Shown in pieces: positions 1 to 64,000 of a stretch of 64,000 nt of DNA. Origin of the DNA: Streptomyces tendae (GTDB lineage Bacteria > Actinomycetota > Actinomycetes > Streptomycetales > Streptomycetaceae). The translations under genes and the position numbers were made by a program. Below the pieces are notes generated by a model. The model was given only the letters and a program-made list of their open reading frames with translations, ran no database searches and had not been told where the DNA came from. The first letter of the stretch is position 1, and every line of letters starts with the position of its first letter. The stretch is taken from contig NZ_BMUY01000011.1 in assembly GCF_014650435.1 (NCBI RefSeq), positions 62,001 to 126,000 of the forward strand, given 5' to 3'.

Positions 1-448
1 GCACCTCGCGGCCCAGGCGCTCCATGCCCCGGGTGAGGTGGCCCCACTGCTCGCCGGTCAGCTCCGGCGGCTCCAGGATCTCGGCGGTCTTGTCGTCGCG
101 CCAGAAGGACGGGATGACGACGAGGTGCTTCGCGTCCATGGCCTTGGTGAGGGCGGCGACGCGGCCGACCTGTTCCCAGGTGGCGTCCCATTCGGAGGGG
201 CCGCGGTGCAGGCCGCAGAAGATGGTGCCCGCGGAGACCTTGAGGCCGCGCCGGGTCACCTCGTCGGTGAGCCGGGCCGGGTCGGTGGGGAGGTAGCCGT
301 AGGGGCCCAGCTCGATCCAGTCGTAGCCGGCCTCGGTGACCTCGTCCAGGAACCGTTCCCACGGCACCTGCCGGGGGTCGTCGGGGAACCAGACGCCCCA
401 GGAGTCGGGGGCCGAGCCGACGCGGATGCGGTCGAGGGCAGAGGGCAT
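1..448 (-). CDS. IolE-like sugar phosphate isomerase/epimerase (partial, C-terminus off the window)
   Basis: The first 149 residues of an AP-endonuclease-2-type TIM barrel are visible. They start MPSALDRIRVGSAPDSWGVW and continue with the ELGPYGYLP segment typical of inosose dehydratase and related isomerases. IolE removes water from 2-keto-myo-inositol in the cytoplasm. The assignment to this step is an inference from the family and from the inositol genes just to the right. The ATG at 446-448 lies 2 bp after the stop of the ABC ATPase gene, so this is the last visible gene of the leftward transporter operon. A general sugar isomerase is the alternative. Confidence 0.8.
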   Translation of the reverse strand, partial: MPSALDRIRVGSAPDSWGVWFPDDPRQVPWERFLDEVTEAGYDWIELGPYGYLPTDPARLTDEVTRRGLKVSAGTIFCGLHRGPSEWDATWEQVGRVAALTKAMDAKHLVVIPSFWRDDKTAEILEPPELTGEQWGHLTRGMERLGREV

Positions 449-450
449 GC

Positions 451-1440
451 TCAGGCCTTCCCTTCGGCGGTGCCGGATGCGGTGCTGTCGGATGCCGCGG
501 CATCGGACTTCGCGGCGTCGGTCCTGTCGGCAGTATCGGGTGCGGCGGGCTTCACCGCAGCGCCCGCGTCGTCGGGCAGCGCCTCCACGTCGACGCCGCC
601 GACCTGGGCCAGCTCGTGCTTGAGGGCGGCCAGTTCGGCGCCGCCCGCCATGTGGTTGGTGAGCGCCTCGAGGGTGATGCCGGCGCGGGCCGCGCTCAGT
701 TCGAGGGTGCCCAGGCGCAGCACGCTGAAGTGGTCGCCGACCATGTAGGCGTGGTGGGGGTTGTGGGTGATGAAGATGACGCCGAGTCCGCGTTCGCGGG
801 CGGCGGCGATGTACTTGAGGACCACGCCGGACTGCTTGACGCCCAGCGCGGCGGTGGGTTCGTCGAGGATGAGGACGCGGGCGCCGAAGTAGACGGCGCG
901 GGCGATGGCGACGCACTGGCGCTGGCCGCCGGATAGGGTGCCGATGGGCTGTTCGAGGTCGTCCAGGACGATGCCCATGTTGCGCAGTTCCTCGTCGGCG
1001 GTCCGCTTCATGCGGTCGATGTCGAGGCGGCGCACGGGCCAGGGGCCCTTGGTCATCTCGGAGCCGAGGAAGAAGTTCCGCCACACCGGCATCAGCGGGA
1101 TCGTGGCGAGGTCCTGGTAGACCGTGGCGATGCCGCGGGCCAGCGCGTCGCGCGGGGTGGCGAAGCGCACGGCCTCGCCGTCGACGAGGAACTCGCCCTC
1201 GGTGTGCTGGTGCAGCCCGGAGATGATCTTGATGAGGGTGGACTTGCCGGCACCGTTGTCACCGAGCACGCAGGTCACCCGGCCGGGATGGACGGTGAGG
1301 TCGACTCCGTGCAGGGCGCGGATGTTGCCGTAGGACTTGCCGGCCCGGCGCAGTTCGACCAGGGGGCGGTCCTGCTCGGGTGCGGGGTCGGCCAGGACGG
1401 CGCCGTGGGTGCCGGGGGCTGCGGGGGTCTTGCTGGTCAT
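451..1440 (-). CDS. Sugar ABC transporter ATP-binding protein (single ATPase domain)
   Basis: This 329-residue protein energises sugar uptake with the permease and binding protein encoded upstream. Visible motifs are Walker [10 protein letters not shown] (about residues 60-68), the signature LSGGQRQ, Walker [12 protein letters not shown] and the His-switch ITHN. CUT2-type importers usually carry a fused double ATPase of about 500 residues, but this one has a single domain. It ends in an Ala/Asp/Ser-rich tail of about 50 residues that looks disordered. The gene starts 6 bp after the permease stop and is followed within 2 bp by the IolE-like gene. The substrate is probably inositol or a related sugar, judged only from context. 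Confidence 0.93.
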
Positions 1441-1446
1441 TTCCGA

Positions 1447-2523
1447 TCACCTCCGGGTCGCGGCGCGGCGGACGTACAGGTTGATGAGGACGGCGCCGAG
1501 GAGCATCACGCCGAGGAATGCCTTGAACCAGTCGGGGTTCCAGCCGGCGAAGACGATGCCCTGGTTCACCATGCCGAACATGAAGGCGCCGAAGACGGGG
1601 CCGATCGCGGAGCCGTAGCCGCCGGTGAGCAGACAGCCGCCGATGACCGCCGCGGCGATGTAGATCAGCTCCTGGCCGACACCCTCACCCGACTGCACGG
1701 TGTTGAAGGAGAACAGCTGGTGCATGCCGACGAACCAGGCGCCGAAGCCGACCAGCATGAACAGCGTGATCTTGGTGAAGGTGACCGGCACGCCGACCGC
1801 GCGGGCGGACTCCTGGCTGCCGCCGACGGCGAAGATCCAGTTGCCGTACTTGGTGCGCAGCAGGACCCAGGTGGCCAGGGCCGCGAAGACCAGCCACCAC
1901 ACCACCGTGATCTTCACCTCGACGCCGCCGACGTCGAAGGACGAGGCGAACAGGGCCTTGGCCTGGTCGAAGCCGTCCATGTCGCTGATGTCGTCGGTGG
2001 CGACGTTGCCGGTGACGAGCTTGGTGACGGCGAGGTTGACGCCCTGGAGGACCAGGAAGGTGGCCAGCGTGACCAGGAAGCTCGGCAGGCCGGTCTTCAC
2101 CAGCACCCAGCCGTTGAAGGCGCCGACGGCGAGCGAGGCGACGAGGGCGACGACCACGCCCATCCAGACGTTCATGGTCAGCTGGTAGCTGAGCATGCCC
2201 GCGGTGAGCGCCGAGGTGACCACGGCGACACCGGCGGAGAGGTCGAACTCGCCGCCGATCATCAGCAGGGCGACGGGCAGCGCCATGATGCCGATGGTGG
2301 ACGACTGGTACAGCACCGTCGCCATGGAGCCGCCGTCGCGGAGGGTGGGCGCGGCGATCAGGAAGAAGACGAACACGGCGACGGCGCCGAGGAAGACCCC
2401 GACCTCGGGCCGGGCGAGCACCCGCAGCGCCACGGAGCGCTCACGGGTGCGCCCGTCGGTCTGCTTGGGGCCGGGGGCCGGCGGTGTGGTCACCGCCGGC
2501 TCAGCCTGTTGGGCCATGCTCAT
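1447..2523 (-). CDS. Sugar ABC transporter permease (CUT2 / BPD_transp_2 family)
   Basis: This is an integral membrane permease of about 358 residues with roughly nine hydrophobic segments. It carries the family landmarks MIGGEFDLSAG and AAAVIGGCLLTGGYGSAIGP near the third and seventh helices. It forms the membrane channel for the neighbouring ATPase and lipoprotein. The ATG at 2521-2523 overlaps the stop codon of the binding-protein gene (TGATG), which implies translational coupling. A GTG one codon upstream (2526) and an ATG two codons downstream are alternative starts. The N-terminal 30 residues are a Pro/Gly-rich cytoplasmic extension. Confidence 0.93.
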   Translation of the reverse strand: MSMAQQAEPAVTTPPAPGPKQTDGRTRERSVALRVLARPEVGVFLGAVAVFVFFLIAAPTLRDGGSMATVLYQSSTIGIMALPVALLMIGGEFDLSAGVAVVTSALTAGMLSYQLTMNVWMGVVVALVASLAVGAFNGWVLVKTGLPSFLVTLATFLVLQGVNLAVTKLVTGNVATDDISDMDGFDQAKALFASSFDVGGVEVKITVVWWLVFAALATWVLLRTKYGNWIFAVGGSQESARAVGVPVTFTKITLFMLVGFGAWFVGMHQLFSFNTVQSGEGVGQELIYIAAAVIGGCLLTGGYGSAIGPVFGAFMFGMVNQGIVFAGWNPDWFKAFLGVMLLGAVLINLYVRRAATRR

Positions 2524-3545
2524 CACCGGGTGCCCTTCGAGGCGAACTCGGCGACGGCCTTGACGTTGGTCTTGTCGACGAAGGCCGGACCGGTCAGCAC
2601 CGGCTGCTCACCGCCGCCGCTGTAGTTGCCGTTGTTCTTGTAGAGCCACAGCCCGTCGACCGCGAGGTAGCCCTGGAGGTAGGGCTGCTGGTCGACGGCG
2701 AACTCGATGTCGCCCTTCTCGATGGCGCCGGTCAGTTCCTTGTTGAGGTCGAAGGTGGCGACCTTGGCCTTGCTGCCGGACTCGTCCACCGACTGCACGG
2801 CGGTCATGGCGAAGGGGGCGCCGAGCGTGATCAGGTGGTCGATGGCGCCGTCCTGCTTGAGCTTGGCGGTGATGGTCGACTTCACCGAGGGCATGTCGGT
2901 GCCGTTGACGTAGAGGTTCTCGATGGACCCCTCGAAGGTCTTCTTCACGCCGTCGCAGCGCTGGGTCAGGCCGACGTTGCCCTGCTCGTGGATGACGCAG
3001 ACGGCGTTCTTCGCCCCGTCCTCGTTGAGCCGCTTGCCGAGCGCCTCGCCGGCCACGCTCTCGTCCTGGCCGAAGAACTCCATCAGGCCGAGCTTCTTCC
3101 AGTCCGCCAGACCGGAGTTGAGCCCGACCACGGGTATGCCGGCCTTCTCCGCCTTGTCGAGGACGCCGCGCAGGGCGTCCGGCTTGGCGAGGGTGACGGC
3201 GATGCCGTCGACCTTCTGGTCGATCGCGTTCTGCACCAGGTTGGCCTGGTTGCCCGCGTTCGGGTCGGCGGAGTAGACGAGCTTGACGTTGTCCTTGTCG
3301 GCGGCGGCCTGGGCGCCCTTGCGGACGATGTCCCAGAAGGTGTCGCCGGGCGCCTGGTGGGTGACCAGGGCGACCGTCATGCGGGGGGTGTTCGCCTTGC
3401 CCGCGGAGGCGCCCGAGTCGCTCTCCTCGTCGGCCTTCTTCCCGCCCGAGCTGCTGGAGCAGCCGGCGAGGGTCAGGGCCGCGGCGGCGGCGAGGGCCAC
3501 GGCAGGGGCGAATCTGCGGGAGCGGGCGTGCGAAGAGCGGTCCAT
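2523..3545 (-). CDS. Sugar ABC transporter substrate-binding lipoprotein
   Basis: The 340-residue product starts MDRSSHARSRRFAPA. It then has a hydrophobic signal and the lipobox LTLAGCSSSSGG, so it should be anchored outside the membrane through the cysteine near residue 26. The rest is a type-I periplasmic-binding fold of the Peripla_BP_4 (CUT2) group, with LVYSADPNAGNQANLVQNAI and the domain-crossing segment near the C-terminus. I chose ATG 3545 because longer N-terminal extensions would hide the signal peptide. It is the first gene of the leftward operon and shares a divergent control region with iolC. A myo-inositol or sugar ligand is inferred from the neighbours. Confidence 0.93.
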   Translation of the reverse strand: MDRSSHARSRRFAPAVALAAAAALTLAGCSSSSGGKKADEESDSGASAGKANTPRMTVALVTHQAPGDTFWDIVRKGAQAAADKDNVKLVYSADPNAGNQANLVQNAIDQKVDGIAVTLAKPDALRGVLDKAEKAGIPVVGLNSGLADWKKLGLMEFFGQDESVAGEALGKRLNEDGAKNAVCVIHEQGNVGLTQRCDGVKKTFEGSIENLYVNGTDMPSVKSTITAKLKQDGAIDHLITLGAPFAMTAVQSVDESGSKAKVATFDLNKELTGAIEKGDIEFAVDQQPYLQGYLAVDGLWLYKNNGNYSGGGEQPVLTGPAFVDKTNVKAVAEFASKGTR

Positions 3546-3667
3546 CTTTTCCTGCACCTCACTGTGCGACTGTGCGACGGGAGAGCCGTGTGCCAGACCC
3601 GAGTGCCAGACCCGAGAAGAATGGCTGTTGCTGCGCTGGGACCGGATACAAGTCCTTGGGACGCCCA

Positions 3668-3733
3668 CTGTCAATACTTTGTCAAGACATCATTTCACTC
3701 GCAGGTCCGAATGTAAGTACAAAGTATTGACAG
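3668..3733. promoter_or_regulatory. Divergent iol promoter with perfect 15-bp inverted repeat
   Basis: CTGTCAATACTTTGT at 3668-3682 and its exact reverse complement ACAAAGTATTGACAG at 3719-3733 face each other across 36 bp. Each arm contains a consensus -35 TTGACA pointing outwards: 3727-3732 for iolC and 3669-3674 on the minus strand for the transporter. A weak -10 (TTGTAT on the minus strand near 3647-3652) sits 17 bp from its -35. The minus strand also has a second TTGACA 5 bp from the first. The arms are much more A/T-rich than the surroundings. This looks like two overlapping operator/promoter sites for a common repressor, most likely the GntR protein at 8583-9368. That pairing is an inference. 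Confidence 0.8.
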
Positions 3734-3798
3734 CGTCGTCCAGGAGTCATACACCTTGGGAGGCGGCAGGCCCCCGCCCAGCCAAAGGAGCGTCGCAC

Positions 3799-4761
3799 AT
3801 GGCCGAGTCAGTCCCGCGTTTCGATCTGATCACGATGGGCCGCATCGGGGTCGATCTCTATCCTCTGCAGACGGGCGTACCCCTGGCGGAGGTTGAGACC
3901 TTCGGCAAGTTTCTCGGCGGTTCGGCCTCCAACGTCGCGGTCGCGGCCGCCCGGCTCGGCCGCGCCACGGCCGTCATCACCCGCACGGGCGACGACCCCT
4001 TCGGCGGCTATCTGCACGGCGCGCTGAAGGAGTTCGGCGTCGACGACCGCTGGGTCACCCCGGTCGCCGCGTACCCGACGCCGGTGACGTTCTGCGAGAT
4101 CTTCCCGCCGGACGACTTCCCGCTGTACTTCTACCGCCGCCCCAAGGCGCCGGACCTGGAGATCCACCCGGAGGAGCTGGACCTGGACGCGATCCGTGCG
4201 GCCTCGATCTTCTGGATGACCGGCACCGGACTGAGCGAGGAACCGAGCCGCACGGCGACGCTGGCCGCGCTCGCGCACCGTGCGAAGTCCGGCACCACGG
4301 TCTTCGACCTGGACTGGCGCCCCATGTTCTGGGCCGACCCCGAGCAGGCCCGCCCGTACTACGCCGAGGCGCTCGGCCACGCGACCGTCGCGGTCGGCAA
4401 CCTGGACGAGTGCGAGATCGCCACCGGGGTGCGCGAACCCCGCGCCTGCGCCGAGGCGTTGCTGGCGGCCGGTGTGGAGCTGGCCGTCGTCAAGCAGGGC
4501 CCGAAGGGTGTCCTCGCCGTGCACCGCGACGGCCGGTCGGCCGAGGTGCCGCCGGTCCCGGTCGAGGTGGTCAACGGCCTCGGCGCGGGCGACGCGTTCG
4601 GCGGCTCCCTGTGTCACGGTCTGCTCTCCGGCTGGGAGCTGGAGCGGATCATGCGGTACGCCAACGCGGCCGGCGCCCTCGTCGCCTCCCGTCTCGCCTG
4701 TTCCTCCGCGATGCCCACCGAGGCGGAGGTCGACGACCTCCTCGCGCGAGCCACTCCCTGA
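3799..4761 (+). CDS. iolC: 5-dehydro-2-deoxygluconokinase (PfkB family)
   Basis: This is a PfkB/ribokinase-fold sugar kinase of 320 residues. The first family signature surrounds GKFLGGSASNVAVAAARLG (about residues 35-53). The second is NGLGAGDAFGGSL, with the catalytic base Asp near residue 265. IolC phosphorylates 5-dehydro-2-deoxy-D-gluconate in myo-inositol breakdown. The assignment rests on the fold plus linkage to iolB and iolD; the kinase alone would only say ribokinase family. ATG 3799 follows AAAGGAG at a normal distance. It is the first gene of a rightward operon driven from the inverted-repeat promoter, with the aldolase gene 13 bp downstream. Confidence 0.92.
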   Translation: MAESVPRFDLITMGRIGVDLYPLQTGVPLAEVETFGKFLGGSASNVAVAAARLGRATAVITRTGDDPFGGYLHGALKEFGVDDRWVTPVAAYPTPVTFCEIFPPDDFPLYFYRRPKAPDLEIHPEELDLDAIRAASIFWMTGTGLSEEPSRTATLAALAHRAKSGTTVFDLDWRPMFWADPEQARPYYAEALGHATVAVGNLDECEIATGVREPRACAEALLAAGVELAVVKQGPKGVLAVHRDGRSAEVPPVPVEVVNGLGAGDAFGGSLCHGLLSGWELERIMRYANAAGALVASRLACSSAMPTEAEVDDLLARATP

Positions 4762-4774
4762 ACGGAGCAAAGCC

Positions 4775-5671
4775 TTGTCCCGCAGTATCTCCAGCATCCC
4801 GGACCTCACCGCGGTCCGCGCCCGGCACCCGGAGGCGATCGCCGAGGCCGCGGCCGGCCGGGTACGCCGCCCGCTGATCGGCGACTCCGGCCGCCTGATG
4901 ATCGTGGCCGCCGACCACCCGGCGCGCGGCGCGCTCGGCGTCGGCGACCGCGGGCTCGCCATGGCCAACCGGGCCGACCTGCTGGAGCGCCTGTGCACCG
5001 CGCTGTCCCGGCCCGGCGTCGACGGGGTGCTGGCCACCGCCGACGTGCTGGAGGACCTGCTGCTGCTCGGCGTGCTGGAGAACAAGGTCGTCATGGGTTC
5101 GATGAACCGGGGCGGCCTCGCGGGCGCCGCCTTCGAGATGGACGACCGCTTCACCGGCCACCGCGCCGAGGACATCGCCCGGCTGCGCTTCGACGCGGGC
5201 AAGCTGCTGCTGCGCATCGACTACGACGACCCCGGCTCGCTGGCCACGATGGAGGCGAGCGCCCGGGCGGTGGACGCCATGGCCGCACGTGAACTGCCGC
5301 TCTTCGTCGAGCCGTTCATCTCCCGCCGGATCGACGGGCGGGTGCGCAACGACCTGTCGGCCGAGGCCGTGACCCGCTCCATCGCCATCGCGTCCGGTCT
5401 CGGCGGCACCTCCGCCTACACCTGGCTGAAACTGCCCGTCACCCGGAACCCGGACGACATGGCCGAGGTCCTGGAGACCTCCACACTGCCCGCGGTCCTG
5501 CTCGGCGGCGACATAGGGGGCTCCCCGGCGGACCAGACCGCGGCCTACGAACGCTGGCGCAAGGCGCTGCGGCTGCCCACCGTGCAGGGCATGGTCGTGG
5601 GCCGCTCGCTGCTCTACCCGGCCGGGGGCAGCGTGGAGGAGGCGGTGGACACGGCCGTCGGACTGCTGTGA
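4775..5671 (+). CDS. Class I aldolase of the Cgl0158 / DeoC-FbaB-like family in the inositol cluster
   Basis: The predicted 298-residue (beta/alpha)8 barrel begins at TTG 4775, which is preceded by GGAG with good spacing. Its sequence (MIVAADHPARGALG near residue 45, LFVEPFISRR, TWLKLPVTRN with a candidate Schiff-base lysine, LLGGDIGGSP) matches the DhnA/DeoC-type aldolases found in actinobacterial iol loci. By position it should cleave the phosphorylated IolC product into DHAP and malonic semialdehyde, the role of IolJ in Bacillus, although it is not an IolJ homologue. That function is inferred. A run of 13-bp repeats begins over its last codons. Confidence 0.8.
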   Translation: MSRSISSIPDLTAVRARHPEAIAEAAAGRVRRPLIGDSGRLMIVAADHPARGALGVGDRGLAMANRADLLERLCTALSRPGVDGVLATADVLEDLLLLGVLENKVVMGSMNRGGLAGAAFEMDDRFTGHRAEDIARLRFDAGKLLLRIDYDDPGSLATMEASARAVDAMAARELPLFVEPFISRRIDGRVRNDLSAEAVTRSIAIASGLGGTSAYTWLKLPVTRNPDDMAEVLETSTLPAVLLGGDIGGSPADQTAAYERWRKALRLPTVQGMVVGRSLLYPAGGSVEEAVDTAVGLL

Positions 5672-5740
5672 CCGATTGCCGTGACCGATTACCGGACCGA
5701 CTGCCGTGACCGATTGCTGTGACCGACTGCTGTGACCGAG
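5667..5740 (+). repeat. Tandem array of 12-13 bp units between the aldolase gene and iolB
   Basis: Five head-to-tail copies of YGTGACCGAYTGC (one shortened to 12 bp) and a partial sixth fill the gap between the two inositol genes. They start inside the last two aldolase codons and end at the iolB ribosome-binding site. The units differ by one or two C/T changes. The array holds several in-frame and out-of-frame TGA stops, so it is not coding. It may be replication slippage, or a protein- or RNA-level element between the cistrons. Confidence 0.85.
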
Positions 5741-5760
5741 GAGAGGCGGAGAAGCGGACG

Positions 5761-6657
5761 ATGACGTATCACCTTCCCGCGGGCAAGGCGGCGGCCGACG
5801 GCCCGTACGCCGTGGACGTGACGCCCGAGAGTGCGGGCTGGGGCTACTCGAGCCTGCGCGTGGTGAGCCTGGCCCCCGGCGGCAGCCACACCTTCGACAG
5901 CGGCGAGAGCGAGTGGATCGTGCTGCCGCTGAGCGGCGGCTGCACGGTCGCGACCGCCGACGACTTCGGCCGGGAGACCTTCGAACTGACCGGCCGGGAC
6001 AGCGTGTTCGACGGTGTCACCGACTTCGCCTACGTCCCCCGCGACGCCCGCACGACCCTGACCTCCACCGGCGGCGGCCGCTTCGCGCTGACCGGCGCCC
6101 GCTGCACCCGCCGTCTGCCGGCCCGCTACGCACCGGCGTCCTCGGTGCCGGTGGAGCTGCGGGGCACCGGGAACTGCTCGCGGCAGGTCAACAACTTCGG
6201 CGCGGCAGGCGTGTTCGAGTGCGACAAACTGATCGCGGTCGAGGTGCTGACCCCGGGCGGCAACTGGTCCTCCTTCCCGCCGCACAAGCACGACGAGCAC
6301 CGCCCCGGCGAGGAGTCGGTGCTGGAGGAGATCTACTACTTCGAGTTCGCGGACCACGACGGCACCCCGGGCCTCGGCTACCAGCGCGTCTCCCCCTCCG
6401 GACGGGGACAGGGCACCGACGTGCTCGCCGAAGTGCGCGACGGGGACGTCGTACTGATCCCCGACGGCTGGCACGGACCGTCGATGGCGGTCCCCGGACA
6501 CCACATGTACTACCTCAACGTCATGGCGGGGCCGGAGCCCGAACGCGCCTGGCTGATCTGCGACCACCCCGGCCACGCCTGGATCCGCGACACCTGGCCC
6601 GAGCAGCCGGTCGACCCCCGGCTCCCCCTCTACACCGCACCGGAGAGGTCCGCATGA
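5761..6657 (+). CDS. iolB: 5-deoxy-glucuronate isomerase
   Basis: The 298-residue protein has the bicupin architecture of IolB. The metal-binding segment HKHDEHRPGEESVLEEIYYFEF is recognisable near residues 179-200. IolB isomerises 5-deoxy-glucuronate to 5-dehydro-2-deoxygluconate in the cytoplasm, between IolD and IolC. ATG 5761 was chosen because it follows GAGGAGAGGCGGAG and matches the usual N-terminus (MTYHLPAGKAA); an upstream start at 5719 lies inside the repeat array. Its stop overlaps the iolD start (ATGA), so the two are translationally coupled. Confidence 0.95.
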   Translation: MTYHLPAGKAAADGPYAVDVTPESAGWGYSSLRVVSLAPGGSHTFDSGESEWIVLPLSGGCTVATADDFGRETFELTGRDSVFDGVTDFAYVPRDARTTLTSTGGGRFALTGARCTRRLPARYAPASSVPVELRGTGNCSRQVNNFGAAGVFECDKLIAVEVLTPGGNWSSFPPHKHDEHRPGEESVLEEIYYFEFADHDGTPGLGYQRVSPSGRGQGTDVLAEVRDGDVVLIPDGWHGPSMAVPGHHMYYLNVMAGPEPERAWLICDHPGHAWIRDTWPEQPVDPRLPLYTAPERSA

Positions 6658-8528
6658 GCGCCGCCGCCACCCGCCGACTGACCACCGCCCAGGCCCTGGT
6701 GCGCTTCCTGGCCGCGCAGTACACCGAACGCGACGGCGTGCGGCACCGTCTGATCGCCGGCACCTGGGGGATCTTCGGCCACGGCAACGTGGCCGGCCTC
6801 GGGCAGGCACTCGTCGAGTACCGCGAGGCGATGCCCTACCACCAGGGCCGCAACGAGCAGGCCATGGTGCACGCGGCCGTCGGTCACGCCCGCCACCTCA
6901 ACCGCCTGTCCGCGCAGGCGGTGACAACCTCCATCGGACCCGGCGCCACCAACCTGGTCACGGGTGCGGCCCTGGCCACGATCAACCGTCTGCCGGTCCT
7001 GCTCCTGCCCGGCGACTACTTCGCCTCGCACGCCGCCGACCCGCTCCTCCAGCAGCTGGAGCACCCGGTCGAGGCCGACGTGTCCGTGAACGACGCCCTG
7101 CGGCCCGTGTCCCGGTACTTCGACCGGATCACCCGCCCCGAGGCGCTCCTCACCTCCGCGCTCAACGCCGTGCGCGTGCTGTCCGACCCCGCGGAGACCG
7201 GCGCGGTCACCCTCGCGCTGCCGCAGGACGTGCAGGCACAGGCATACGACTGGCCGGAGGAGTTCTTCGCCGACCGGGTGTGGCGGGTGCGCCGTCCCGC
7301 GCCCGACCCGGCGGAACTGGCCGAGGCCGTCCGGGCGATCCGCGCCGCCGCACGTCCGCTGATCGTCGCGGGCGGCGGCGTCCACCACAGCGAGGCCGAA
7401 CCGGCCCTCAAGGCACTGGTGGACGCCACCGGCATCCCGGTCGCCTCCACCCAGGCAGGCAAGGGCGCGCTGCGCCACGACCACCCGGCGGACCTCGGCG
7501 GCATCGGCCACACCGGCACCGCGGTGAGCGACGCCCTCGCCCGCACCGCGGACCTGGTGATCGGCGTCGGCACCCGCTACTCGGACTTCACCACCGCCTC
7601 CGGCACCCTCTTCCAGCACCCCGGCGTGCGCTTCCTGAACCTCAACATCACCGCCTTCGACGCCCACAAGCTCGCCGCCACCACCCTGGTGTGCGACGCC
7701 CGGTCGGGGCTGGCCGCGCTGACGGACGCGCTCGTCGGGCACCGGGTGGACGCGGCGTACGAGACGGAGTACCGCACCGGCAGGGCCCGTTGGGAGGAGG
7801 CGGTCGAGGGGGCGTTCCGCGCCGACGACGACAGCGCGGTGCCCACCCAGACGCAGGTGCTGGGCGCGCTCGACACGGTCGTCGGCGACCAGGACGTGGT
7901 GATCAACGCCGCCGGTTCGCTCCCCGGCGACCTGCACAAGCTGTGGCGGGCCCGCTCCCCGCGCCAGTACCACCTGGAGTACGGCTACTCCTGCATGGGC
8001 TACGAGATCCCGGCCGCGCTCGGCGTCCAGCAGGCCGCGCCCGGCATCCCCGTGTGGGCCCTGGTCGGCGACGGAACGTACCTGATGAACCCGACGGAGA
8101 TCGTCACGGCGGTGCAGGAGAACCTGCCGGTGAAGCTGGTCCTGGTCCAGAACCACGGCTACGCGTCCATCGGCGGACTGTCCGAGTCGGTGGGCGCCGA
8201 GCGCTTCGGCACCGACTACCGCCACCGCGTCGCCGACGGCTCCTTCACCGGCGCCCCGCTCCCCGTCGACCTCGCCGCCAACGCGGCCAGTCTCGGCATG
8301 GACGTACTGCGCGCCAAGACGGTGCGGGAACTGCGCGAGGCGCTCTCGACGGCCCGCGCGGCCACCCGCCCGACGTGCGTGTACGTCGAGACGGCGCCCC
8401 CGGGGACCGCGCTCCCGGCCGAGGCGTGGTGGGACGTGCCGGTGGCCGAGGTGTCGGCCCGCGAGGCCGCCACCGAGGCGCGGGCGGCCTACGAGCGCGC
8501 GGTCGCCGACCGCCGCCGACACCTCTGA
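6654..8528 (+). CDS. iolD: 3D-(3,5/4)-trihydroxycyclohexane-1,2-dione hydrolase (ThDP enzyme)
   Basis: IolD opens the cyclohexane-dione ring to 5-deoxy-glucuronate. The 624-residue protein has the three thiamine-diphosphate enzyme domains. The pyrimidine-binding region near GRNEQAMVHAA carries the catalytic Glu, the central domain has GGGVHHSEAEPAL, and the PP-binding GDGTYLMNPTEIVTA starts near residue 472 and ends in QNHGYASIGGL. ATG 6654 overlaps the iolB stop. The family is also similar to acetolactate synthase, but the iolB linkage and the YASIGGLS segment favour IolD. A GntR regulator gene follows after 54 bp. Confidence 0.95.
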   Translation: MSAAATRRLTTAQALVRFLAAQYTERDGVRHRLIAGTWGIFGHGNVAGLGQALVEYREAMPYHQGRNEQAMVHAAVGHARHLNRLSAQAVTTSIGPGATNLVTGAALATINRLPVLLLPGDYFASHAADPLLQQLEHPVEADVSVNDALRPVSRYFDRITRPEALLTSALNAVRVLSDPAETGAVTLALPQDVQAQAYDWPEEFFADRVWRVRRPAPDPAELAEAVRAIRAAARPLIVAGGGVHHSEAEPALKALVDATGIPVASTQAGKGALRHDHPADLGGIGHTGTAVSDALARTADLVIGVGTRYSDFTTASGTLFQHPGVRFLNLNITAFDAHKLAATTLVCDARSGLAALTDALVGHRVDAAYETEYRTGRARWEEAVEGAFRADDDSAVPTQTQVLGALDTVVGDQDVVINAAGSLPGDLHKLWRARSPRQYHLEYGYSCMGYEIPAALGVQQAAPGIPVWALVGDGTYLMNPTEIVTAVQENLPVKLVLVQNHGYASIGGLSESVGAERFGTDYRHRVADGSFTGAPLPVDLAANAASLGMDVLRAKTVRELREALSTARAATRPTCVYVETAPPGTALPAEAWWDVPVAEVSAREAATEARAAYERAVADRRRHL

Positions 8529-8582
8529 CCCCTCCGGCACCCCCGCCACCCAGCCAGTCCCCTACGCAAGGGAGGTACGTCC

Positions 8583-9368
8583 ATGGCGAAGACCGGCGAC
8601 CCCGCACGTGCCGTGACCGCCCCCGCGATCGGCACCCTGGACTTCGCCCTGGACCGGAGCAGTCCGGTGCCGCTCTACTACCAACTGGCCCAGCAGTTGG
8701 AGGCGGCGATAGAACACGGCGCCCTCGCGCCGGGGAACCTGCTGGGCAACGAGGTCGACCTCTCCGTCCGCCTCGGCCTGTCCCGGCCGACGGTCCGGCA
8801 GGCCATCCAGTCCCTGGTCGACAAAGGGCTGCTGGTACGGCGGCGCGGCGTCGGCACCCAGGTGGTGCACAGCCAGGTCAGGCGCCCGCTGGAGCTGAGC
8901 AGCCTCTACGACGACCTGGAGGCGGCCGGCCAGGACCCCGGGACCCGGGTGGTGCGCAACGAGGGCGTCCCGGCCACCGCCGAGGTCGCGGCGGCCCTCG
9001 GCGTCGCGGAGGGCACCGAGGTGGCCGTCCTGGAGCGGCTGCGCCTCACCCACGGGCAGCCGGTGGCGATGCTGTGCAACCACCTCCCGGCCGGCCTGCT
9101 GGAACTCGACGACGCCCGCCTGGAGTCGACCGGTCTCTACCGGATGATGCGCTCCTCGGGCATCACCCTGCACAGCGCCCGGCAGACCGTCGGCGCCCGC
9201 ATCGCCTGCCGCGAGGAGGCCGAGCGGCTCGGCGAGCGGGAGGGCGCCGCGCTGCTCACCATGCGGCGCATCGCGTACGACGACACCGGGCGGCCGGTCG
9301 AGTACGGGACGCACGTGTACCGCGCGTCCCGGTACGCGTTCGACTTCCAGCTGCTGGTCAGGAACTGA
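8583..9368 (+). CDS. GntR family regulator (HutC subfamily), probable regulator of the inositol genes
   Basis: The 261-residue protein has an N-terminal winged helix (LGNEVDLSVRLGLSRPTVRQ, about residues 53-72, plus GLLVRRRGVGTQVV). A C-terminal UTRA ligand-binding domain begins around residue 100. GntR/UTRA proteins usually repress sugar or amino-acid genes and release on binding a phosphorylated or small sugar. ATG 8583 is preceded by GGGAGGTACGTCC. It closes the iol operon, which makes it the best candidate for binding the 15-bp inverted repeat in the iolC/transporter promoter. That link is inferred and no copy of the repeat lies upstream of this gene itself. Confidence 0.88.
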   Translation: MAKTGDPARAVTAPAIGTLDFALDRSSPVPLYYQLAQQLEAAIEHGALAPGNLLGNEVDLSVRLGLSRPTVRQAIQSLVDKGLLVRRRGVGTQVVHSQVRRPLELSSLYDDLEAAGQDPGTRVVRNEGVPATAEVAAALGVAEGTEVAVLERLRLTHGQPVAMLCNHLPAGLLELDDARLESTGLYRMMRSSGITLHSARQTVGARIACREEAERLGEREGAALLTMRRIAYDDTGRPVEYGTHVYRASRYAFDFQLLVRN

Positions 9369-9374
9369 CCGGGC

Positions 9375-10361
9375 TCAGTGGACCGTGTCCAGGCGGGCAC
9401 GCTGGTCCGCGGTCAGCTCCAGCTCCACGGCCGCCAGGTTCTCCTCCAGCTGGGCGACCGACGAGGCCCCGGCCAGCGGCACGATCGGCAGTTCCGCGCC
9501 GATCTGCCAGGCGAGGACGACCTGGTTGACCGTGGCCCCGGTCTCCCGGGCCACCTCGCGGAGCACGGCGAGCCGGGCCGGGGTGCCCGGATGGTCGTAG
9601 TCCGGGGGCAGCGGCTTGTCCTCGCGGACGTAGGCACCGGCCAGCAGCGGCGAGTAGGCGACCAGGGTCAGCTCCGGCTCCGCCCGCAGGTAGCCGAGGA
9701 GTTCGGCGCCGGCATGGCCGAGGCTGCCGTACGGGGAGAACTCGCTCGGCACGTCGAAGCGGGGCCGCAGGTGGCTGTGCTGGTACTGCAGCACCTCGTA
9801 GCCGGGCAGTCCGGCCGCGGCGGCCAGGGCCCGGGCCCGCTCGACGCGCCACATCGCCTGGTTGCTGACGCCGAGCAGTCCGACGGTGCCCTCGGCGACC
9901 AGCGCGCCGAACGCCTCGACGGTCTCGCTCTGCGCCACGGTGAAGTCGTCGATGTGTGCGTACAGCAGGTCGAGCCTGTCCACCCCCAGCCGTCGCCTGC
10001 TGCGGTCTGCCGCCTCGCGGATCACCTTGGCGGACAGGCCCTCGGGGTTGTCGGTGTAGCCGGTGCCGGGCGCCAGCGGACGCGCCCCCAGCTTGGTGGC
10101 GATCACGACCTCGTCGCCGATCCCGCGGCTGCGCCGCCAGCGGCCGAGGAGTTCCTCGCTCTGGCCGCCCTGGCCGCCGTCGGTCCAGAAGGCGTAGTTG
10201 TCGGACGTGTCGATGAAGTTCCCGCCGGCCTCCACATAGCGGTCGAGGACGGCGAACGAGGTCTTCTCGTCGGTCAGCGAGCCGAACAGCATCGCGCCGA
10301 GCGCGAGCACGCTCACCTCGCGGCGGTGCGCGGGGTCGGCGCCTATGGTGCGGTACTTCAC
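9375..10361 (-). CDS. Aldo/keto reductase
   Basis: This is an NADPH-dependent oxidoreductase of about 328 residues with the AKR barrel. The catalytic Asp/Tyr lie in NFIDTSDNYAF, the Lys in VVIATKLG and the His in LDLLYAHIDD. A C-terminal NADP-binding stretch includes VPLAGASSVAQLEENL. Substrate unknown. I prefer GTG at 10359-10361, because GGGGAGG lies at ideal spacing in front of it; the ATG at 10376 is part of that Shine-Dalgarno sequence. The promoter region holds a perfect 16-bp palindrome between -35 and -10 positions. The gene ends 6 bp from the convergent gntR stop. Confidence 0.92.
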   Translation of the reverse strand: MKYRTIGADPAHRREVSVLALGAMLFGSLTDEKTSFAVLDRYVEAGGNFIDTSDNYAFWTDGGQGGQSEELLGRWRRSRGIGDEVVIATKLGARPLAPGTGYTDNPEGLSAKVIREAADRSRRRLGVDRLDLLYAHIDDFTVAQSETVEAFGALVAEGTVGLLGVSNQAMWRVERARALAAAAGLPGYEVLQYQHSHLRPRFDVPSEFSPYGSLGHAGAELLGYLRAEPELTLVAYSPLLAGAYVREDKPLPPDYDHPGTPARLAVLREVARETGATVNQVVLAWQIGAELPIVPLAGASSVAQLEENLAAVELELTADQRARLDTVH

Positions 10362-10414
10362 GGTTTTCCTCCCCATTCGTGCCCGGTCGTCCGGGTACGC
10401 AGGGAGTCTTCATT

Positions 10415-10430
10415 TTGAAGTGCACTTCAA
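10415..10430 (-). promoter_or_regulatory. MerR-type palindromic operator upstream of the aldo/keto reductase
   Basis: TTGAAGTGCACTTCAA is a perfect 16-bp palindrome. On the minus strand it sits directly behind a TTGACT -35 element, and a 19-bp spacer leads to AAGACT. A dyad inside an overlong 19-bp spacer is the known layout of promoters switched by MerR-family activators. No merR gene is in the window, so the cognate regulator would act in trans. It lies 27 bp before the divergent ankyrin gene, which may be affected too. Confidence 0.65.
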
Positions 10431-10457
10431 GTCAAGCGCCGCGTACTCTCGGCTCGC

Positions 10458-10880
10458 GTGAACAGGCGAAAGCACAAGAAACTGTCCCGGCGTCTCGTCG
10501 ACGCAGCGCTCGTCGGTGAGCCGGCGCGGGTGCGGGCCGCGCTGCGGGCCGGAGCGCCCGCCGAGACGGCGGACACGGCCGGGAGCACCCCGCTGTACCT
10601 GGCGTCCGTGAACGGGGACGCCGACATCGTCCGCGTACTGCTCGCGGCCGGCGCCCGGCCGGACACGGAGAGCGGAATCGGCTCGGAGGGCACACCGCTG
10701 TGCGGGGCGGCCTGCTGGGGGCACACCGAGGCCGTCCGCGCGCTCCTCGAGTACGGAGCCGACCCGAACCTGCGCGAGGACCACGGCACCGGCTGGACGC
10801 CGCTGGACTGGGCGTCGAACGGGCCGCACCGGGAGACGGTGGACCTGCTCGTCGCCGCGGGGGCGCGGCCGCGGGACTGA
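10458..10880 (+). CDS. Ankyrin-repeat protein
   Basis: The 140-residue protein consists almost entirely of ankyrin repeats, about three to four units. Examples are GSTPLYLASVNGDADIVRVLLAAGARPD and GTPLCGAACWGHTEAVRALLEYGADPN. No signal peptide or catalytic domain is seen, so it is probably a small cytoplasmic protein-binding module of unknown partner. The GTG at 10458 begins MNRRKHKKLSRRLVDAAL, a basic first helix. It is divergent from the aldo/keto reductase across a 96-bp region containing a palindrome. A strong terminator and a tRNA gene on the other strand follow. Confidence 0.82.
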   Translation: MNRRKHKKLSRRLVDAALVGEPARVRAALRAGAPAETADTAGSTPLYLASVNGDADIVRVLLAAGARPDTESGIGSEGTPLCGAACWGHTEAVRALLEYGADPNLREDHGTGWTPLDWASNGPHRETVDLLVAAGARPRD

Positions 10881-10898
10881 CCACCGGGAGGAGACGAC

Positions 10899-10942
10899 GA
10901 AGAAGGGCCTTCACGGACTCGCGTCCGTGAAGGCCCTTCTTC
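10899..10942 (-). terminator. 20-bp-stem hairpin downstream of tRNA-Pro
   Basis: GAAGAAGGGCCTTCACGGAC (10899-10918) pairs perfectly with 10923-10942 across a TCGC loop. It starts 6 nt past the 3' end of the tRNA gene and probably also terminates the ankyrin gene coming from the other side. No long U-tract is needed in streptomycetes. Confidence 0.85.
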
Positions 10943-10948
10943 ACACCG

Positions 10949-11022
<74 letters not shown>

Positions 11023-11121
11023 GTGTCGTCACGCGCGGTGAACCGCGCGATCACGCGACAGCACTTTACCCCACGGACGGGGCCGCGCCTAAGCGGGCAC
11101 GGGAGAGGGACAATCGGTCCC

Positions 11122-11661
11122 ATGGACAGCCCTGCCGACAGCCCCGTGGACAGCACCGCCCCCGACCGCCCGGAGGAGGGGCGGGACCGTGACGACGAGG
11201 GCCGGGCACGCAACGCCCGGCCGCGGGACGGGCTCGGACGCCCGCTGCCGTACGGCGCGGACGGCGTGCCGCGCCAGCCCGAGGGCGTCGTACGGGCTCC
11301 CGAGGCGACCGTCGCCGAGGCGCAGCGGCTGCTGGACGACGGCAAGCCGTTCCACGCGCACGAGGTCTTCGAGGACGCCTGGAAGTCGGGGCCCGAGGAG
11401 GAGCGGGAGCTGTGGCGGGGCATGGCCCAGCTGGCCGTCGGGCTCACGCACTCGGCGCGCGGCAACGCCACCGGCGGGGCGAGGCTGCTGCGGCGCGGGG
11501 CGGGTGCCGTCACGGCGTGGGCGGCGTCGGAGGCCGGGCGGGAGCGGCCGTACGGGATGGATCTGGGCGCGGTCGCCGGGTGGGCCGGAAAGCTGGCCGG
11601 CGAGGTGGAGGGCGGCGCTCCCGTGGACGCGGCGGCGCGGGCGCCCCGGCTGCGGGGCTGA
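11122..11661 (+). CDS. DUF309 domain protein
   Basis: The 179-residue protein has a polar, acidic N-terminal third and a helical DUF309 domain (about residues 70-160). The domain motif FHAHEVFEDAWKSGPEEERELWRGMAQLAVG is split over two helices; its conserved His and Glu are typical of the family. The function of DUF309 is not established. ATG 11122 was chosen because it starts a clean N-terminus after GGGAGAGGGA; an upstream start would run into the tRNA promoter region. It is followed 57 bp later by cobF, with no clear operon link. Confidence 0.85.
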   Translation: MDSPADSPVDSTAPDRPEEGRDRDDEGRARNARPRDGLGRPLPYGADGVPRQPEGVVRAPEATVAEAQRLLDDGKPFHAHEVFEDAWKSGPEEERELWRGMAQLAVGLTHSARGNATGGARLLRRGAGAVTAWAASEAGRERPYGMDLGAVAGWAGKLAGEVEGGAPVDAAARAPRLRG

Positions 11662-11718
11662 ATCCCGCCGGGGCGGCCCGGTCGGGGCGCGGTCGGTGGC
11701 GTACGGCAGACTCGTGGT

Positions 11719-12492
11719 GTGCGGACCATTCATGTGATCGGTATTGGCGCGGGCGACCCGGAGCAGCTGACGCTCCAGGCGGTCAGGGCGCTGCGCGGCA
11801 CGGACGTGTTCTTCGTCCTGGACAAGGGCGAGGCCAAGGCCGACCTGGTGCGGCTGCGCCGGGACATGCTGGAGGCGCACGTACCGGCGGGGACGTACCG
11901 GGTCGTCGAGGCGCGCGACCCCGAGCGGGACCGGAGCGCGGGCGGCGCCGCCTACTCCCCCGCCGTCGGGGACTGGCGCAGTGCCCGCGCGGGCATCTAC
12001 GAGCGCCTGATCGCCGAGGAGCTGGGCGAGGACGAGACCGGCGCGTTCCTGGTCTGGGGCGACCCCGCGCTGTACGACAGCACGCTGGGCATCCTGGAGG
12101 AGATCCTGGAGCGCGGCGCGGTGGCGTTCGAGTACGACGTGGTGCCCGGCATCAGCAGCGTCTCCTCACTGGTCGCCCGGCACCGGACGGGGCTGAACCG
12201 GGTGGCGCGTCCGGTGCAGATCACCACGGGGCGGCGGCTGGCCGAGGGCTTCCCCGAGGACACGGACGACGTCGTCGTGATGCTGGACGCCCACCAGACC
12301 TTCCGGCGGTACGCGGACCAGGACATCGACATCTACTGGGGTGCCTACTTGGGCACCCCGGACGAGATCCTCGACTCCGGTCCGATCGCCGAGGCCGCGC
12401 CCCGCATCGAGCGGCTGCGTGCCGAGGCGCGGGAGCGCAAGGGCTGGATCATGGACACCTACCTGCTGCGGCGCAACCCCGGCGACCGCTGA
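11719..12492 (+). CDS. cobF: Precorrin-6A synthase (deacetylating)
   Basis: This is a SAM-dependent methyltransferase of the tetrapyrrole methylase family, 257 residues. It opens MRTIHVIGIGAGDPEQLTLQAVRAL, the glycine-rich family signature, and contains the second signature LVWGDPALYDSTLGILEEI. CobF methylates C-1 of precorrin-5 and releases acetate in the aerobic cobalamin route. The GTG start at 11719 gives a full-length CobF. The gene stands alone here, away from other cob genes, which is common in Streptomyces. The C-terminal LRRNPGDR ending is complete. Confidence 0.93.
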   Translation: MRTIHVIGIGAGDPEQLTLQAVRALRGTDVFFVLDKGEAKADLVRLRRDMLEAHVPAGTYRVVEARDPERDRSAGGAAYSPAVGDWRSARAGIYERLIAEELGEDETGAFLVWGDPALYDSTLGILEEILERGAVAFEYDVVPGISSVSSLVARHRTGLNRVARPVQITTGRRLAEGFPEDTDDVVVMLDAHQTFRRYADQDIDIYWGAYLGTPDEILDSGPIAEAAPRIERLRAEARERKGWIMDTYLLRRNPGDR

Positions 12493-12580
12493 CCGGACCG
12501 GGCCCTGACCGGGCCCCCGGGCACACCCGGGCGGACCGCTCCCGCATGCGTGGCCGGTGCACCGGTGTGATCGTGACCGT

Positions 12581-14701
12581 GTGACAGTCGCCGAGGAAGC
12601 ACCGCGGACCGCAGCCGCTCAGCCGCCCGTGCTGGACCGGCGGCGGCGCAACGTCGTCTTCGTCACGATCATGCTCGGCATGCTGCTCGCGGCCCTGGAC
12701 CAGACGATCGTCGGCACCGCGCTGCCCACCATCGTGTCGGACCTGGGCGGCGCCGCGCACATGTCGTGGGTGGTGACCTCGTACCTGCTCGCGGAGACCG
12801 TGGCGACGGTGCTGGTCGGCAAGTTCGGAGACCTGTTCGGCCGCAAGGTGGTCTTCCAGGTGTCCGCGGTCGTGTTCATCACCGGCTCGTTCCTGTGCGG
12901 GCTGGCGACCAACATGCCGCTGCTGATCCTCTGGCGGGCGGTGCAGGGCATCGGCGCGGGCGGCCTGATGGTGACGGCGATGGCGCTGATCGCGGACGTC
13001 ATCCCGCTGCGGGAGCGGGGCAAGTACCAGGGCGCGATCGGCGCGGTGTTCGGGGTCGCCACGGTCATCGGGCCGCTGCTGGGCGGCCTGTTCACCGACC
13101 ACCTGTCCTGGCGCTGGGCGTTCTACGTCAACGTGCCCATCGCGATCGTCGTCGTCTTCGCCGCCGCGCGCACCATCCCGGTGGTCAAGTCGGCCGCCCG
13201 TCCCGTCATCGACTACCTGGGCATCGCGCTGGTCGCGGTCGGCGCCAGCGCGCTGATCCTGGCGACGAGCTGGGGCGGCAACGAGTACGCGTGGGGCTCG
13301 GCCGTGATCATCGGCCTGTTCGCGGGCGGGCTGATCGCGCTGGGACTGTTCTGCTGGGTGGAGACCCGGGCGGCCGAACCGATGCTGCCGATGCGGCTGT
13401 TCTCCAACCCGGTGTTCACGGTCTGCTCGATCCTCAGCTTCATCGTCGGCTTCGCCATGCTGGGCGCGCTGACGTATCTGCCGACGTATCTGCAGTACGT
13501 CGACGGGGACTCGGCCACGGTCTCCGGGGTACGGACGCTGCCGATGGTGGCGGGTCTGCTGATCGCCTCGGTGTTCAGCGGCAACGTGGTCAGCAAGACG
13601 GGGCGCTACCGGCTGTTCCCCATCGTGGGCACCCTGGTGATGGGCGTCGGCCTGTATCTGATGTCGCTGATGGGTGCGGGCACGGGCGCTGGGCTGGAGT
13701 CGCTGTACATGTTCGTGCTGGGCACCGGCATCGGCCTGTCCATGCAGGTGCTGACCATCGCCGTGCAGAACACGGTCGAGTACTCCGACCTCGGCACCGC
13801 CACCTCCGGCGTCACCTTCTTCCGCACGCTGGGCAGTTCCTTCGGCACCGCCGTGTTCGGCACGATCTACGCCAACTCGCTCGGTCCCAACCTGCGCGAC
13901 GGAGTCGCGGCGGCGGCCCGCACCGGTGCCGCGGACCCGTCGGTGATCGCGAGGGCGTCGACCAGTCCGGAGGGTGTGCACCGGCTGCCGCCCCCGGCGT
14001 CGGCGCCGGTCATCGGCGCGTACGCGGACACCATCCAGACCGTGTTCCTGTGGACGGTGCCGGTCGCGGTCCTGGGCTTCGTGGTCGCCCTGTTCCTCAA
14101 GCAGGTCCAGCTGCGCGACAGCGCCCGCGCGGGGTCCACGGACATGGGCGAGGGCTTCGCCTCACCGCACGACGCCAGCAGCAGGCGGACGCTTGAGGCT
14201 TCCGTCGGGAAGATCATCGGCGGTACGGAGCTGGACACCGCGCGTCGGATCATCGCGGACAGCGACACCCGGCTGGACGTCGCCGGTGCCTGGGCCGTGA
14301 TGCAGGTGGACCTGTTCACGCGGCTGGTCGGACACGCCAGCCTCGGGCTGATCGCCGCCCGCCGCCGGCTGCCGCCGGAGGTGCTGCTGCCGGTCTTCGA
14401 CCGGATGGTGGAGGAGGGGTTCCTGACCCGCCACGGCTCCCTGCTGTCCCACACCGACGCGGGCGCCCGTGAGGCCCTGGTGATCGGCCGGGCATGGGCG
14501 GCATGGCTGGAGGACCGGGTGGAGCGGGACATCGGCCGCCCCACGGACACGGAGCTGCGCGCGGCCGTCGACGCCATCGCCAAGCGCCTGCTGGTGGAGG
14601 ACCTCAGCAACGGGCTCCCCCAGCGGATCAGGCAAGGAGCAACTGCAGACCGCCCACAACCGTCGCCGCGATCACCAGACGCTCGAACAGGCGTTGGTTG
14701 A
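12581..14701 (+). CDS. DHA2-type MFS drug exporter with C-terminal MarR-like domain
   Basis: The 706-residue protein begins with a 14-helix MFS transporter (about residues 25-520). It shows DHA2 landmarks such as [30 protein letters not shown] and [22 protein letters not shown]-like segments. It should export toxic organic compounds by proton antiport. A cytoplasmic tail of about 170 residues follows. In this tail [15 protein letters not shown] and [21 protein letters not shown] resemble a MarR/winged-helix fold. The tail has been seen in other actinobacterial exporters, but its role is not established. GTG 12581 gives [10 protein letters not shown]. The last 74 bp overlap the convergent TauE/SafE gene. 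Confidence 0.9.
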
Positions 14702-15401
14702 TCCGGTTCACGGCCCACTTGCCGAGGAACGCGCCGGGCACCACGAAGACGACCAGCACCGCGTCGAGCAGCAGCGAGTGGCCGTCGATCAGACCGAGCC
14801 CCGCGCTGAAGGGCAGCTTGGAGACGTTGACGATCAGGAAGAAGAACGCCGAGGTGCCCAGGAAGCCGAGCTTTCGGAACCCCGCGGAGAGCAGGTACAT
14901 CGACATCACTGGGCCGCCCGCGTTGGCGACCATCGTGGTGAACCCGCCCAGGACGCCGTACGAGCGGGCCTTCACCCGGCCGGTGCGCGAGGTGACCTCG
15001 TCCGGCTGTTCGGCGGCGTCGGCCCGCCGCCGGCGCCACACCGTCACCCCGGCCATGAACAGCAGGATCACACCGATCGAGGTGCGTACGACCGCGTCGT
15101 CGGCCCACACCAGGAACAGGGTGCCGACGACCACGCCCACGCCGACCGCCGGGAACAGCCGCCACAGGGTGGGCCAGTGCGCGTGGCGCCGGTAGGTGAG
15201 GACGGCCAGGACGTCACCGGCGATCAGGATCGGCAGCAGGATGCCGGTGGAGGCGCGGGCGGGCAGGACCGCCGCGAAGATCGCGAGGCTGACCGTGTTG
15301 GCCCCGCTCACCGCCGTTTTGGAGAAGCCGACGAGCAGGACCGCGAAGGCGAGGGCGGCGAATTCCCAGCCGGTGAGGTGCCAGAGCGTCATGGTGTCCA
15401 T
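14628..15401 (-). CDS. TauE/SafE family membrane permease
   Basis: This is a 257-residue membrane protein with about eight hydrophobic helices and the duplicated TauE/SafE motifs ([20 protein letters not shown] near the start and [21 protein letters not shown] in the second half). The family exports or imports sulfite, sulfoacetate or other anions. The substrate cannot be told from sequence. ATG 15401 is chosen; a GTG about eight codons upstream is possible and neither has a strong ribosome site. The gene converges on the MFS exporter and overlaps it by 74 bp. Confidence 0.88.
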
Positions 15402-15463
15402 TGCGGGGACCGATGCTATGCGCACCCCACCGGTGTCGTAAGCACCGTCTCGCCCATTGATCC

Positions 15464-16987
15464 TTAGCGGTCGGCGTACCGCACGCGCAGCTCCCGCTTC
15501 AGCACCTTCATGCTCGGCCCGAGCGGCAGCTCGTCCGCGAACTCCACCCGGCGCGGGTACTTGTGCCGCCCGAGGTGCTGCTTGGACCACTCGGTGACCG
15601 CGGCGGCGTCCGGCACCGCGTCGGGCGTCGTGCCGGGGGCACGCACGACCACCGCGCAGACCTCCTCGCCGTGGAGTTCGTCGGGGAGCCCGATGACGGC
15701 GACCTGGGCGATGCCGGGGTGGCGCATCAGCACCTCCTCGACCTCGCGCGGGTAGACGTTGTAGCCGCCGCGGATGATGACGTCCTTCTTCCGGTCGACG
15801 ATCCTCAGGAATCCTTCCTCGTCCTTGGTGCCCAGGTCCCCGGTGCGGAACCACCCGTCGACGAGCGCCTCCGCGGTGGCCTCGGGGCGGCCGAGGTAAC
15901 CGGAGAAGACGTTGTGGCCGCGGACGACGACCTCGCCCAGTTCCCCGGGCGGCAGCAGTTCCACGGCGTCCTCGACCTCGGCGCGGGCGATCTCCACGTC
16001 GACGCCCCAGAGCGGGTGGCCGATGGTGCCGGGCCTGGCACCGAAAACCGGCTGGTTCACGGCCGCCGCCGGAGAGGTCTCCGACAGCCCGTACCCCTCG
16101 TAGATCTTCGCCCCGAAGGCCCGCTCGAACCGTTCGAGCACGGCCACCGGCAGCGAGGCGCCGCCGGAGACGCACACCCGCAGCTCCGGCAGGGCCTCGG
16201 CCCCGGCCGCCGCGGCGGCGAGGGCGACGAACATGGTCGGCACCCCGTGGAAGGTGTTGACGCCCTCCTTCACCATCAGCTCGATGGCGCGCGCCGCGTC
16301 GAAGCGCGGCAGCAGGACGAGGGTCGCGCCCGCCCGCCAGGTGGAGTTGAGGGAGACGGTCTGGCCGAAGGCGTGGAAAAGCGGCAGCGCGCCGAGCGCC
16401 ACGTCGTCGGGCCGGATGTCGTTGGCGTCGAAGGCGTTGACCGTCGCGTTCATCACCAGGTTGAAGTGGCTGAGCACGGCGCCCTTGGGGACGCCGGTCG
16501 TGCCGCTGGTGTAGAAGACGACGGCGGGATCGTCGGCGTCGCGGGTGACGTAGGTGGGCAGCGGCTCGGCGTCCGCTGCGAGCCTGTCGAAGTCCTCGCC
16601 GAGCGTGATCATCCGTACGCCGGTCTCCCGCGCGGCGGCGGCGCCGGTCTCAGCCTGCGCCGGGTGGCACAGCAGCAGGGTGGCCCCGCTGTCGCGCAGC
16701 ACGTGCTCGACCTCGGCCGCGGACAGCAGCAGGTGCACCGGTACCACGACGGCGCCGGCCGCGGCGACGGCGTAGTAGGCGATCGGGAAGTCGGCGGTGT
16801 TCGGTGCCATCAGCGCGACCCGGTCCCCGGGCCGGACGTCCAGGCCGACGAGCGCACCGGCCTGGGCGCGGGCCCGCCGCCACACTTCGGCGAAGGTCAG
16901 CCGCAGGTCGCCCTCGACGAGCGCCTCCTTGTCGGGACGGCGCCGGGCGTTCTCGGCGAGGACGGCGGCGACGGAGAGGGTTGCCAT
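15464..16987 (-). CDS. Long-chain fatty-acid--CoA ligase (AMP-forming)
   Basis: The 507-residue adenylate-forming enzyme carries the P-loop-like TSGTTGVPKGAVLSH motif (about residues 160-175). It also has YEGYGLSETSPAAAVN and the hinge motif VDGWFRTGDLGTKDEEGFLRIVDRKKDVIIRGGYNV, followed by a C-terminal domain with a catalytic-lysine segment near PSMKVLKREL. It activates a carboxylic acid, probably a fatty acid, to its CoA thioester. A thiolase gene lies 118 bp upstream on the same strand, which suggests a joint role in acyl-CoA breakdown. Exact chain-length preference is unknown. Confidence 0.9.
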   Translation of the reverse strand: MATLSVAAVLAENARRRPDKEALVEGDLRLTFAEVWRRARAQAGALVGLDVRPGDRVALMAPNTADFPIAYYAVAAAGAVVVPVHLLLSAAEVEHVLRDSGATLLLCHPAQAETGAAAARETGVRMITLGEDFDRLAADAEPLPTYVTRDADDPAVVFYTSGTTGVPKGAVLSHFNLVMNATVNAFDANDIRPDDVALGALPLFHAFGQTVSLNSTWRAGATLVLLPRFDAARAIELMVKEGVNTFHGVPTMFVALAAAAAGAEALPELRVCVSGGASLPVAVLERFERAFGAKIYEGYGLSETSPAAAVNQPVFGARPGTIGHPLWGVDVEIARAEVEDAVELLPPGELGEVVVRGHNVFSGYLGRPEATAEALVDGWFRTGDLGTKDEEGFLRIVDRKKDVIIRGGYNVYPREVEEVLMRHPGIAQVAVIGLPDELHGEEVCAVVVRAPGTTPDAVPDAAAVTEWSKQHLGRHKYPRRVEFADELPLGPSMKVLKRELRVRYADR

Positions 16988-17105
16988 GGGGTGTTGCTCC
17001 GTTTCCTTGCTTTCTTTGCTGCGGCTCTGCAGAGGGGGCGGCTCTGGGGGCTGGGGCCCTTCGGCTGGGGCTCCGCACCTGGAGGGCTCCTCAGCCGGGT
17101 GGGAC

Positions 17106-18293
17106 CTAGTGGCGTTCGACGAGGACCGCGCTGCCCTGGCCGACGCCGACGCACATCGTGGCCAGCCCGCGGCCGGCGCCCGTGCGGCGCATGCGGTGGA
17201 GCAGCGTGGTGAGGATGCGGGCGCCGGAGCAGCCGATCGGGTGGCCCAGCGCGATGGCCCCGCCCGTGGGGTTGACCAGGTCGGGGTCGATGCCGAGCTG
17301 GTCGACGCAGGCGAGGGCCTGGGCGGCGAACGCCTCGTTGAACTCGGCCTCGGCGAGGTCGCCTACGCTCCAGCCGGCCCGGGCCAGCACCTTGCGGGTG
17401 GCGGGGACCGGGCCGATGCCCATGACGTCGGGGTGGACGCCTGCCGAGCCGCCCGCGACGTAGCGGCCCAGCGACTCCAGGCCGAGGTCGTTCAGCGCCT
17501 CCTCGCTGACCAGGAGGAGGCCGGCGGCGCCGTCGTTCATCGGGGAGGCGTTGCCCGCGGTGACCGTGCCGCCGGGGCGGAAGACCGGCTTCAGGCGGCC
17601 CAGCTTCTCCAGGGAGGTGTCCTCGCGGACGCACTCGTCGGTGTCGACGACCACGCCGTCGGGGCGCTCGACCGGGAGGATCTCGTCGTCGAAGCGGCCG
17701 TTCTTCCGGGCCTCGGCGGCCAGGCGGTGGCTGCGCAGGGCGAACGCGTCCTGGCGTTCGCGCGGGATGCCGTAGCGCTCGGCGACCTCCTCGGCGGTCT
17801 CCCCCATGGCGAGCAGGCCGTGCAGATCCTTCATCGCCGGGTTGACCAAGCGCCAGCCGAGCCGGGTGTCGGCGGTCTCGATGCGGTGCGGCAGCGCCTC
17901 GTCGGGGCGGGGCAGCACGAAGGGGGCCCGGCTCATGGACTCGGAGCCGCCCGCGAGGACGATGTCGGCCTCGCCCGCGGCGACGGTGCGGGCGGCGGCG
18001 GTGACGGCTTCGAGGCCGGAGGCGCACAACCGGTTCACGGTGGCGCCGGGCACGGTCTCGGGCAGGCCCGCGAGCAGGGCGGCCATGCGGGCGACGTTCC
18101 GGTTGTCCTCGCCCGCCTGGTTGGCGGCGCCCCAGTACACGTCGTCGATCCGGGCGGGGTCGAGCGCGGGCACGTCGGCGACCAGGCCGCGGATCACGGC
18201 GGCGGCGAGGTCGTCGGGGCGGACGGTGGACAGCGCGCCGCGCAGCTTGCCGATCGGGGTGCGGCGGGCGGCCGCGAAGTGGACGGGACGCAC
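17106..18293 (-). CDS. Thiolase (acetyl-CoA C-acyltransferase)
   Basis: This is a full-length thiolase of 395 residues. It has the nucleophile cysteine in NRLCASGLEA (near residue 90), the GGSESMSRAP loop, and the C-terminal NPTGGAIALGHPIGCSGAR and MCVGVGQGSAVLVE with the second catalytic cysteine. It cleaves 3-ketoacyl-CoA in beta-oxidation or the beta-ketoadipate route. The RIDDVYWGAANQAGEDNRNVARMAALLAG segment is closest to FadA/PcaF-type enzymes. The GTG at 18291-18293 starts MRPVHFAAARRTPIG. It is divergent from the hydrolase at 18470, with paired AGCACT repeats between them. Confidence 0.92.
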   Translation of the reverse strand: MRPVHFAAARRTPIGKLRGALSTVRPDDLAAAVIRGLVADVPALDPARIDDVYWGAANQAGEDNRNVARMAALLAGLPETVPGATVNRLCASGLEAVTAAARTVAAGEADIVLAGGSESMSRAPFVLPRPDEALPHRIETADTRLGWRLVNPAMKDLHGLLAMGETAEEVAERYGIPRERQDAFALRSHRLAAEARKNGRFDDEILPVERPDGVVVDTDECVREDTSLEKLGRLKPVFRPGGTVTAGNASPMNDGAAGLLLVSEEALNDLGLESLGRYVAGGSAGVHPDVMGIGPVPATRKVLARAGWSVGDLAEAEFNEAFAAQALACVDQLGIDPDLVNPTGGAIALGHPIGCSGARILTTLLHRMRRTGAGRGLATMCVGVGQGSAVLVERH

Positions 18294-18368
18294 GAGGGAC
18301 TCCTGACCGTCGTCGCGCGGTCACCGGACGGCGCACCGCCGCCGCGTCGACCACCGCGAACCTTGATG

Positions 18369-18390
18369 AGCACTACCCTTAATTAGCACT
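18369..18390. repeat. AGCACT direct repeat in the thiolase/hydrolase divergent region
   Basis: AGCACT occurs at 18369-18374 and 18385-18390, 16 bp apart. It lies in an A/T-rich island with TTAATTAG and a TATAGA -10-like element at 18404-18409. This may be a regulator site for the fatty-acid genes. No regulator gene is adjacent. Confidence 0.4.
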
Positions 18391-18469
18391 GCTAGTTTTG
18401 GACTATAGACCGCCGGACGGCGTCCTGGGAAGATCCTCCGGAGGACGTCACCCACCAGCCGGAGGAGAC

Positions 18470-19279
18470 ATGGCCGAGGCCCGCGAGCACACGCTGACCG
18501 GAACGCGGGGGCGGATCGCCGTCCGCGAGTGGCCCGGCGGGCACCCCCGCTACGTCGCACTGCTGGTCCACGGCTACGGCGAGCACACCGGGCGCTACGA
18601 GGAGGTGGCCGGCGTCCTGAATGGCCACGGCGCGGCCGTCTACGCACCGGACCACGCCGGACACGGGCGCTCGGACGGCGAGCGGGTGGTCGTGGAGGAC
18701 TTCGAGGACGTGGTCACCGACGTCCATGCCGTCGCCGAGCTGGCGCGGGCCGCCCACCCCGGGCTGCCGGTCGTCATGATCGGGCATTCGATGGGCGGGC
18801 TCATCGCCGCCCGCTACGCTCAGCGCCACCCCGGCGAGCTGACGGCCCTGGTGCTGTCAGGGCCCGTCATCGGCGACTGGGAGCTGCCGCGCCGGCTGCT
18901 CGCCCTGGAGGAGATCCCCGACACCCCGATCAGCCCGGCCTCGCTCTCCCGCGACCCGTCGGTGGGCGCGGCGTACGCGGCGGACCCGCTGGTGTGGCAC
19001 GGGCCGATGAAGCGGCCGACCCTGGAGGCGTTCGTGCGGACGCTGGCGACCGTGGCCCAGGGCGGCGACGTAGGACGGCTGCCGTTGCTGTGGGTGCACG
19101 GGGACGACGACCGGCTGGTGCCGCTGCCCGGCAGCCGCGTCGGCGTCGAGCCGCTGAGCGGCGGCGACCTGACCGAGCGGATCTACCCGGGCGCCCGGCA
19201 CGAGGTCTTCAACGAGACGAACCGGGCGGAGGTCTTCGCGGACGTCACGCGCTTCCTGGACGGCGTGCTCGCCCGCTGA
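18470..19279 (+). CDS. Alpha/beta hydrolase (monoacylglycerol-lipase-like)
   Basis: The 269-residue protein has the serine-hydrolase fold. The nucleophile elbow is GHSMGG with Ser near residue 107, an oxyanion-side motif LLVHGYGEHTGRYEEVA is near residue 30, the Asp is in LLWVHGDDDRLVP and the His in YPGARHEVFNE. It resembles Hydrolase_4 / monoacylglycerol lipases, also called lysophospholipases. No signal peptide is present, so it acts in the cytoplasm. ATG 18470 follows GGAGGAGAC. It is divergent from the thiolase, consistent with but not proof of a lipid-degradation role. Confidence 0.9.
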   Translation: MAEAREHTLTGTRGRIAVREWPGGHPRYVALLVHGYGEHTGRYEEVAGVLNGHGAAVYAPDHAGHGRSDGERVVVEDFEDVVTDVHAVAELARAAHPGLPVVMIGHSMGGLIAARYAQRHPGELTALVLSGPVIGDWELPRRLLALEEIPDTPISPASLSRDPSVGAAYAADPLVWHGPMKRPTLEAFVRTLATVAQGGDVGRLPLLWVHGDDDRLVPLPGSRVGVEPLSGGDLTERIYPGARHEVFNETNRAEVFADVTRFLDGVLAR

Positions 19280-19305
19280 GCCGGCTGGGCACCCGTCCCA
19301 CAGGA

Positions 19306-19333
19306 CGGCGGGACCGTCCCTCCGGACCCGCCG
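19306..19333 (+). terminator. Hairpin after the alpha/beta hydrolase gene
   Basis: CGGCGGGACCG (19306-19316) pairs with CGGACCCGCCG (19323-19333) with one A-A mismatch and a 6-nt loop, 27 bp past the stop codon. Confidence 0.55.
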
Positions 19334-19372
19334 GGCGTTTGCCTCCCGCGCCCCATGGGCACCCGCGCCCGC

Positions 19373-19693
19373 ATGGAGTGGTTGCGCCGCGCCGCCTGCG
19401 TGGATGAGGACCCCGATCTGTTCTTCCCGGTGGGCACCGCCGGGCCCGCCCTGCGGGACACGGCGGCCGCCAAGCGCGTGTGCGCCAGATGCCCGGTGAC
19501 CCCCGAGTGCCTGGCCTTCGCCCTGGAATCGGGGCAGACGTCGGGCGTGTGGGGCGGCACCGACGAGGCGGAACGCGTCGCGCTGCTCCGGCTGACCACG
19601 CAGCACGCACGTACGCACGACGAAATGAGGGACACCTCATGGCCGACGCCCTCGAACTCGACGCGCTGTGGGAGGACTTCCACCGCGTGGTGA
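19373..19693 (+). CDS. WhiB-family [4Fe-4S] transcription factor
   Basis: From ATG 19373 the protein begins MEWLRRAAC and has the four cluster cysteines C9, C37, C40 and C46 and the GVWGG turn (58-62). This is the classic Wbl pattern, closest in look to WblE/WhiB1 (short N-terminus, LFFPVG segment). Such proteins bind an iron-sulfur cluster and usually the sigma factor. An upstream ATG at 19355 would add six residues; neither start has a clear Shine-Dalgarno. The C-terminal 18 codons overlap the next gene by 55 bp in another frame, which is unusual. Confidence 0.88.
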   Translation: MEWLRRAACVDEDPDLFFPVGTAGPALRDTAAAKRVCARCPVTPECLAFALESGQTSGVWGGTDEAERVALLRLTTQHARTHDEMRDTSWPTPSNSTRCGRTSTAW

Positions 19694-19971
19694 ACATGAC
19701 CTCCGCGGAACTCGCCAGCTGGCTCCGGGTGCGCGACTCCGGCGAGCTGACCGAACCGCTGCCGGACGACGCCGGTCCGCCGCTCGGACAGCACGTCCTC
19801 GCGATCCTGCAGAAGCGGCGCACGGACCTGACGGAGGACGACCTGCGTGCCATGCGCAAGGTCGTGGACACCGTGACCTCGCAGACCGACCTGGAGAACG
19901 AGCCCGCGTCCGACGACACCCGCCTGCGGCACCGGCTCATGACGGTCGGTCACGACCCGCTGAAGCCGTAG
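19639..19971 (+). CDS. DUF3140 domain protein
   Basis: This is a 110-residue hydrophilic helical protein (MADALELDALWEDFHRVVNMT ... VVDTVTSQTDL) matching the actinobacterial DUF3140 family. Its function is unknown. ATG 19639 has GAGGGACACCTC in front of it, inside the end of the WhiB gene. The stop is 2 bp before the GTG of the HhH protein, so whiB, this gene and the next probably form one transcript. No motif suggests an enzyme. Confidence 0.85.
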   Translation: MADALELDALWEDFHRVVNMTSAELASWLRVRDSGELTEPLPDDAGPPLGQHVLAILQKRRTDLTEDDLRAMRKVVDTVTSQTDLENEPASDDTRLRHRLMTVGHDPLKP

Positions 19972-19973
19972 CC

Positions 19974-20624
19974 GTGGCCCGCGACGAACGGCGGACCGTG
20001 CTCGAACTCGTCGACGCGCACGGGCAGACGTACGCCGAGGAGGCGGGCATCCGGCTCAAGGACACCCCGCAGCCGCTGTACCGGCTGCTGGTCCTCGCGC
20101 ACCTGCTCAGCGCCCGCATCAGCGCCTCCATCGCGGTCGCCACCGCCCGCGCCCTGAGCGAGGCGGGACTGCGCGATGCGCGCCGCATGGCCGGGGCCAC
20201 CTGGCAGCAGCGGGTGGACGCGCTCGGCCGGGGCGGCTACCGGCGCTACGACGAGCGCACCGCCACCCAACTCGGCGAGGCCGCCGAGCTGCTGGCCGAG
20301 CGGTGGGGCGGTGATCTGCGCAGGCTCCGCGACGAGGCGGACGGCGACGTCTCCGAGCTGCGGCGGCTGCTCCAGGAGTTCCCCGGCGTCGGGCCGACCG
20401 GCGCGGACATCTTCCTGCGGGAGGCCCAGCTGGTCTGGCCGGAGGCGGGCCCCCTGCTGGACCGCAAGGCCCTGCAGGGCGCGGAGCGGCTCGGTCTGCC
20501 CGGGGACCAGGACCGGCTCCTCGCCCTGGCCGGGAAGACGGAACCCGCCGTCCTCGCGGCCGCCCTGGTGCGGGCGGCGGTGGACAAGGAGGTGGCCGAG
20601 GACACCCTCGACCGCGTCGGCTGA
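19974..20624 (+). CDS. Endonuclease III-like helix-hairpin-helix protein
   Basis: The 216-residue helical protein shows a helix-hairpin-helix motif, LLQEFPGVGPTGADIFLREAQLVW (about residues 130-153), and the HhH-GPD layout of base-excision glycosylases. I do not see the C-terminal iron-sulfur cysteines of Nth, nor a clear catalytic Lys after the hairpin (the hairpin reads GVGPTGAD). It may be a non-catalytic or divergent family member that binds DNA. GTG 19974 lies 2 bp after the DUF3140 stop. A strong terminator follows 5 bp after the stop. Confidence 0.75.
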   Translation: MARDERRTVLELVDAHGQTYAEEAGIRLKDTPQPLYRLLVLAHLLSARISASIAVATARALSEAGLRDARRMAGATWQQRVDALGRGGYRRYDERTATQLGEAAELLAERWGGDLRRLRDEADGDVSELRRLLQEFPGVGPTGADIFLREAQLVWPEAGPLLDRKALQGAERLGLPGDQDRLLALAGKTEPAVLAAALVRAAVDKEVAEDTLDRVG

Positions 20625-20629
20625 GGGCA

Positions 20630-20667
20630 CCGGGCCCGGCGCCGTCGGCCGGGGGCGCCGGGCCCGG
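20630..20667 (+). terminator. 14-bp-stem terminator of the whiB-DUF3140-HhH transcript
   Basis: CCGGGCCCGGCGCC (20630-20643) pairs perfectly with 20654-20667 around a 10-nt loop, 5 bp after the stop of the HhH gene. Confidence 0.75.
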
Positions 20668-20791
20668 CGGTCCGCCCCGCTCCTGCCGCCCCGCCCCGAT
20701 GGCGGTCACCCGAACAGGCCCGTGCGCTGGTGCGCCCCCGGACCCGGTGATGCGCTGAGGACACCTTTCCCGTCCCAGGAGGCATCCCGCG

Positions 20792-21634
20792 ATGAGCCGT
20801 CGTCCGTCCCACCCCGTCCGTCTCCTGGCCTCCGCCCTGGCGGCGGGCGCGCTGCTCACCACAGCGGCCTGTTCGGACGGCGGCGGGTCGGAGAGCGCCT
20901 CGGACACCGCCGCCGAACAGGCCGGGGTCGCCCGGCCCGACGCCGCGAAGCAGACCCCGACCGGCTCCCCCAGCGCTCCCGCCGCCCTCACCGAGGCCGG
21001 CGCCAAGGCCGCCCTGATCACCGAGGCCGACCTGGAGGGCGGCTGGAACCAGGTCCAGGACGCGGACAAGTGGCGCGACCGGCTGCTCGTCGGCAAGGTC
21101 GACGTCGCCGCCTTCCTCACCGCGAAGTCCAGCGCGACGGACTGCCAGGCACTGCTGGACGCCCTCTACGACGACGGCCTGCTGGGCGACCCGTCGGGAC
21201 CGTCCGCCCTCACCGGCTTCGAGCAGGGCGACTCCCGCCTGCTGGAGCAGGTCGCCGGGTACGACCGCGCGGGCCTGGACGCCCGGCTGAAGTGGCTGCG
21301 TACCCTGCCGGACACCTGCGACGAGTTCACCGCCACCGGCTCCGGGGGTGCCGAGCGCACGGTCCAGGTGACCGAGGCGTCGGTGCCCGACGTGGGCGAC
21401 GCCCGTGCGGGACTGCGGGTGAGTGTCCAGGGGGACGCCGACGGCGGCCCCGCCACGCTCACCCTGGACATCGCCGCCGTGCGCGTCGACACCTCCGCCG
21501 TCACCGTCATGGGCGGCGGCCTCGACGGCGGGCAGACCGACTCGGTCGCACAGGCGGTGCGCCAGGGCACCGAGCGCCTCAAGACCGTCCTGGACGGCGG
21601 GACCCCCTCTCCGCAGCCCACCACCATGGACTGA
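20792..21634 (+). CDS. Secreted lipoprotein of unknown function
   Basis: The 280-residue protein has a basic start (MSRRPSHPVR), a hydrophobic stretch and the lipobox LLTTAACSDGG with the lipid-bearing Cys near residue 29. The mature part has about 45 Gly/Ser/Ala/Pro-rich residues followed by a globular domain. In this domain GGWNQVQDADKWRDRLLVG and TLPDTCDEFTATG stand out; two further cysteines (in SATDCQALLDALY and LPDTCDEF) may form a disulfide. I do not recognise the domain. AGGAGG lies 10 bp before the ATG. It stands alone between a terminator and the GlnA-like gene. Confidence 0.85.
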   Translation: MSRRPSHPVRLLASALAAGALLTTAACSDGGGSESASDTAAEQAGVARPDAAKQTPTGSPSAPAALTEAGAKAALITEADLEGGWNQVQDADKWRDRLLVGKVDVAAFLTAKSSATDCQALLDALYDDGLLGDPSGPSALTGFEQGDSRLLEQVAGYDRAGLDARLKWLRTLPDTCDEFTATGSGGAERTVQVTEASVPDVGDARAGLRVSVQGDADGGPATLTLDIAAVRVDTSAVTVMGGGLDGGQTDSVAQAVRQGTERLKTVLDGGTPSPQPTTMD

Positions 21635-21681
21635 CCCCGGCCTTCACCGCGTCGTGCGCACATCCGGCGAAACCCGGACAG

Positions 21682-21691
21682 GGTGATCACC
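21682..21691 (+). promoter_or_regulatory. Palindrome GGTGATCACC upstream of the GlnA-like gene
   Basis: This 10-bp perfect palindrome lies 51 bp before the GTG start. It could be an operator of the amine-utilisation pair. Its shortness makes chance occurrence possible. Confidence 0.3.
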
Positions 21692-21742
21692 GGGCGGCAC
21701 AATGGTCCGCGACGGACGGCGCACGCGCGAAGGAGCCGAGAC

Positions 21743-23143
21743 GTGAGCGAGAGCGACCCCGTGCCCGGCGGGCGTCCCGGTGACATCGAGCGGGCCACCG
21801 CGCTCAGCGGCGAGCTGACCGGGCAGGGCGTGCACGGCGTGGTGCTGGCGTACGTCGACACCGCCGGGATCGCCCGGGTGAAGACCGTGCCCACCGCCAA
21901 GCTCGCCCCGGCCGCCGCCTGGGGCGTGGGCATGTCGCCGGTGTTCGACACCTTCCTGGCCGACGACTCGATCGTCACCACGGACGTCCTCGGCTCCCCC
22001 GACGGCGACCTGCGCCTCTACCCCGACCTCGACCGGCTCACCGTACTGGCGGCGCAGCCCGGCTGGGCCTGGGCGCCGGTCGACCGGATCACGCAGGAGG
22101 GCGCACCGCACCCGGCGTGCGGGCGCACCGTCCTGCGCCGCACCGTGGCCAAGGCCGCCGCGCGGCACGGCATCACCTTCCGGGCCGCCGTCGAGATCGA
22201 GTGGGTCGTGGCGCGGGAGGGCACGGACGGCGACGCGTTCGTCCCGGCGGTGTCCGGACCGGCGTACGGGGCCGCCCGGCAGGTCGAGCTGAGCGACTGC
22301 GCCGCCGACCTGCTCGCGGCGCTCGCCGCGCAGGGCGTGGACGTGGAGCAGTTCCATCCCGAGTACGCGGCGGGGCAGTTCGAGGTCTCGGTGGGCGCGC
22401 TCGACCCGGTGGCGGCGGCCGATCACAGCGTGCTGGTGCGGCAGACGATCCGGGCCGTGGCACGGCGGCACGGGCTGCGCGTCTCCTTCGCCCCGGCGAT
22501 CGTCGGACAGGGCGTCGGCAACGGCGGGCACCTCCACCTCTCCGCCTGGCGGGACGGGACGAACCTGCACGCGGGCGGCACGGGCCGGTACGGCATGACC
22601 GCCGAGGCCGAGTCCTTCGTGGCCGGGGTGCTCGGCCACCTCCCGGCGCTCACGGCGATGACCGCGCCGAGCCCGGCCAGCCGGCTGCGGCTGCGCCCCT
22701 CGCAGTGGGCGGGCGTGTTCACCGCCTGGGGCCGGGAGACCCGCGAGGCGGCGCTCAGGATCGTCACCGGCACCACCGGGGTCCGCGACCGAGCGGCGAA
22801 CCTGGAGGTGAAACCGGTCGACCTCGCCGCCAACCCCTACCTCGCCCTCGCCTCGGTGATCGCCGCCGGACTCGACGGGCTCTCCGCGTCCGCGCCGCTG
22901 CCCGCGGAGACCACCGGCGACCCGGCCCGGCTCGGCGCCGACGAGTCGGCGGCACGGGGCGTGCGGCGGCTGCCGGTCACGCTCACGGAGTCGGTGGAGG
23001 CGTTCCGCGCCGACGGCGTACTGCGCGAGGCGCTGGGTCCGGTGCTGGCGGACGCGGTGATCGCCGTACGGCTGGGCGAGGCCCGGTCGGCGGAGGGGCT
23101 GGACGACGACGGCGTGGCGGCGGCCTACCGCTGGAAGTACTGA
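21743..23143 (+). CDS. Glutamine-synthetase-like gamma-glutamyl ligase (GlnA3-like)
   Basis: The 466-residue protein has the GS fold. The N-terminal beta-grasp lies around residues 20-100. In the catalytic domain AAVEIEWVVAREG, QFHPEYAAGQFEVSVGALDPV, GQGVGNGGHLHLSAWRDG and PASRLRLRPSQWAGVFTAWGRE match ATP/metal/glutamate-site motifs. It is a GSI-like paralogue and not the housekeeping GlnA, whose adenylylation loop is not seen. In Streptomyces such paralogues gamma-glutamylate polyamines or ethanolamine. The pairing with an amidohydrolase and the gene neighbourhood suggest GlnA3, by memory of synteny only. GTG 21743 follows AAGGAGCCGAGAC. Confidence 0.85.
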   Translation: MSESDPVPGGRPGDIERATALSGELTGQGVHGVVLAYVDTAGIARVKTVPTAKLAPAAAWGVGMSPVFDTFLADDSIVTTDVLGSPDGDLRLYPDLDRLTVLAAQPGWAWAPVDRITQEGAPHPACGRTVLRRTVAKAAARHGITFRAAVEIEWVVAREGTDGDAFVPAVSGPAYGAARQVELSDCAADLLAALAAQGVDVEQFHPEYAAGQFEVSVGALDPVAAADHSVLVRQTIRAVARRHGLRVSFAPAIVGQGVGNGGHLHLSAWRDGTNLHAGGTGRYGMTAEAESFVAGVLGHLPALTAMTAPSPASRLRLRPSQWAGVFTAWGRETREAALRIVTGTTGVRDRAANLEVKPVDLAANPYLALASVIAAGLDGLSASAPLPAETTGDPARLGADESAARGVRRLPVTLTESVEAFRADGVLREALGPVLADAVIAVRLGEARSAEGLDDDGVAAAYRWKY

Positions 23144-23144
23144 G

Positions 23145-24293
23145 ATGGCCGCCGGACCCGTGCACGAGCGGCTCGCCGCGTTGGAGCTGGTGGACCACCA
23201 CTGCCACGGCGCCGTCACCGGCGATCTGGACCGGGCGGGCTTCGAGTCGCTGCTCACCGAGGGCGAGGCGTGGCCCGGCGTCTCCCCCTTCGACAGCCCA
23301 GCCGGCCTCGCCGTACGCCGTCACTGCGCGCCCTTGCTGGGCCTGCCCCGCCACGCCCCCGCCGACGTGTACCTGGCCCGACGGTCCGAACTGGGCGCCG
23401 CCGAGGTCAACCGGCGGTTCCTGCGGGCCGCGCGCACCGACGTGTTCTGCGTGGACACGGGGTACGCGCCGCACCGGGTGACGAGCCCGGCCGAGTTGGC
23501 CGACGCGGCCGGCGCGACGGCGTACGAGGTGGTCCGGCTGGAGGGCGTCGCGGAGGCGGCGGCGGCGGGCGGGGTCGAACCGGACGCGTACGCGCGGGCG
23601 TTCCGCGCCGCCGCCTGGGAAGCGGTACGGCAGCCCGGCGTGGTGGGCGTCAAGTCGGTGGCCGCCTACCGCACCGGGTTCGACCTGGACCCGGCCCGTC
23701 CCTCGCCCGCCGAGGTCACCGAGGCCGCCCGGCGCTGGCTCGCGGGCGGCGGCGGGCGGCTGGCGGATCCGGTGCTCGTGCGGCACCTGCTGTGGACCGC
23801 CGTGGACCTCGGGCGGCCGCTGCAACTGCACACGGGGTTCGGCGACGGCGACATCCGCCTGCACCGGGCGGACCCCGCCCTGCTGACCGACTGGCTGCAC
23901 CTGACCGCCGGCACGATCCCGGTCCTGCTGCTGCACTGCTGGCCCTACCAGCGTCAGGCGGCCCATCTGTCCGCGGTCTTCGAGCGGGTGTACCTCGACG
24001 TGGGGCTCACCCTGCACCACGTCGGACCCGCACGGGCGGGCGCGGTCCTCGCCGAGGCGCTGGAGATCACCCCGTTCCGCAAGCTGCTGTACAGCTCCGA
24101 CGCCTACGGGGTGGCCGAGTTCCACCACCTGGGGGCGTTGGCCTTCCGGCAGGGACTGGCCGAGCTGCTGCAGGAGCGGCTGGACGCCGACGAGCTGTCC
24201 CTGCCGGACGCGTTGCGCCTGGCCCGCTGGGCCGGACGGGACAACGCCCGCCGGGTCTACCGGCTGCCCGGCGGTCCGGCGGACGACGGCTGA
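23145..24293 (+). CDS. Amidohydrolase family protein
   Basis: The 382-residue TIM-barrel hydrolase begins with the metal-binding VDHHCHG motif near residue 15. It also has LQLHTGFGDGDIRL, VLLLHCWPYQRQAAHL and YSSDAYGVAEF, as in the amidohydrolase_2 group. The gene starts 1 bp after the GlnA-like stop codon, so both are made together. A natural reading is that the ligase makes a gamma-glutamyl amide and this enzyme acts on it or on a downstream intermediate. The substrate is not known from sequence. No secretion signal is present. Confidence 0.88.
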   Translation: MAAGPVHERLAALELVDHHCHGAVTGDLDRAGFESLLTEGEAWPGVSPFDSPAGLAVRRHCAPLLGLPRHAPADVYLARRSELGAAEVNRRFLRAARTDVFCVDTGYAPHRVTSPAELADAAGATAYEVVRLEGVAEAAAAGGVEPDAYARAFRAAAWEAVRQPGVVGVKSVAAYRTGFDLDPARPSPAEVTEAARRWLAGGGGRLADPVLVRHLLWTAVDLGRPLQLHTGFGDGDIRLHRADPALLTDWLHLTAGTIPVLLLHCWPYQRQAAHLSAVFERVYLDVGLTLHHVGPARAGAVLAEALEITPFRKLLYSSDAYGVAEFHHLGALAFRQGLAELLQERLDADELSLPDALRLARWAGRDNARRVYRLPGGPADDG

Positions 24294-24352
24294 GCGGCGT
24301 GGGACCGGTCACAGTCCCGGAGCGCCGCCCTGGAAGCACGAACGGCTGAAAG

Positions 24353-24358
24353 TATGAT
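24353..24358 (+). promoter_or_regulatory. -10 element of a leaderless gene
   Basis: TATGAT lies 6 nt before the ATG at 24365, which places the expected transcription start on or next to the start codon. There is no Shine-Dalgarno. A poor -35 (TGGAAG) is 16 bp upstream. Confidence 0.55.
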
Positions 24359-24364
24359 CAAGCG

Positions 24365-24901
24365 ATGTCTGACATGACCGAAACCACGCCGGGCTGGCTG
24401 ACGAGCGACGAACTCGAAATGGCGCGCGCCCGCATGCCGATCCTGTACGTCGAGGCCGTGCCCGTGCGGGTGGACGACAGCGGCGAAGTCACCAGCGTCG
24501 GCCTGCTCCTGCGCATCGGGCCCGACGGGACGGTCAGCCGGACGCTGGTCTCCGGCCGGGTGCTGCACCACGAGCGGGTCCGCGACGCCCTGCTGCGCCA
24601 CCTGGAGAAGGACCTCGGGCCGGTGGCGCTGCCCCGGGTGCCGTCCTCGCTCCAGCCGTTCACGGTGGCCGAGTACTTCCCGACGCACGGGGTCACGCCG
24701 TACCACGACCCGCGGCAGCACGCGGTCTCGCTCGCCTACGTCGTGCCGGTGACCGGTGACTGCCGCCCCCGCCAGGACGCCCTGGACCTGGTCTGGTTCG
24801 ATCCCCGCGAGGCCCTGTCCGAGGCGGTGCAGAGCGAGATGCCGGGCGGGCACGGGGTGCTGCTGAAGCAGGCGCTGGCGCACGTGGGCTGCGTGGGCTG
24901 A
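24365..24901 (+). CDS. NUDIX-superfamily DUF4916 protein
   Basis: The 178-residue protein matches the actinobacterial DUF4916 group, placed in the NUDIX superfamily. Blocks such as VEAVPVRVDDSGEVTSVGLLLRIG, SGRVLHHERVRDALLRHLEKDLG and DALDLVWFDPREAL follow the NUDIX order, but the standard GX5EX7REUXEEXGU box is degenerate. This makes pyrophosphohydrolase activity uncertain. It is probably translated from a leaderless mRNA. It converges with the Mrp operon, whose last gene ends 13 bp away on the other strand. Confidence 0.82.
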   Translation: MSDMTETTPGWLTSDELEMARARMPILYVEAVPVRVDDSGEVTSVGLLLRIGPDGTVSRTLVSGRVLHHERVRDALLRHLEKDLGPVALPRVPSSLQPFTVAEYFPTHGVTPYHDPRQHAVSLAYVVPVTGDCRPRQDALDLVWFDPREALSEAVQSEMPGGHGVLLKQALAHVGCVG

Positions 24902-24913
24902 CGCACTCCGGGG

Positions 24914-25279
24914 CTAATCCTCCCGCTGTGTCCCGTCGCTCAGCTGCGGGTCCAGGTCGTCCCTGAGCAGGCCCCGGGATCCCGTCTGCCCGGTGCGGTA
25001 GGCGGAGCGGGCCACCAGATGGGAGGCGACCGGGCTGGTGAGGAACTGGAAGAAGGCGATGAGCGCGAGGGTGCCCACGTCCGTGCCGTGCCGCAGCCTG
25101 AGCGCGACCCCGGCGAGCACGAGGAGCATCCCGAGGGTCTGCGGTTTGGTGGCGGCGTGGCTGCGGGAGAGCACGTCGGGGAAGCGGAGCATCCCGATCA
25201 CGCCGAGGAGGCACTGCAGGCAGCCGAGGAACAGCAGGACCGTTCCGGCCAGGTCGGCGGCCTGGGCCCAGGCGTTCAC
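24914..25279 (-). CDS. mnhG: Mrp antiporter subunit G
   Basis: The 121-residue protein has three transmembrane helices of the MnhG/PhaG family. The landmark GVIGMLRFPDVLSRSHAATKPQTLG lies around residues 28-52. It is a small subunit of the multi-protein Na+(K+)/H+ antiporter in the cell membrane. GTG 25279 overlaps the stop of mnhF (GTGA). This is the last gene of the six-gene operon. The C-terminal 35 residues are polar and unconserved. Confidence 0.93.
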   Translation of the reverse strand: MNAWAQAADLAGTVLLFLGCLQCLLGVIGMLRFPDVLSRSHAATKPQTLGMLLVLAGVALRLRHGTDVGTLALIAFFQFLTSPVASHLVARSAYRTGQTGSRGLLRDDLDPQLSDGTQRED

Positions 25280-25593
25280 CGGTGGTCCTGCCGGCCGTCC
25301 GCCCGCACGGACGGCCGGTCGCGTACGGCGATGAAGCGGGCGATGCCCACCGAGCCGGTGAAGCCGAGGAAGGCGAGCACCAGCATCACGGGGAAGTAGA
25401 AGGAGTCGCGGTCGTGGGCGGCCTTGACGCCGATGCCGGCGATGATGAGCGCCGCGGCCACGTCCAGGGCGACGGCGCGGTCCAGCATCGAGGGGCCGTA
25501 CCAGATGCGGTACAGCAGCAGGGCGCCGGCGACGAGGATCATCGCGAGCGAGGCGACGAGCAGGGCGTCTTCGACGGCGTGCAGGGTGGTCAC
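25276..25593 (-). CDS. mnhF: Mrp antiporter subunit F
   Basis: This is a 105-residue three-helix membrane protein. LLLYRIWYGPSMLDRAVALDVAAA is the MnhF/PhaF signature, with its conserved Asp residues in the membrane. It is a component of the Mrp complex that exchanges cations for protons. It starts with GTG overlapping the stop of mnhE (GTGA) and overlaps mnhG by 4 bp, so translation is coupled along the whole operon. Confidence 0.93.
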   Translation of the reverse strand: MTTLHAVEDALLVASLAMILVAGALLLYRIWYGPSMLDRAVALDVAAALIIAGIGVKAAHDRDSFYFPVMLVLAFLGFTGSVGIARFIAVRDRPSVRADGRQDHR

Positions 25594-26189
25594 GACGAGG
25601 GGTCACCTTCCGGTACGGGGCGGGCGGCGTCGGCGATGTCCTCGGCGGTGCCGAAGGCTCGGGCGACGAGTTCCTCCATGCGCCACACCTGCCGCTGGGC
25701 GCCCTCGATCTCGCCGGGGTTGCCCGCGTCGAGGACGTGCAGGAACAGGGTGGCCGTGGACCGGCGCACCTCGATCACGGAGCCGCCGGGGACGTTGGAG
25801 ACGGCGACCGCGGTGGCCGTGAGCATGAGGTCGCTGCGCACCCGCAGCGGGACGGCCACGACCGCGGCGTGGTAGGGGCCCTTGGCGAAGATCTGGCGGG
25901 TGACCTCGACGCTGGAGGAGAACATGTCGTACAGCAGGTAGACGGCGAGGCGCAGGATGCCCAGCGGGCGCAGCCTGAGGCCGATGTCGACGGCGGGCAG
26001 CGGGAAGGCCAGGCACAGGCAGACCGCGACGAGGACGCCGTTGACGAGGTTGGCCCAGGACGGGGTGCCCCACAGCAGGACCCAGATGACGGTGAGCCAG
26101 CCGACGAGCGGCAGGTCGAGCACGCGTCGGCCGCGGCCGACGCGGAAGGACCAGCTGTAGGGGGAACGGTCGCGGAAGAGGTTGCTCAC
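25590..26189 (-). CDS. mnhE: Mrp antiporter subunit E
   Basis: The 199-residue subunit has two to three N-terminal helices (PLVGWLTVIWVLLWG and NLVNGVLVAVCLCLAFPLP). The MnhE domain follows with SVEVTRQIFAKG and MLTATAVAVSNVPGGSVIEV. Its cytoplasmic C-terminus is Glu-rich. GTG 26189 overlaps the mnhD stop. It belongs to the Mrp cation/proton antiporter complex, where E is needed for assembly in characterised systems. Confidence 0.93.
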   Translation of the reverse strand: MSNLFRDRSPYSWSFRVGRGRRVLDLPLVGWLTVIWVLLWGTPSWANLVNGVLVAVCLCLAFPLPAVDIGLRLRPLGILRLAVYLLYDMFSSSVEVTRQIFAKGPYHAAVVAVPLRVRSDLMLTATAVAVSNVPGGSVIEVRRSTATLFLHVLDAGNPGEIEGAQRQVWRMEELVARAFGTAEDIADAARPVPEGDPSS

Positions 26190-27832
26190 CGGCCGAGCAC
26201 CGCCTCGATGTAGGGGGTGCGGGCGAGGAGTTCGGTGGCGGCGGCCTGGGTGAAGGTGGTGAGGGGGCCGCCGAGCACGGTGTACGACAGGCCGAGGGCG
26301 ACGGCGGCGCCGGTGGCCACCAGCATGGGCCAGGGCAGGTGCTTGGTGGTGGTGATGGACTGCCCGAGGAAGCCCGCGGAGACCACGGCGCCCGCCGGCA
26401 CCGGCAGCCCGCTCCCGGACCCGGTCGGCCGCTCCTCCTCGTCGCCGGTGTCGCCGCCCGTGTCGTCGTCCTCGGCCGACTCCAGCACGACGCCCTCCTC
26501 CTCGGCGCCGGGTGGTGCGTCGCGCCAGAACGCGAGGTTCCAGACCTTCGCCATGACGTAGAGGGTGAGCAGGCTGGTGGCGGCGGACCCGGCGACCAGG
26601 GCCCAGGCCCAGCCGCCGCCGTCGGCGACGCCCGCCCGCATCAGGCCGAGCTTGCCGATGAAGCCGGACAGGGGCGGGATGCCCGCGAGGTTCATGGCGG
26701 GGACGAAGAACAGCACGGCGAGCAGCGGCGCCGTCTTCGCCAGGCCGCCGAGGCGGGTGAGTTCGGTGGTGCCGTCGCGCCGCTCGATGAGCCCGGCGAC
26801 GAGGAACAGGGTGGTCTGCACGGTGATGTGGTGGGCCACGTACACGATCGCCCCGCCGATCGAGCCGCGCCCCGCGAGGGCGATGCCGAAGACCATGTAG
26901 CCGATGTGGCTGATGAGGGTGAAGGACAGCACCCGCTTCAGGTCGGTCTGGGCGACGGCGCCGAGGATGCCGACGGCCATGGAGGCGAGGGCGGCGAGCA
27001 TCAGCAGGTCGCCCAGCCGGTGGCCGGGGAAGAGCAGGGTCTGGGTGCGCAGCATCGAGTACACGCCGACCTTGGTCAGCAGTCCGGCGAAGACCGCGGT
27101 GACCGGCGCGGGGGCGGTCGGGTAGGAGTCGGGCAGCCAGGCGGCGAGCGGGAAGACGGCCGCCTTGATGGCGAAGACCGTCAGCAGCATCGCCTCCAGC
27201 AGGGTGCGCACCCCGAGCGGCACCTCCTGGAGCCGCTGGGCGAGTTGGGCGAAGTTCACGGTGCCGGCGACCGCGTAGGTCATGGCGATGGCGACCAGGA
27301 AGAGCACGGAGGAGAACAGCGAGATGATCACGTACGTCGATCCGGCCCGGATCCGGGTGGCGGTGCCGCCGATGGTGAGCAGCACGAAGCTGGCGACGAG
27401 CATGATCTCGAAGCCGACGTAGAGGTTGACGAGGTCGCCGGCGAGGAAGGTGCAGGAGACGCCCGCCACCAGGATGAGGTAGGCGGGGTGGAAGACGCCG
27501 ACCGGCGCCTGGTCGTCGCGGTCGGCCATGCCCTGGCCCAGCGAGTACACGAGGACGAGCAGGGTGACGGCGCTGGAGACGGTGAGCATCAGGCCCGCGA
27601 GGCGGTCGGCGACCAGGGTGATGCCGACCGGCGGTGCGAAGTCGCCGAGGTGCACGCTGAGCGGGCCGTGGCGGTCGGCGGCCACCATGAGCACCACGGA
27701 GAGCACCAGGACCGCGCCGAGCACGGCGATGCTGATGAAGCGCTGGAACCGGTGCAGCCGGGGCCCGATGGCCAGCTTCAGGCCGGTGACGCACAGGGGC
27801 AGCACGACGGGGAGCGGGACGAGCGCGTTCAT
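26186..27832 (-). CDS. mnhD: Mrp antiporter subunit D
   Basis: The 548-residue protein has about 14 helices and is homologous to complex I proton-pumping subunits. It carries LVNLYVGFEIMLVASFVL, FAIKAAVFPLAAWLPDSYPTAPAPVTAVFAGLLTKVGVYSMLR and ISHIGYMVFGIAL, with the key Glu and Lys residues. An unusual acidic insertion (GAEEEGVVLESAEDDDTGGDTGDEEE) lies between the last helices. It faces the cytoplasm if the family topology holds. ATG 27832 overlaps the mnhC stop (ATGA). It is one of the two ion-translocating Mrp subunits. Confidence 0.95.
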   Translation of the reverse strand: MNALVPLPVVLPLCVTGLKLAIGPRLHRFQRFISIAVLGAVLVLSVVLMVAADRHGPLSVHLGDFAPPVGITLVADRLAGLMLTVSSAVTLLVLVYSLGQGMADRDDQAPVGVFHPAYLILVAGVSCTFLAGDLVNLYVGFEIMLVASFVLLTIGGTATRIRAGSTYVIISLFSSVLFLVAIAMTYAVAGTVNFAQLAQRLQEVPLGVRTLLEAMLLTVFAIKAAVFPLAAWLPDSYPTAPAPVTAVFAGLLTKVGVYSMLRTQTLLFPGHRLGDLLMLAALASMAVGILGAVAQTDLKRVLSFTLISHIGYMVFGIALAGRGSIGGAIVYVAHHITVQTTLFLVAGLIERRDGTTELTRLGGLAKTAPLLAVLFFVPAMNLAGIPPLSGFIGKLGLMRAGVADGGGWAWALVAGSAATSLLTLYVMAKVWNLAFWRDAPPGAEEEGVVLESAEDDDTGGDTGDEEERPTGSGSGLPVPAGAVVSAGFLGQSITTTKHLPWPMLVATGAAVALGLSYTVLGGPLTTFTQAAATELLARTPYIEAVLGR

Positions 27833-28593
27833 CTGGTTCCTTCGGTGCCGGCGCCGCCCGGGTCGTCGGGCTGGTCGGGCGGCGGGTGGCAGGAGTCCTC
27901 GCCGGGGAGCGAGTCGGGCTCGCGGCCGGTCTCCTCGGGGTCGTTGGAGGGTCCGGCGACCCGTGCGGGGGCCGGCCCGGGGCGGCCTGCGGCATCGGTG
28001 GAGCCCAGCTCCCGGCCCTCCCGGTAGTCCTCGGGATCGGCGCCGAGGATGTCGTTCCAGAGGTTCCCGGACACGTCGTTGGCGCGGGCCTGGTAGGCGC
28101 GTTCCTCGCGGACCCGCCGGCGCAGCCGTCTGCGGGCGGCGCGGTAGCGGGCGCGCTGCTCGGCGTCGGCGCCGCCGTCCTCGGCGCGGGCCTCGCGGTA
28201 GCGGTCGCGCAGTTCGCCGCGCCGGTCGAGGAACTCGGCGCGCAGGGCGACCAGCCTGTCCTCGGTGTCGTCGCTGATCTCGTCGGAGCCGGTGACCTGG
28301 TGGCTGCGGTAGGCCATGGCGAGCAGGAAGGCGGTGGTGGCGAGGGTGATGACGATCGCGGTGAGGGCGATGGCCTGGGGCAGCGGGTCGGTGACGCGGT
28401 TGCGGATGATGTGCGGGTAGAGCAGCGGTGCGTCGCCCGCGCTGCCGGTGGCGGCGAGGACCAGCAGGTTGACGCCGTTGCCGAGGACGACGGCGCCGAG
28501 CAGGATCCGGGTCAGGGAGCGGGTCAGCAGCAGGCTGGCGCCGACGGCGTTGAGGACGGCGGCGGCCACCAGCAGGGACAGGCTCACGGTCAT
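27829..28593 (-). CDS. mnhC: Mrp antiporter subunit C with long charged C-terminal tail
   Basis: The first 110 residues are a NuoK-like MnhC with three helices (LNAVGASLLLTRSLTRILLGAVVLGNGVNLLVL and PLPQAIALTAIVITLATTAFLLAM). The protein then continues for about 145 residues of charged, probably helical and disordered sequence (Arg/Glu-rich, then Pro/Gly/Asp-rich). This doubles the usual length of about 110-130 residues. The tail presumably extends into the cytoplasm and its purpose is unknown. ATG 28593 overlaps the stop of the mnhA gene by 4 bp. Confidence 0.93.
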   Translation of the reverse strand: MTVSLSLLVAAAVLNAVGASLLLTRSLTRILLGAVVLGNGVNLLVLAATGSAGDAPLLYPHIIRNRVTDPLPQAIALTAIVITLATTAFLLAMAYRSHQVTGSDEISDDTEDRLVALRAEFLDRRGELRDRYREARAEDGGADAEQRARYRAARRRLRRRVREERAYQARANDVSGNLWNDILGADPEDYREGRELGSTDAAGRPGPAPARVAGPSNDPEETGREPDSLPGEDSCHPPPDQPDDPGGAGTEGTR

Positions 28594-31493
28594 GCGCGGC
28601 CCGCCTCGGGGCGCGGGGCGGCCCGTTCGATCTGGCGGTCGATCCGGGCGCCGAGGGCCCGCACGATGTCCAGGACGACGCCGAGTACGAGCAGGTAGAC
28701 GCCACAGTCGAAGAGGACGGCGGTGGACAGGTGGGCGTCGCCCCACACGGGCAGGTGGCCGTGCCAGGTCCAGCCGTGCAGCACGGTGCCCTCGCCGAGG
28801 CCGCCGAGCGCGACCCCGGTGGACAGGAACAGTCCGAGACCGGTGAACAGGCCCGGTTTGAAGGGCACCGCGTCGGCGAGTTCGTGGCGGCCGCCCGCGA
28901 GGTAGCGGGCGATGAAGGCGACGCCGGCGGTCAGTCCGGCGACGAAGCCGCCGCCCGGCAGGTTCTCCGCGCACAACAGCAGGTAGACGGAGAGGACGAG
29001 GACCGGGTGGAAGATCAGGCGGGCGACCACCTCGAGGACGAGGGAGCGGCGCTCGGGGGCGAGGGTGGCGCTGGCGGCGAGCCAGTTCCGCTCGGGTGCG
29101 CCCTCGTCGCCGCTGGGCAGGCCCGCCGACTCGTAGCGGCTGGCCCGCCAGGCGGTGCGCAGTCCGGCGTGCGGATGGTCCCCGGGCAGCGGCAGTACGG
29201 GCTGCTCGGCGCCGTCGGCGCGGCGGTGCAGGTAGATGAGGCTGGTGACGCCGATCGCGGCGGCGGCGAGCACCGCGGACTCGCCCATGGTGTCCCAGGC
29301 CCGCAGGTCGACCAGGATCGTCGCGACGACGTCCTTCAGCCCGTGGTGCGCGGTCTCCTCGACCATCGCCGCTCCCGCGCTGTCGGCCCGGCGGTGTCCC
29401 GCCATGATCCAGACGACGACGGCGACGGCGGCGCCGCCGGCGAGGGCCACCGGCATCCGCAGCAGACGCCGCCACCGGCTGAAGTTCTCCTCGAAGCGCA
29501 CCGGCATCCGGCGCAGCACCAGCACGAAGACGATCATCGAGACGGTCTCCACGCAGAACTGGGTGAGCGCGAGGTCGGGCGCGCCCTGCGCGACGAAGAG
29601 CAGCGCGGTGCCGTATCCGGTGAGGCCGGCGAAGACGACGGCCTTCATCCGGCGCCGCACGCCCAGGCACAGCAGGGCCGCCGCGCAGGTCAGCAGGGCG
29701 ACGGCGGCCTGGGCGGGTTGGTCCCACAGGCGGGGGGCGGGCACCGCGGCCCAGGGTTCGTCGGCGACGAGCACGGCGAGCTGCCCGGCGAGTACCACGC
29801 TCATCGTCGTCACCAGGTACACCGACAGCGAGCCGCGCTGCACGAGTCCGGTGCACTGCAGGGCGGTGCGCTCCAGGGCGAGCAGCATCCGGCCGAAGAC
29901 GAGGTCGGCGGAGCGCCAGGCGGCCGCCTGGCCGGCCCGCTGGACGGGGCCGGCGGCGAGGAACAGCACGATCCCGCCCGCCCAGGCGGCGCCGGACAGG
30001 CCGAGGGCGAGGCCCGCACCGTGCCACAGCGCCAGGTGGTAGGGATGGGCGGGCGTCGGGAACTGCCCGGCGTAGGTGCCGAGCAGGCCCTGGAGCCAGG
30101 TCACTCCGGGGCCGAGGACGAGGCAGGCCAGGGCGAGCACGGCGGGCGGCGCCAGGAAGGCCGCCGGGACGGGGTGCGCGTCGGTGTCGGGGAGCCCGGG
30201 CTTGCGGGCAAAGGCGCCCCATAGGTAGCGCAGGGTGTAGGCGGTGGTCAGGGCGGAGCCGGCGACGGCCGCGGCGAGCGCCCAGCGGTCACCGGTGCTC
30301 CCGTCCAGGAGCGCCTGGAAGGCGGCCTCCTTGGCACTGAAGCCGAGCAGCGGCGGCACGGCTGCCATGGACGCTCCGGCGAGCACGGCAACGGCGCACA
30401 CGGCGGGCAGCCGGCGTCCGAGGCCGGAGAGCTTGCGCAGGTCGCGGGTGCCGGTGGCGTGGTCGACGATGCCGGTGACCAGGAAGAGCGGCGCCTTGAA
30501 CAGGGCGTGTCCGAGGATCATGGCGGTGGCGGCGAGGCCGGTGTCGTGGCGGCCCGCGCCGGTGAGGACGGTGAGGAAGCCGAGCTGGCTGACGGTGCCG
30601 TAGGCGAGGACGAGTTTCAGGTCGTGCAGCCGCAGCGCCCGCCAGCCGCCGAGCAGCATCGTCGCCGAGCCGAGGACGAGCAGGAGCGGGCGCCAGGGCG
30701 TGACGTCGGCGAGGGCGGGGGCGAGCCGGGCGACGAGGTAGACACCGGCCTTGACCATCGCGGCGGCGTGCAGATAGGCGCTGACGGGGGTGGGGGCGGC
30801 CATGGCGTTGGGCAGCCAGAGGCTGAAGGGCCAGATCGCGGACTTGGACAGGGCACCGACGAGGATCAGCACGACCGCCGTGGACAGCGCGGGCGACGGG
30901 GACGGCGGGTCGGCCAGGATCGCCGAGATGCGGTAGGTGCCCGCCTCGTGGCCCAGGAGCAGGAAGCCGACCAGCATGGTCAGTCCGCCGAGCGCGGTGA
31001 CGGTCAGGGCCTGCAGGGCGCTGCGCCGGTTCCGCTTGTGGTCGCTGGTCTGGCCGATCAGCAGGTAGGAGAAGACGGTCGTCAGTTCCCAGAAGATGTA
31101 GAGCAGGACGAGGTCGTCGGCGAGCACCAGGCCGAGCATCGCCCCGGCGAAGGCGAGAAGGTTCCCCGCGAACCTGCCGAGCTGCCGCGAGCGGTCGTCG
31201 AAGTAGGAGGCGCAGTAGACCAGGACGAGGGTGCCGACGCCCGCGGCGAGCAGCACCATGAGCTCGGCGAGGGCGTCCAGTCGCAGCGCCCAGTCCACGT
31301 GGTACGACGGGAGCCAGCGCCACTCGGCGGTGTCGGCGCCGCCCGCGGCCGTCGTGCTCCACCGGGTGGCGGCCCAGGCGGTCGCCGCGGCGGGCGGCAG
31401 GGCCAGCACGAGGAAGGCGCGGGTTCCGCACCGTCTCACCAGTGGCCCGGCGAACAGCGCGAGCGCGAAGTGGCAGAGGATGAGCGCGGACAC
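28590..31493 (-). CDS. mnhA: Mrp antiporter subunit A (MnhA-MnhB fusion)
   Basis: This 967-residue protein is the large ion-translocating subunit. Its complex-I-like half includes DLVLLYIFWELTTVFSYLLIGQ, SAIWPFSLWLPNAMAAPTPVSAYLHAAAMVKAGVYL and FKAPLFLVTGIVDHATG. A DUF4040/MbhE-like region (ALTQFCVETVSMIVFVLVLRRMP) follows. An MnhB domain at the C-terminus contains LLLCAENLPGGGFVAGLTAGVAFIARYLAGG. The operon therefore needs no separate mnhB. The complex exports Na+ or K+ in exchange for protons for pH and salt homeostasis. GTG 31493 has no clear Shine-Dalgarno. Confidence 0.94.
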   Translation of the reverse strand: MSALILCHFALALFAGPLVRRCGTRAFLVLALPPAAATAWAATRWSTTAAGGADTAEWRWLPSYHVDWALRLDALAELMVLLAAGVGTLVLVYCASYFDDRSRQLGRFAGNLLAFAGAMLGLVLADDLVLLYIFWELTTVFSYLLIGQTSDHKRNRRSALQALTVTALGGLTMLVGFLLLGHEAGTYRISAILADPPSPSPALSTAVVLILVGALSKSAIWPFSLWLPNAMAAPTPVSAYLHAAAMVKAGVYLVARLAPALADVTPWRPLLLVLGSATMLLGGWRALRLHDLKLVLAYGTVSQLGFLTVLTGAGRHDTGLAATAMILGHALFKAPLFLVTGIVDHATGTRDLRKLSGLGRRLPAVCAVAVLAGASMAAVPPLLGFSAKEAAFQALLDGSTGDRWALAAAVAGSALTTAYTLRYLWGAFARKPGLPDTDAHPVPAAFLAPPAVLALACLVLGPGVTWLQGLLGTYAGQFPTPAHPYHLALWHGAGLALGLSGAAWAGGIVLFLAAGPVQRAGQAAAWRSADLVFGRMLLALERTALQCTGLVQRGSLSVYLVTTMSVVLAGQLAVLVADEPWAAVPAPRLWDQPAQAAVALLTCAAALLCLGVRRRMKAVVFAGLTGYGTALLFVAQGAPDLALTQFCVETVSMIVFVLVLRRMPVRFEENFSRWRRLLRMPVALAGGAAVAVVVWIMAGHRRADSAGAAMVEETAHHGLKDVVATILVDLRAWDTMGESAVLAAAAIGVTSLIYLHRRADGAEQPVLPLPGDHPHAGLRTAWRASRYESAGLPSGDEGAPERNWLAASATLAPERRSLVLEVVARLIFHPVLVLSVYLLLCAENLPGGGFVAGLTAGVAFIARYLAGGRHELADAVPFKPGLFTGLGLFLSTGVALGGLGEGTVLHGWTWHGHLPVWGDAHLSTAVLFDCGVYLLVLGVVLDIVRALGARIDRQIERAAPRPEAGRA

Positions 31494-31550
31494 CCGACAG
31501 TGATATATCGGGCATCTCGCCGCAGCGCCCAGGCACGCCGCATAACGCAC

Positions 31551-31594
31551 GATCGAGGGGCGGTTTCGGATCTCTCCGAAACCGCCCCTCGATC
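31551..31594 (-). terminator. 20-bp-stem hairpin downstream of the second tRNA-Pro
   Basis: GATCGAGGGGCGGTTTCGGA (31551-31570) pairs perfectly with 31575-31594 across a TCTC loop, 15 nt after the tRNA 3' end. It matches the size of the hairpin after copy 1 (20 bp stem, 4-nt loop), but the sequence is unrelated. Confidence 0.85.
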
Positions 31595-31609
31595 AACGAC
31601 TGTCTCCAG

Positions 31610-31683
<74 letters not shown>

Positions 31684-31788
31684 ATACCCGTCTGACCTGG
31701 GGTTTCCCCCGGTCCAACGCGCAGGAAAACCATACCGCACTCGGACCCGTGGTCGCGCATCGCTTTTCCGGGGCGGGCTCCGGCGGTG

Positions 31789-33093
31789 TCAGCACTTCTG
31801 TGTGCGGGGGGACGGCCCGGTCACGGCCGGGGTGCCGCTCGGGCCCGCCGCGGCCGCCTCCACCCGTACCAGCCCGCGCACCGCCGGTATCAGCAGCAGG
31901 GCCGCGCACACGGCGAAGCTGGTCGCGCCCGCGACGAGCAGGACGTGGTCGGCGCCCAGGGCGGCCGCGGCCGGGCCCGCGAGTGCCTGGCCGACCGGCA
32001 TCATCGCCAGCGAGCCCGCCACGTCGTAGGCGTGGATGCGGTTGAGGACGTCCGGCGGGACCTGGGTCTGCACGCTGGTCGCCCACATCACGCCCCAGAA
32101 GGACATGCCGGCCCCGGCGACGGCGGCTCCGGCCGCCATGGCGGGGACACCGAGCCCGGCGCCGACGCTCGCGGGAAAGGCGGCGAAGCCGACGAGGGCG
32201 ATCGCACCGGCCCGGAGCATGCGCAGCGGTCTCAGCCGCAGGGCGAGCAGACCGCCCACGACGGTCCCCGCGCCCAGCGCGGAGTTGACCAGCCCGTAGG
32301 CGCGCGGGCCGTGCTCCTGCACCACCTCGGTGGCGACCAGGGGGACGGTCGGGCCCCAGACGGCGATCATGTAGACGCACCAGACGGCTATGACGCTCCA
32401 CAGCCAACGGCGCGCGACGAACTCCCGCCACCCCTGGACCAGATCGGCGCGGAATGCCTTGCTCCCGCGGCCGGAGACCGACCGGCTGCCCGGCGGGAGC
32501 GGGGGCAGCCGGAGCAGCAGCAGGCACAGGGCACTGATCGCGTAGGTGGTGGCGTGCGCGGCGAAGACCCCGCCCGGTGAGGCGAAGCCGACCAGGAGAC
32601 CGGCCACGGCCGGGCCGGCGAGCTGGGCGGCGGACTCGGCCACGCGTATCGCGCCGTTGGCGCCCTGGACGTCGGAGGCGAGCCGGGGCACGGTGCTGGC
32701 CACGCCGGGCTGGAAGACGGCGCCCGCGACCCCGTTGGCGAACCCGATGGCGCAGATCTGCCAGAGCACGACGTGTCCGGAGAAGAACAGCGCGGCGGCC
32801 ACGGCCTGGGTGCCGAGCCGCACCAGATCGGCGCCGATCATCAGTTTGCGGGTGCTGAAACGGTCGGCGAGGACTCCGCCGAAGACGACCAGGCCGGCGA
32901 AGGCGGCGGCCGTCGCCGCCATGGCGAGGCCGACCGCCCCCGCCCCGTACCCGTGCTGGAGCAGTCCGGCGGCGAGCGCGACGGGCAGCATGGTGTCGCC
33001 GAGCCGGGCCACGGCCCGGGCGGCGAAGAACAGCCCGAAGTCCCGCGACCAGACGGCTCGCGCCGCCGTCGGCCGCAACGACGTACCGGCCAT
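31789..33093 (-). CDS. MFS transporter (DHA3 / enterobactin-exporter-like)
   Basis: The 434-residue membrane protein has about 12 helices of the MFS_3 type (FGLFFAARAVARLGDTMLPVALAAGLL ... VVFGGVLADRFSTRKLMIGADLVRLG). The group includes macrolide and siderophore exporters. The substrate cannot be inferred. ATG 33093 follows GGGGAGCACGGC. It is monocistronic: upstream is a terminator-like hairpin and downstream a tRNA gene on the same strand. No regulator is adjacent. Confidence 0.9.
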   Translation of the reverse strand: MAGTSLRPTAARAVWSRDFGLFFAARAVARLGDTMLPVALAAGLLQHGYGAGAVGLAMAATAAAFAGLVVFGGVLADRFSTRKLMIGADLVRLGTQAVAAALFFSGHVVLWQICAIGFANGVAGAVFQPGVASTVPRLASDVQGANGAIRVAESAAQLAGPAVAGLLVGFASPGGVFAAHATTYAISALCLLLLRLPPLPPGSRSVSGRGSKAFRADLVQGWREFVARRWLWSVIAVWCVYMIAVWGPTVPLVATEVVQEHGPRAYGLVNSALGAGTVVGGLLALRLRPLRMLRAGAIALVGFAAFPASVGAGLGVPAMAAGAAVAGAGMSFWGVMWATSVQTQVPPDVLNRIHAYDVAGSLAMMPVGQALAGPAAAALGADHVLLVAGATSFAVCAALLLIPAVRGLVRVEAAAAGPSGTPAVTGPSPRTQKC

Positions 33094-33180
33094 GCCGTGC
33101 TCCCCCTCCCCTAGGGCCCCTCTGACAATTCCCGTCTGCCTCGCGACGCCATGCACGCGCTCTCGCCGCACCGTGCGTCC

Positions 33181-33213
33181 GACAGCCGGGACCCCCCTCC
33201 GGTCCCGGCTGTC
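33181..33213 (-). terminator. Terminator after the YjbR gene
   Basis: GACAGCCGGGACC (33181-33193) pairs perfectly with GGTCCCGGCTGTC (33201-33213), with a C-rich 7-nt loop, 51 bp past the YjbR stop on the minus strand. Confidence 0.7.
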
Positions 33214-33264
33214 ACGCACGTCTTCGGATCATGCCACGGGGCACTGACAACGCCCGAGGGGTTT

Positions 33265-33624
33265 TCAGTCCCCGGCCGGCAGCCCCAGCCCGGGGTGGGC
33301 GTCGAGCAGCCGGGGCGGGGCCGCCTGGCGCCAGGAGTCGGCGAGGATGTCGCGCAGCTCGTCCTCGCCCTCCAGGGCGGCGAGCCGGGCCCGCACCCAG
33401 GCGAACTGGGCCTCGTGGCCGGCGATCCAGAACTTCTCCGGTTCCGCCAGCACCAGTTCGTCGCGCTCCTCCTTCGGGCAGCGCACCGCGAGGGAGGTCT
33501 CCTCCTCGGGGAGCGTCGCGAACATCTTTCCCGCGACCCGGAAGGTCGGCATGCTCCAGGCGATCTTCTCCGTGGTGTCCGGCAGGGACAGGGCGATTCT
33601 GCGTACGTCTTCTGCGTCCGGCAT
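33265..33624 (-). CDS. MmcQ/YjbR family DNA-binding-like protein
   Basis: The 119-residue protein begins MPDAEDVRRIALSLPDTTEKIAW and continues with FRVAGKMFATL, DELVLAEPEKFWIAGHEAQFAWVRARL. This is the compact alpha/beta fold of the MmcQ/YjbR (CyaY-like) family, of unknown biochemical role. ATG 33624 matches the family's usual start. It is followed by a terminator hairpin and preceded by the GNAT gene's end only 30 bp away. Confidence 0.88.
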   Translation of the reverse strand: MPDAEDVRRIALSLPDTTEKIAWSMPTFRVAGKMFATLPEEETSLAVRCPKEERDELVLAEPEKFWIAGHEAQFAWVRARLAALEGEDELRDILADSWRQAAPPRLLDAHPGLGLPAGD

Positions 33625-33654
33625 GACAGGCACGGTAGCCGCCGCCACCGACAG

Positions 33655-34200
33655 TCACCCGGCGACGGCTGCCGCGGCCGCCGGCGGGCCGACCTGCTTG
33701 AAGTAGAGCGTCGTCGGCCGCAGTTCCCCGCGCGGGTCGGCCGCGTAGTCCGGGATCGTGCCGGCCCGGGTCCACCCGGCGGACCGGTACAGGTGCTCGG
33801 CGGGGCTGTCGGTCTCGGTGTCGAGGTGGAGAAGGGTGAGGCCGGCCGCCACGGCCGCGTCCTCCACGGTGGTCAGCAGCCGGCGGCCCAGCCCCCGGCC
33901 GCGGGCCTCGCGGGACACCATGAGCTTCACCAGCTCCCCACGGTGCCGGCTGTTGGGCTTGTCCGGCAGAGCGAGGCTCACGGTCCCGGTCACCCGCTCG
34001 CCCTCCCGCGCCACCCAGACGGCGAGCCGCCCGGCGGCCACGGCGGCGGCCCGCTCCCGCCACCAGTCCACTGCCTCCGGGTGGCCGAGCGGGTCGAGGA
34101 AGCCGACGGAGGCGCCGCCGGCGACGGTGTCGGTCAGCAGGCCGGCCAAGCCGTCCAGCAGCGCCGTCACCTCCTGCTCGTCGAGCCGGTGCACGATCAC
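33655..34200 (-). CDS. GNAT family N-acetyltransferase
   Basis: This is a 181-residue acetyl-CoA-dependent transferase. The central GNAT motif LVKLMVSREARGRGLGRRLLTTVEDAA holds the acetyl-CoA pyrophosphate loop (RGRGLG, about residues 105-110). LLHLDTETDSPAEHLYRSAGWTRAG is the following strand-helix. The substrate is unknown. GTG 34200 overlaps the stop of the XRE gene (GTGA), so the regulator and acetyltransferase are co-translated. This suggests that the XRE-cupin protein controls this enzyme. Confidence 0.9.
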   Translation of the reverse strand: MIVHRLDEQEVTALLDGLAGLLTDTVAGGASVGFLDPLGHPEAVDWWRERAAAVAAGRLAVWVAREGERVTGTVSLALPDKPNSRHRGELVKLMVSREARGRGLGRRLLTTVEDAAVAAGLTLLHLDTETDSPAEHLYRSAGWTRAGTIPDYAADPRGELRPTTLYFKQVGPPAAAAAVAG

Positions 34201-34841
34201 GGCAGCACCACCGCCAGCGCGTAGCGCGCGCCCTCGGGTCCGGCACTCCGGAACCGCGTCGGACCCCACACGCGCATCCGCAGGCAGTCCCCGGTCACGA
34301 GGTGGTGCGCCACGTCCCGCACCGTGATCTCCAGGGCCCCTTCCAGGACCCAGACGTGCTGTTCCAGGCCGGGCACGGGCGGCCGGTCGTAGGCGATGTC
34401 GGCCCCCGCGGTGAGCCGTCCCTCGACGAGTTCGCCCCGCAGTCCGGCGTGCGGCGGCGACACCGAGCGGCGTACGAACCCGGCCGTGCGGTCCTCCCAC
34501 CGGGGCTGCTCGGCGGCCCTCACCAGCAGCGCGGGTTCCGCCTCGACCTCGCTGAGCAGTCGGGACATGGTCCGTCCGTAGACCGCGCACAGCCGGTTCA
34601 GCACGGCGGCGGTGGGGCTGGTCTCGGCCCGCTCGGCCCGCGACAGCGTGGAGCGACTCACCCCACTGCGCTCCGCCAACTCCCCCAGCGACCAGCCGTG
34701 TTCGGCCCGCAGTTCGGCGAGTCGGGCGGCGAGCCGGGCGTCCACCGGATCGGGGTCTGGGGTCGCGGTCGCGGTCCGGGCAGGATCCGGGACTGGAACC
34801 GGGACTGGAACCGGGGCAGAGCCGCGGTCTTCATCTCTCAT
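34197..34841 (-). CDS. XRE-family regulator with C-terminal cupin
   Basis: The protein of about 214 residues has a low-complexity Pro/Val/Asp-rich N-terminus and an HTH_3 domain (HGWSLGELAERSGVSRSTLSRAE). A cupin sensor domain follows (PGLEQHVWVLEGALEITVRDVAHHLVTGD). I favour ATG 34841. A TAGCTT -10 lies 7 nt upstream inside a 14-bp-arm palindrome, implying a leaderless, self-controlled gene. GTG 34871 would place the palindrome in coding sequence. It probably senses a small molecule and regulates itself and the coupled GNAT gene. Confidence 0.87.
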   Translation of the reverse strand: MRDEDRGSAPVPVPVPVPDPARTATATPDPDPVDARLAARLAELRAEHGWSLGELAERSGVSRSTLSRAERAETSPTAAVLNRLCAVYGRTMSRLLSEVEAEPALLVRAAEQPRWEDRTAGFVRRSVSPPHAGLRGELVEGRLTAGADIAYDRPPVPGLEQHVWVLEGALEITVRDVAHHLVTGDCLRMRVWGPTRFRSAGPEGARYALAVVLP

Positions 34842-34868
34842 ATCCGGGAAGCTATCCCGAATATGAGA
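34836..34868 (-). promoter_or_regulatory. Autoregulatory palindrome at the XRE-cupin promoter
   Basis: TCTCATATCCGGGA (34836-34849) and TCCCGAATATGAGA (34855-34868) form an inverted repeat with 13 of 14 positions matching and a 5-bp spacer. On the minus strand the spacer plus one base reads TAGCTT, a plausible -10, and the inner arm contains the ATG start codon. Binding here would block both transcription and start-codon access. Confidence 0.65.
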
Positions 34869-34887
34869 CACCCGTGTTACGGCGACC

Positions 34888-35790
34888 TCACACCCGGGCC
34901 GCCTCGCCGAGCGCGTCCAGCACCTGGCGGATCAGCGGGTGTTCCTCCGCTCCCCGGCGCACGGCCGCGAAGACGCGGCGGGTCGGCGCGACCCCGTCGA
35001 CCGGGCGGACGACCACGCCGGTCAGGTCGGTGCCGAGCAGCGCCGAGCGCGGGACGAGCGCCACCCCGGCGTCGGCCGCGGCGAGGGACACCACGGCGCG
35101 GAAGTCGTCCGAGGAGTGTTCGAGACGGGGCTGGAACCCGGCGCTCTCGCAGGCCAGCACCACCACGTCGTGGCACGGGTTGCCCGGGTAGGGGCCGATC
35201 CAGGTGTCCTTGGCCAGCTCGGCGAGCGGCACCTCCGCGGCGTCGGCGAGGCGGTGGGCGACCGGCACGACCGCGTCGAAGGGCTCGGCGTACAGCGGGA
35301 CGTGGGTCAGCCGCGGGTCGTCGGCGGACGGCGCCCCGCGGTATTCGACGGCGACGGCCACGTCGACCTGCCGGTCCAGGACCATCGGCAGGCTGGCGTC
35401 GCCCTCGGCGTCCTGGACGCGGAGACGGATGCCGGGGGCCGAGGCGGCGAGGCGGGCCAGGGCGGGACCGACCACGAGGGCGATACCGGTCGCGAAGGAG
35501 GCGACCGTCACCGTGCCCGCCTCGCCCGAGCCGTAGGCGGCCAGCTCGGCCTCCGCCCGCTCCAGCTGGGCGAGGACGGCGTTGGTGTGGCTGAGCAGGA
35601 TCTCTCCGGCCGGGGTCAGCCGTACGCCCTTGGCACCGCGCTCGAACAGGCGGTGCCCGGTCTCCTGCTCCAGCGCGGCGAGCTGCTGGGAGACCGCCGA
35701 CGGGGTGAGGTAGAGCGCGGCGGCGGCCGCCGTCACGGTGCGGTGGTCCGCCACCGCTCGCAGGATGTGCAGCCGCCGCGCCTCGATCAT
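34888..35790 (-). CDS. LysR family transcriptional regulator
   Basis: This 300-residue protein has an N-terminal winged helix (ILRAVADHRTVTAAAAALYLTPSAVSQQLAALEQETGHRLFERGAKGVRLT in two helices and wing, residues 8-58) and a type-2 periplasmic-binding effector domain. It lies 30 bp downstream of kbl on the same strand, so it is likely the third gene of tdh-kbl-lysR. Control of threonine breakdown is a reasonable inference but not shown. LysR genes are more often divergent from their targets, so this placement is less usual. Confidence 0.9.
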   Translation of the reverse strand: MIEARRLHILRAVADHRTVTAAAAALYLTPSAVSQQLAALEQETGHRLFERGAKGVRLTPAGEILLSHTNAVLAQLERAEAELAAYGSGEAGTVTVASFATGIALVVGPALARLAASAPGIRLRVQDAEGDASLPMVLDRQVDVAVAVEYRGAPSADDPRLTHVPLYAEPFDAVVPVAHRLADAAEVPLAELAKDTWIGPYPGNPCHDVVVLACESAGFQPRLEHSSDDFRAVVSLAAADAGVALVPRSALLGTDLTGVVVRPVDGVAPTRRVFAAVRRGAEEHPLIRQVLDALGEAARV

Positions 35791-35820
35791 GGGATCGATT
35801 CTCTCAGGTCACCGGGTGTT

Positions 35821-37014
35821 TCAGGCGGCGAGCTGCTCCCGCGCGGAGACGAAGGCGTCCACCGCGCGGTTCACGTCGTCCGTGGAGTGCGCGGCGGACA
35901 GCTGCACGCGGATGCGGGCCTTGTCCTGCGGGACGACCGGGTAGGAGAAGCCGATCACGTACACCCCGCGCTCCAGGAGCAGCTCGGCCATGCGGCCCGC
36001 CTTCGTCGCGTCGCCGATCATGACGGGTGCGATGGGGTGGTCGCCGGGGAGGATGTCGAAGCCCTCCTCGGTCATCCGGCGGCGGAACAGGGCGGTGTTC
36101 TCGGCGAGCCGCACGCGCAGGTCGTCGGCCGACTCCAGCAGGTCGAGCACCTTGAGGGAGGCGGCGGCGATCACCGGCGCGAGGGTGTTGGAGAAGAGGT
36201 ACGGGCGGGAGCGCTGGCGCAGCAGGGCGACGATCTCGGCGCGGGCCGCGACGTAGCCGCCGGAGGCACCGCCGAGCGCCTTGCCGAGGGTGCCGGTGAT
36301 GATGTCGACGCGGTCCATGACGCCGTGCAGCTCGGGGGTGCCGCGGCCGCCGGGGCCGACGAAGCCGACGGCGTGCGAGTCGTCGACCATGACCATGGCG
36401 TCGTAGCGGTCGGCGAGGTCGCAGATCTCGTCGAGCGGGGCCACGTAGCCGTCCATGGAGAAGACGCCGTCGGTGACGATCAGGCGACGCCGGGCGTCGG
36501 ACGCGTCCTTGAGCTGTCGCTCCAGGTCGGCGAGGTCGCGGTTGGCGTAACGGAAGCGGCGGGCCTTGGACAACCGGATGCCGTCGATGATCGAGGCGTG
36601 GTTGAGGGCGTCGGAGATCACCGCGTCCTCGGGGCCGAGGAGGGTCTCGAAGACGCCGCCGTTGGCGTCGAAGCAGGAGGAGTAGAGGATCGTGTCCTCC
36701 TGGCCGAGGAACGCGGAGAGCCGGGCCTCCAGTTCCTTGTGCACCTCCTGGGTGCCGCAGATGAAGCGGACGGAGGCCATGCCGTAGCCCCAGCGGTCCA
36801 GCGCCTCGTGGGCGGCGGCGACGACCTCGGGGTGGTCGGCGAGGCCGAGGTAGTTGTTGGCGCAGAAGTTGAGGACCTCGCCGGGGCGGCCGCCCGCGGT
36901 GACGTTCACGGTCGCGGACTGCGGGGTGCCGATGACGCGCTCGGGCTTGTGCAGGCCGGCGGCGCGGATCTCGTCGAGGGTGGCGCGCAGGTCGTCGCGC
37001 ACGGAGTCGAACAT
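35821..37014 (-). CDS. kbl: Glycine C-acetyltransferase (2-amino-3-ketobutyrate CoA ligase)
   Basis: The 397-residue PLP enzyme belongs to the alpha-oxoamine synthase family. The substrate-binding [17 protein letters not shown] is near residue 50, [18 protein letters not shown] holds the PLP Asp/His, and [15 protein letters not shown] holds the Schiff-base lysine. It splits 2-amino-3-ketobutyrate, made by threonine dehydrogenase, into glycine and acetyl-CoA. It follows tdh by 33 bp on the same strand, the standard pairing. The pathway assignment is therefore firm. Confidence 0.96.
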
Positions 37015-37047
37015 CTCAGAAGCTCCTAAGGGTACGTACGTGCGTCT

Positions 37048-38076
37048 TCACGCGGTCCAGTCGAGGATGACCTTGCCGCCCCGGCCGCTCGCCGCGTCGG
37101 CGAACGCCGCCTCGAAGTCGCGGTGGGAGTACCGGCCGGTGATCACCGGGGCCAGGTCGAGGCCGCCTTCGAGCAGCACGGACATGGCGTACCAGGTCTC
37201 GAACATCTCGCGGCCGTAGATGCCCTTGACGGTGATCATGGAGGTGACGATCCGGGCCCAGTCGACCGGGAACTCCTCGGCGGGCAGGCCGAGCATGGCG
37301 ATCCGGCCGCCGTGCGTCATGTTGGCGATCATGTCGCGCATGGCCTCGGGGCGGCCGGACATCTCCAGGCCGATGTCGAAGCCCTCGCGCAGGCCCAGCT
37401 CGCGCTGTCCCTCGGCGATGGTCGCGTCCGAGACGTTCAGGGCGAGGCTGACGCCGACCTTGCGGGCGAGGTCCAGCCGCTCCTCGCTCACGTCGGTGAT
37501 CACGACGTTGCGGGCGCCCGCATGCCGGGCCACGGCGGCGGCCATCAGGCCGATCGGTCCGGCGCCGGTGATGAGGACGTCCTCGCCGACCAGCGGGAAG
37601 GACAGGGCGGTGTGCACGGCGTTGCCGAACGGGTCGAAGATCGCGGCGACGTCGAGGTCGACGGGGACGCGGTGCACCCAGACGTTGGTGGCGGGCAGGG
37701 CGACGTACTCGGCGAACGCCCCGTCCCGGCCGACGCCGAGACCGACGGTGGCGCGGCAGAGGTGGCGGCGTCCGGCCAGGCAGTTGCGGCACTTCCCGCA
37801 GACCAGGTGGCCCTCGCCGCTGACGCGGTCGCCGGTCTTGATGTCGGTGACGTCGCGTCCGGTGTCGACGACCTCGCCGACGAACTCGTGGCCGACGACG
37901 AGCGGGGTGCGGATGGCCTGCTGCGCCCAGCCGTCCCAGGCCCGGATGTGCAGGTCGGTGCCGCAGATGCCGGTGCGCAGCACCTTGATGAGGACGTCAC
38001 CGGGCCCGATGGTGGGCTCCGGGACGTCCGCGAGCCACAGCCCGGGCTCCGCCTTCTCCTTGACCAGCGCCTTCAA
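37048..38076 (-). CDS. tdh: L-threonine 3-dehydrogenase
   Basis: This is a zinc-dependent medium-chain dehydrogenase of 342 residues. The catalytic zinc site is [16 protein letters not shown] and the next His is GHEFVGEV. The structural zinc cysteines lie in [15 protein letters not shown], and the NAD-binding [10 protein letters not shown] is central. It oxidises threonine to 2-amino-3-ketobutyrate for Kbl. The start is TTG at 38074-38076, placed 8 nt after AGGAG and giving the family's usual N-terminus [15 protein letters not shown]. Longer starts lack support. It is the first gene of the operon. Confidence 0.96.
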
Positions 38077-38263
38077 CGGAACGGCTCCTGACGGTGTGAG
38101 GTCCCGGCGGTGGGCACGCCGAGGCGGCCCGCGTCCGGGAAGGGGAGGGGAATCGCACAGCAATCTGCCGTACCGCACCGCTCCGGGTCCATCGAGCCTT
38201 TCTTAAGCCCGGCCGCAGCTTTCCTTCACGCCGCGTGCCCCGGGCAGCCGATCGCCCTGCGTT

Positions 38264-38839
38264 TCACAGCGGGAGCCCGTCCTCCGCGCTGCGCTCGATG
38301 CGCCGTACCAGGTCGGTCGCCGCCGACTTGATCGTGGCCAGGCCCGCGGTGCCCCAGGTGCGGGGCCGCACGTCGGCGGCGGACACGGTGCCGAGGACGG
38401 TCCCCGTGCTGTCGATGAGCGGGGCGCCGAGGTAGGAGCGGATGCCGAAGGCGTCGACGACGGGGTTGCCCGCGAAGCGCGGGTAGTCGCGCACGTCCTC
38501 CAGCACCAGCGCCTTGCGCCGGACCACCACGTGGGGGCAGAAGCCGTGGTCCCTGGCCTGGACCCGGCCGAACTCGGGGCTGGTCCCGTCGCCCCGGGTC
38601 ACCGGCGGGACCTCCGGCACCCGCAGGCCGGCGAAGAACTGGCCGCCCTCCACCAGGAAGTTGACCATCGCGTACGGCGCCTCGACGAGACCGGAGAGGT
38701 GCCCGGCGTAGGCGTCGAGGGCCGGATCGGGGCGTTCCGCGAGGCCGAGCCGACGCAGCCGCTGTACCCGGGCGGGGGCTTCCCGGTCCTCGGGGGTGAG
38801 CAGTAGTCGTCCGGCCGGGCGCGGTGGGTCGTAGGTCAT
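38264..38839 (-). CDS. GAF domain protein at the end of the conservon
   Basis: The 191-residue cytoplasmic protein is a single GAF domain (APYAMVNFLVEGGQFFAGLRVPE ... FGIRSYLGAPLIDSTGTVLGTVSAADV) with a conserved HGFCPHVVVRRKALVLEDV stretch, and no output domain. GAF modules bind small ligands or mediate contacts. ATG 38839 overlaps the stop of the CvnD GTPase gene by 4 bp, so this is the fifth gene of the conservon. It may supply a signal input for it. Confidence 0.88.
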   Translation of the reverse strand: MTYDPPRPAGRLLLTPEDREAPARVQRLRRLGLAERPDPALDAYAGHLSGLVEAPYAMVNFLVEGGQFFAGLRVPEVPPVTRGDGTSPEFGRVQARDHGFCPHVVVRRKALVLEDVRDYPRFAGNPVVDAFGIRSYLGAPLIDSTGTVLGTVSAADVRPRTWGTAGLATIKSAATDLVRRIERSAEDGLPL

Positions 38840-39465
38840 GGGCGGACTCCGGCGCCGAACCCCGACGCCGGGGCCGGGGTGTGGGCGATGAGGTGGCGTA
38901 CGAGGGTGAGCAGCGTCTGGACGCCGGAGCTGGAGATCCGGGCGTCGCAGCGCACGATCGGGATCTCGGGGTGCAGGTCCATGGCCGCGCGCACCTCCTC
39001 GAGGTCGTAGCGGTGGGAGCCGTCGAACTCGTTGATCGCGACGACGAAGCCGAGCCCGCGTTCCTCGAAGAAGTCGACGGCGGCGAAGGACTCCTCCAGG
39101 CGCCGGGTGTCGGCGATGATCACCGCTCCTAGCGCGCCCTCGCACAACTCGTCCCACATGAACCAGAAGCGTTCCTGGCCGGGCGTTCCGAACAGGTACA
39201 GGACGTGTTCGGGGTCAAGGGTGAGGCGGCCGAAGTCCATGGCCACGGTCGTTTCGAGTTTGTTCTCGATTCCGTCGAGGTTGTCGGTCGCGGTGCTGAC
39301 CGTGGTGAGCAGTTCCTCCGTGCTCAGCGGTGCGATCTCGCTGACCGCGCCGACGAAGGTCGTCTTGCCGACGCCGAATCCGCCCGCCACGAGGATCTTC
39401 AGGGCGGTGGGGAACGGGTCGGCGCCTTCGCCGTGCGCGTAGTCAGAGCTGTCGTCGTAGTCCAT
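38836..39465 (-). CDS. cvnD: Conservon small GTPase-like ATP/GTP-binding protein (CvnD)
   Basis: The 209-residue MglA/Ras-like protein has Walker A GGFGVGKTTFVG (about 33-44), a G3-like GTPGQERFWFMW and a degenerate G4 in VAINEFDG. CvnD proteins are proposed to switch signalling in a complex with the sensor kinase-like CvnA, CvnB and CvnC at the membrane. It overlaps cvnC by 23 bp and the GAF gene by 4 bp. The gene number of the conservon within the genome cannot be told from the window. Confidence 0.93.
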   Translation of the reverse strand: MDYDDSSDYAHGEGADPFPTALKILVAGGFGVGKTTFVGAVSEIAPLSTEELLTTVSTATDNLDGIENKLETTVAMDFGRLTLDPEHVLYLFGTPGQERFWFMWDELCEGALGAVIIADTRRLEESFAAVDFFEERGLGFVVAINEFDGSHRYDLEEVRAAMDLHPEIPIVRCDARISSSGVQTLLTLVRHLIAHTPAPASGFGAGVRP

Positions 39466-39823
39466 CGAGCACTGCCTCCAGAAGGGCCCGGTCCGTGGGG
39501 TGGTGGTGGAACGCGGCGGGGGGTTTGGTGGTCAGCGCGCCGCAGTCGACGAGATCCGAGAGCAGCACCTTGGTGACCGCCACCGGAAGTCGCAGATGTG
39601 CGGCGAGCTCGGCGACCGGGAGGGGCGCCCGGCACAGGTCGAGTGCCTGCGCGTGCTCGGGTCCGAGATAGCCGAGGGGGGTCGCCCCGGTGGCCATGAC
39701 CTGGGACATCAGGTCGAGCGCGACGGTGGGCCGGGTACGGCCGTTGCTGACGGTGAAGGGGCGCACCAGCCGTCCGGCCGCGTCGTCGAGCCAGGGGCCG
39801 TCGCCGGCCGCGGCCACCGTCAA
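39443..39823 (-). CDS. cvnC: Conservon DUF742 protein (CvnC)
   Basis: The 126-residue DUF742 protein is a winged-helix-like fold. It has LVRPFTVSNGRTRPTVALDLMSQVMAT, then LPVAELAAHLRLPVAVTKVLLSDLVDCGALTT. CvnC partners CvnD in streptomycete conservons and probably mediates interactions. It starts 1 codon before the cvnB stop (4-bp overlap) and its own end overlaps cvnD by 23 bp, typical of this tightly packed cluster. Confidence 0.93.
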   Translation of the reverse strand: MTVAAAGDGPWLDDAAGRLVRPFTVSNGRTRPTVALDLMSQVMATGATPLGYLGPEHAQALDLCRAPLPVAELAAHLRLPVAVTKVLLSDLVDCGALTTKPPAAFHHHPTDRALLEAVLDGLRRQL

Positions 39824-40254
39824 GGCCTCATCGCCGGGGGTTCGACGGCGTGCTGCCGGGGTGCGGTGACCAGGTAGGGGCGGACGCTCTTGACGAGCAT
39901 CGCCATCTCGTAGCCCAGGACGGCCGCGTCGGCCTCGCGGCCGGCCAGCACGGCGAGGCAGGTGCCGGAGCCCGCGGTGGTGACGAAGAGCAGGGTCGAG
40001 TCGAGTTCGACGACGACCTGCCGCACGTCGCCGCCGTCGCCGAAGCGGACGCCGGCGCTGCGGCCGAGGGAGTACAGGCCGGAGGCCAGGGCCGCCATGT
40101 GGTCGGCGCTGTCGGCGTCGAGTCCGTGGACGGACTTCACCAGTCCGTCGGCGGACAGGAGCACCGCGCTGCTGGTGTGCGGCACCCGCTGGACGAGACC
40201 GCTCATCAGCCAGTCGAGGTCGGACACTTGGCCGGTCGGCGCATCGCTCGCCAT
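39820..40254 (-). CDS. cvnB: Conservon roadblock/LC7 protein (CvnB)
   Basis: The 144-residue protein has the roadblock/LC7 fold (DLDWLMSGLVQRVPHTSSAVLLSADGLVKSVHGLD ... ADHMAALASGLYSLGRSAGVRFGDGG). This is the MglB-like partner and presumed GTPase-activating protein for CvnD. It follows cvnA after a 136-bp gap, long for a conservon, that is full of G-tracts on the plus strand. The gene overlaps cvnC by 4 bp. Confidence 0.93.
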   Translation of the reverse strand: MASDAPTGQVSDLDWLMSGLVQRVPHTSSAVLLSADGLVKSVHGLDADSADHMAALASGLYSLGRSAGVRFGDGGDVRQVVVELDSTLLFVTTAGSGTCLAVLAGREADAAVLGYEMAMLVKSVRPYLVTAPRQHAVEPPAMRP

Positions 40255-40304
40255 GGTGGATCGACTCCTTGGGGTACGAAGGTCTGCGGGACCGCTGGTC
40301 GTGA

Positions 40305-40336
40305 GGGTTGGGGAGGTGGGGGTGGGGAGGTGGGGG
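40305..40336 (+). other. G-quadruplex-forming tracts in the cvnA-cvnB gap
   Basis: Five runs of three to five G occur (40305-40307, 40310-40313, 40318-40322, 40324-40327, 40332-40336), separated by loops of 1-4 bases, with more G-rich repeats to 40375. They lie on the template strand for the conservon, so a folded quadruplex would stand in the path of RNA polymerase between cvnA and cvnB. Confidence 0.6.
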
Positions 40337-40390
40337 CGGAGGTGGAGGTGGAAAGAGGCATGGGGGTGGTGGGGCGGGTCGTACGGGTGG

Positions 40391-42235
40391 TCATTCGGCC
40401 GGCACGCCCGGGTCCCGGCGGGTCGGTGCCGGCGGCGCCGGTTCGGTGTGCTGCTGGGCCTCCGCGAGGCCGATGCCGCGCTGGAAGGCCGCCATCAGGC
40501 CCGGGTCGTGGCCGGTGTACTGCTCGGGTTCCTGGCGGGGTGCGGGGCCGCCGCGCAGCTGGGGCGCGATGTGCTCCTGGGCGCGGCGGCGCGGCAGTTG
40601 GGGTTTCCCCATGGTGCCGCGCACCGCGCTGTGCCGCGGGACGGGCGGGGTGGCCGCGTGCTCGGCGAGGACACCCCGGTCCTCGGACCGCACGCCGGGC
40701 ACGGCGGCTGCCGGGGTGGGACGGTTCCGGTGCGTACCGCGCACGGGCAGGGGCTCGCCGTCGGCCCTGCGCACCTGGACCTGACCGGTCACCGCGGGGC
40801 CGGGGGCCGGTGGGACCGGAGCGGGTGCGGCCGCGGAGGGTGCGGCCACAGCGGGCGGGACCGCAGTGAGCGGGGCCGCAGTGAGCGGGACCGGAGCCGG
40901 GGTGTCCGGTCCCGCCGGTGGCATCGCGGGGGCCACGGCCCGCGGCTGCTGCCGGGGCTGCGGCACGGGTACCGGCTCGGTCCCGGCGGCCTGGGACGGG
41001 TGGGCCGCACCACCGGGGAGCGCACCCGGCCCGGTGCCCAGCAGGGCCTGCGGCACGACCAGCACGGCCTGTACACCGCCGTAGATGTTGGTCTGCAACC
41101 GCACGGTGATCCCGTGCCGCTTGGCGAGCTGGGAGACGACGAACAGCCCGATGCGCCCGTCGGCCAGCAGGCGGGCGACGTTGACCTGGTCGGGGTCGGC
41201 GAGCAGGGCGTTCATCCGGCTCTGCTCGCCGACGGGCATGCCCAGTCCGCGGTCCTCGACCTCGACGGCCAGGCCCGAGGTGACGAGGTTGGCGCGCATC
41301 AGCACCTGGGTCTGCGGGGCGGAGAACAGGGTGGCGTTCTCGACGAGTTCGGCCAGCAGGTGGATGACGTCGGCGACGGCGTGGCCGCGCAGGGTGCCGT
41401 CGATCGGCGGGACCAGCCGGACGCGGGAGTACTGCTCCACCTCGGCGATGGCCGAGCGCAGCACCTCGGTCATGTCGACCGGGTTGCTCCACTGGCGGCG
41501 GGAGACGGCGCCGCCGAGCACGGCCAGGTTCTCGGCGTGGCGGCGGATGCGGGTGGCGAGGTGGTCGACGTGGAAGAGGCTTTTGAGGAGGTCGGGGTCC
41601 TCGATCTCGTTCTCCAGCTCGTCCAGGATGGAGATCTCCCGGTGCACCAGGGACTGCAGGCGCCGGGCGAGGTTGACGAAGACCTCCAGTTTCTGTTCGC
41701 TGCCCGCCTGGCTGGAGAGCTGGGCGGCGCGGACGACGGCGGTGACGGCTCCGTCGTGGGCGCGGGACAGGTCGGCGGCGAGCAGTTCGAAGTCGTCGGC
41801 GTCGTCCGGCGGTCCGCCGCGCGGTGTGCGCGGGGACGGGGCCTCGCCGCGGCGCAGGGCCTCGACGACGGCGCGCAGGTCGCCCTCCTGGCGCGCGGTG
41901 CTGCGCCGCAGGGCGCCGACGCGGTCGTGCACGGACCGCGCGGCCCGGTCGGCGGCGACCGCGGCGATGACGACGGCGGCGACGGTCACCGAGACCGCCC
42001 CGGCCAGTACGCCCCACAGGACGGGGCCGGGTCGCACGCCGGTGGACCGGACGGTGAACAGGACGACCGCGCAGGCGCCGAGGGCGACCGCGACCGGCGG
42101 CAGGACGGCGAGCCGCAGGAGTTGGGACCGTATGTGGGTCTCGGGCAGCGCGGCGGTGGTCCGTGGGGCCGGCCGGCCGTGCCGCCCGCCCTCGCGGCGG
42201 TCTGCTCGCGCGGCCGGAGCGCGGAGGTGAGACAT
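40391..42235 (-). CDS. cvnA: Conservon sensor histidine kinase-like protein (CvnA)
   Basis: The 614-residue membrane protein has two helices near residues 37-87 with only a short external loop. The cytoplasmic part has a dimerisation helix (FVNLARRLQSLVHREISILDELENEI) and a GHKL ATPase domain. The latter carries the N box HLLAELVENATLFSAPQTQV, the G1 box VEDRGLGMP and GRIGLFVVSQLAKRHGI. The last 190 residues are Pro/Ala-rich and probably disordered. CvnA is the receptor-like component of the conservon, the first gene of cvnABCD-GAF. ATG 42235 has GAGG in front of it, next to a 12-bp tandem repeat. Confidence 0.93.
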   Translation of the reverse strand: MSHLRAPAARADRREGGRHGRPAPRTTAALPETHIRSQLLRLAVLPPVAVALGACAVVLFTVRSTGVRPGPVLWGVLAGAVSVTVAAVVIAAVAADRAARSVHDRVGALRRSTARQEGDLRAVVEALRRGEAPSPRTPRGGPPDDADDFELLAADLSRAHDGAVTAVVRAAQLSSQAGSEQKLEVFVNLARRLQSLVHREISILDELENEIEDPDLLKSLFHVDHLATRIRRHAENLAVLGGAVSRRQWSNPVDMTEVLRSAIAEVEQYSRVRLVPPIDGTLRGHAVADVIHLLAELVENATLFSAPQTQVLMRANLVTSGLAVEVEDRGLGMPVGEQSRMNALLADPDQVNVARLLADGRIGLFVVSQLAKRHGITVRLQTNIYGGVQAVLVVPQALLGTGPGALPGGAAHPSQAAGTEPVPVPQPRQQPRAVAPAMPPAGPDTPAPVPLTAAPLTAVPPAVAAPSAAAPAPVPPAPGPAVTGQVQVRRADGEPLPVRGTHRNRPTPAAAVPGVRSEDRGVLAEHAATPPVPRHSAVRGTMGKPQLPRRRAQEHIAPQLRGGPAPRQEPEQYTGHDPGLMAAFQRGIGLAEAQQHTEPAPPAPTRRDPGVPAE

Positions 42236-42245
42236 CGGTGTCCTC

Positions 42246-42269
42246 GTACTGGTCCGTGTACTGGTCCGT
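42246..42269 (-). repeat. 12-bp perfect tandem repeat in the cvnA leader
   Basis: GTACTGGTCCGT is present twice head to tail, 10 bp upstream of the cvnA start codon and overlapping the expected 5' untranslated region. Confidence 0.8.
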
Positions 42270-42449
42270 CGGCCCTACGTCGCCCGACGGACACTGACAG
42301 TAGTCGGCTGCCCCTCATGTGCGGTGGGCAGTTGCCAAAGTCCCCCGGACAACGTCCCGCTCTGGTATGAGGCCTCGTACGACAGACCGATAAGCCGGAT
42401 TCGTAGCCGTTCCGTCACGACGGAGAACCGGTCGGACTCGATCAAAAGC

Positions 42450-42466
42450 GGTCACCGTCGGTGACC
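42450..42466. promoter_or_regulatory. Palindrome GGTCACC-N3-GGTGACC
   Basis: A perfect 7-bp inverted repeat with 3-bp spacer lies midway between the divergent cvnA and CHAT starts. The form is typical of a dimeric repressor site; the regulator is unknown. Confidence 0.5.
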
Positions 42467-42514
42467 AGGCACGGGGAACCGGATGCACGCCCCCGTGAGA
42501 GGCGGCGAGCCGGA

Positions 42515-42547
42515 TTGCCGACGGACCTCCGGGTTGCCGACGGACCT
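42515..42547. repeat. Two 14-bp direct repeats at 19-bp spacing
   Basis: TTGCCGACGGACCT occurs at 42515-42528 and again at 42534-42547, about 230 bp upstream of the CHAT start. It may be an activator site array or a small duplication. Confidence 0.6.
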
Positions 42548-42764
42548 GCTCCGACTGTGCGTGCGCGGCGGCCCAGGTCTTGGGTCATGAACGGGTAGAC
42601 GTCCCTGCGCCGGTTGAAGTCGGCCGCGCGGGTCGGCTTCGCCTGGTCGGCCCAGGAGGGCAGCCGATGCCGGAGGGTCTGCCGGGACCGCGCCGCGCGC
42701 ACGGGGACCGTTCGACGGGCACGGCCCGATCGGCAGCAGGGCCCCACGCGGGGCGTCTCCCTGC

Positions 42765-42770
42765 TAAATT
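42765..42770 (+). promoter_or_regulatory. -10 element of the leaderless CHAT operon
   Basis: TAAATT lies 6 nt before the ATG at 42777 in an otherwise very G/C-rich stretch. The transcription start would fall at the start codon. No Shine-Dalgarno and no good -35 are visible. Confidence 0.5.
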
Positions 42771-42776
42771 CTGAAC

Positions 42777-44075
42777 ATGTCGCGGGGGACGGATCCGTAC
42801 GTGGCGGGCGCGATGGACCGCCGGATCGCTCTGGCCCATGAGTGGGACGAACTGGTGGAGCGTGTCCGCCGGTTGGGGCCACGGTTCGCCTCCTTCCTGG
42901 CACCACCGCGCACACAGGACTTCCTCTCGGCGGTCGGCGACGGCACCGCCGTGCTGATCAACGTGGCCAGGGAGTGCCACGCGCTCCTGGTGACGGCCTC
43001 CGGGGTGACAGCCGTGCCGCTGCCCGGCCTGTCCGCCGCGGAAATCGCCGACCGTACCGAAAGGCATCTGACGGCACTCCGCCGAACGGACCTGGCTGCT
43101 CAGCGGGTGCACCACACCCAGCAGCGAGCCCGGGTGCGCAAGGTTCCCGCCACGTATCAGGCCCACCACGCGGCGAAGATCGAGATGGCCGAGGCCCAGG
43201 CCGAGTTGGACCGGACCCTTCTGCCCCAGCTCGCCTGGCTCTGGGACACCGTCGCCGAGCCGGTCCTTCGGGCACTCGGTTCTCCCGCCAGGGCGGGCGC
43301 CGAGGCGGGACACAGAATCTGGTGGTGTCCGACCGGGCTGCTGTCCTTCCTCCCGCTCCACGCCGCCGGGTACCACGACGGGAGCGGACGCACGGTCCTG
43401 GACCGCGCTGTCTCCTCCTGCGTCCCGACCCTCCGGGCGCTGGCGAGGGCCGCCCGTGCGCCGGAAACGGAGCCGGCCGAGACCGACAAGCTGCTGGTGG
43501 TCGCCGTCCAGGAGGCAGACGGCATGTCTCCCCTCCCCCAGGTCGACGAGGAACTCCGGCTGCTCGAGGACATGTTCGGGCCGGACCGGCTGACCGTGCT
43601 GGAGGGCCCGAACGCCACTCGGGAGGCCGTCCTCGGTCAACTGCCTCAGCACCGCTGGGCTCACTTCAGCTGCCACGGCCGACAGGATCCGCTCGCCCCG
43701 TCCACCGGTGGACTACTCCTCACCGACGGAGTCCTGGGCATCAAGGAACTCGGCGCCCGCGCCTACAATGGCGACTTCGCCTTCCTCTCAGCCTGTATGA
43801 CGGCTGCCGGCGGCCTCTCGCTGAGCGACGAGGCCATCACCGTCGGGGCGGCGCTGCACTACTCGGGCTTCCGGCACGTGGTGGCGGCCCTGTGGTCGAT
43901 CGACGCCGACACGGCGACCGCTCTCACCGGCGACGTCTTCGGATCACTGACGCGCGGTGGGCGGTTCCGCCCGCAGGCATCCGCGGCCGCCGTCACGGAG
44001 GCCGTGATCAGGCTGAGGAACGACAGCCCCGCGCACCCCAGCAGGTGGGCGGCGTTCACTCACATCGGCCCCTGA
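42777..44075 (+). CDS. Stand-alone CHAT domain (caspase-like) protease
   Basis: The 432-residue protein is a CHAT peptidase. The predicted catalytic dyad is His300 in HFSCHG and Cys340 in LSACMT. The conserved downstream GFRHVVAALWSID and the upstream PLPQVDEELRLLEDMFG are in place. Residues 14-100 (DRRIALAHEWDELVERVRRLG ... VPLPGLS) look like the linker that follows the TPR array in fused TPR-CHAT proteins, but here no TPRs precede it. CHAT proteases cut specific partners in conflict or cell-death systems. It heads an operon with a zinc ribbon, a membrane protein and a large TPR protein. Its target is unknown. Confidence 0.92.
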   Translation: MSRGTDPYVAGAMDRRIALAHEWDELVERVRRLGPRFASFLAPPRTQDFLSAVGDGTAVLINVARECHALLVTASGVTAVPLPGLSAAEIADRTERHLTALRRTDLAAQRVHHTQQRARVRKVPATYQAHHAAKIEMAEAQAELDRTLLPQLAWLWDTVAEPVLRALGSPARAGAEAGHRIWWCPTGLLSFLPLHAAGYHDGSGRTVLDRAVSSCVPTLRALARAARAPETEPAETDKLLVVAVQEADGMSPLPQVDEELRLLEDMFGPDRLTVLEGPNATREAVLGQLPQHRWAHFSCHGRQDPLAPSTGGLLLTDGVLGIKELGARAYNGDFAFLSACMTAAGGLSLSDEAITVGAALHYSGFRHVVAALWSIDADTATALTGDVFGSLTRGGRFRPQASAAAVTEAVIRLRNDSPAHPSRWAAFTHIGP

Positions 44076-44109
44076 TCCGCCCGCTTCACACCACAAGAGG
44101 GGGCTCCCC

Positions 44110-44436
44110 ATGGCACTCGTCCCGTACGAAGAGGTCAACCAGCGCTCGTTCGAGGAGGAATCCGCCAGGCGGTTCACCCTCGTCCAGGTCGCGAAGGGCA
44201 CCGCCGAACTCCGCGGCCCGTGCCCCCGCTGCGGCACGGCCATCCAGATTCCCCTCGTCAGCGGCACCTACAAGAGCTTCCGGCTGTGGCGCCGCAACGG
44301 GGTCCGCCCGACCCCGCCGCCCGGAGAGGTCCACGAGGAGACAGTCATCTGCACCTGCGAGGAGGACCACCCTGGGCGGCCGGAGGGCAAGATCGGCTGC
44401 GGTGCCTACTGGTGCCTCGAGATCACCACGTCGTGA
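44110..44436 (+). CDS. Small zinc-ribbon-like protein of the CHAT operon
   Basis: The 108-residue protein contains six cysteines arranged as C38-x2-C41, C81-x-C83 (with His87) and C97-x4-C102, consistent with one or two zinc sites. No signal peptide, helix or catalytic motif is recognisable. ATG 44110 is preceded by AGAGGGGG. It lies 34 bp after the CHAT gene and overlaps the membrane-protein gene by 4 bp (GTGA), so it belongs to the same transcript. It could be a nucleic-acid or protein sensor or a protease substrate; this is speculation. I know of no named family for it. Confidence 0.8.
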   Translation: MALVPYEEVNQRSFEEESARRFTLVQVAKGTAELRGPCPRCGTAIQIPLVSGTYKSFRLWRRNGVRPTPPPGEVHEETVICTCEEDHPGRPEGKIGCGAYWCLEITTS

Positions 44437-45053
44437 GCGCATCCCTGCGTCCGGGCCGCCCCGCGGACCCGTCCGACGCCGCCCACGCACAGGAGCACCA
44501 TCGAACCCTGCGGGCCGAACTCGCGCTGGTGCGCGAGTCCGCCCACTCGTGGCGGATCGGTCTGGGAGGCCTGCTCCTCGCACTGATCGGCTTCAGCCTG
44601 ATCCGGGGCCCCAGCGAGGTCGACAAGGTGGCGCCGCCCTGGCACGCGGTCATCGGCTGCTTGCTGCTCGTGTCCCTCGCCACCGGCGGGTACGGCGCCT
44701 ACCGCCTGCTCAGCGCACACAACGGCAGACCCCGGACACGTCCGGTCGACCTCAGTTCCTCCCCGTCCACGCAGAACCACCTGCTCGCCCTGACGGCCTT
44801 GAGGGACCTGCGTCACGGGATCACCGCGACGTTGCTCTGCACGGTGTTCCTGGTGGCCGCCGTGGGCACCACCTGGTACGGGCCGGAGAAGGAGAAACCA
44901 AAACTGCTGGTGCGCACCGCAACAGGTGCCGTTCTGTGCGGCGACGCGGCGACCGGCGATGGACGCCGCCTCACCCTGCGGACCAAGTCCGGGCGCGTCG
45001 GAGTCGCGCTGTCGGACGTCCTCGTCATGGAGACGGTGGAGAAATGCCCATGA
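44433..45053 (+). CDS. Three-TM membrane protein of the CHAT operon
   Basis: The 206-residue protein has three predicted helices: IGLGGLLLALIGFSLI (about 42-57), HAVIGCLLLVSLATGGYGAYRLL (70-92) and GITATLLCTVFLVAAVGTTWYG (130-151). An acidic, His-containing N-terminus and a hydrophilic C-terminal domain of about 55 residues with two cysteines complete it. With odd helix number, the two ends lie on opposite sides of the membrane. Both neighbours overlap it by 4 bp. It may anchor the system or be a target of the protease. I recognise no family. Confidence 0.82.
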   Translation: MSASLRPGRPADPSDAAHAQEHHRTLRAELALVRESAHSWRIGLGGLLLALIGFSLIRGPSEVDKVAPPWHAVIGCLLLVSLATGGYGAYRLLSAHNGRPRTRPVDLSSSPSTQNHLLALTALRDLRHGITATLLCTVFLVAAVGTTWYGPEKEKPKLLVRTATGAVLCGDAATGDGRRLTLRTKSGRVGVALSDVLVMETVEKCP

Positions 45054-48000
45054 AACGACGATCCGGTGAGCGGGAAACGCACGAGGAGCGGCTCTACTTC
45101 GTGGAGAACCCGGCGACGGCCTGGCTGTCCGACCTGAACACCGCCGTCGAAGCCAACGAGGCCCACCTCGCCGCCCACCCCGACTGTCCCCTCCGCTGGC
45201 TGTACCAGGCCCACACCGGCGACCTCCGTGCCGCACGCGGCGAGCGGACGGAAAGCCGGGAGGACCTGGTCCGGGCGGCCGAACTGCTGAGGGAGGCGTC
45301 CACGGACCCGGAGCCCTCGATCCCGCCCGGCCGGCGTGGAGGGGTCCTCTTCAATCTCGGCAACCTGCTCACCAAGCAAGGACTCGCCGAATCGTTCACC
45401 GCCTTGAGCGAGGGCGTCGACGCCTACCGGCAGGCACTCGAACTGCTGACCGGCGCGGAGCGCCTCGCCTGTGTCTCCAACATGCTGCCGGAACTGCTGG
45501 CCGTTGCCGACCGCTCGGGTCGCCCCGAACCGCGCGAGGAGGCCCGAGAGCTCGCCCTGCGGTTCCTGGACGAGGCGGCCACGCATCCCGTCTCGGAGAT
45601 CGGCGTCTGGAACGCGGCGATCGCATGCCTTCATGCGGAACCGGTCCCGACGGAGCTGCACCTCCGCCTGATCGCCAAGGCGGAGCCACTCGTCCGGCAA
45701 CCCGCGCCCGACGACGTCCGCGGGCTGCGGTTCCACCGGCTGGAGACACTGCTGAGCGCGTGCTGGGAGCGGACCGGGGAACGCCGTTTCCTGTCGCGGG
45801 CCGTCGAGGCGGGCCGACAGGCCGTGGCGCTGTGCCCCACCGAGGGCAAGACGGTGGCCAACTTGGCACTCGCCCTCAAGAAGGCAGGCGCACTCGACGG
45901 GGATCCGGAACTCCTCACGGAGGCAGCCCACTTCTGTACCAGGGCTCTGGAGCTCACCCCTGCGGAATCCGACGACCATCCGTCGATGCGGGGCGATCTG
46001 GCCGGCATCCGCGTCCTGCTGAGCGAATACCAGGACCAGGAAGAGAATCTGCGCGCCGCTCTCCACGAGACCTCCGAAGTCGTCGAACACGGCCGGCACA
46101 CGGGGAACTTCGGGCTCGTGCGAACGTTTCTCCCGAACCTCGCGCTGGTGCGACTGCGGCTGGGGATGGTGATCGATGACCGAGGCCTGAAGACGGACGC
46201 CCTCGACGCATTCCGTGAAGCGCTCAAGCTGCACCTGCCGCCCGGCACACGCGCCCGGTTGCTCGTCAATTACGGCTCCGGTCTGGCCCAGCTCGCCGCG
46301 CACGACGACCGTCCGGCCGACAGACTCCACGAAGCCAACCAGGCCATGACCGAAGCCCTCATCCTGCTGCCGGACGACGAACCACAACTGGGCGAGTTCC
46401 TGCGCGCCCACGCGGTCAACGCGTTCACGCTGACGGTGCACGCCGACACGGCGACGGCCCTCGACACGGCCATCGCCACGTGGGAACGCGTCCTCGCCAG
46501 GGCCACGGCGTGCTCCCTCACCGAACCGGCCCAGGTGTGCCGGGAACTCCTGGCAGTCCACTACTTGGATCGCTACGACGGCACAGCGGACGTGGCAGAC
46601 CTCGGACGAGCCGTCGAACACGGCGAACACGTGCTGCGCAACCCCCACCAGGCTCTCGGAGCCGCCTGGCTGTTGCTCACCGTCTACGCGGTCGGCGATG
46701 CCTACCGTCTGCGCGCACTGGTCACCCACGACCCCAGCGACTTCGAGCACGCCATCGCGTCGGTGGCCGAGGTACTGGAATGGCCGGACCTCCCCCTGCC
46801 CATGCGGCAGAACTTCCTGACCGCCCAATCCGCCACCCACAACGACCGCTTCAACGCCTTCGGCAGGCCATCGGATCTCGACACCGCGCTGGCCTTCGCC
46901 CAGCAGGCGGTCGCCGTTCCCGTGCCCACGGGGCCGGAGTCAAGCACGCACCATCAGCTGGCCGCCTGCCTCAGCCAGAAGTACCAGCAGAGCGGCCTGG
47001 TCGAGCACCTGGACCGAGCGGTGGAGATCTGGCGCGCGGCCCGGTCGTCCATCCGCTCGAGACTCGGTGAGGACGACGACCCTCTGACCGTGTGCTACAC
47101 GGACTCCGATCTCTCCGTCATCCACAACCTGTCGACCACCCTCGCCCAGCGCTACCACCTCCATCAGATCCCCTCGGACCTCGACGAGGCGCTGGACGCG
47201 ATGACGATCGTGCTCCGCCACACCTCCGCGAACCGGCCCGCCCGGCCCGACCGGTTGACCTCCGCGGCGAACATGTTCCGCAGCCGCTGGTCGCGCGACG
47301 CCACGCCCGACGACCTCAGCCGGGCCCTGTCCTACGCGGAAGAGGCCGTCGCCTCCGCGCGTCCGGGATCACACACCCACCTCAACGCGGTCACCGCCCT
47401 GCTCGCCATCCATGCCGACGACCGGGACGTCCTCGGCGACGGGGGCTTCGCGGACGACGGCGGTCACGCCGAGTCGCGCGATCGGGCCGTCGAGTTCGGT
47501 GTCCGGCTGACCGAGTCGGCGGACGTCGCCGCCCTCCGGAGGGGGATACTGCTGACGCACAACACCGCCATGACGATGCGACAGCGGTGGCGTGTCTCCC
47601 GGGACCACAGCGATCTGGACCGCGCCATCTCCCTCCTCCGGAAGGTGCTCGAGCGGGTCGGCGTGGAACGCTCCCCGCTGTCGGCTCTGGCGCTGGGTTG
47701 GACTCTGCTCGATCACTCACGGACGGAGGAAACGGAGTGCTCGCCGGACTCGCCGCTGTCCGCAGCGGAGGCGCGCCGGGGAGCCGCAGCCGCCTTCCGC
47801 AGTGTGGCCTCCTCCGCCACCGCCCCCACCGGTGCGCGCTTCCAGGCCGCCCGCGGCTGGGCCACGGTCACCGGCCGCCCGGACGAGGAGACGCTGGCGG
47901 CCTGCAGGCAGTTGATGGAACTCCTGCCACTGGTGGTCTGGGTGGGAGCTCCTCGCACCGTCCGTGAGGCGGTCCTCGATGACGAGTCGGCCCTGGCACC

Positions 48001-49822
48001 CATGGCGGCCCTGGCAGCTCTGGAGGCCGGCCGGCCCGCCGACGCGGTGGAGTTCCTGGAGCTGGGACGCGGTGTCCTCTGGTCCCAGAGCCTCGACCTG
48101 CGCACCGACCTCACCGAGATCGAGGAGGCGGACCCGGAACTCGGCGCGCGGCTCGCCGCGGTCCGCGAGGCTCTGGACACGCCCACCACGGATGCCGGGG
48201 CGGCGGACCTCCCCCTCGTGGCCGAGTCCTCGGTACCGGCTCCCCCGGACCCCGTCGACCCGGACTGGGAGGCGGTCATCCTTCAGGTGCAACAGAGCTC
48301 GGCGAGCGGTGACCGGGCCGGCCTCTACGACCACCTCGGTCCGCTGACCACCGCCGACGATCCCCGTGTCGCCGGCTACGCGGAATTCGGCCGAGGGCTC
48401 GCCCTCATCGACCGCGGGGAACCGGAGGCCGCCCGCGAGGCACTCTCCCGCGCCGCCGCACACGGCGGTCCCTTCGCCCCCGCCGCGGCCAACACGCTGG
48501 GGGACCTGCTGGTGGCGGCCGACGACTACGGGGCCGCACGGGCTGCCTACGAACGGGCCCGCGACTCGTCCGACCAGGAGCAGTCCAGGGTGGCGGCCGC
48601 GAGCCTGGGCCGTCTGGACGAGATCGAAGCCGCGCAGACCCGGCTCGACCACGGTCTGGCCCGTGTCCTCGTACTCGGTGACGTCCCGGAACTCATCGGG
48701 CTCGCGGTGCGCCTGTTGGAGCAGAGGAGGTTCGCCGACTGCCGCCTCTTCGTGGAGCGTGCCTTCCCGCGCATCCCGTCCGAGGACCAGCCGTCGATGG
48801 CCTCGTTCCTGGCGCTTGTCCGCGGGCGGACGGGTGACGTCCCCGGGGCCCGCAGCGCCTGGGAACACGCCCTCACCAGCGACGATCCGGAGACGGCAGC
48901 GAACGCCGCCCTGGGTCTCGGCGATCTCCTGGCCGGTGAGTACACACTCGACGAAGCCCGCTCCGCCTACGCCCGCGCCCAGGACTTCCCGGGCACGGCC
49001 GACGAGGCCCGCGCCCACCTCGCGGCCCTCTCGGTCCCCTCCCCCGAGGACGCCCCCGTCGACCGGGCTCTCCGCCTCACTTTCGACTACGGGCACTGGC
49101 TGGCCCACCGCCGCCCCGCGGAGGAAGCCCTCACCGTCCTCGAGGAGGCCCTCGCCGCAGGGTGCGCCGACCCCCGCGCCCACTACTACGTCTTCGAGGT
49201 CGTCAGGCTCCGCAGGGAACCCTCGGCACAGTGGATGAGGGAATGCCTCCACCGTGTGCTCGCCCGGTCTCCCGATCCCGGTTCGCCCCTGGCTCTCATC
49301 AGCAGGGCGCGCCTGCGCCAGCTCCGCGGGGACGAGGAAGGCGCCGTGCGCATCCTCGACGACGCCTACGGCGCCGCCATCGCCCGGGGCGACGCCGAAC
49401 TCGCCGCCATCGCCGCCCTGGTGCAGGCCACACACCACCAGCACGTCGAGAACGTCAACGCCGCCCACGACGCCTACCAGCGGGCCATCCGCTCGGGCCA
49501 CCCCGAACTCTCCCCGACCGCCGCCTACTGGATGGCGGTCATGCTCGACGAGGCCGACCGTGGGGAGCAGGCCCGCGCCGCCTACCGGCACGTCATGATC
49601 AGCGGCCACCCGGTCCAGGGCGGCATGGCGGCTTTCACCCTCGGCATGAGCCTGGGCAGGGCCGGTGACGTCGACGGGGCCGTCAAGGCGTTCACATGGG
49701 CCGCCAACGGAGTCTGGGAGCAGTCGGCGGCCGACGCCAGGAAGATGCTGGCGAGAATCTCCGCCGACGGATCCGACTCCGCCGACCCGCCCGACCGCCC
49801 CGGCCCTCGGGGCACCGGCTGA
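45050..49822 (+). CDS. Giant TPR protein of the CHAT operon, CHAT domain replaced by further TPRs
   Basis: This 1590-residue cytoplasmic protein is nearly all helical repeats. Residues 1-1000 have the irregular TPRs typical of actinobacterial TPR-CHAT proteins (for example DLDEALDAMTIVLRHT and SDLDRAISLLRKVLERVG). Residues about 1001-1045 hold the linker VEFLELGRGVLWSQSLDLRTDL that in fused proteins directly precedes CHAT. Instead, a Pro/Asp-rich joint and about 500 residues of regular TPR/Sel1-like repeats follow (DDYGAARAAYERARDSS, GDVPGARSAWEHALTSDDPETAANAALGLGDLL). ATG 45050 overlaps the previous stop; ATG 45044 is too near the GGTGGAG. It is probably the sensor or scaffold for the CHAT protease. 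Confidence 0.9.
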   Translation: MKRRSGERETHEERLYFVENPATAWLSDLNTAVEANEAHLAAHPDCPLRWLYQAHTGDLRAARGERTESREDLVRAAELLREASTDPEPSIPPGRRGGVLFNLGNLLTKQGLAESFTALSEGVDAYRQALELLTGAERLACVSNMLPELLAVADRSGRPEPREEARELALRFLDEAATHPVSEIGVWNAAIACLHAEPVPTELHLRLIAKAEPLVRQPAPDDVRGLRFHRLETLLSACWERTGERRFLSRAVEAGRQAVALCPTEGKTVANLALALKKAGALDGDPELLTEAAHFCTRALELTPAESDDHPSMRGDLAGIRVLLSEYQDQEENLRAALHETSEVVEHGRHTGNFGLVRTFLPNLALVRLRLGMVIDDRGLKTDALDAFREALKLHLPPGTRARLLVNYGSGLAQLAAHDDRPADRLHEANQAMTEALILLPDDEPQLGEFLRAHAVNAFTLTVHADTATALDTAIATWERVLARATACSLTEPAQVCRELLAVHYLDRYDGTADVADLGRAVEHGEHVLRNPHQALGAAWLLLTVYAVGDAYRLRALVTHDPSDFEHAIASVAEVLEWPDLPLPMRQNFLTAQSATHNDRFNAFGRPSDLDTALAFAQQAVAVPVPTGPESSTHHQLAACLSQKYQQSGLVEHLDRAVEIWRAARSSIRSRLGEDDDPLTVCYTDSDLSVIHNLSTTLAQRYHLHQIPSDLDEALDAMTIVLRHTSANRPARPDRLTSAANMFRSRWSRDATPDDLSRALSYAEEAVASARPGSHTHLNAVTALLAIHADDRDVLGDGGFADDGGHAESRDRAVEFGVRLTESADVAALRRGILLTHNTAMTMRQRWRVSRDHSDLDRAISLLRKVLERVGVERSPLSALALGWTLLDHSRTEETECSPDSPLSAAEARRGAAAAFRSVASSATAPTGARFQAARGWATVTGRPDEETLAACRQLMELLPLVVWVGAPRTVREAVLDDESALAPMAALAALEAGRPADAVEFLELGRGVLWSQSLDLRTDLTEIEEADPELGARLAAVREALDTPTTDAGAADLPLVAESSVPAPPDPVDPDWEAVILQVQQSSASGDRAGLYDHLGPLTTADDPRVAGYAEFGRGLALIDRGEPEAAREALSRAAAHGGPFAPAAANTLGDLLVAADDYGAARAAYERARDSSDQEQSRVAAASLGRLDEIEAAQTRLDHGLARVLVLGDVPELIGLAVRLLEQRRFADCRLFVERAFPRIPSEDQPSMASFLALVRGRTGDVPGARSAWEHALTSDDPETAANAALGLGDLLAGEYTLDEARSAYARAQDFPGTADEARAHLAALSVPSPEDAPVDRALRLTFDYGHWLAHRRPAEEALTVLEEALAAGCADPRAHYYVFEVVRLRREPSAQWMRECLHRVLARSPDPGSPLALISRARLRQLRGDEEGAVRILDDAYGAAIARGDAELAAIAALVQATHHQHVENVNAAHDAYQRAIRSGHPELSPTAAYWMAVMLDEADRGEQARAAYRHVMISGHPVQGGMAAFTLGMSLGRAGDVDGAVKAFTWAANGVWEQSAADARKMLARISADGSDSADPPDRPGPRGTG

Positions 49823-49926
49823 TCGGGACGTCGGCGCCGGGCACGGGCGTTGGCCGGGGGCAGGGGCCTCAGTGACGGGTCGTCACCTGGCGTCTTATCC
49901 CGTGGAAGACTACGGTGCCTGGCTCG

Positions 49927-49932
49927 CATACT
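49927..49932 (+). promoter_or_regulatory. -10 element of a leaderless zinc-ribbon gene
   Basis: CATACT lies 6 nt before ATG 49939, the same spacing seen for the genes at 42777 and 24365. There is no Shine-Dalgarno. Confidence 0.4.
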
Positions 49933-49938
49933 GGCCCG

Positions 49939-50445
49939 ATGAGGCCGCACTCCACGCATCATCGGTTCCGGGACCCGCGCAGCACGAAATACGACTTCCT
50001 CGTCTCGGTCCTCGTTCGCTGTCCCGGCTGCGCGAAAGCCGCGCACGTCGTGACTGCCCCGGCCCCGGAAGGCGGGCACGACGGTGGCCTCTTCGCTCCG
50101 AGGCGTCTCGTCTGCCGCAGCTGCGGGACGTCGAAGCAGTGGAGCGGTCGGAGTGTGGCCCTTCACCGTGACCCGCACACGTCGGCAACCGACCCGTACT
50201 TCGGCATTCCTTTGTGTCTGCAGACCGAAACCCGGCACGGATGGGTATGGGCCTACAACCTGGAACACCTTGACCTGATCAGACGCTTCGTGCAGGCGTC
50301 GCTGCGTGAGGGGATTCCCTGGCACGACCACGGCCTGAAGATGACCACGGTGGCCCGCCTGCCCTCATGGATGCAGCACGCCAAGAACCGCGACGAGGTA
50401 CTGCGGGCCATCGACCGCATTCACGCCTCACTGGTTCACACCTGA
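49939..50445 (+). CDS. TFIIB-type zinc-ribbon protein of unknown function
   Basis: The 168-residue protein carries a four-cysteine zinc ribbon, C28-P-G-C31 and C59-R-S-C62. A conserved-looking domain follows (YFGIPLCLQTETRHGWVWAYNLEHLDLIRRFVQASLRE) and a C-terminal helix LPSWMQHAKNRDEVLRAIDRIH. I recall similar stand-alone proteins in streptomycetes but no known function. It lies 116 bp after the TPR gene with its own likely promoter, so it is a neighbour of the CHAT operon and not necessarily a member. An in-frame ATG at 49915 is less likely. Confidence 0.75.
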   Translation: MRPHSTHHRFRDPRSTKYDFLVSVLVRCPGCAKAAHVVTAPAPEGGHDGGLFAPRRLVCRSCGTSKQWSGRSVALHRDPHTSATDPYFGIPLCLQTETRHGWVWAYNLEHLDLIRRFVQASLREGIPWHDHGLKMTTVARLPSWMQHAKNRDEVLRAIDRIHASLVHT

Positions 50446-50502
50446 GCCGGTGCGCGGCATGCAGCACGGCAAAGGCGCGGCCCGCTCGAGTCGACTGCCT
50501 GC

Positions 50503-50739
50503 TCACGTCGTCCCGGCAGACGGCTGGCATCGGCGGCCAGGAGGCGAGAAGGACTGCAGGAACGGGGTCGTCAACGACAACAGCGTCAACGTGTCCATCC
50601 CTGCGTCGGCGGACCTGCTCGCCATTTCGACACAGCGAGGATCGACGATCTCATCGAACTCGACGCGCCACGTCAGGTCCAGGCCGAAGCTGCCGAGGCG
50701 AACCAGTAGCTCTGCTGCTTCGGCTTCCTCGAGCGCCAT
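50503..50739 (-). CDS. Possible small protein downstream of the MBL-fold gene
   Basis: A 78-residue reading frame starts MALEEAEAAELLVRLGSFG after GGAAGAGGGCCGC, an adequate ribosome site. It continues with a balanced, protein-like segment (LDLTWRVEFDEIVDPRCVEMAS) before a less natural basic end. It lies 15 bp after a 28-codon frame coupled to the MBL-fold gene, so it could be the end of that operon. I recognise no family. It may equally be the remnant of a longer gene. Confidence 0.4.
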   Translation of the reverse strand: MALEEAEAAELLVRLGSFGLDLTWRVEFDEIVDPRCVEMASRSADAGMDTLTLLSLTTPFLQSFSPPGRRCQPSAGTT

Positions 50740-50754
50740 GCGGCCCTCTTCCGT

Positions 50755-50841
50755 TCAGGGAGCAGTAGGACACGTCCCGTCAGCAAAGAGACGCTCCAGC
50801 ATCTGGACCATCTCCCCCAGCTCCGGCCCGACCGACGTCAC
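50755..50841 (-). CDS. Possible 28-residue peptide coupled to the MBL-fold gene
   Basis: GTG at 50839-50841 overlaps the TGA of the MBL-fold gene (GTGA). The frame encodes VTSVGPELGEMVQMLERLFADG and a few more residues before a stop. The amphipathic helix in the middle and the coupling argue that it may be translated. Chance cannot be excluded at this length. Confidence 0.3.
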   Translation of the reverse strand: MTSVGPELGEMVQMLERLFADGTCPTAP

Positions 50842-52031
50842 CTCTCCCCCGCAAGGTCGAGATCACCCTTGCTCGTCCCCGCCACGCCCTCGACGATCCG
50901 GGGACGGCGCCACGGGTGCGCGATCGGTGACGACACCGCCCGCCACCACGCCCCCGCCGGCAGCTTTCCGGCCGGCTCGAACGGCTCCCCCGGGGTGGGG
51001 AACGCCACCGCCTGACCGGCCTCCTCGGCCGCGTCCTTCGTCCACTCCCCCGGCTCCGCCCACGCGTGCGGCGCCAGGTTGAAGGTGCCCCAGTGGATCG
51101 GCAGCAGGGCGCCGTGCGGCCGGCCGCCCTGGAGGTCGAGGTGGGCCCGGACGCCTTCCTCGGGCGTCATGTGGATGTCCGGCCAGAACTCCGCGTACGC
51201 GCCCAGCTGGATCATCGTGGCGTCGAACGGGCCGTGCGCGGCGCCGATGTCGCGGAAGCCGTCGAAGTAGCCGGTGTCCCCGCTGTGGTACACGCGGTGT
51301 TCGTCGCCGGCGACGACCCAGGACGCCCAGAGGGTGTGCTGGGTGTTGCGCAGCCCGCGCCCGCAGAAGTGCCGGGCCGGGGTGGCGGTGAGGGTGAGGC
51401 CGCCGACGCGCGTCGACTCGTGCCAGTCCAGCTCGCGCAACCGGTCGGGGGAGACCCCCCAGTGTTCGAGGTGGCCGCCGACGCCGAGCGGCACGGCGAA
51501 CACGGTGTCCGTGCCGGCCAGCGCCTTGATCGTCGGCATGTCCAGATGGTCGTAGTGGTCGTGGGAGATGACGACGACGTCGACCGGGCCCAGGGCGGCG
51601 AGCGGCAGCGGCACCGGGTGCAGGCGCTTGGGGCCGGCGAAGGGGAACGGGGAGCAGCGCTCGCCCCACACCGGGTCGAAGAGCACGCGCTGCCCGTCGA
51701 TCTCGGCGAGCACGCTGGAGTGGCCCATCCAGGTCAGCCGGAGCCCGGTGGCGGGTGGCCGGGCGAGGTCGGCCAGGGTGGTGGCGTGCACCGGGATCGG
51801 TCCCCGCGGGGACCGGCGCAGCCGCGCCTCCTTGTTGAAGTAGATCTTGGCGAATTCGGCGGCCGATCCGGAGGGCCGGGTCCGGGCGGTGCCGCCGGGG
51901 TTCTGGAAGACGCCGTCGCGGAAGTGCGGCGATCTGCGGATGCGCGCCATGCGCTCACCGCTCGGGTCCACGCCGAAGGCGGCGGGCCGCGGCACGCTGA
52001 GCCCGGGACTCGGGGAACGGAAAGCGGCCAC
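50838..52031 (-). CDS. MBL-fold metallohydrolase (NAPE-PLD/UlaG-like)
   Basis: The 397-residue metallo-beta-lactamase-fold enzyme has the zinc motif VVISHDHYDHLDMP (HxHxDH) near residue 150, then ATPARHFCGRG, YHSGDTGYFDGF and LPIHWGTFNLA with the remaining ligands. It starts WMGHSSVLAEIDGQRVLFDPVWGERCSPF, the opening of the NAPE-PLD/UlaG branch, which hydrolyses phosphodiesters or lactones. The substrate is unknown. The N-terminal 70 residues lack a signal. The gene is divergent from the TetR gene, 166 bp apart, which may regulate it. Confidence 0.9.
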   Translation of the reverse strand: MAAFRSPSPGLSVPRPAAFGVDPSGERMARIRRSPHFRDGVFQNPGGTARTRPSGSAAEFAKIYFNKEARLRRSPRGPIPVHATTLADLARPPATGLRLTWMGHSSVLAEIDGQRVLFDPVWGERCSPFPFAGPKRLHPVPLPLAALGPVDVVVISHDHYDHLDMPTIKALAGTDTVFAVPLGVGGHLEHWGVSPDRLRELDWHESTRVGGLTLTATPARHFCGRGLRNTQHTLWASWVVAGDEHRVYHSGDTGYFDGFRDIGAAHGPFDATMIQLGAYAEFWPDIHMTPEEGVRAHLDLQGGRPHGALLPIHWGTFNLAPHAWAEPGEWTKDAAEEAGQAVAFPTPGEPFEPAGKLPAGAWWRAVSSPIAHPWRRPRIVEGVAGTSKGDLDLAGER

Positions 52032-52197
52032 GGTACCTCCAGGTGGAGTGGTTCAGGCTCTCGTTATGGTCGTCTCGTCCTACGTCACCTCGAACGACGG
52101 ACGTCACATCCGTGTTCCCCCGGTCCGCGACGACCGGCGAGAACGTCGCCGCACGTCCGGGCGCCTGTATAGGGTGACGTGCGTGGGGAGAGTCCGG

Positions 52198-52803
52198 TTG
52201 AGCGTGGCGGAGCGGCGCGAGGAGCTGCTGGGCGCCGCCATCGAGCAGATATCGGCGCGGGGCGTGGCGGCACTGCGGATCGCCGACGTGGCCGCGGCGC
52301 TCGGCGTCAGCAACGCCCTGGTGCTCTATCACTTCTCCACTAAGGAGCGCCTGGTCGCCGCCGCGTTCACCCATGCCGCCGAGGACGACCTCGCCCATCT
52401 GCGGGGGCTGCTGGCCCGTCGTACGTCGGCGTTGCGCCGCCTGCGGGCGGCCGTGCGGTGGTACGCGCCGACCGGTCCGGCCAAGGGCTGGCGGCTGTGG
52501 ATCGAGGGCTGGGCGGCGGCGCCGCGCGAGCCCGCGCTGCGGGAGGTCACCCGCGAGCTGGACCGCCAGTGGAAGGCGGCGATCGCCGAGGTCATCGCCG
52601 AGGGCGTGGCCGCCGGGGAGTTCTCCTGCCCCGAGCCGGACGCCGCGGCCCTGCGGCTGACGGCGTTGCTGGACGGGCTGGCGGTACAGCTCACGTCGTA
52701 CACGGGCACGGTGTCGCGGGCCCGGGCGCAGGAGTGGGTGGACGAGGCGCTGGCCCGGGAACTGGGCCTGGAGCGAGCGGCCCTGGCGGCCACGCGGCGC
52801 TGA
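52198..52803 (+). CDS. TetR family regulator
   Basis: This is an all-helical repressor of about 201 residues. The DNA-binding domain includes LRIADVAAALGVSNALVLYHFSTKERLVAAAF (about residues 25-56), and a C-terminal ligand domain (TetR_C_6-like) has WRLWIEGWAAAPREPALREV. I favour TTG 52198, since GGGGAG lies 7 nt before it. GTG 52183 or 52174 would be alternatives, with TATAGG as a -10 immediately upstream. It is divergent from the MBL-fold gene and could control it. The ligand is unknown. Confidence 0.88.
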   Translation: MSVAERREELLGAAIEQISARGVAALRIADVAAALGVSNALVLYHFSTKERLVAAAFTHAAEDDLAHLRGLLARRTSALRRLRAAVRWYAPTGPAKGWRLWIEGWAAAPREPALREVTRELDRQWKAAIAEVIAEGVAAGEFSCPEPDAAALRLTALLDGLAVQLTSYTGTVSRARAQEWVDEALARELGLERAALAATRR

Positions 52804-52859
52804 CGCCCGTACGCCCGCCGCCCCATACCGGGGCCCGTGGCACGCCCGCTCCCCCGCCG

Positions 52860-53678
52860 TCAGGCCACCGACGCGATCCGCGTCTTGATGTCGTCCGGCG
52901 ACAGGGTGCCCTTGGCCGTCACGTGGTCGCCCGAGGACTCGCCCCGCAGCCGGCGCCCGATCCACGGCACCAGGTACTCGCGCGCCCAGTGCACGTCGTC
53001 GCGCCGGACGTCGAGCGTGCCGCGCGGCGGCAGGGGCGGCCAGGGCTGGTCCGGGTCGGCCGGGACCCGCAGGCCGAGGGCCTGCCCCGCGCGCAGCGCC
53101 ACACGGGTGTGGCCCTCCGGCGACAGGTGCAGCCGGTCGGCGTCCCACGCCCTGCGGTCCTGGACGCTGCGCAGCGACCACAGGTCGAGCACCGGGCAGC
53201 CGTAGCGGTCGGCGATGGCGCGTACGTGCCCGTTGTACGTGGCGATCTTGCCGCGCAGGTGTTTGAGGACGGGCACCCCGCGGGTGTCGAACCCGGTGGT
53301 CACCAGGACGGTGCCGGCCGCGGCGGTCAGCGCGGCCACCGCCAGCTCGAAGCGCTCGGCGACCTCGTCGGGATCGGTGCCGGGCCGGATGATGTCGTTG
53401 CCACCCGCCGCGAACGAGACGAGGTCCGGCGCGAGTGCGACGACCCGTGGGACCTGTTCCGCCACGATCTGGTCGAGGAGCCTGCCGCGCACGGCGAGGT
53501 TCGTGTACGTGAAGTCGCCCTCGGGGCGCCGGTCCGCGAGCAGTACGGCGAGCCGGTCGGCCCAGCCGACGAACGCCCCGTCGGGGCCGGTGTCGCCGAC
53601 GCCCTCGGTGAAGCTGTCCCCCACCGCCACGTACGACCCGATCACTGCTCTGCTGTCACTCTTCGAATCGTCTGCCAC
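52860..53678 (-). CDS. SGNH/GDSL hydrolase
   Basis: The 272-residue cytoplasmic esterase has the four SGNH blocks: VAVGDSFTEG (Ser), the Gly in NLAVRGRLLDQ, AAGGNDIIRP (Asn) and WDADRLHLSPEGH (Asp/His). It should hydrolyse an acyl ester; the substrate is unknown. The GTG start at 53676-53678 follows no strong ribosome site. It has no signal peptide, so a cell-wall role is unlikely. Its C-terminal 35 residues are basic. It converges with the TetR gene, 56 bp away. Confidence 0.92.
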   Translation of the reverse strand: MADDSKSDSRAVIGSYVAVGDSFTEGVGDTGPDGAFVGWADRLAVLLADRRPEGDFTYTNLAVRGRLLDQIVAEQVPRVVALAPDLVSFAAGGNDIIRPGTDPDEVAERFELAVAALTAAAGTVLVTTGFDTRGVPVLKHLRGKIATYNGHVRAIADRYGCPVLDLWSLRSVQDRRAWDADRLHLSPEGHTRVALRAGQALGLRVPADPDQPWPPLPPRGTLDVRRDDVHWAREYLVPWIGRRLRGESSGDHVTAKGTLSPDDIKTRIASVA

Positions 53679-53823
53679 ATCGGCCCATGATTCACCTTGG
53701 AATGTGACCTACGCGACCGTAGGAAGGGGTTGACGGGCGGTGAGAAAGGCCACGCCTAAAGTGTTCGTCAATTCCGGAATACATCGGGGGACGGATACGC
53801 GGATACCCCGCGTGCCGGACACG

Positions 53824-53861
53824 CCGAAGGCCGGACCCGGGGATCGGGGTCCGGCCTTCGG
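53824..53861 (-). terminator. Terminator of the LysM/M23 gene
   Basis: CCGAAGGCCGGACCC (53824-53838) pairs perfectly with 53847-53861 (15 bp) around an 8-nt loop, starting 27 bp after the stop on the minus strand. Confidence 0.85.
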
Positions 53862-53888
53862 GGTGCGGAGGCTGCGCGGGTCCGGTCG

Positions 53889-54845
53889 TCAGACGGAGAC
53901 GCCGTGCGAGCGCAGGAACGCGATCGGGTCGATGTCCGAGCCGTAGTCCGGCGTGGTGCGGATCTCGAAGTGCAGGTGCGGGCCGGTCACGTTGCCGGTG
54001 GCACCGGAGAGGCCCACCTGCTGACCCGCCGTCACCGACTGACCGGCGGAGACGGAGAGCGAGGAGAGGTGGGCGTACTGGGCGTAGTGGCCGTCGGCGA
54101 GCTGGATGACGACCTGGTTGCCGTACGCGCCGCCCCAGCCGGCGGAGACGACGGTGCCCGCGCCGACGGCCTTGAGAGAGGTGCCGGTCGGGACGACGAA
54201 GTCGGTGCCGGTGTGGTAGCCGCTGGACCACATGCTGCCGGACTGGTGGTACGGGGTACCGACGGTGCCGCCCTGGACGGGGGAGGTGTAGCCGCTGGTG
54301 GTGCCCGCGGACTGAGTACCGGTGTTCGAGGAGCCGGAGGAGTCCGCGGAGGAAGAGGAGGCGGCCTTCTCGGCGTCCGCCGACTTCTGGGCCGGCTTCT
54401 CGACGGCCGACTTCTCGGCGGACTTCTCCGCGGGCTTCTCCGTCTGCGCGGAGGACGGCGCCGCAGACTTGGCGGCCTGGCCGCCGATCGACAGCTCGAG
54501 ACCGGGGTGGATCAGCGACGGGTCGGAACCGACGGCCTCGCGGTTGTCCGCGTAGAGCTTCTTCCAGCCGCCGTCGACGTGCTGCTCGTCGGCGATCTTC
54601 GAAAGGTAGTCACCGCTCTTCACGGTGTACGTCCGGGAATCCGAGTTCTTCTCGTCGCCGCTCGCGGCGGTCTTCTTGGCCGACGTCGCGGCGGCCTGCT
54701 CGGAAACGGAGTGCGCGGGGGCGGCGTTGGCGGCGGCGGCACCCATCAGCGGGAGTGCGAGCGCGGCGCCGCCGGTTCCGGCGACGGCGATGGCGCGGGT
54801 CAGGCGCATGGCCCTGGTACGGCGGTGCTTACCCTTCGCGGGCAT
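53889..54845 (-). CDS. Secreted LysM-M23 cell-wall endopeptidase
   Basis: The 318-residue protein has a long signal peptide with a basic start and a cleavage region near ANAAPAHS (about residue 42). A LysM domain (YTVKSGDYLSKIADEQH to about residue 118) follows. A linker of repeated EKPAEKSAEKSAVEKPAQKS type leads to the zinc peptidase M23 domain, with HTGTDF and HLHFE metal ligands. It should bind and cut peptidoglycan outside the cell. Its mRNA leader carries a c-di-AMP riboswitch candidate, as known for several streptomycete wall hydrolases. GAGAGG precedes the ATG at 54845. Confidence 0.95.
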   Translation of the reverse strand: MPAKGKHRRTRAMRLTRAIAVAGTGGAALALPLMGAAAANAAPAHSVSEQAAATSAKKTAASGDEKNSDSRTYTVKSGDYLSKIADEQHVDGGWKKLYADNREAVGSDPSLIHPGLELSIGGQAAKSAAPSSAQTEKPAEKSAEKSAVEKPAQKSADAEKAASSSSADSSGSSNTGTQSAGTTSGYTSPVQGGTVGTPYHQSGSMWSSGYHTGTDFVVPTGTSLKAVGAGTVVSAGWGGAYGNQVVIQLADGHYAQYAHLSSLSVSAGQSVTAGQQVGLSGATGNVTGPHLHFEIRTTPDYGSDIDPIAFLRSHGVSV

Positions 54846-54861
54846 GGCGAATTCCTCTCCG

Positions 54862-55040
54862 GCGCCTGCGAGGTGAGCTGTCGGGTGCGGGCTGGAGATG
54901 CCCGGCCGCGCCGAAACGCGGCTTTACCCCAAGCCGTTCCGGGAACCGGAACAGGCAGTTCTACCTGTGGGTCCCCCGCTCCTGCCGTGTACGGGTGGTG
55001 GATGAGTGCGGGCTCCGGTCGGCGGCAGGATTAGGCGTCC
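54862..55040 (-). ncRNA. ydaO-type c-di-AMP riboswitch candidate upstream of the LysM/M23 gene
   Basis: On the minus strand the leader contains the landmarks of the ydaO/yuaA element in order. First is GCCTAATCCTGCCG, then a hairpin region. Next comes GGCTTGGGGTAAAGCCGCG with the invariant GGGGTAAAGCC, a GC-rich stem with TTTCG loop, GGCATCTCCAGCCCG, and a closing ACCCGACAGCTCACCTCGCAGGC. In actinobacteria this riboswitch turns off wall-hydrolase genes when c-di-AMP is high. It ends 16 bp before the ATG, so it could also cover the ribosome site. Confidence 0.87.
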
Positions 55041-55431
55041 GTCCGGATCGGTGGTGAACGTAAGGGACCAAGACGCGCAGGGACAAGCGAGGGTTTCGTT
55101 CGCCCGGTGTTCCGATTGATCCTTTACGGGAATTACCGGTAACCCTGCGTCGATTTCCGTCGCGTCGATTTCCCTGAAGGGCCTTGAGAAACAGCTGAAT
55201 TACGTGAACATGACGGGCAACGCACGGTCACGGATATGACGCTGCTCACGCACCCCTCACCCACCCTCCGTCATTCCGGGCGCAGTTGTTACGAAGGCAC
55301 CAATTCGGACAGAAAGCTCTTATCGGCCCGCACTATCCCTCGGGGCATGATTTCGCACCCCGGTCATGCCGTATCGTCGTGGGACGCCCGTCGGCGAGCA
55401 GCGGCGGCGGGGTGGACCGGGAGGAGCCCCC
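55041..55431. other. Intergenic region between the riboswitch and the phosphatase gene
   Basis: No gene is seen in 391 bp. It should hold the promoter of the LysM/M23 gene and that of the phosphatase. The only repeat noted is the 12-mer GCGTCGATTTCC at 55147-55158 and 55162-55173. The stretch is richer in A/T than the genes around it. Confidence 0.5.
55147..55173. repeat. Two 12-bp direct repeats GCGTCGATTTCC
   Basis: Two perfect copies are separated by 3 bp (15-bp period), upstream of the riboswitch and possibly in the promoter of the wall-hydrolase gene. Confidence 0.6.
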
Positions 55432-56229
55432 GTGACGCAGCAGGTCCCGTCGACCGAACCCGAGCTGACCGGCGTGCGCAACTTCCGGGACGTGGGCGGA
55501 CTGCCCACCGTGGACGGGCGGCGGGTGCGGCAGGGGGTGCTGTTCCGCAGCGGTCACCTGGCTCACGCCACCGGGGAGGACGCCGCGTTCCTGGCCTCGC
55601 TGGGCCTGCACACGATCTTCGACTTCCGCAACGCGGCCGACCAGAAGCTCGAGGGCCCGGACGTCGACCTGCCGAGCGTGCGCAATGTGAACCTGCCGCT
55701 GAGCGACCCGGCCGACGGCGCCGAGTTCTGGAAGATGGTCCGTGACGGCGATCTCGACCAGCTGCGCGAGATCCTGGCCGACGGCAAGGCCGCGGACCGG
55801 ATGATCGGCTCCTACCGCTCGATCGTCACGGAGCGCACGGCGGAGCACTCCCGCATCCTGCACGCGCTCGCCGAGGACAGCGTCCCCGCGCTGATGCACT
55901 GCGCCGCCGGGAAGGACCGTGCGGGCCTGTCCATCGCCGTCACGCTGCTCGCCCTGGGTGTCGAGCGCGAGGCCGTCGTCGAGGACTACCTGAAGTCGAA
56001 CGCCGCGCACCGCCGCTACAAGGTGCGCCGCAGCGGCTCCGCGGCCTCGGCCTACTCCCCCGAGGTCATGGAGCTGCTCAGCCCTCTGTTCGACGCGCGC
56101 GCCGAGTACCTGGCGGCTGCCTTCGAGACCGTCGAGGAGACGTGGGGCGGCGTCGACGCCTACCTGGAGCAGGGTCTGCGACTCACTCCCGCGACCCGGG
56201 AGCGGCTGCGCGAGCGGATGCTGGACTGA
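55432..56229 (+). CDS. Tyrosine/dual-specificity-like protein phosphatase
   Basis: The 265-residue protein has the phosphatase P-loop HCAAGKDRAG, with nucleophile Cys157 and Arg163. Its start (LTGVRNFRDVGGLPTVDGRRVRQGVLFRSGHL) is typical of the IphP/MptpB-like DUF tyrosine phosphatases, which can also act on phosphoinositides or phosphopeptides. There is no secretion signal. GTG 55432 follows GGGAGGAGCCCCC. It stands alone between the riboswitch region and DUF6126. The physiological substrate is unknown. Confidence 0.93.
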   Translation: MTQQVPSTEPELTGVRNFRDVGGLPTVDGRRVRQGVLFRSGHLAHATGEDAAFLASLGLHTIFDFRNAADQKLEGPDVDLPSVRNVNLPLSDPADGAEFWKMVRDGDLDQLREILADGKAADRMIGSYRSIVTERTAEHSRILHALAEDSVPALMHCAAGKDRAGLSIAVTLLALGVEREAVVEDYLKSNAAHRRYKVRRSGSAASAYSPEVMELLSPLFDARAEYLAAAFETVEETWGGVDAYLEQGLRLTPATRERLRERMLD

Positions 56230-56254
56230 GCCGGGGCACCCGCTCGCGACGGCG

Positions 56255-56374
56255 CTACTTGGCGCCCACCTCGAACAGCAGATAGAGGAAACCGCCGAAG
56301 ACGTGCCCCAGGGCGATGTAGATGATCAGTCGCACCCACAGGGCGCGCGGGAACTTCTCCTGCATGGTGCTCAT
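56255..56374 (-). CDS. DUF6126 small membrane protein
   Basis: The 39-residue peptide MSTMQEKFPRALWVRLIIYI followed by ALGHVFGGFLYLLFEVGAK has one transmembrane helix. It matches the short DUF6126 proteins found in streptomycetes after XRE-cupin regulators. Its ATG overlaps the stop of the regulator gene (ATGA), so it is co-translated with it. The function is unknown; an effector or anchor for the regulator is plausible. Confidence 0.85.
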   Translation of the reverse strand: MSTMQEKFPRALWVRLIIYIALGHVFGGFLYLLFEVGAK

Positions 56375-56997
56375 GGCATCTCTCCGGGGTTCGGGCCGGC
56401 GGCCGGGCCGAGGCACAGTGCGGCCGCCGGGCTCTGCAGCAGGGTGTGGACGAAGAGCAGCTCGACCCCGTCGGGGTCCTGGGCGGCGATCCGGTGCGGG
56501 GTCATCGAGTCGAAGTGCGCGCCGTCCCCCGCGGTGAGCCGGTGCTCGGTGTCGCCGAGGCGCAGGCGCAACCGGCCCCTGAGGACGTGCAGCCACTCCT
56601 CACCGGGGTGCACCCGCACGACGTCGCCCTGGGAGCCGTACGGCACCTGGACGCGCAGGGCGTGCATGCCGCGGCCCGGCGCACCGGCCCGGTAGTACGT
56701 CCAGCCGCCCGCGCTCGTGGGTTCCATGTCGGCGGCGCGCACGACGGCGTCCCGGTCGGCCGCCGTCTCCCCCAGCAGCTCGGCGACGGTCGTACCGTAG
56801 ACCCGGGCCAGGGAGAGCAGCATCGGCAGCGAAGGCTGGCGCTGCCCGGTCTCCAGCCGGGAGAGGTGGGCGGGCGAGAGCCCCGCGGCGCGGGCCGCGG
56901 TCTCCAGGGTGAGGGCGGCCCGCCGCCGCAGCTCCCGCAGCTGGGGCGCGACGGCGGCGACGGTCCCCTCGGCGGGGCCGGTCTCGGAGGAGCTCAT
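56371..56997 (-). CDS. XRE-family regulator with cupin domain
   Basis: The 208-residue protein has an HTH_3 domain (RRRAALTLETAARAAGLSPAHLSRLETGQRQPSLPMLLSLARVYG, about 29-75). A cupin follows, with VHPGEEWLHVLRGRLRLRLGDTEHRLTAGDGAHFDSMTPHR. Two copies of TTGCC-N5-GGCAA lie directly upstream and are its likely own operators. ATG 56997 is chosen; a GTG at 57015 would begin almost at the operator. It is coupled to the DUF6126 gene. The architecture repeats that of the regulator at 34197-34841. Confidence 0.9.
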   Translation of the reverse strand: MSSSETGPAEGTVAAVAPQLRELRRRAALTLETAARAAGLSPAHLSRLETGQRQPSLPMLLSLARVYGTTVAELLGETAADRDAVVRAADMEPTSAGGWTYYRAGAPGRGMHALRVQVPYGSQGDVVRVHPGEEWLHVLRGRLRLRLGDTEHRLTAGDGAHFDSMTPHRIAAQDPDGVELLFVHTLLQSPAAALCLGPAAGPNPGEMP

Positions 56998-57017
56998 GCC
57001 CCCATTCAGCCCCACCC

Positions 57018-57052
57018 TTGCCCGCCAGGCAAATTTCTTGCCTCATAGGCAA
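57018..57052 (-). promoter_or_regulatory. Doubled operator TTGCC-N5-GGCAA
   Basis: TTGCC-CGCCA-GGCAA (57018-57032) and TTGCC-TCATA-GGCAA (57038-57052) are two perfect palindromes with identical arms, exactly 20 bp apart, about two DNA turns, so on the same face. They lie 20-55 bp before the XRE-cupin start and fit cooperative binding by that protein. Confidence 0.8.
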
Positions 57053-57107
57053 AAGCCTGGGCGAAAGCCCGACGATCGGCCGCACGGACGGCCGGGCCAG
57101 GCCGGGC

Positions 57108-58493
57108 TCAGCGGTTGGCCACCGCCTGCTTGACCAGGGTCTTGCCGAAGTCCCACATCAGGCCACCCCCATTGTGCGCGTCCTCCATCACCTCCGTGAA
57201 GGCGTCGACGAACCGGTCGGCGTCGGCCGTGTCGATGATCAGCGGCGGGATCAGCTTGATCACCTCCAGGTGGTCGCCGGACACCTGGGTCAGGATGCGG
57301 TGCCGCTGCAGCAGCGGCACGACCACCATCTGCGCGAACAGTCCCTTCCGCGCGGCCTGCAGCATCGTCCAGCGGCTGCGCAGCTTCAGGGACTGGGGGC
57401 GGCCGAACTCGATGCCGATCATCAGCCCGCGGCCCCGGACGTCGGCGAGCAGTTCGTAGCGGCCCACCAGCTCGGCGAGCCGGGACTTCAGCCGCTCCCC
57501 CACCGCGGCGGCGTTCGCCACGATCTGCTCGTTCTCCATCACCGACAGCACCGCGAGCCCCGCGGCCATGGCCTGCGCGTTGGACCCGAAGCTCGCCGAG
57601 TGGACCTGCACGCGGTCCATCGAGGAGTACACCTTCTGGAAGATCCAGTCCCTGCCCAGGGTGGCGCCCACCGGGACGTAGCCGCCGGACAGCGCCTTGG
57701 CGACGCAGACCAGGTCGGGTTCGACCCCGTCCGAGTGCTGGTAGGCGTAGAACTTGCCGGTCCGGCCGAGGCCCGTCTGCACCTCGTCGGCGATCAGCAG
57801 CGCCTTGTGCCGGTGCAGCAACTCCTGTGCGGCGAGCAGGTAGCCGGGCGGTACCTCGTGCACGCCCTTGCCCTGGACCGGCTCCACGATCAGGGCGGCC
57901 ACATCGCCCTTCTTCAGCTCGCGCGCCAGGGCGTCCAGGTCGCCGAGCGGGACGGCGGTGTCGGGCAGCAGGGGTGCGAAGCCCTTGCGGAACGAGTCCT
58001 CGCCGTTGACGGACAGGGAGCCGGCGGTCAGTCCGTGGAAGGCGTGCGAGCAGTACAGGATCCGCTGCCTGCCGGTCGCGTACCGGGCGAACTTCAGGGC
58101 GGTCTCGACGGCCTCGGTACCGCTGTTGCCGAAGAAGACGCGGTCCAGGTGCGGGCTGTAGGAGAGCAGCTTCTCCGCCAGCAGGCCGGGCAGCGGCGGG
58201 CAGTCGAAGCGGGTCAGGTCGGCGAGCGAGGCGTCGAGGACGTCGTGCAGCGCCTTGCGGACGACGGGGTGGTGGCGGCCCAGGCCCATGACGGCGAACC
58301 CGGCGAGCATGTCCAGGTAGTCGTTGCCGTCCGCGTCCCAGAAGTGCGCGCCCTCGGCCCGCTCGTAGACCTTGTCGAAGCCGATGGTGCGCAGCATGCG
58401 CGGCTGCTGGTGGTTGAGGTACTTGGCGTGCAGCTCGTACCGCTCGGCCCCGCGCTCGGCCAAGAGCGCGGCGAGGTCGAACTCCTTGGTCAT
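57108..58493 (-). CDS. hpnO: Class III aminotransferase of the hopanoid operon (HpnO-like)
   Basis: The 461-residue PLP enzyme of the ornithine/acetylornithine aminotransferase class has YLDMLAGFAVMGLGRHHPVV, VFFGNSGTEAVETALKFAR and LLIADEVQTGLGRTG, plus VCVAKALSGGYVPVGATLG holding the Schiff-base lysine. At the end of the shc-hpnGH operon it is expected to aminate the ribosyl-derived side chain to aminobacteriohopanetriol. This is known for HpnO and inferred here. It begins directly after the dxs stop with no gap. Confidence 0.9.
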   Translation of the reverse strand: MTKEFDLAALLAERGAERYELHAKYLNHQQPRMLRTIGFDKVYERAEGAHFWDADGNDYLDMLAGFAVMGLGRHHPVVRKALHDVLDASLADLTRFDCPPLPGLLAEKLLSYSPHLDRVFFGNSGTEAVETALKFARYATGRQRILYCSHAFHGLTAGSLSVNGEDSFRKGFAPLLPDTAVPLGDLDALARELKKGDVAALIVEPVQGKGVHEVPPGYLLAAQELLHRHKALLIADEVQTGLGRTGKFYAYQHSDGVEPDLVCVAKALSGGYVPVGATLGRDWIFQKVYSSMDRVQVHSASFGSNAQAMAAGLAVLSVMENEQIVANAAAVGERLKSRLAELVGRYELLADVRGRGLMIGIEFGRPQSLKLRSRWTMLQAARKGLFAQMVVVPLLQRHRILTQVSGDHLEVIKLIPPLIIDTADADRFVDAFTEVMEDAHNGGGLMWDFGKTLVKQAVANR

Positions 58494-60464
58494 TCAGTTC
58501 TCTCCTTGCACTGGCATGACGATCCGTCCTTCGCCGGACTGCCGTCCGTCGCCGGGCTGTTCCACTGCCGGTCTCCCGGGCTCCTCCACGGCCGGTTCGG
58601 CCAGGGCCAGGCTCGCGCTGATCCGGCCGGCGACGTCGACCGGGGTGAGGCCGATGTCCGCGAGCACCTCGGCGCGCTTGGCGTGCGCGAGGAACTGCTC
58701 GGGAATGCCGAAGCGGCGTACGGGGACGTCGACCTCGGTGTCGCCGAGCGCCAGCGCCACCGCGGAACCGACCCCTGCGGCACGGCTGTTGTCCTCGACG
58801 ACGGCCACCAGCCGGTGCCGGGCCGCCAGCGGCGCGAGCGCCGGGTCGACGGGCTTGACCCAGCGCGGGTCGACGACGGTGCAGCCGATGCCGCGGGCCT
58901 CGAGGAGTTCGGCGGCGCCGAGGCAGACGGGCGCCATCACACCCACGGCCACGAGCAGCACCTCGGGGCGGTCCGCGGCGTGCAGGACGTCCAGGCCGCC
59001 GATCCGGTCCACGGCGGGTACGGCGGGCCCGACGGACTCCTTCGGGAAGCGCAGCAGCGTCGGCGCGTCGTCCACCGCGACCGCCTCGCGCAGCTGTGCG
59101 CGCAGTTGGTCGGCGTCGCGCGGCGCGGCGATGCGCAGCCCGGGGACGACCTGGAGGACGGACATGTCCCACATGCCGTTGTGCGAGGCCCCGTCGACGC
59201 CGGTGACGCCCGCCCGGTCCAGGACGAAGGTGACCCCGCAGCGGTGCAGGGCCACGTCCATCAGGAGCTGGTCGAAGGCGCGGTTGAGGAAGGTGGCGTA
59301 GACGGCGACGACCGGGTGCAGTCCGCCGGTGGCGAGGCCCGCGGCGGACACTGCGGCGTGCTGCTCGGCGATGCCGACGTCCCAGACGCGGTCGGGGAAC
59401 CGTTCGGCGAAGGGGGCGAGGCCGACGGGGTGCAGCATGGCCGCGGTGATCGCCACCACGTCCTCGCGCTCCTCGCCGATCCGGACGATCTCCTCCCCGA
59501 ACACCGAGGTCCAGGAGGGCCCGCCCGACGGGCTGAGCGGCTCGCAGGTGAGCGGGTCCATCACGCCGACGGTGTGGAAGTGGTCCTCCTCGTCGCGCAG
59601 TGCGGGTTCGTAGCCGCGGCCCTTCTCGGTGAGGCAGTGCACCAGTACGGGGCCGTGGAAGCGTTTGGCACGGCGCAGCGCCGACTCGACGGCGCCGATG
59701 TCGTGCCCGTCGATCGGGCCGAGGTACTTCAGCCCCAGGTCCTCGAAGAGCCCCTGCGGTGCGAAGGCGTCCTTGAAGCCCTTCTTGGCGCCGTGCAGGG
59801 CCTCGTAGACGGTGTTGCCGACCACGGGGGTGCGCTGGAGCACGTCCTTGCCCCAGGCCAGGGCCCGCTCGTAGCTGTCGGTGGTGCGCAGGGTCGCGAG
59901 GTGGTTGGCGAGGCCGCCGATGGTCGGGGCGTACGAGCGTTCGTTGTCGTTGACGACGATGATCAGCGGCCGGTCCCTGGCCGCCGCGATGTTGTTCAGC
60001 GCCTCCCAGGCCATGCCGCCGGTGAGCGCGCCGTCACCGATGACGGCGACGACGTGGCTGCGCTCCCCCTGCACCTGGCGGGCCTTGGCGAGGCCGTCGG
60101 CCCAGCCGAGGACGGTGGAGGCGTGGCTGTTCTCGATGACGTCGTGCTCGGACTCCTCGCGCGAGGGGTAGCCGGACAGGCCGCCCTTGCTCCGCAGCTT
60201 GGAGAAGTCCTGACGTCCGGTCAGCAGTTTGTGCACGTAGCTCTGGTGGCCGGTGTCCCACAGGATGCGGTCGTCCGGCGACTCGAAGACCCGGTGCAGG
60301 GCGACGGTGAGCTCCACCACGCCGAGGTTGGGTCCGAGGTGACCACCGGTGCGGGCGACCGCGTGCACCAGGAAGTCACGTATCTCGTCGGACAGTTCAC
60401 CGAGTTCCGCCTCGGACAGCGCCTTCAGGTCGCGTGGTCCCCGGATGTTCTCCAGAATCGTCAC
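58494..60464 (-). CDS. dxs: 1-Deoxy-D-xylulose-5-phosphate synthase
   Basis: The 656-residue ThDP enzyme has the Dxs blocks [66 protein letters not shown] and [20 protein letters not shown]. It condenses pyruvate and glyceraldehyde-3-phosphate at the entry of the MEP pathway. Its place between ispG and hpnO suggests it supplies isoprenoid units for hopanoids. A second housekeeping dxs elsewhere is likely in Streptomyces but not visible here. It starts with GTG 60464 and has an extended, Glu/Pro-rich C-terminal tail of about 40 residues. Confidence 0.96.
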
Positions 60465-60489
60465 GCTCGGGCCCCCTTCGGTCCGCGTT

Positions 60490-61644
<1,155 letters not shown>

Positions 61645-61648
61645 GACG

Positions 61649-62671
61649 TCACTCCCGGTTCGAGGAGACGGTCTCGCGCATGGCGCGCAGGGACTCCTTG
61701 AGCGAGCCCATGGTGGCCAGGACGGCGGTGGGCTCGTAGCCGCAGTGCGCCATGCAGTTGTCGCAGCGCGGGTCCTTGCCGCGGCCGTACTTGTCCCAGT
61801 CGGTCTTCTCGATCAGCTCCCGGTACGTCGGGACGTAGCCGTCGCTCATCAGGTAGCAGGGGCGCTGCCAGCCGAAGAGCGAGTAGTTCGGGATCGCCCA
61901 GGCGGTGCACGGGAAGTCGACCTTGCCCTCGAGGAAGTCGAGGAACAGCGGGGAGTGGTTGAGCCGCCAACGGGCCCGGTTGCCGCCGGAGAATGCCTTC
62001 CTGAACAGCTCGCGGGTCTGCTCCACGCCCAGGAAGTGCTCCTGGTCGGGTGCCTTCTCGTAGGCGTAGGCGGGCGAGATCATCATCTCGTCGACCTTGA
62101 GGTCGTCGTTGAGGAAGTTGAGCACCTCGACGATGGTCTGCGGGGTGTCGGTGTTGAAGAAGGTCGAGTTGGTGGTCACCCGGAAGCCGCGCCGCTTGGC
62201 CTCCTTGATGGCCTCCACGGCCTCGTCGAACACGCCTTCCTTGGCCACGGACTCGTCGTGCCGCTCGCGCAGTCCGTCGATGTGCACCGCGAAGGCGAAG
62301 TACGGCGAGGGCTTGAACTTGTCCATCTTCTTGCGCATGAGCAGCGCGTTGGTGCAGAGGAAGACGTACTTCCGCTTGGCCACCAACTGCCGCACGATCT
62401 CGTCGATCTGGGGGTGCATCAGGGGTTCGCCGCCGGCGATGGAGACCATCGGCGCGCCCGATTCGAGCACCGCCCCCACGGCCTGCGCGACCGGCATGCG
62501 CTGCTTGAGCACCCCGGCCGGGTGCTGGATCTTTCCGCACCCCTCACACTTCAGGTTGCAGGCGAAGAGCGGCTCCAGCTCCACGATGAGCGGGAACTTG
62601 TCCCGTCGGCGAATCTTCTGTTCGGCCAGGTATGTAGCGACCTTGATGGACTGGCGCAGGGGCATGGCCAT
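61649..62671 (-). CDS. hpnH: Adenosyl-hopane synthase (radical SAM)
   Basis: The 340-residue radical-SAM enzyme has the cluster motif CNLKCEGC near residue 38, the GGEP motif ([11 protein letters not shown]), and a C-terminal cysteine-bearing region ([20 protein letters not shown]). HpnH attaches the 5'-deoxyadenosyl group of SAM to the C-30 side of diploptene. Its start, [20 protein letters not shown], matches the family. It lies between hpnG and ispG with gaps of 4-6 bp. Confidence 0.96.
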
Positions 62672-62677
62672 CTGGGC

Positions 62678-63319
62678 TCACCTCCGGGGGAGCAACAAAG
62701 AACGGTGCCATTCGAAAAATGCGGGAAGAACGGATCGAAGAACGCGGAAAGCCGATATTCCACCGCGCACGGTGCCGATCCGGACGAGTTCGTGTTCTGG
62801 AGCGTCCACGACCACTCGGACGGCCGCAACCGGGCGCGGGCCCGTGCGGACGGCGCTCAGGAGCGTGGCCGCGGACTCCATGTCCACGGCGATCGCGCCG
62901 GTCGCGAGCAGGTCGGCGCGTTCGGGGCCGCGGACGACGTGGTCCGAGCCGGTCAGCGGCCCGGTGTGGACGGTGCGCCCGGGGACGGCTCGCGCGAGTT
63001 CCTTGACGAGCCGGTCGGTCGAGACGCAGGGGACGGTGGAGCGGGGGTCCCGGGTCTCCTCGGCGACGACCAGGTCGCCGGGGTGCATGCCGGTGGCCAG
63101 TCCCGCGCAGAAGCCGGTGGCGAGGACGGCGGCCGACTCGAGCGCCGGGTCGGCGAGGACCCGGGCGACCGAGCGTTCCGCGGCCTTGGGGCCCATGCCG
63201 GTGCGCAGGACGGTGACCGGCCCGCCGGCGCCGGCGCGGTCGCCGGTGCGCAGGGCGAGGTGCTCGATGCCGAGCGCGCAGGCGATCAGCAGCGGGGACG
63301 GGCCGGTCTGCGGGGTCAT
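62678..63319 (-). CDS. hpnG: Adenosylhopane nucleosidase/phosphorylase
   Basis: The 213-residue protein resembles the MTAN/PNP nucleoside phosphorylase family, with GMGPKAAERSVARVLADP, VLATGFCAGLATGMHPGDLVVAEET and AIAVDMESAATL (the purine/ribose motif). HpnG removes adenine from adenosylhopane to give ribosylhopane. The ATG overlaps the shc stop (TGATG), so production is coupled to the cyclase. It is followed 6 bp later by hpnH. Confidence 0.92.
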   Translation of the reverse strand: MTPQTGPSPLLIACALGIEHLALRTGDRAGAGGPVTVLRTGMGPKAAERSVARVLADPALESAAVLATGFCAGLATGMHPGDLVVAEETRDPRSTVPCVSTDRLVKELARAVPGRTVHTGPLTGSDHVVRGPERADLLATGAIAVDMESAATLLSAVRTGPRPVAAVRVVVDAPEHELVRIGTVRGGISAFRVLRSVLPAFFEWHRSLLLPRR

Positions 63320-64000
63320 CAGCTGCCCTTCACCTCGGCCGCGGCGGACTCGGCGGGGGCCTCGGTGGCGCGGGACTTCTTGGCGAAGGGCTCCCCGTTG
63401 ACGTACCGGCCGAGCGCGGTGAGCGGGAAGACCTGGCGGTAGAGGTTGTAGTTGATGGAGAAGTCCCACGGGAAGCCGGTGCCCGTGAAGTAGGGCTCGT
63501 CCCAGGAGCCGTCCTCCCGCTGGGTGGCCGCCAGCCACTCGATGCCGCGCGCCACGGCCTTGGACTCCCGCTCCCCCGCCGCCAGCAGGGCCATCAGCGC
63601 CCAGCCGGTCTGCGAGGCGGTCGAGGCGCCCCGGCCGCTCCACTCCCGGACGTAGCGGTAGGAGCGCAGGTCCTCGCCCCAGCCGCCGTCCTCGTTCTGG
63701 ACGGACTCCAGCCAGCGCACCGCGCGCCGGATGGCCTGGTGCGAGGTGGGCAGCCCCGCGGCGGTCAGGGCGGGGATCACGGACCCGGTGCCGTAGACGT
63801 AGTTGACGCCCCAGCGGCCGAACCAGGAGCCGTCGGCCTCCTGGGCGTCCAGGAGCCACCGGATGCCGCGGCGGGTGCGCGGGTCGTGGGCGAGGCCCTC
63901 GACGGCGAGCATCTCGACGACGTGCGCGGTGACGTCGGCGGACGGCGGGTCGATGACCTCGCCGAAGTCGCAGAACGGCAGCCGGTTGGGGAAAGCGCTG
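63319..64000 (-). CDS. shc: Squalene-hopene cyclase (C-terminal part, N-terminus off the window)
   Basis: About 227 C-terminal residues are present. They start with the segment FPNRLPFCDFGEVIDPPSADV and contain three QW-type repeats (QEADGSWFGRWGVNYVYGTG, QNEDGGWGEDLRS, QREDGSWDEPYFTGTGFPWDF) of class II terpene cyclases. The enzyme folds squalene into hopene at the membrane. The catalytic DxDD motif lies beyond the window edge. The reading frame is open to position 64000. It overlaps hpnG by one base. Confidence 0.96.
   Translation of the reverse strand, partial: SAFPNRLPFCDFGEVIDPPSADVTAHVVEMLAVEGLAHDPRTRRGIRWLLDAQEADGSWFGRWGVNYVYGTGSVIPALTAAGLPTSHQAIRRAVRWLESVQNEDGGWGEDLRSYRYVREWSGRGASTASQTGWALMALLAAGERESKAVARGIEWLAATQREDGSWDEPYFTGTGFPWDFSINYNLYRQVFPLTALGRYVNGEPFAKKSRATEAPAESAAAEVKGS

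Follow-up and report, generated by a model that had tools for sequence, protein, structure and literature searches.

What does a stand-alone CHAT protease do in an operon with a zinc-ribbon-like protein, a membrane protein and a very large TPR protein? The window that we analyzed, a stretch of 64,000 nucleotides from Streptomyces tendae, contains at positions 42777-49822 four open reading frames in one direction on the forward strand, in the order CHAT, ZnR, TM and TPR. The first (42777..44075) encodes a CHAT protease of 432 aa, recognized by PF12770 and by His300/Cys340. The second (44110..44436) encodes ZnR, a zinc-ribbon-like protein of 108 aa assigned from six candidate ligand columns and its AF2 model, and the third (44433..45053, GTG start) encodes TM, a three-TM protein of 206 aa assigned from its AF2 model and K+R counts. 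The fourth (45050..49822) encodes a TPR protein of 1590 aa, a candidate sensor or scaffold recognized from its ORF, Pfam and alignment to fused TPR-CHAT proteins. The gaps along the operon are 34, -4 and -4 bp, and both the four coordinates and the junctions given in the initial annotation were reproduced. The TPR frame is open upstream as far as 42842 (2326 codons), and its start was set at 45050 because of the -4 overlap with TM. Chance open frames were ruled out, the genes being kept in homologs. A frameshifted single fused gene, that is, an annotation artifact, was also ruled out, as CHAT comes first and TPR last in the order; two plasmid records that annotate the parts as separate genes count against it as well. 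The operon adjoins a conservon-like regulatory cluster, which we take to be a conservon. Among ten flanking proteins scanned with Pfam there was no Cas-like protein.

The first product belongs to the CHAT peptidase family: residues 151-431 pass the PF12770 model cut-off (E=2.8e-41, 142.3 bits versus a cut-off of 24), and the His and Cys of the dyad are both present, H300 in AHFSCHG and C340 in LSACM, where they had been placed earlier. The two columns are invariant in 31/31 aligned CHATs, a set composed of 30 of the 31 CHATs associated with the ZnR-TM pair described below (the partial match at L078 was left out) and the CHAT of locus L031. Caspase-like proteases are abundant in multicellular bacteria, as illustrated by CHAT, present in 231/295 Streptomyces genomes, and for most CHATs we know of no substrate. 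Pfam listed no TPR family in the protein at E<=1. Its gene does open, as the initial annotation had proposed, with part of the linker of fused TPR-CHAT proteins (DRRIALAHEWDELVERV, residues 14-30, 42816..42866, forward strand, by alignment to the fused proteins).

The alignments locate the rest of that linker. Its first half, LELGRGVLWSQSLDLRTDL..., begins at residue 1003 of the TPR protein (residues 1003-1045, 48056..48184, forward strand) and directly precedes the CHAT half in fused proteins. TPR-protein residues from about 600 to 1044 correspond to the TPR region of fused TPR-CHAT proteins, and residues from about 1050 to 1590 form an additional TPR array; a TPR-S match to this protein in Pfam was weak, below cut-off and not used. 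On the fused protein of locus L097, CHAT residues 15-432 align to 1553-1986; the alignment of the window TPR protein runs to its residue 1044, and 7 residues separate it from the start of the CHAT alignment at CHAT residue 15. Because both window proteins align to neighboring stretches of one fused polypeptide, a chance likeness is excluded. The fused form is related to both genes, with 37-46% identity for CHAT and 40-50% for the TPR end preceding the linker. Relatives from another family carry a single fused TPR-CHAT protein followed by ZnR and then TM, and such operons were found within the same CHAT clade; in the window TPR and CHAT are two genes with two others between them. The earlier suggestion that the components were separated and reordered is thereby borne out, and on the evidence of these alignments the window operon is an operon of fused TPR-CHAT, ZnR and TM in split and reordered form. 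In the CHAT tree a branch whose support is only 52/78 sets the split rows apart; L096, labeled fused in that tree, actually has a separate and divergent TPR gene, and L031, labeled split, has no TPR gene found beside CHAT. Because of this branch support and these two labels we do not claim a single fission. The TPR protein diverges fastest of the four, with 54-55% identity to L028/L030 versus 68-77% for the other three.

The two small genes are the constant element. Pair searches were seeded with ZnR (the window's own) and TM and never with a protease. We fetched 61/62 TM places (G030:C35 was left out) and counted 69 pairs; 10/79 loci (L031, L032, L050, L075, L083, L091, L093, L094, L107 and L108) were excluded from the pair count, the archaeal locus L029 with its 22-residue match is also outside it, and L116 (S. 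goshikiensis) was found later. L031 has CHAT-ZnR with no TM, and L032 has ZnR by itself. In all 69 pairs both genes run in the same direction with ZnR first, at a median gap of 23 bp measured between matched domains. In the window and 57 other pairs ZnR immediately precedes TM and the fetched locus also contains a caspase-fold protease (31 CHAT and 27 C14 caspases, together 58/69), and 11/69 have neither. The conserved gene order and co-occurrence that the initial annotation called for are therefore strongly in evidence. By comparison, CHAT occurs at no fewer than 621 places in the 295 genomes, with at most 7 scored per genome, which gives a chance expectation of about 0.5% for a stretch of 20 kb, rising to 1.6% were each genome to hold 7. 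Most of the 31 CHAT partners are upstream, 14 of them directly and in the same orientation with <100 bp between domains and 14 on the opposite strand, and 3 are downstream; those of L070, L078 and L103 are 2.8-6.4 kb away, and the L078 CHAT is a partial match. The C14 partners carry the caspase inside a large protein that also has iHD-CE/HD-CE and Hsp90-associated wHTH domains, and one His and one Cys column are invariant in 28/28 caspases.

In the ZnR-TM tree, CHAT- and caspase-partnered pairs are parted by one change, orphans aside. The exchange of CHAT for caspase would be one deep switch only, and the protease can be called varying in a modest sense. The contigs of three orphans (L100, L104 and L105) measure 5-14 kb, and a partner may sit past the contig end. 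Because other orphans are nested within partner-bearing clades (L037, L071, L084, L089 and also L105), the pair can persist without a nearby protease. Other proteases were rejected as regular partners: most of the large neighbors in the orphan-pair scan were unrelated proteins (EF-G, glutamate synthase, transporters, a relaxase, an M1 peptidase and a ricin-lectin protein). As judged from gene order and the tree, ZnR-TM is a constant, co-inherited pair found with two kinds of caspase-fold protease, CHAT-TPR and C14, and the two proteins seem to belong to a protease-driven defense or cell-death system that is as yet undescribed. No description of the pair was found in the accessible portions of the open literature, including PMC7159879, PMC8195603, PMC9612521, PMC12799240, PMC10907252 and PMC10028731, a body of text that leaves subscription journals mostly uncovered.

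The predicted structures give an idea of what each member of the pair may be. ZnR (AF2 pLDDT 85.8) has the candidate zinc ligands C38, C41, C81, C83, H87 and C97, at six columns that are each conserved in 67-69 of the 69 relatives; no Pfam or NCBIfam family scored above cut-off, none was listed in PADLOC or PHROGs, and the structure look-up gave nothing above Z 2.1. The TM model (pLDDT 85.4) has helices at 13-57, 68-97 and 111-149 and strands at 157-202, the latter making up a small, Sm/SH3-like beta barrel predicted at the C-terminus, where Cys169 and Cys205 lie. Its predicted topology is N-in/C-out: averaged across the 20 rows of alignment A1, K+R counts are 8.3/0.6/5.8 for the N-terminus, loop 1 and loop 2. 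C169 and C205 are invariant in those 20 rows; across all 69 they fall short of being kept in 80%, and the barrel is missing in many of the 69. In 13/62 TM places (8 caspase-partnered, 3 CHAT-partnered and 2 orphans) the match stops at about position 156-171 of 209. Against Hfq/Sm-like and other small barrels the best Foldseek E was 7.4e-3, and the barrel matches span about 50 residues at Z about 7-9, from which we draw no RNA-binding claim; the helical-bundle matches score Z about 9.5, a level that the tool rates common. Among the structure matches listed for this model of three long helices and a barrel there was no known pore former and no gasdermin. Weak Pfam matches of TM to DUF4131 and of the L046 TM to PepSY_TM were below cut-off and not used.

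The genomic context points to an accessory unit. At the syntenic site of G003 (L109) a stretch corresponding to 42392..50931 (no strand assigned), which holds the operon and an ORF at 49915-50445, has no counterpart, and the operon is missing from the same site in 6/6 relatives examined. TM was found in 52/295 Streptomyces genomes, a patchy distribution. The four-gene unit is accessory and is also plasmid-borne in two Streptomyces, where related operons were found; TM queries from L045 and L048 gave no plasmid match. PADLOC 2.0.0 models did not match the four window proteins at E<=1, PHROGs gave no match for CHAT, ZnR and TM (P0001-P0003) or for two relatives, and P0003 had none in the phage collection. 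A RES-domain gene and its partner adjoin 5/5 members of one TPR-CHAT subgroup, and at L031, whose CHAT belongs to the same clade as the window's, MoxR-type AAA and vWA genes adjoin CHAT-ZnR. IetAS is a tested defense system, and an IetAS pair abuts the ZnR-TM of L045, the sole orphan in the neighbor scan with a defense protease and a single case; its IetS is the only one found by that model in the 295 Streptomyces genomes.

From this organization and co-inheritance we infer how sensing, cleavage and killing might be connected. Our main reading, to which we assign a probability of roughly 45%, is a horizontally mobile, protease-gated membrane effector system, with a role that is probably anti-phage or abortive. 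The fast-evolving TPR protein would sense an invader signal and dock on CHAT via the linker halves, which the fused form has in one piece, and docking would activate CHAT. Active CHAT would then cut ZnR and/or the cytoplasmic face of TM (the N-terminal helix or the 92-128 loop), and the freed TM could damage or depolarize the membrane, so that the infected hyphal compartment would be killed or arrested; ZnR may act as a latch or adaptor linking the protease with TM. The functions first suggested, abortive infection or regulated proteolysis with ZnR or TM as targets, are putative. More tentatively, and with some doubt, ZnR-TM might represent a membrane executioner of a new class, set free by proteolysis, functionally equivalent to gasdermins but unrelated to them and coupled in actinobacteria to CHAT-TPR, to C14-caspase-HD-Hsp90-type proteins and once to IetAS, in which case the window CHAT-TPR would be a two-part switch triggered by assembly at the old linker. 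A small constant pair shared by two caspase-fold lineages is a concrete candidate substrate or executioner, and the split operon would allow sensor, protease and effector to be removed or added gene by gene. Were TM the executioner, caspase-like cleavage in bacteria would lead to membrane death by a second path that does not depend on gasdermins.

The same pair could instead be a membrane-tethered sensor, with ZnR-TM anchoring a protease complex, the outside barrel reporting envelope damage, and CHAT, not TM, doing the harm by cutting host proteins. The predicted N-in/C-out topology with an outside barrel fits this, as does the sharing of ZnR-TM by different proteases that bear their own large putative sensor regions; however, the TPR and HD/Hsp90-type regions already look sensor-like, which would require two sensors, and the barrel is dispensable, as the shortened TM places show, and we regard this explanation as doubtful. 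Zinc ribbons are frequent in transcription proteins, and CHAT might cut TM or ZnR so that ZnR, or else a bound factor, is set free to regulate gene expression, in the manner of Csx29-Csx30. Such regulated proteolysis is unlikely, since the conserved four-gene unit is without a sigma factor or stand-alone HTH gene, ZnR is without a structural match and one subgroup has the toxin-type RES gene instead, although PMC10028731 offers a TPR-CHAT precedent in Csx30/CASP-sigma. A housekeeping or developmental protease operon with no tie to conflict would agree with the lack of PADLOC matches to the four window proteins and with the adjoining conservon-like cluster, but the patchy spread of TM, the empty site in the relatives, the plasmid copies and the IetAS and RES neighbors make it quite improbable.

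Among the known systems close to the window operon are the fused TPR-CHAT proteins of actinobacteria, of which Csx29 of Craspase is the studied relative: common to both are the CHAT His/Cys dyad, the same TPR linker and a partner encoded nearby, whereas in the window ZnR and TM stand between distinct TPR and CHAT genes, and the NCBIfam Csx29 model NF041237 scores 34.2 bits, below its cut-off of 300. Csx29 cuts Csx30 and frees a sigma factor, according to PMC10028731. L031 resembles the MoxR-vWA conflict systems of PMC7159879 in having MoxR-type AAA and vWA with CHAT-ZnR; in contrast to those Kaur-type MoxR-vWA/EAD systems, the four window proteins have no MoxR, vWA or STAND NTPase in Pfam at E<=1, and the terms 'CHAT' and 'Hsp90' are absent from the main text of PMC7159879. 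The likeness to IetAS is the single adjacency at L045, with a subtilase/AAA there and CHAT here. Gasdermin operons, as described in PMC9612521, are a precedent for protease-gated effectors, and we apply their logic because ZnR-TM is constant while protease and sensor vary; what is shared is only that logic, a constant membrane-acting candidate with a varying caspase-like protease, whereas TM is a predicted three-helix protein with a small barrel, paired with ZnR, and no gasdermin was recognized. The canu caspase-nuclease loci are a further precedent, and with the nuclease-protease pairs they have, as described in PMC12799240, a protease-activated, co-encoded effector that is reused across systems; there the effector is an MBL-type nuclease, whereas in the window it would be a membrane protein with a zinc ribbon, putatively activated by the protease.

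The operon comprises four successive forward-strand genes, in a source genome of 8.9 Mb: the caspase-like CHAT protease (42777-44075; PF12770, 142 bits), the small zinc-ribbon-like protein ZnR (44110-44436), the three-helix membrane protein TM (44433-45053) and, last, the large TPR protein (45050-49822), whose TPR matches all lie below the cut-offs. The His300/Cys340 dyad proposed in the initial annotation was placed as claimed, and the active-site residues are retained. For ZnR and TM, no family exceeded the cut-offs in Pfam or NCBIfam and PADLOC and PHROGs returned no match. The TPR frame runs without a stop from 42842, within CHAT, to 49822 (2326 codons), an effect of high GC by which gene prediction could be misled.

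The same annotation held that TPR and CHAT are the separated parts of a fused protein, and this was borne out by fused relatives in which the two window proteins align to nearly adjoining stretches. In three genomes of another bacterial family (loci L095, L097 and L098) TPR-CHAT is a single predicted gene of 1986-2177 aa, followed on the same strand by ZnR and then TM. Residues 1411-1545 of the L097 protein align with window TPR residues 912-1044 (40% identity) and residues 1553-1986 with window CHAT residues 15-432 (45%), so that in the fused relative a gap of 7 residues separates the two; the corresponding alignments are 3 to 27 residues apart in loci L098, L036, L049 and L099 and overlap by 9 residues in L095. 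From these alignments we judge the division of a fused TPR-CHAT into two window genes to be real. In the CHAT tree the window falls into a clade of 13 rows (support 99/98), together with eight further rows that carry the label split, the three fused proteins and the row of locus L096. The TPR gene lies 3' of TM in the window, in L028, L030, L033, L034, L038 and L041 and likewise on a Streptomyces goshikiensis plasmid (L116); in L035 and L096 it is transcribed divergently from CHAT-ZnR-TM. Beyond the linker, the TPR protein of the window extends by about 540 residues; the L030 TPR is shortened, its match covering only the first ~790 residues, and a polyprenyl diphosphate synthase gene overlaps its end in that record. 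Identity between the window and L028/L030 is 72-74% for CHAT, 68-69% for ZnR, 76-77% for TM and 54-55% for TPR, which makes TPR the fastest-changing protein, a sensor-like behaviour.

The locus search began with the window ZnR as query, which gave 23 of 295 Streptomyces genomes and also S. thermovulgaris (L028), and was widened by a TM profile (A1, 20 rows), with matches in 52 of the 295 Streptomyces genomes and in 8 of 396 from across the phylum, and by a ZnR profile (A2), which matched 12 of 394 genomes from the class, representing 6 of 137 genera. The 79 loci examined were each up to 20 kb, the window operon being cut as 24 kb, and include near-copies (L049/L055, L064/L065). ZnR-TM was found in 69 of the 79, always co-directional with ZnR first and with a median gap of 23 bp. 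This conserved pair is the constant part of the system.

Within the fetched loci the 69 pairs are accompanied by CHAT (31), by a C14 caspase (27) or by neither (11, three of which, L100, L104 and L105, are on contigs of 5-14 kb). The 61 Streptomyces pairs divide into 25, 27 and 9, and CHAT is present in 6 of the 8 pairs from elsewhere. CHAT is directly upstream on the same strand in 14 cases, upstream on the opposite strand in 14 (6.4 kb away in L070) and downstream in three, at 27 bp in L099 and at about 3 kb in L078 (a partial match) and L103. With at least 621 CHAT places in the 295 genomes, about 0.5% of 20-kb loci would be expected to contain one; the loci are related and hence non-independent, so no single p-value is used as the strength of this association. 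The caspases were collected with a profile made from three of them; a Pfam scan of those three, out of 27, found Peptidase_C14, iHD-CE/HD-CE and wHTH-Hsp90-associated domains in each of these proteins of about 1670-1710 aa, two of which have below-cut-off Hsp90-like ATPase matches as well. At L063:8822-15608 two C14-caspase genes on one strand flank the pair.

In a quick tree built on joined TM and ZnR sequences, orphans excluded, one change divides CHAT-partnered from caspase-partnered pairs. Five orphans (L037, L071, L084, L089, L105) are nested within partner-bearing clades, which suggests protease loss; in L071 ZnR is split over two frames. The orphan pair at L045:9222-13823 is directly divergent to IetAS genes (PADLOC; IetA E 5e-66, IetS E 5e-101), and this IetS is the sole match to its model among 295 Streptomyces genomes; the association, a single case with weak tree placement, is suggestive. 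At L057:7151-10291 an EF-G-like gene precedes an orphan pair. At L104:4247-10381 the pair adjoins a divergent 1548-codon frame with ricin-type lectin domains that ends, as in polymorphic toxins, in a below-cut-off Tox-REase-5 match.

In one subgroup (L040, L042, L043, L044, L047) a divergent TPR-CHAT next to ZnR-TM is followed in all five loci by a shared pair of genes, each encoding about 220 aa (L040:4121-5448 and the corresponding position in the others). The second matches the RES domain in Pfam, as scanned in the L040 copy, and its 221-aa partner could serve as an antitoxin-like target of CHAT. L031:5008-10156 reads MoxR-type AAA, vWA (DUF2201), a LigT-like gene, CHAT and ZnR; its CHAT belongs to the window's CHAT clade and has an apparent frameshift near the end, and no TM was found in the locus. 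L032 contains MoxR-vWA and ZnR; neither CHAT nor TM was found there.

The operon is accessory, and relatives of it are carried on plasmids. Of twelve other genomes with the downstream flank gene, six relatives were examined, and all six keep both flanks, the conservon-like cluster at one end and the Lactamase_B_2 gene at the opposite end; in each of them the operon is missing from this site, with no match to any of its four proteins, and the matched flanks are 330-3078 bp apart versus 8.5 kb in the window. The DNA match of the window to L028 and L030 begins at 42765-42784 and ends no later than 49765. S. tendae and S. goshikiensis have plasmids with related operons, in which TM is 77% and 38% identical, respectively; their records name CHAT and call the remaining three genes "hypothetical protein". 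Upstream, 38264-42235 holds HATPase, Roadblock/LC7, ATP_bind_1 and GAF genes, a cluster which we take to resemble a conservon. Just 3' of the TPR gene, within the accessory stretch, a short ORF (49915-50445) has two CxxC pairs; a Pfam scan gave no family for it, and neither L028 nor L030 has a DNA match to it.

In ZnR, C38, C41, C81, C83, H87 and C97 are kept in 67-69 of 69 sequences. The TM model (pLDDT 85) has three long helices and, at the C-terminus, a barrel of five strands that is Hfq/Sm-like by predicted fold. Mean K+R (20 rows) is 8.3 at the N-terminus, 0.6 in the first loop and 5.8 in the second, from which an N-in/C-out topology is predicted; this would put the N-terminal helix, like loop 92-128, in the cytoplasm and the barrel outside, along with C169 and C205, which do not vary among the 20 rows. 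The barrel is thus dispensable to the family: 13 of 62 Streptomyces TM places match no further than about position 156-171.

We give a probability of roughly 0.45 to a membrane-effector system, in which TPR would sense a signal and then activate CHAT via the formerly continuous linker, activated CHAT would act on ZnR and/or TM, and TM would damage the membrane. This reading draws on precedents: effectors encoded beside caspase-like proteases in gasdermin operons (PMC9612521) and canu loci (PMC12799240), and TPR-CHAT Csx29, whose substrate is encoded within its own locus (PMC10028731). ZnR-TM may instead be a membrane anchor or receptor, or the system may release a regulator.

Compared with known systems, the window protease is a CHAT peptidase but by model score not Csx29, no gasdermin was recognised in the window system, and no PADLOC 2.0.0 model matches it. 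The ZnR-TM pair is undescribed in the searched literature, most subscription journals lying outside that search. We class the window system among the caspase-fold protease conflict systems, and its constant components, ZnR and TM, appear new to the literature.
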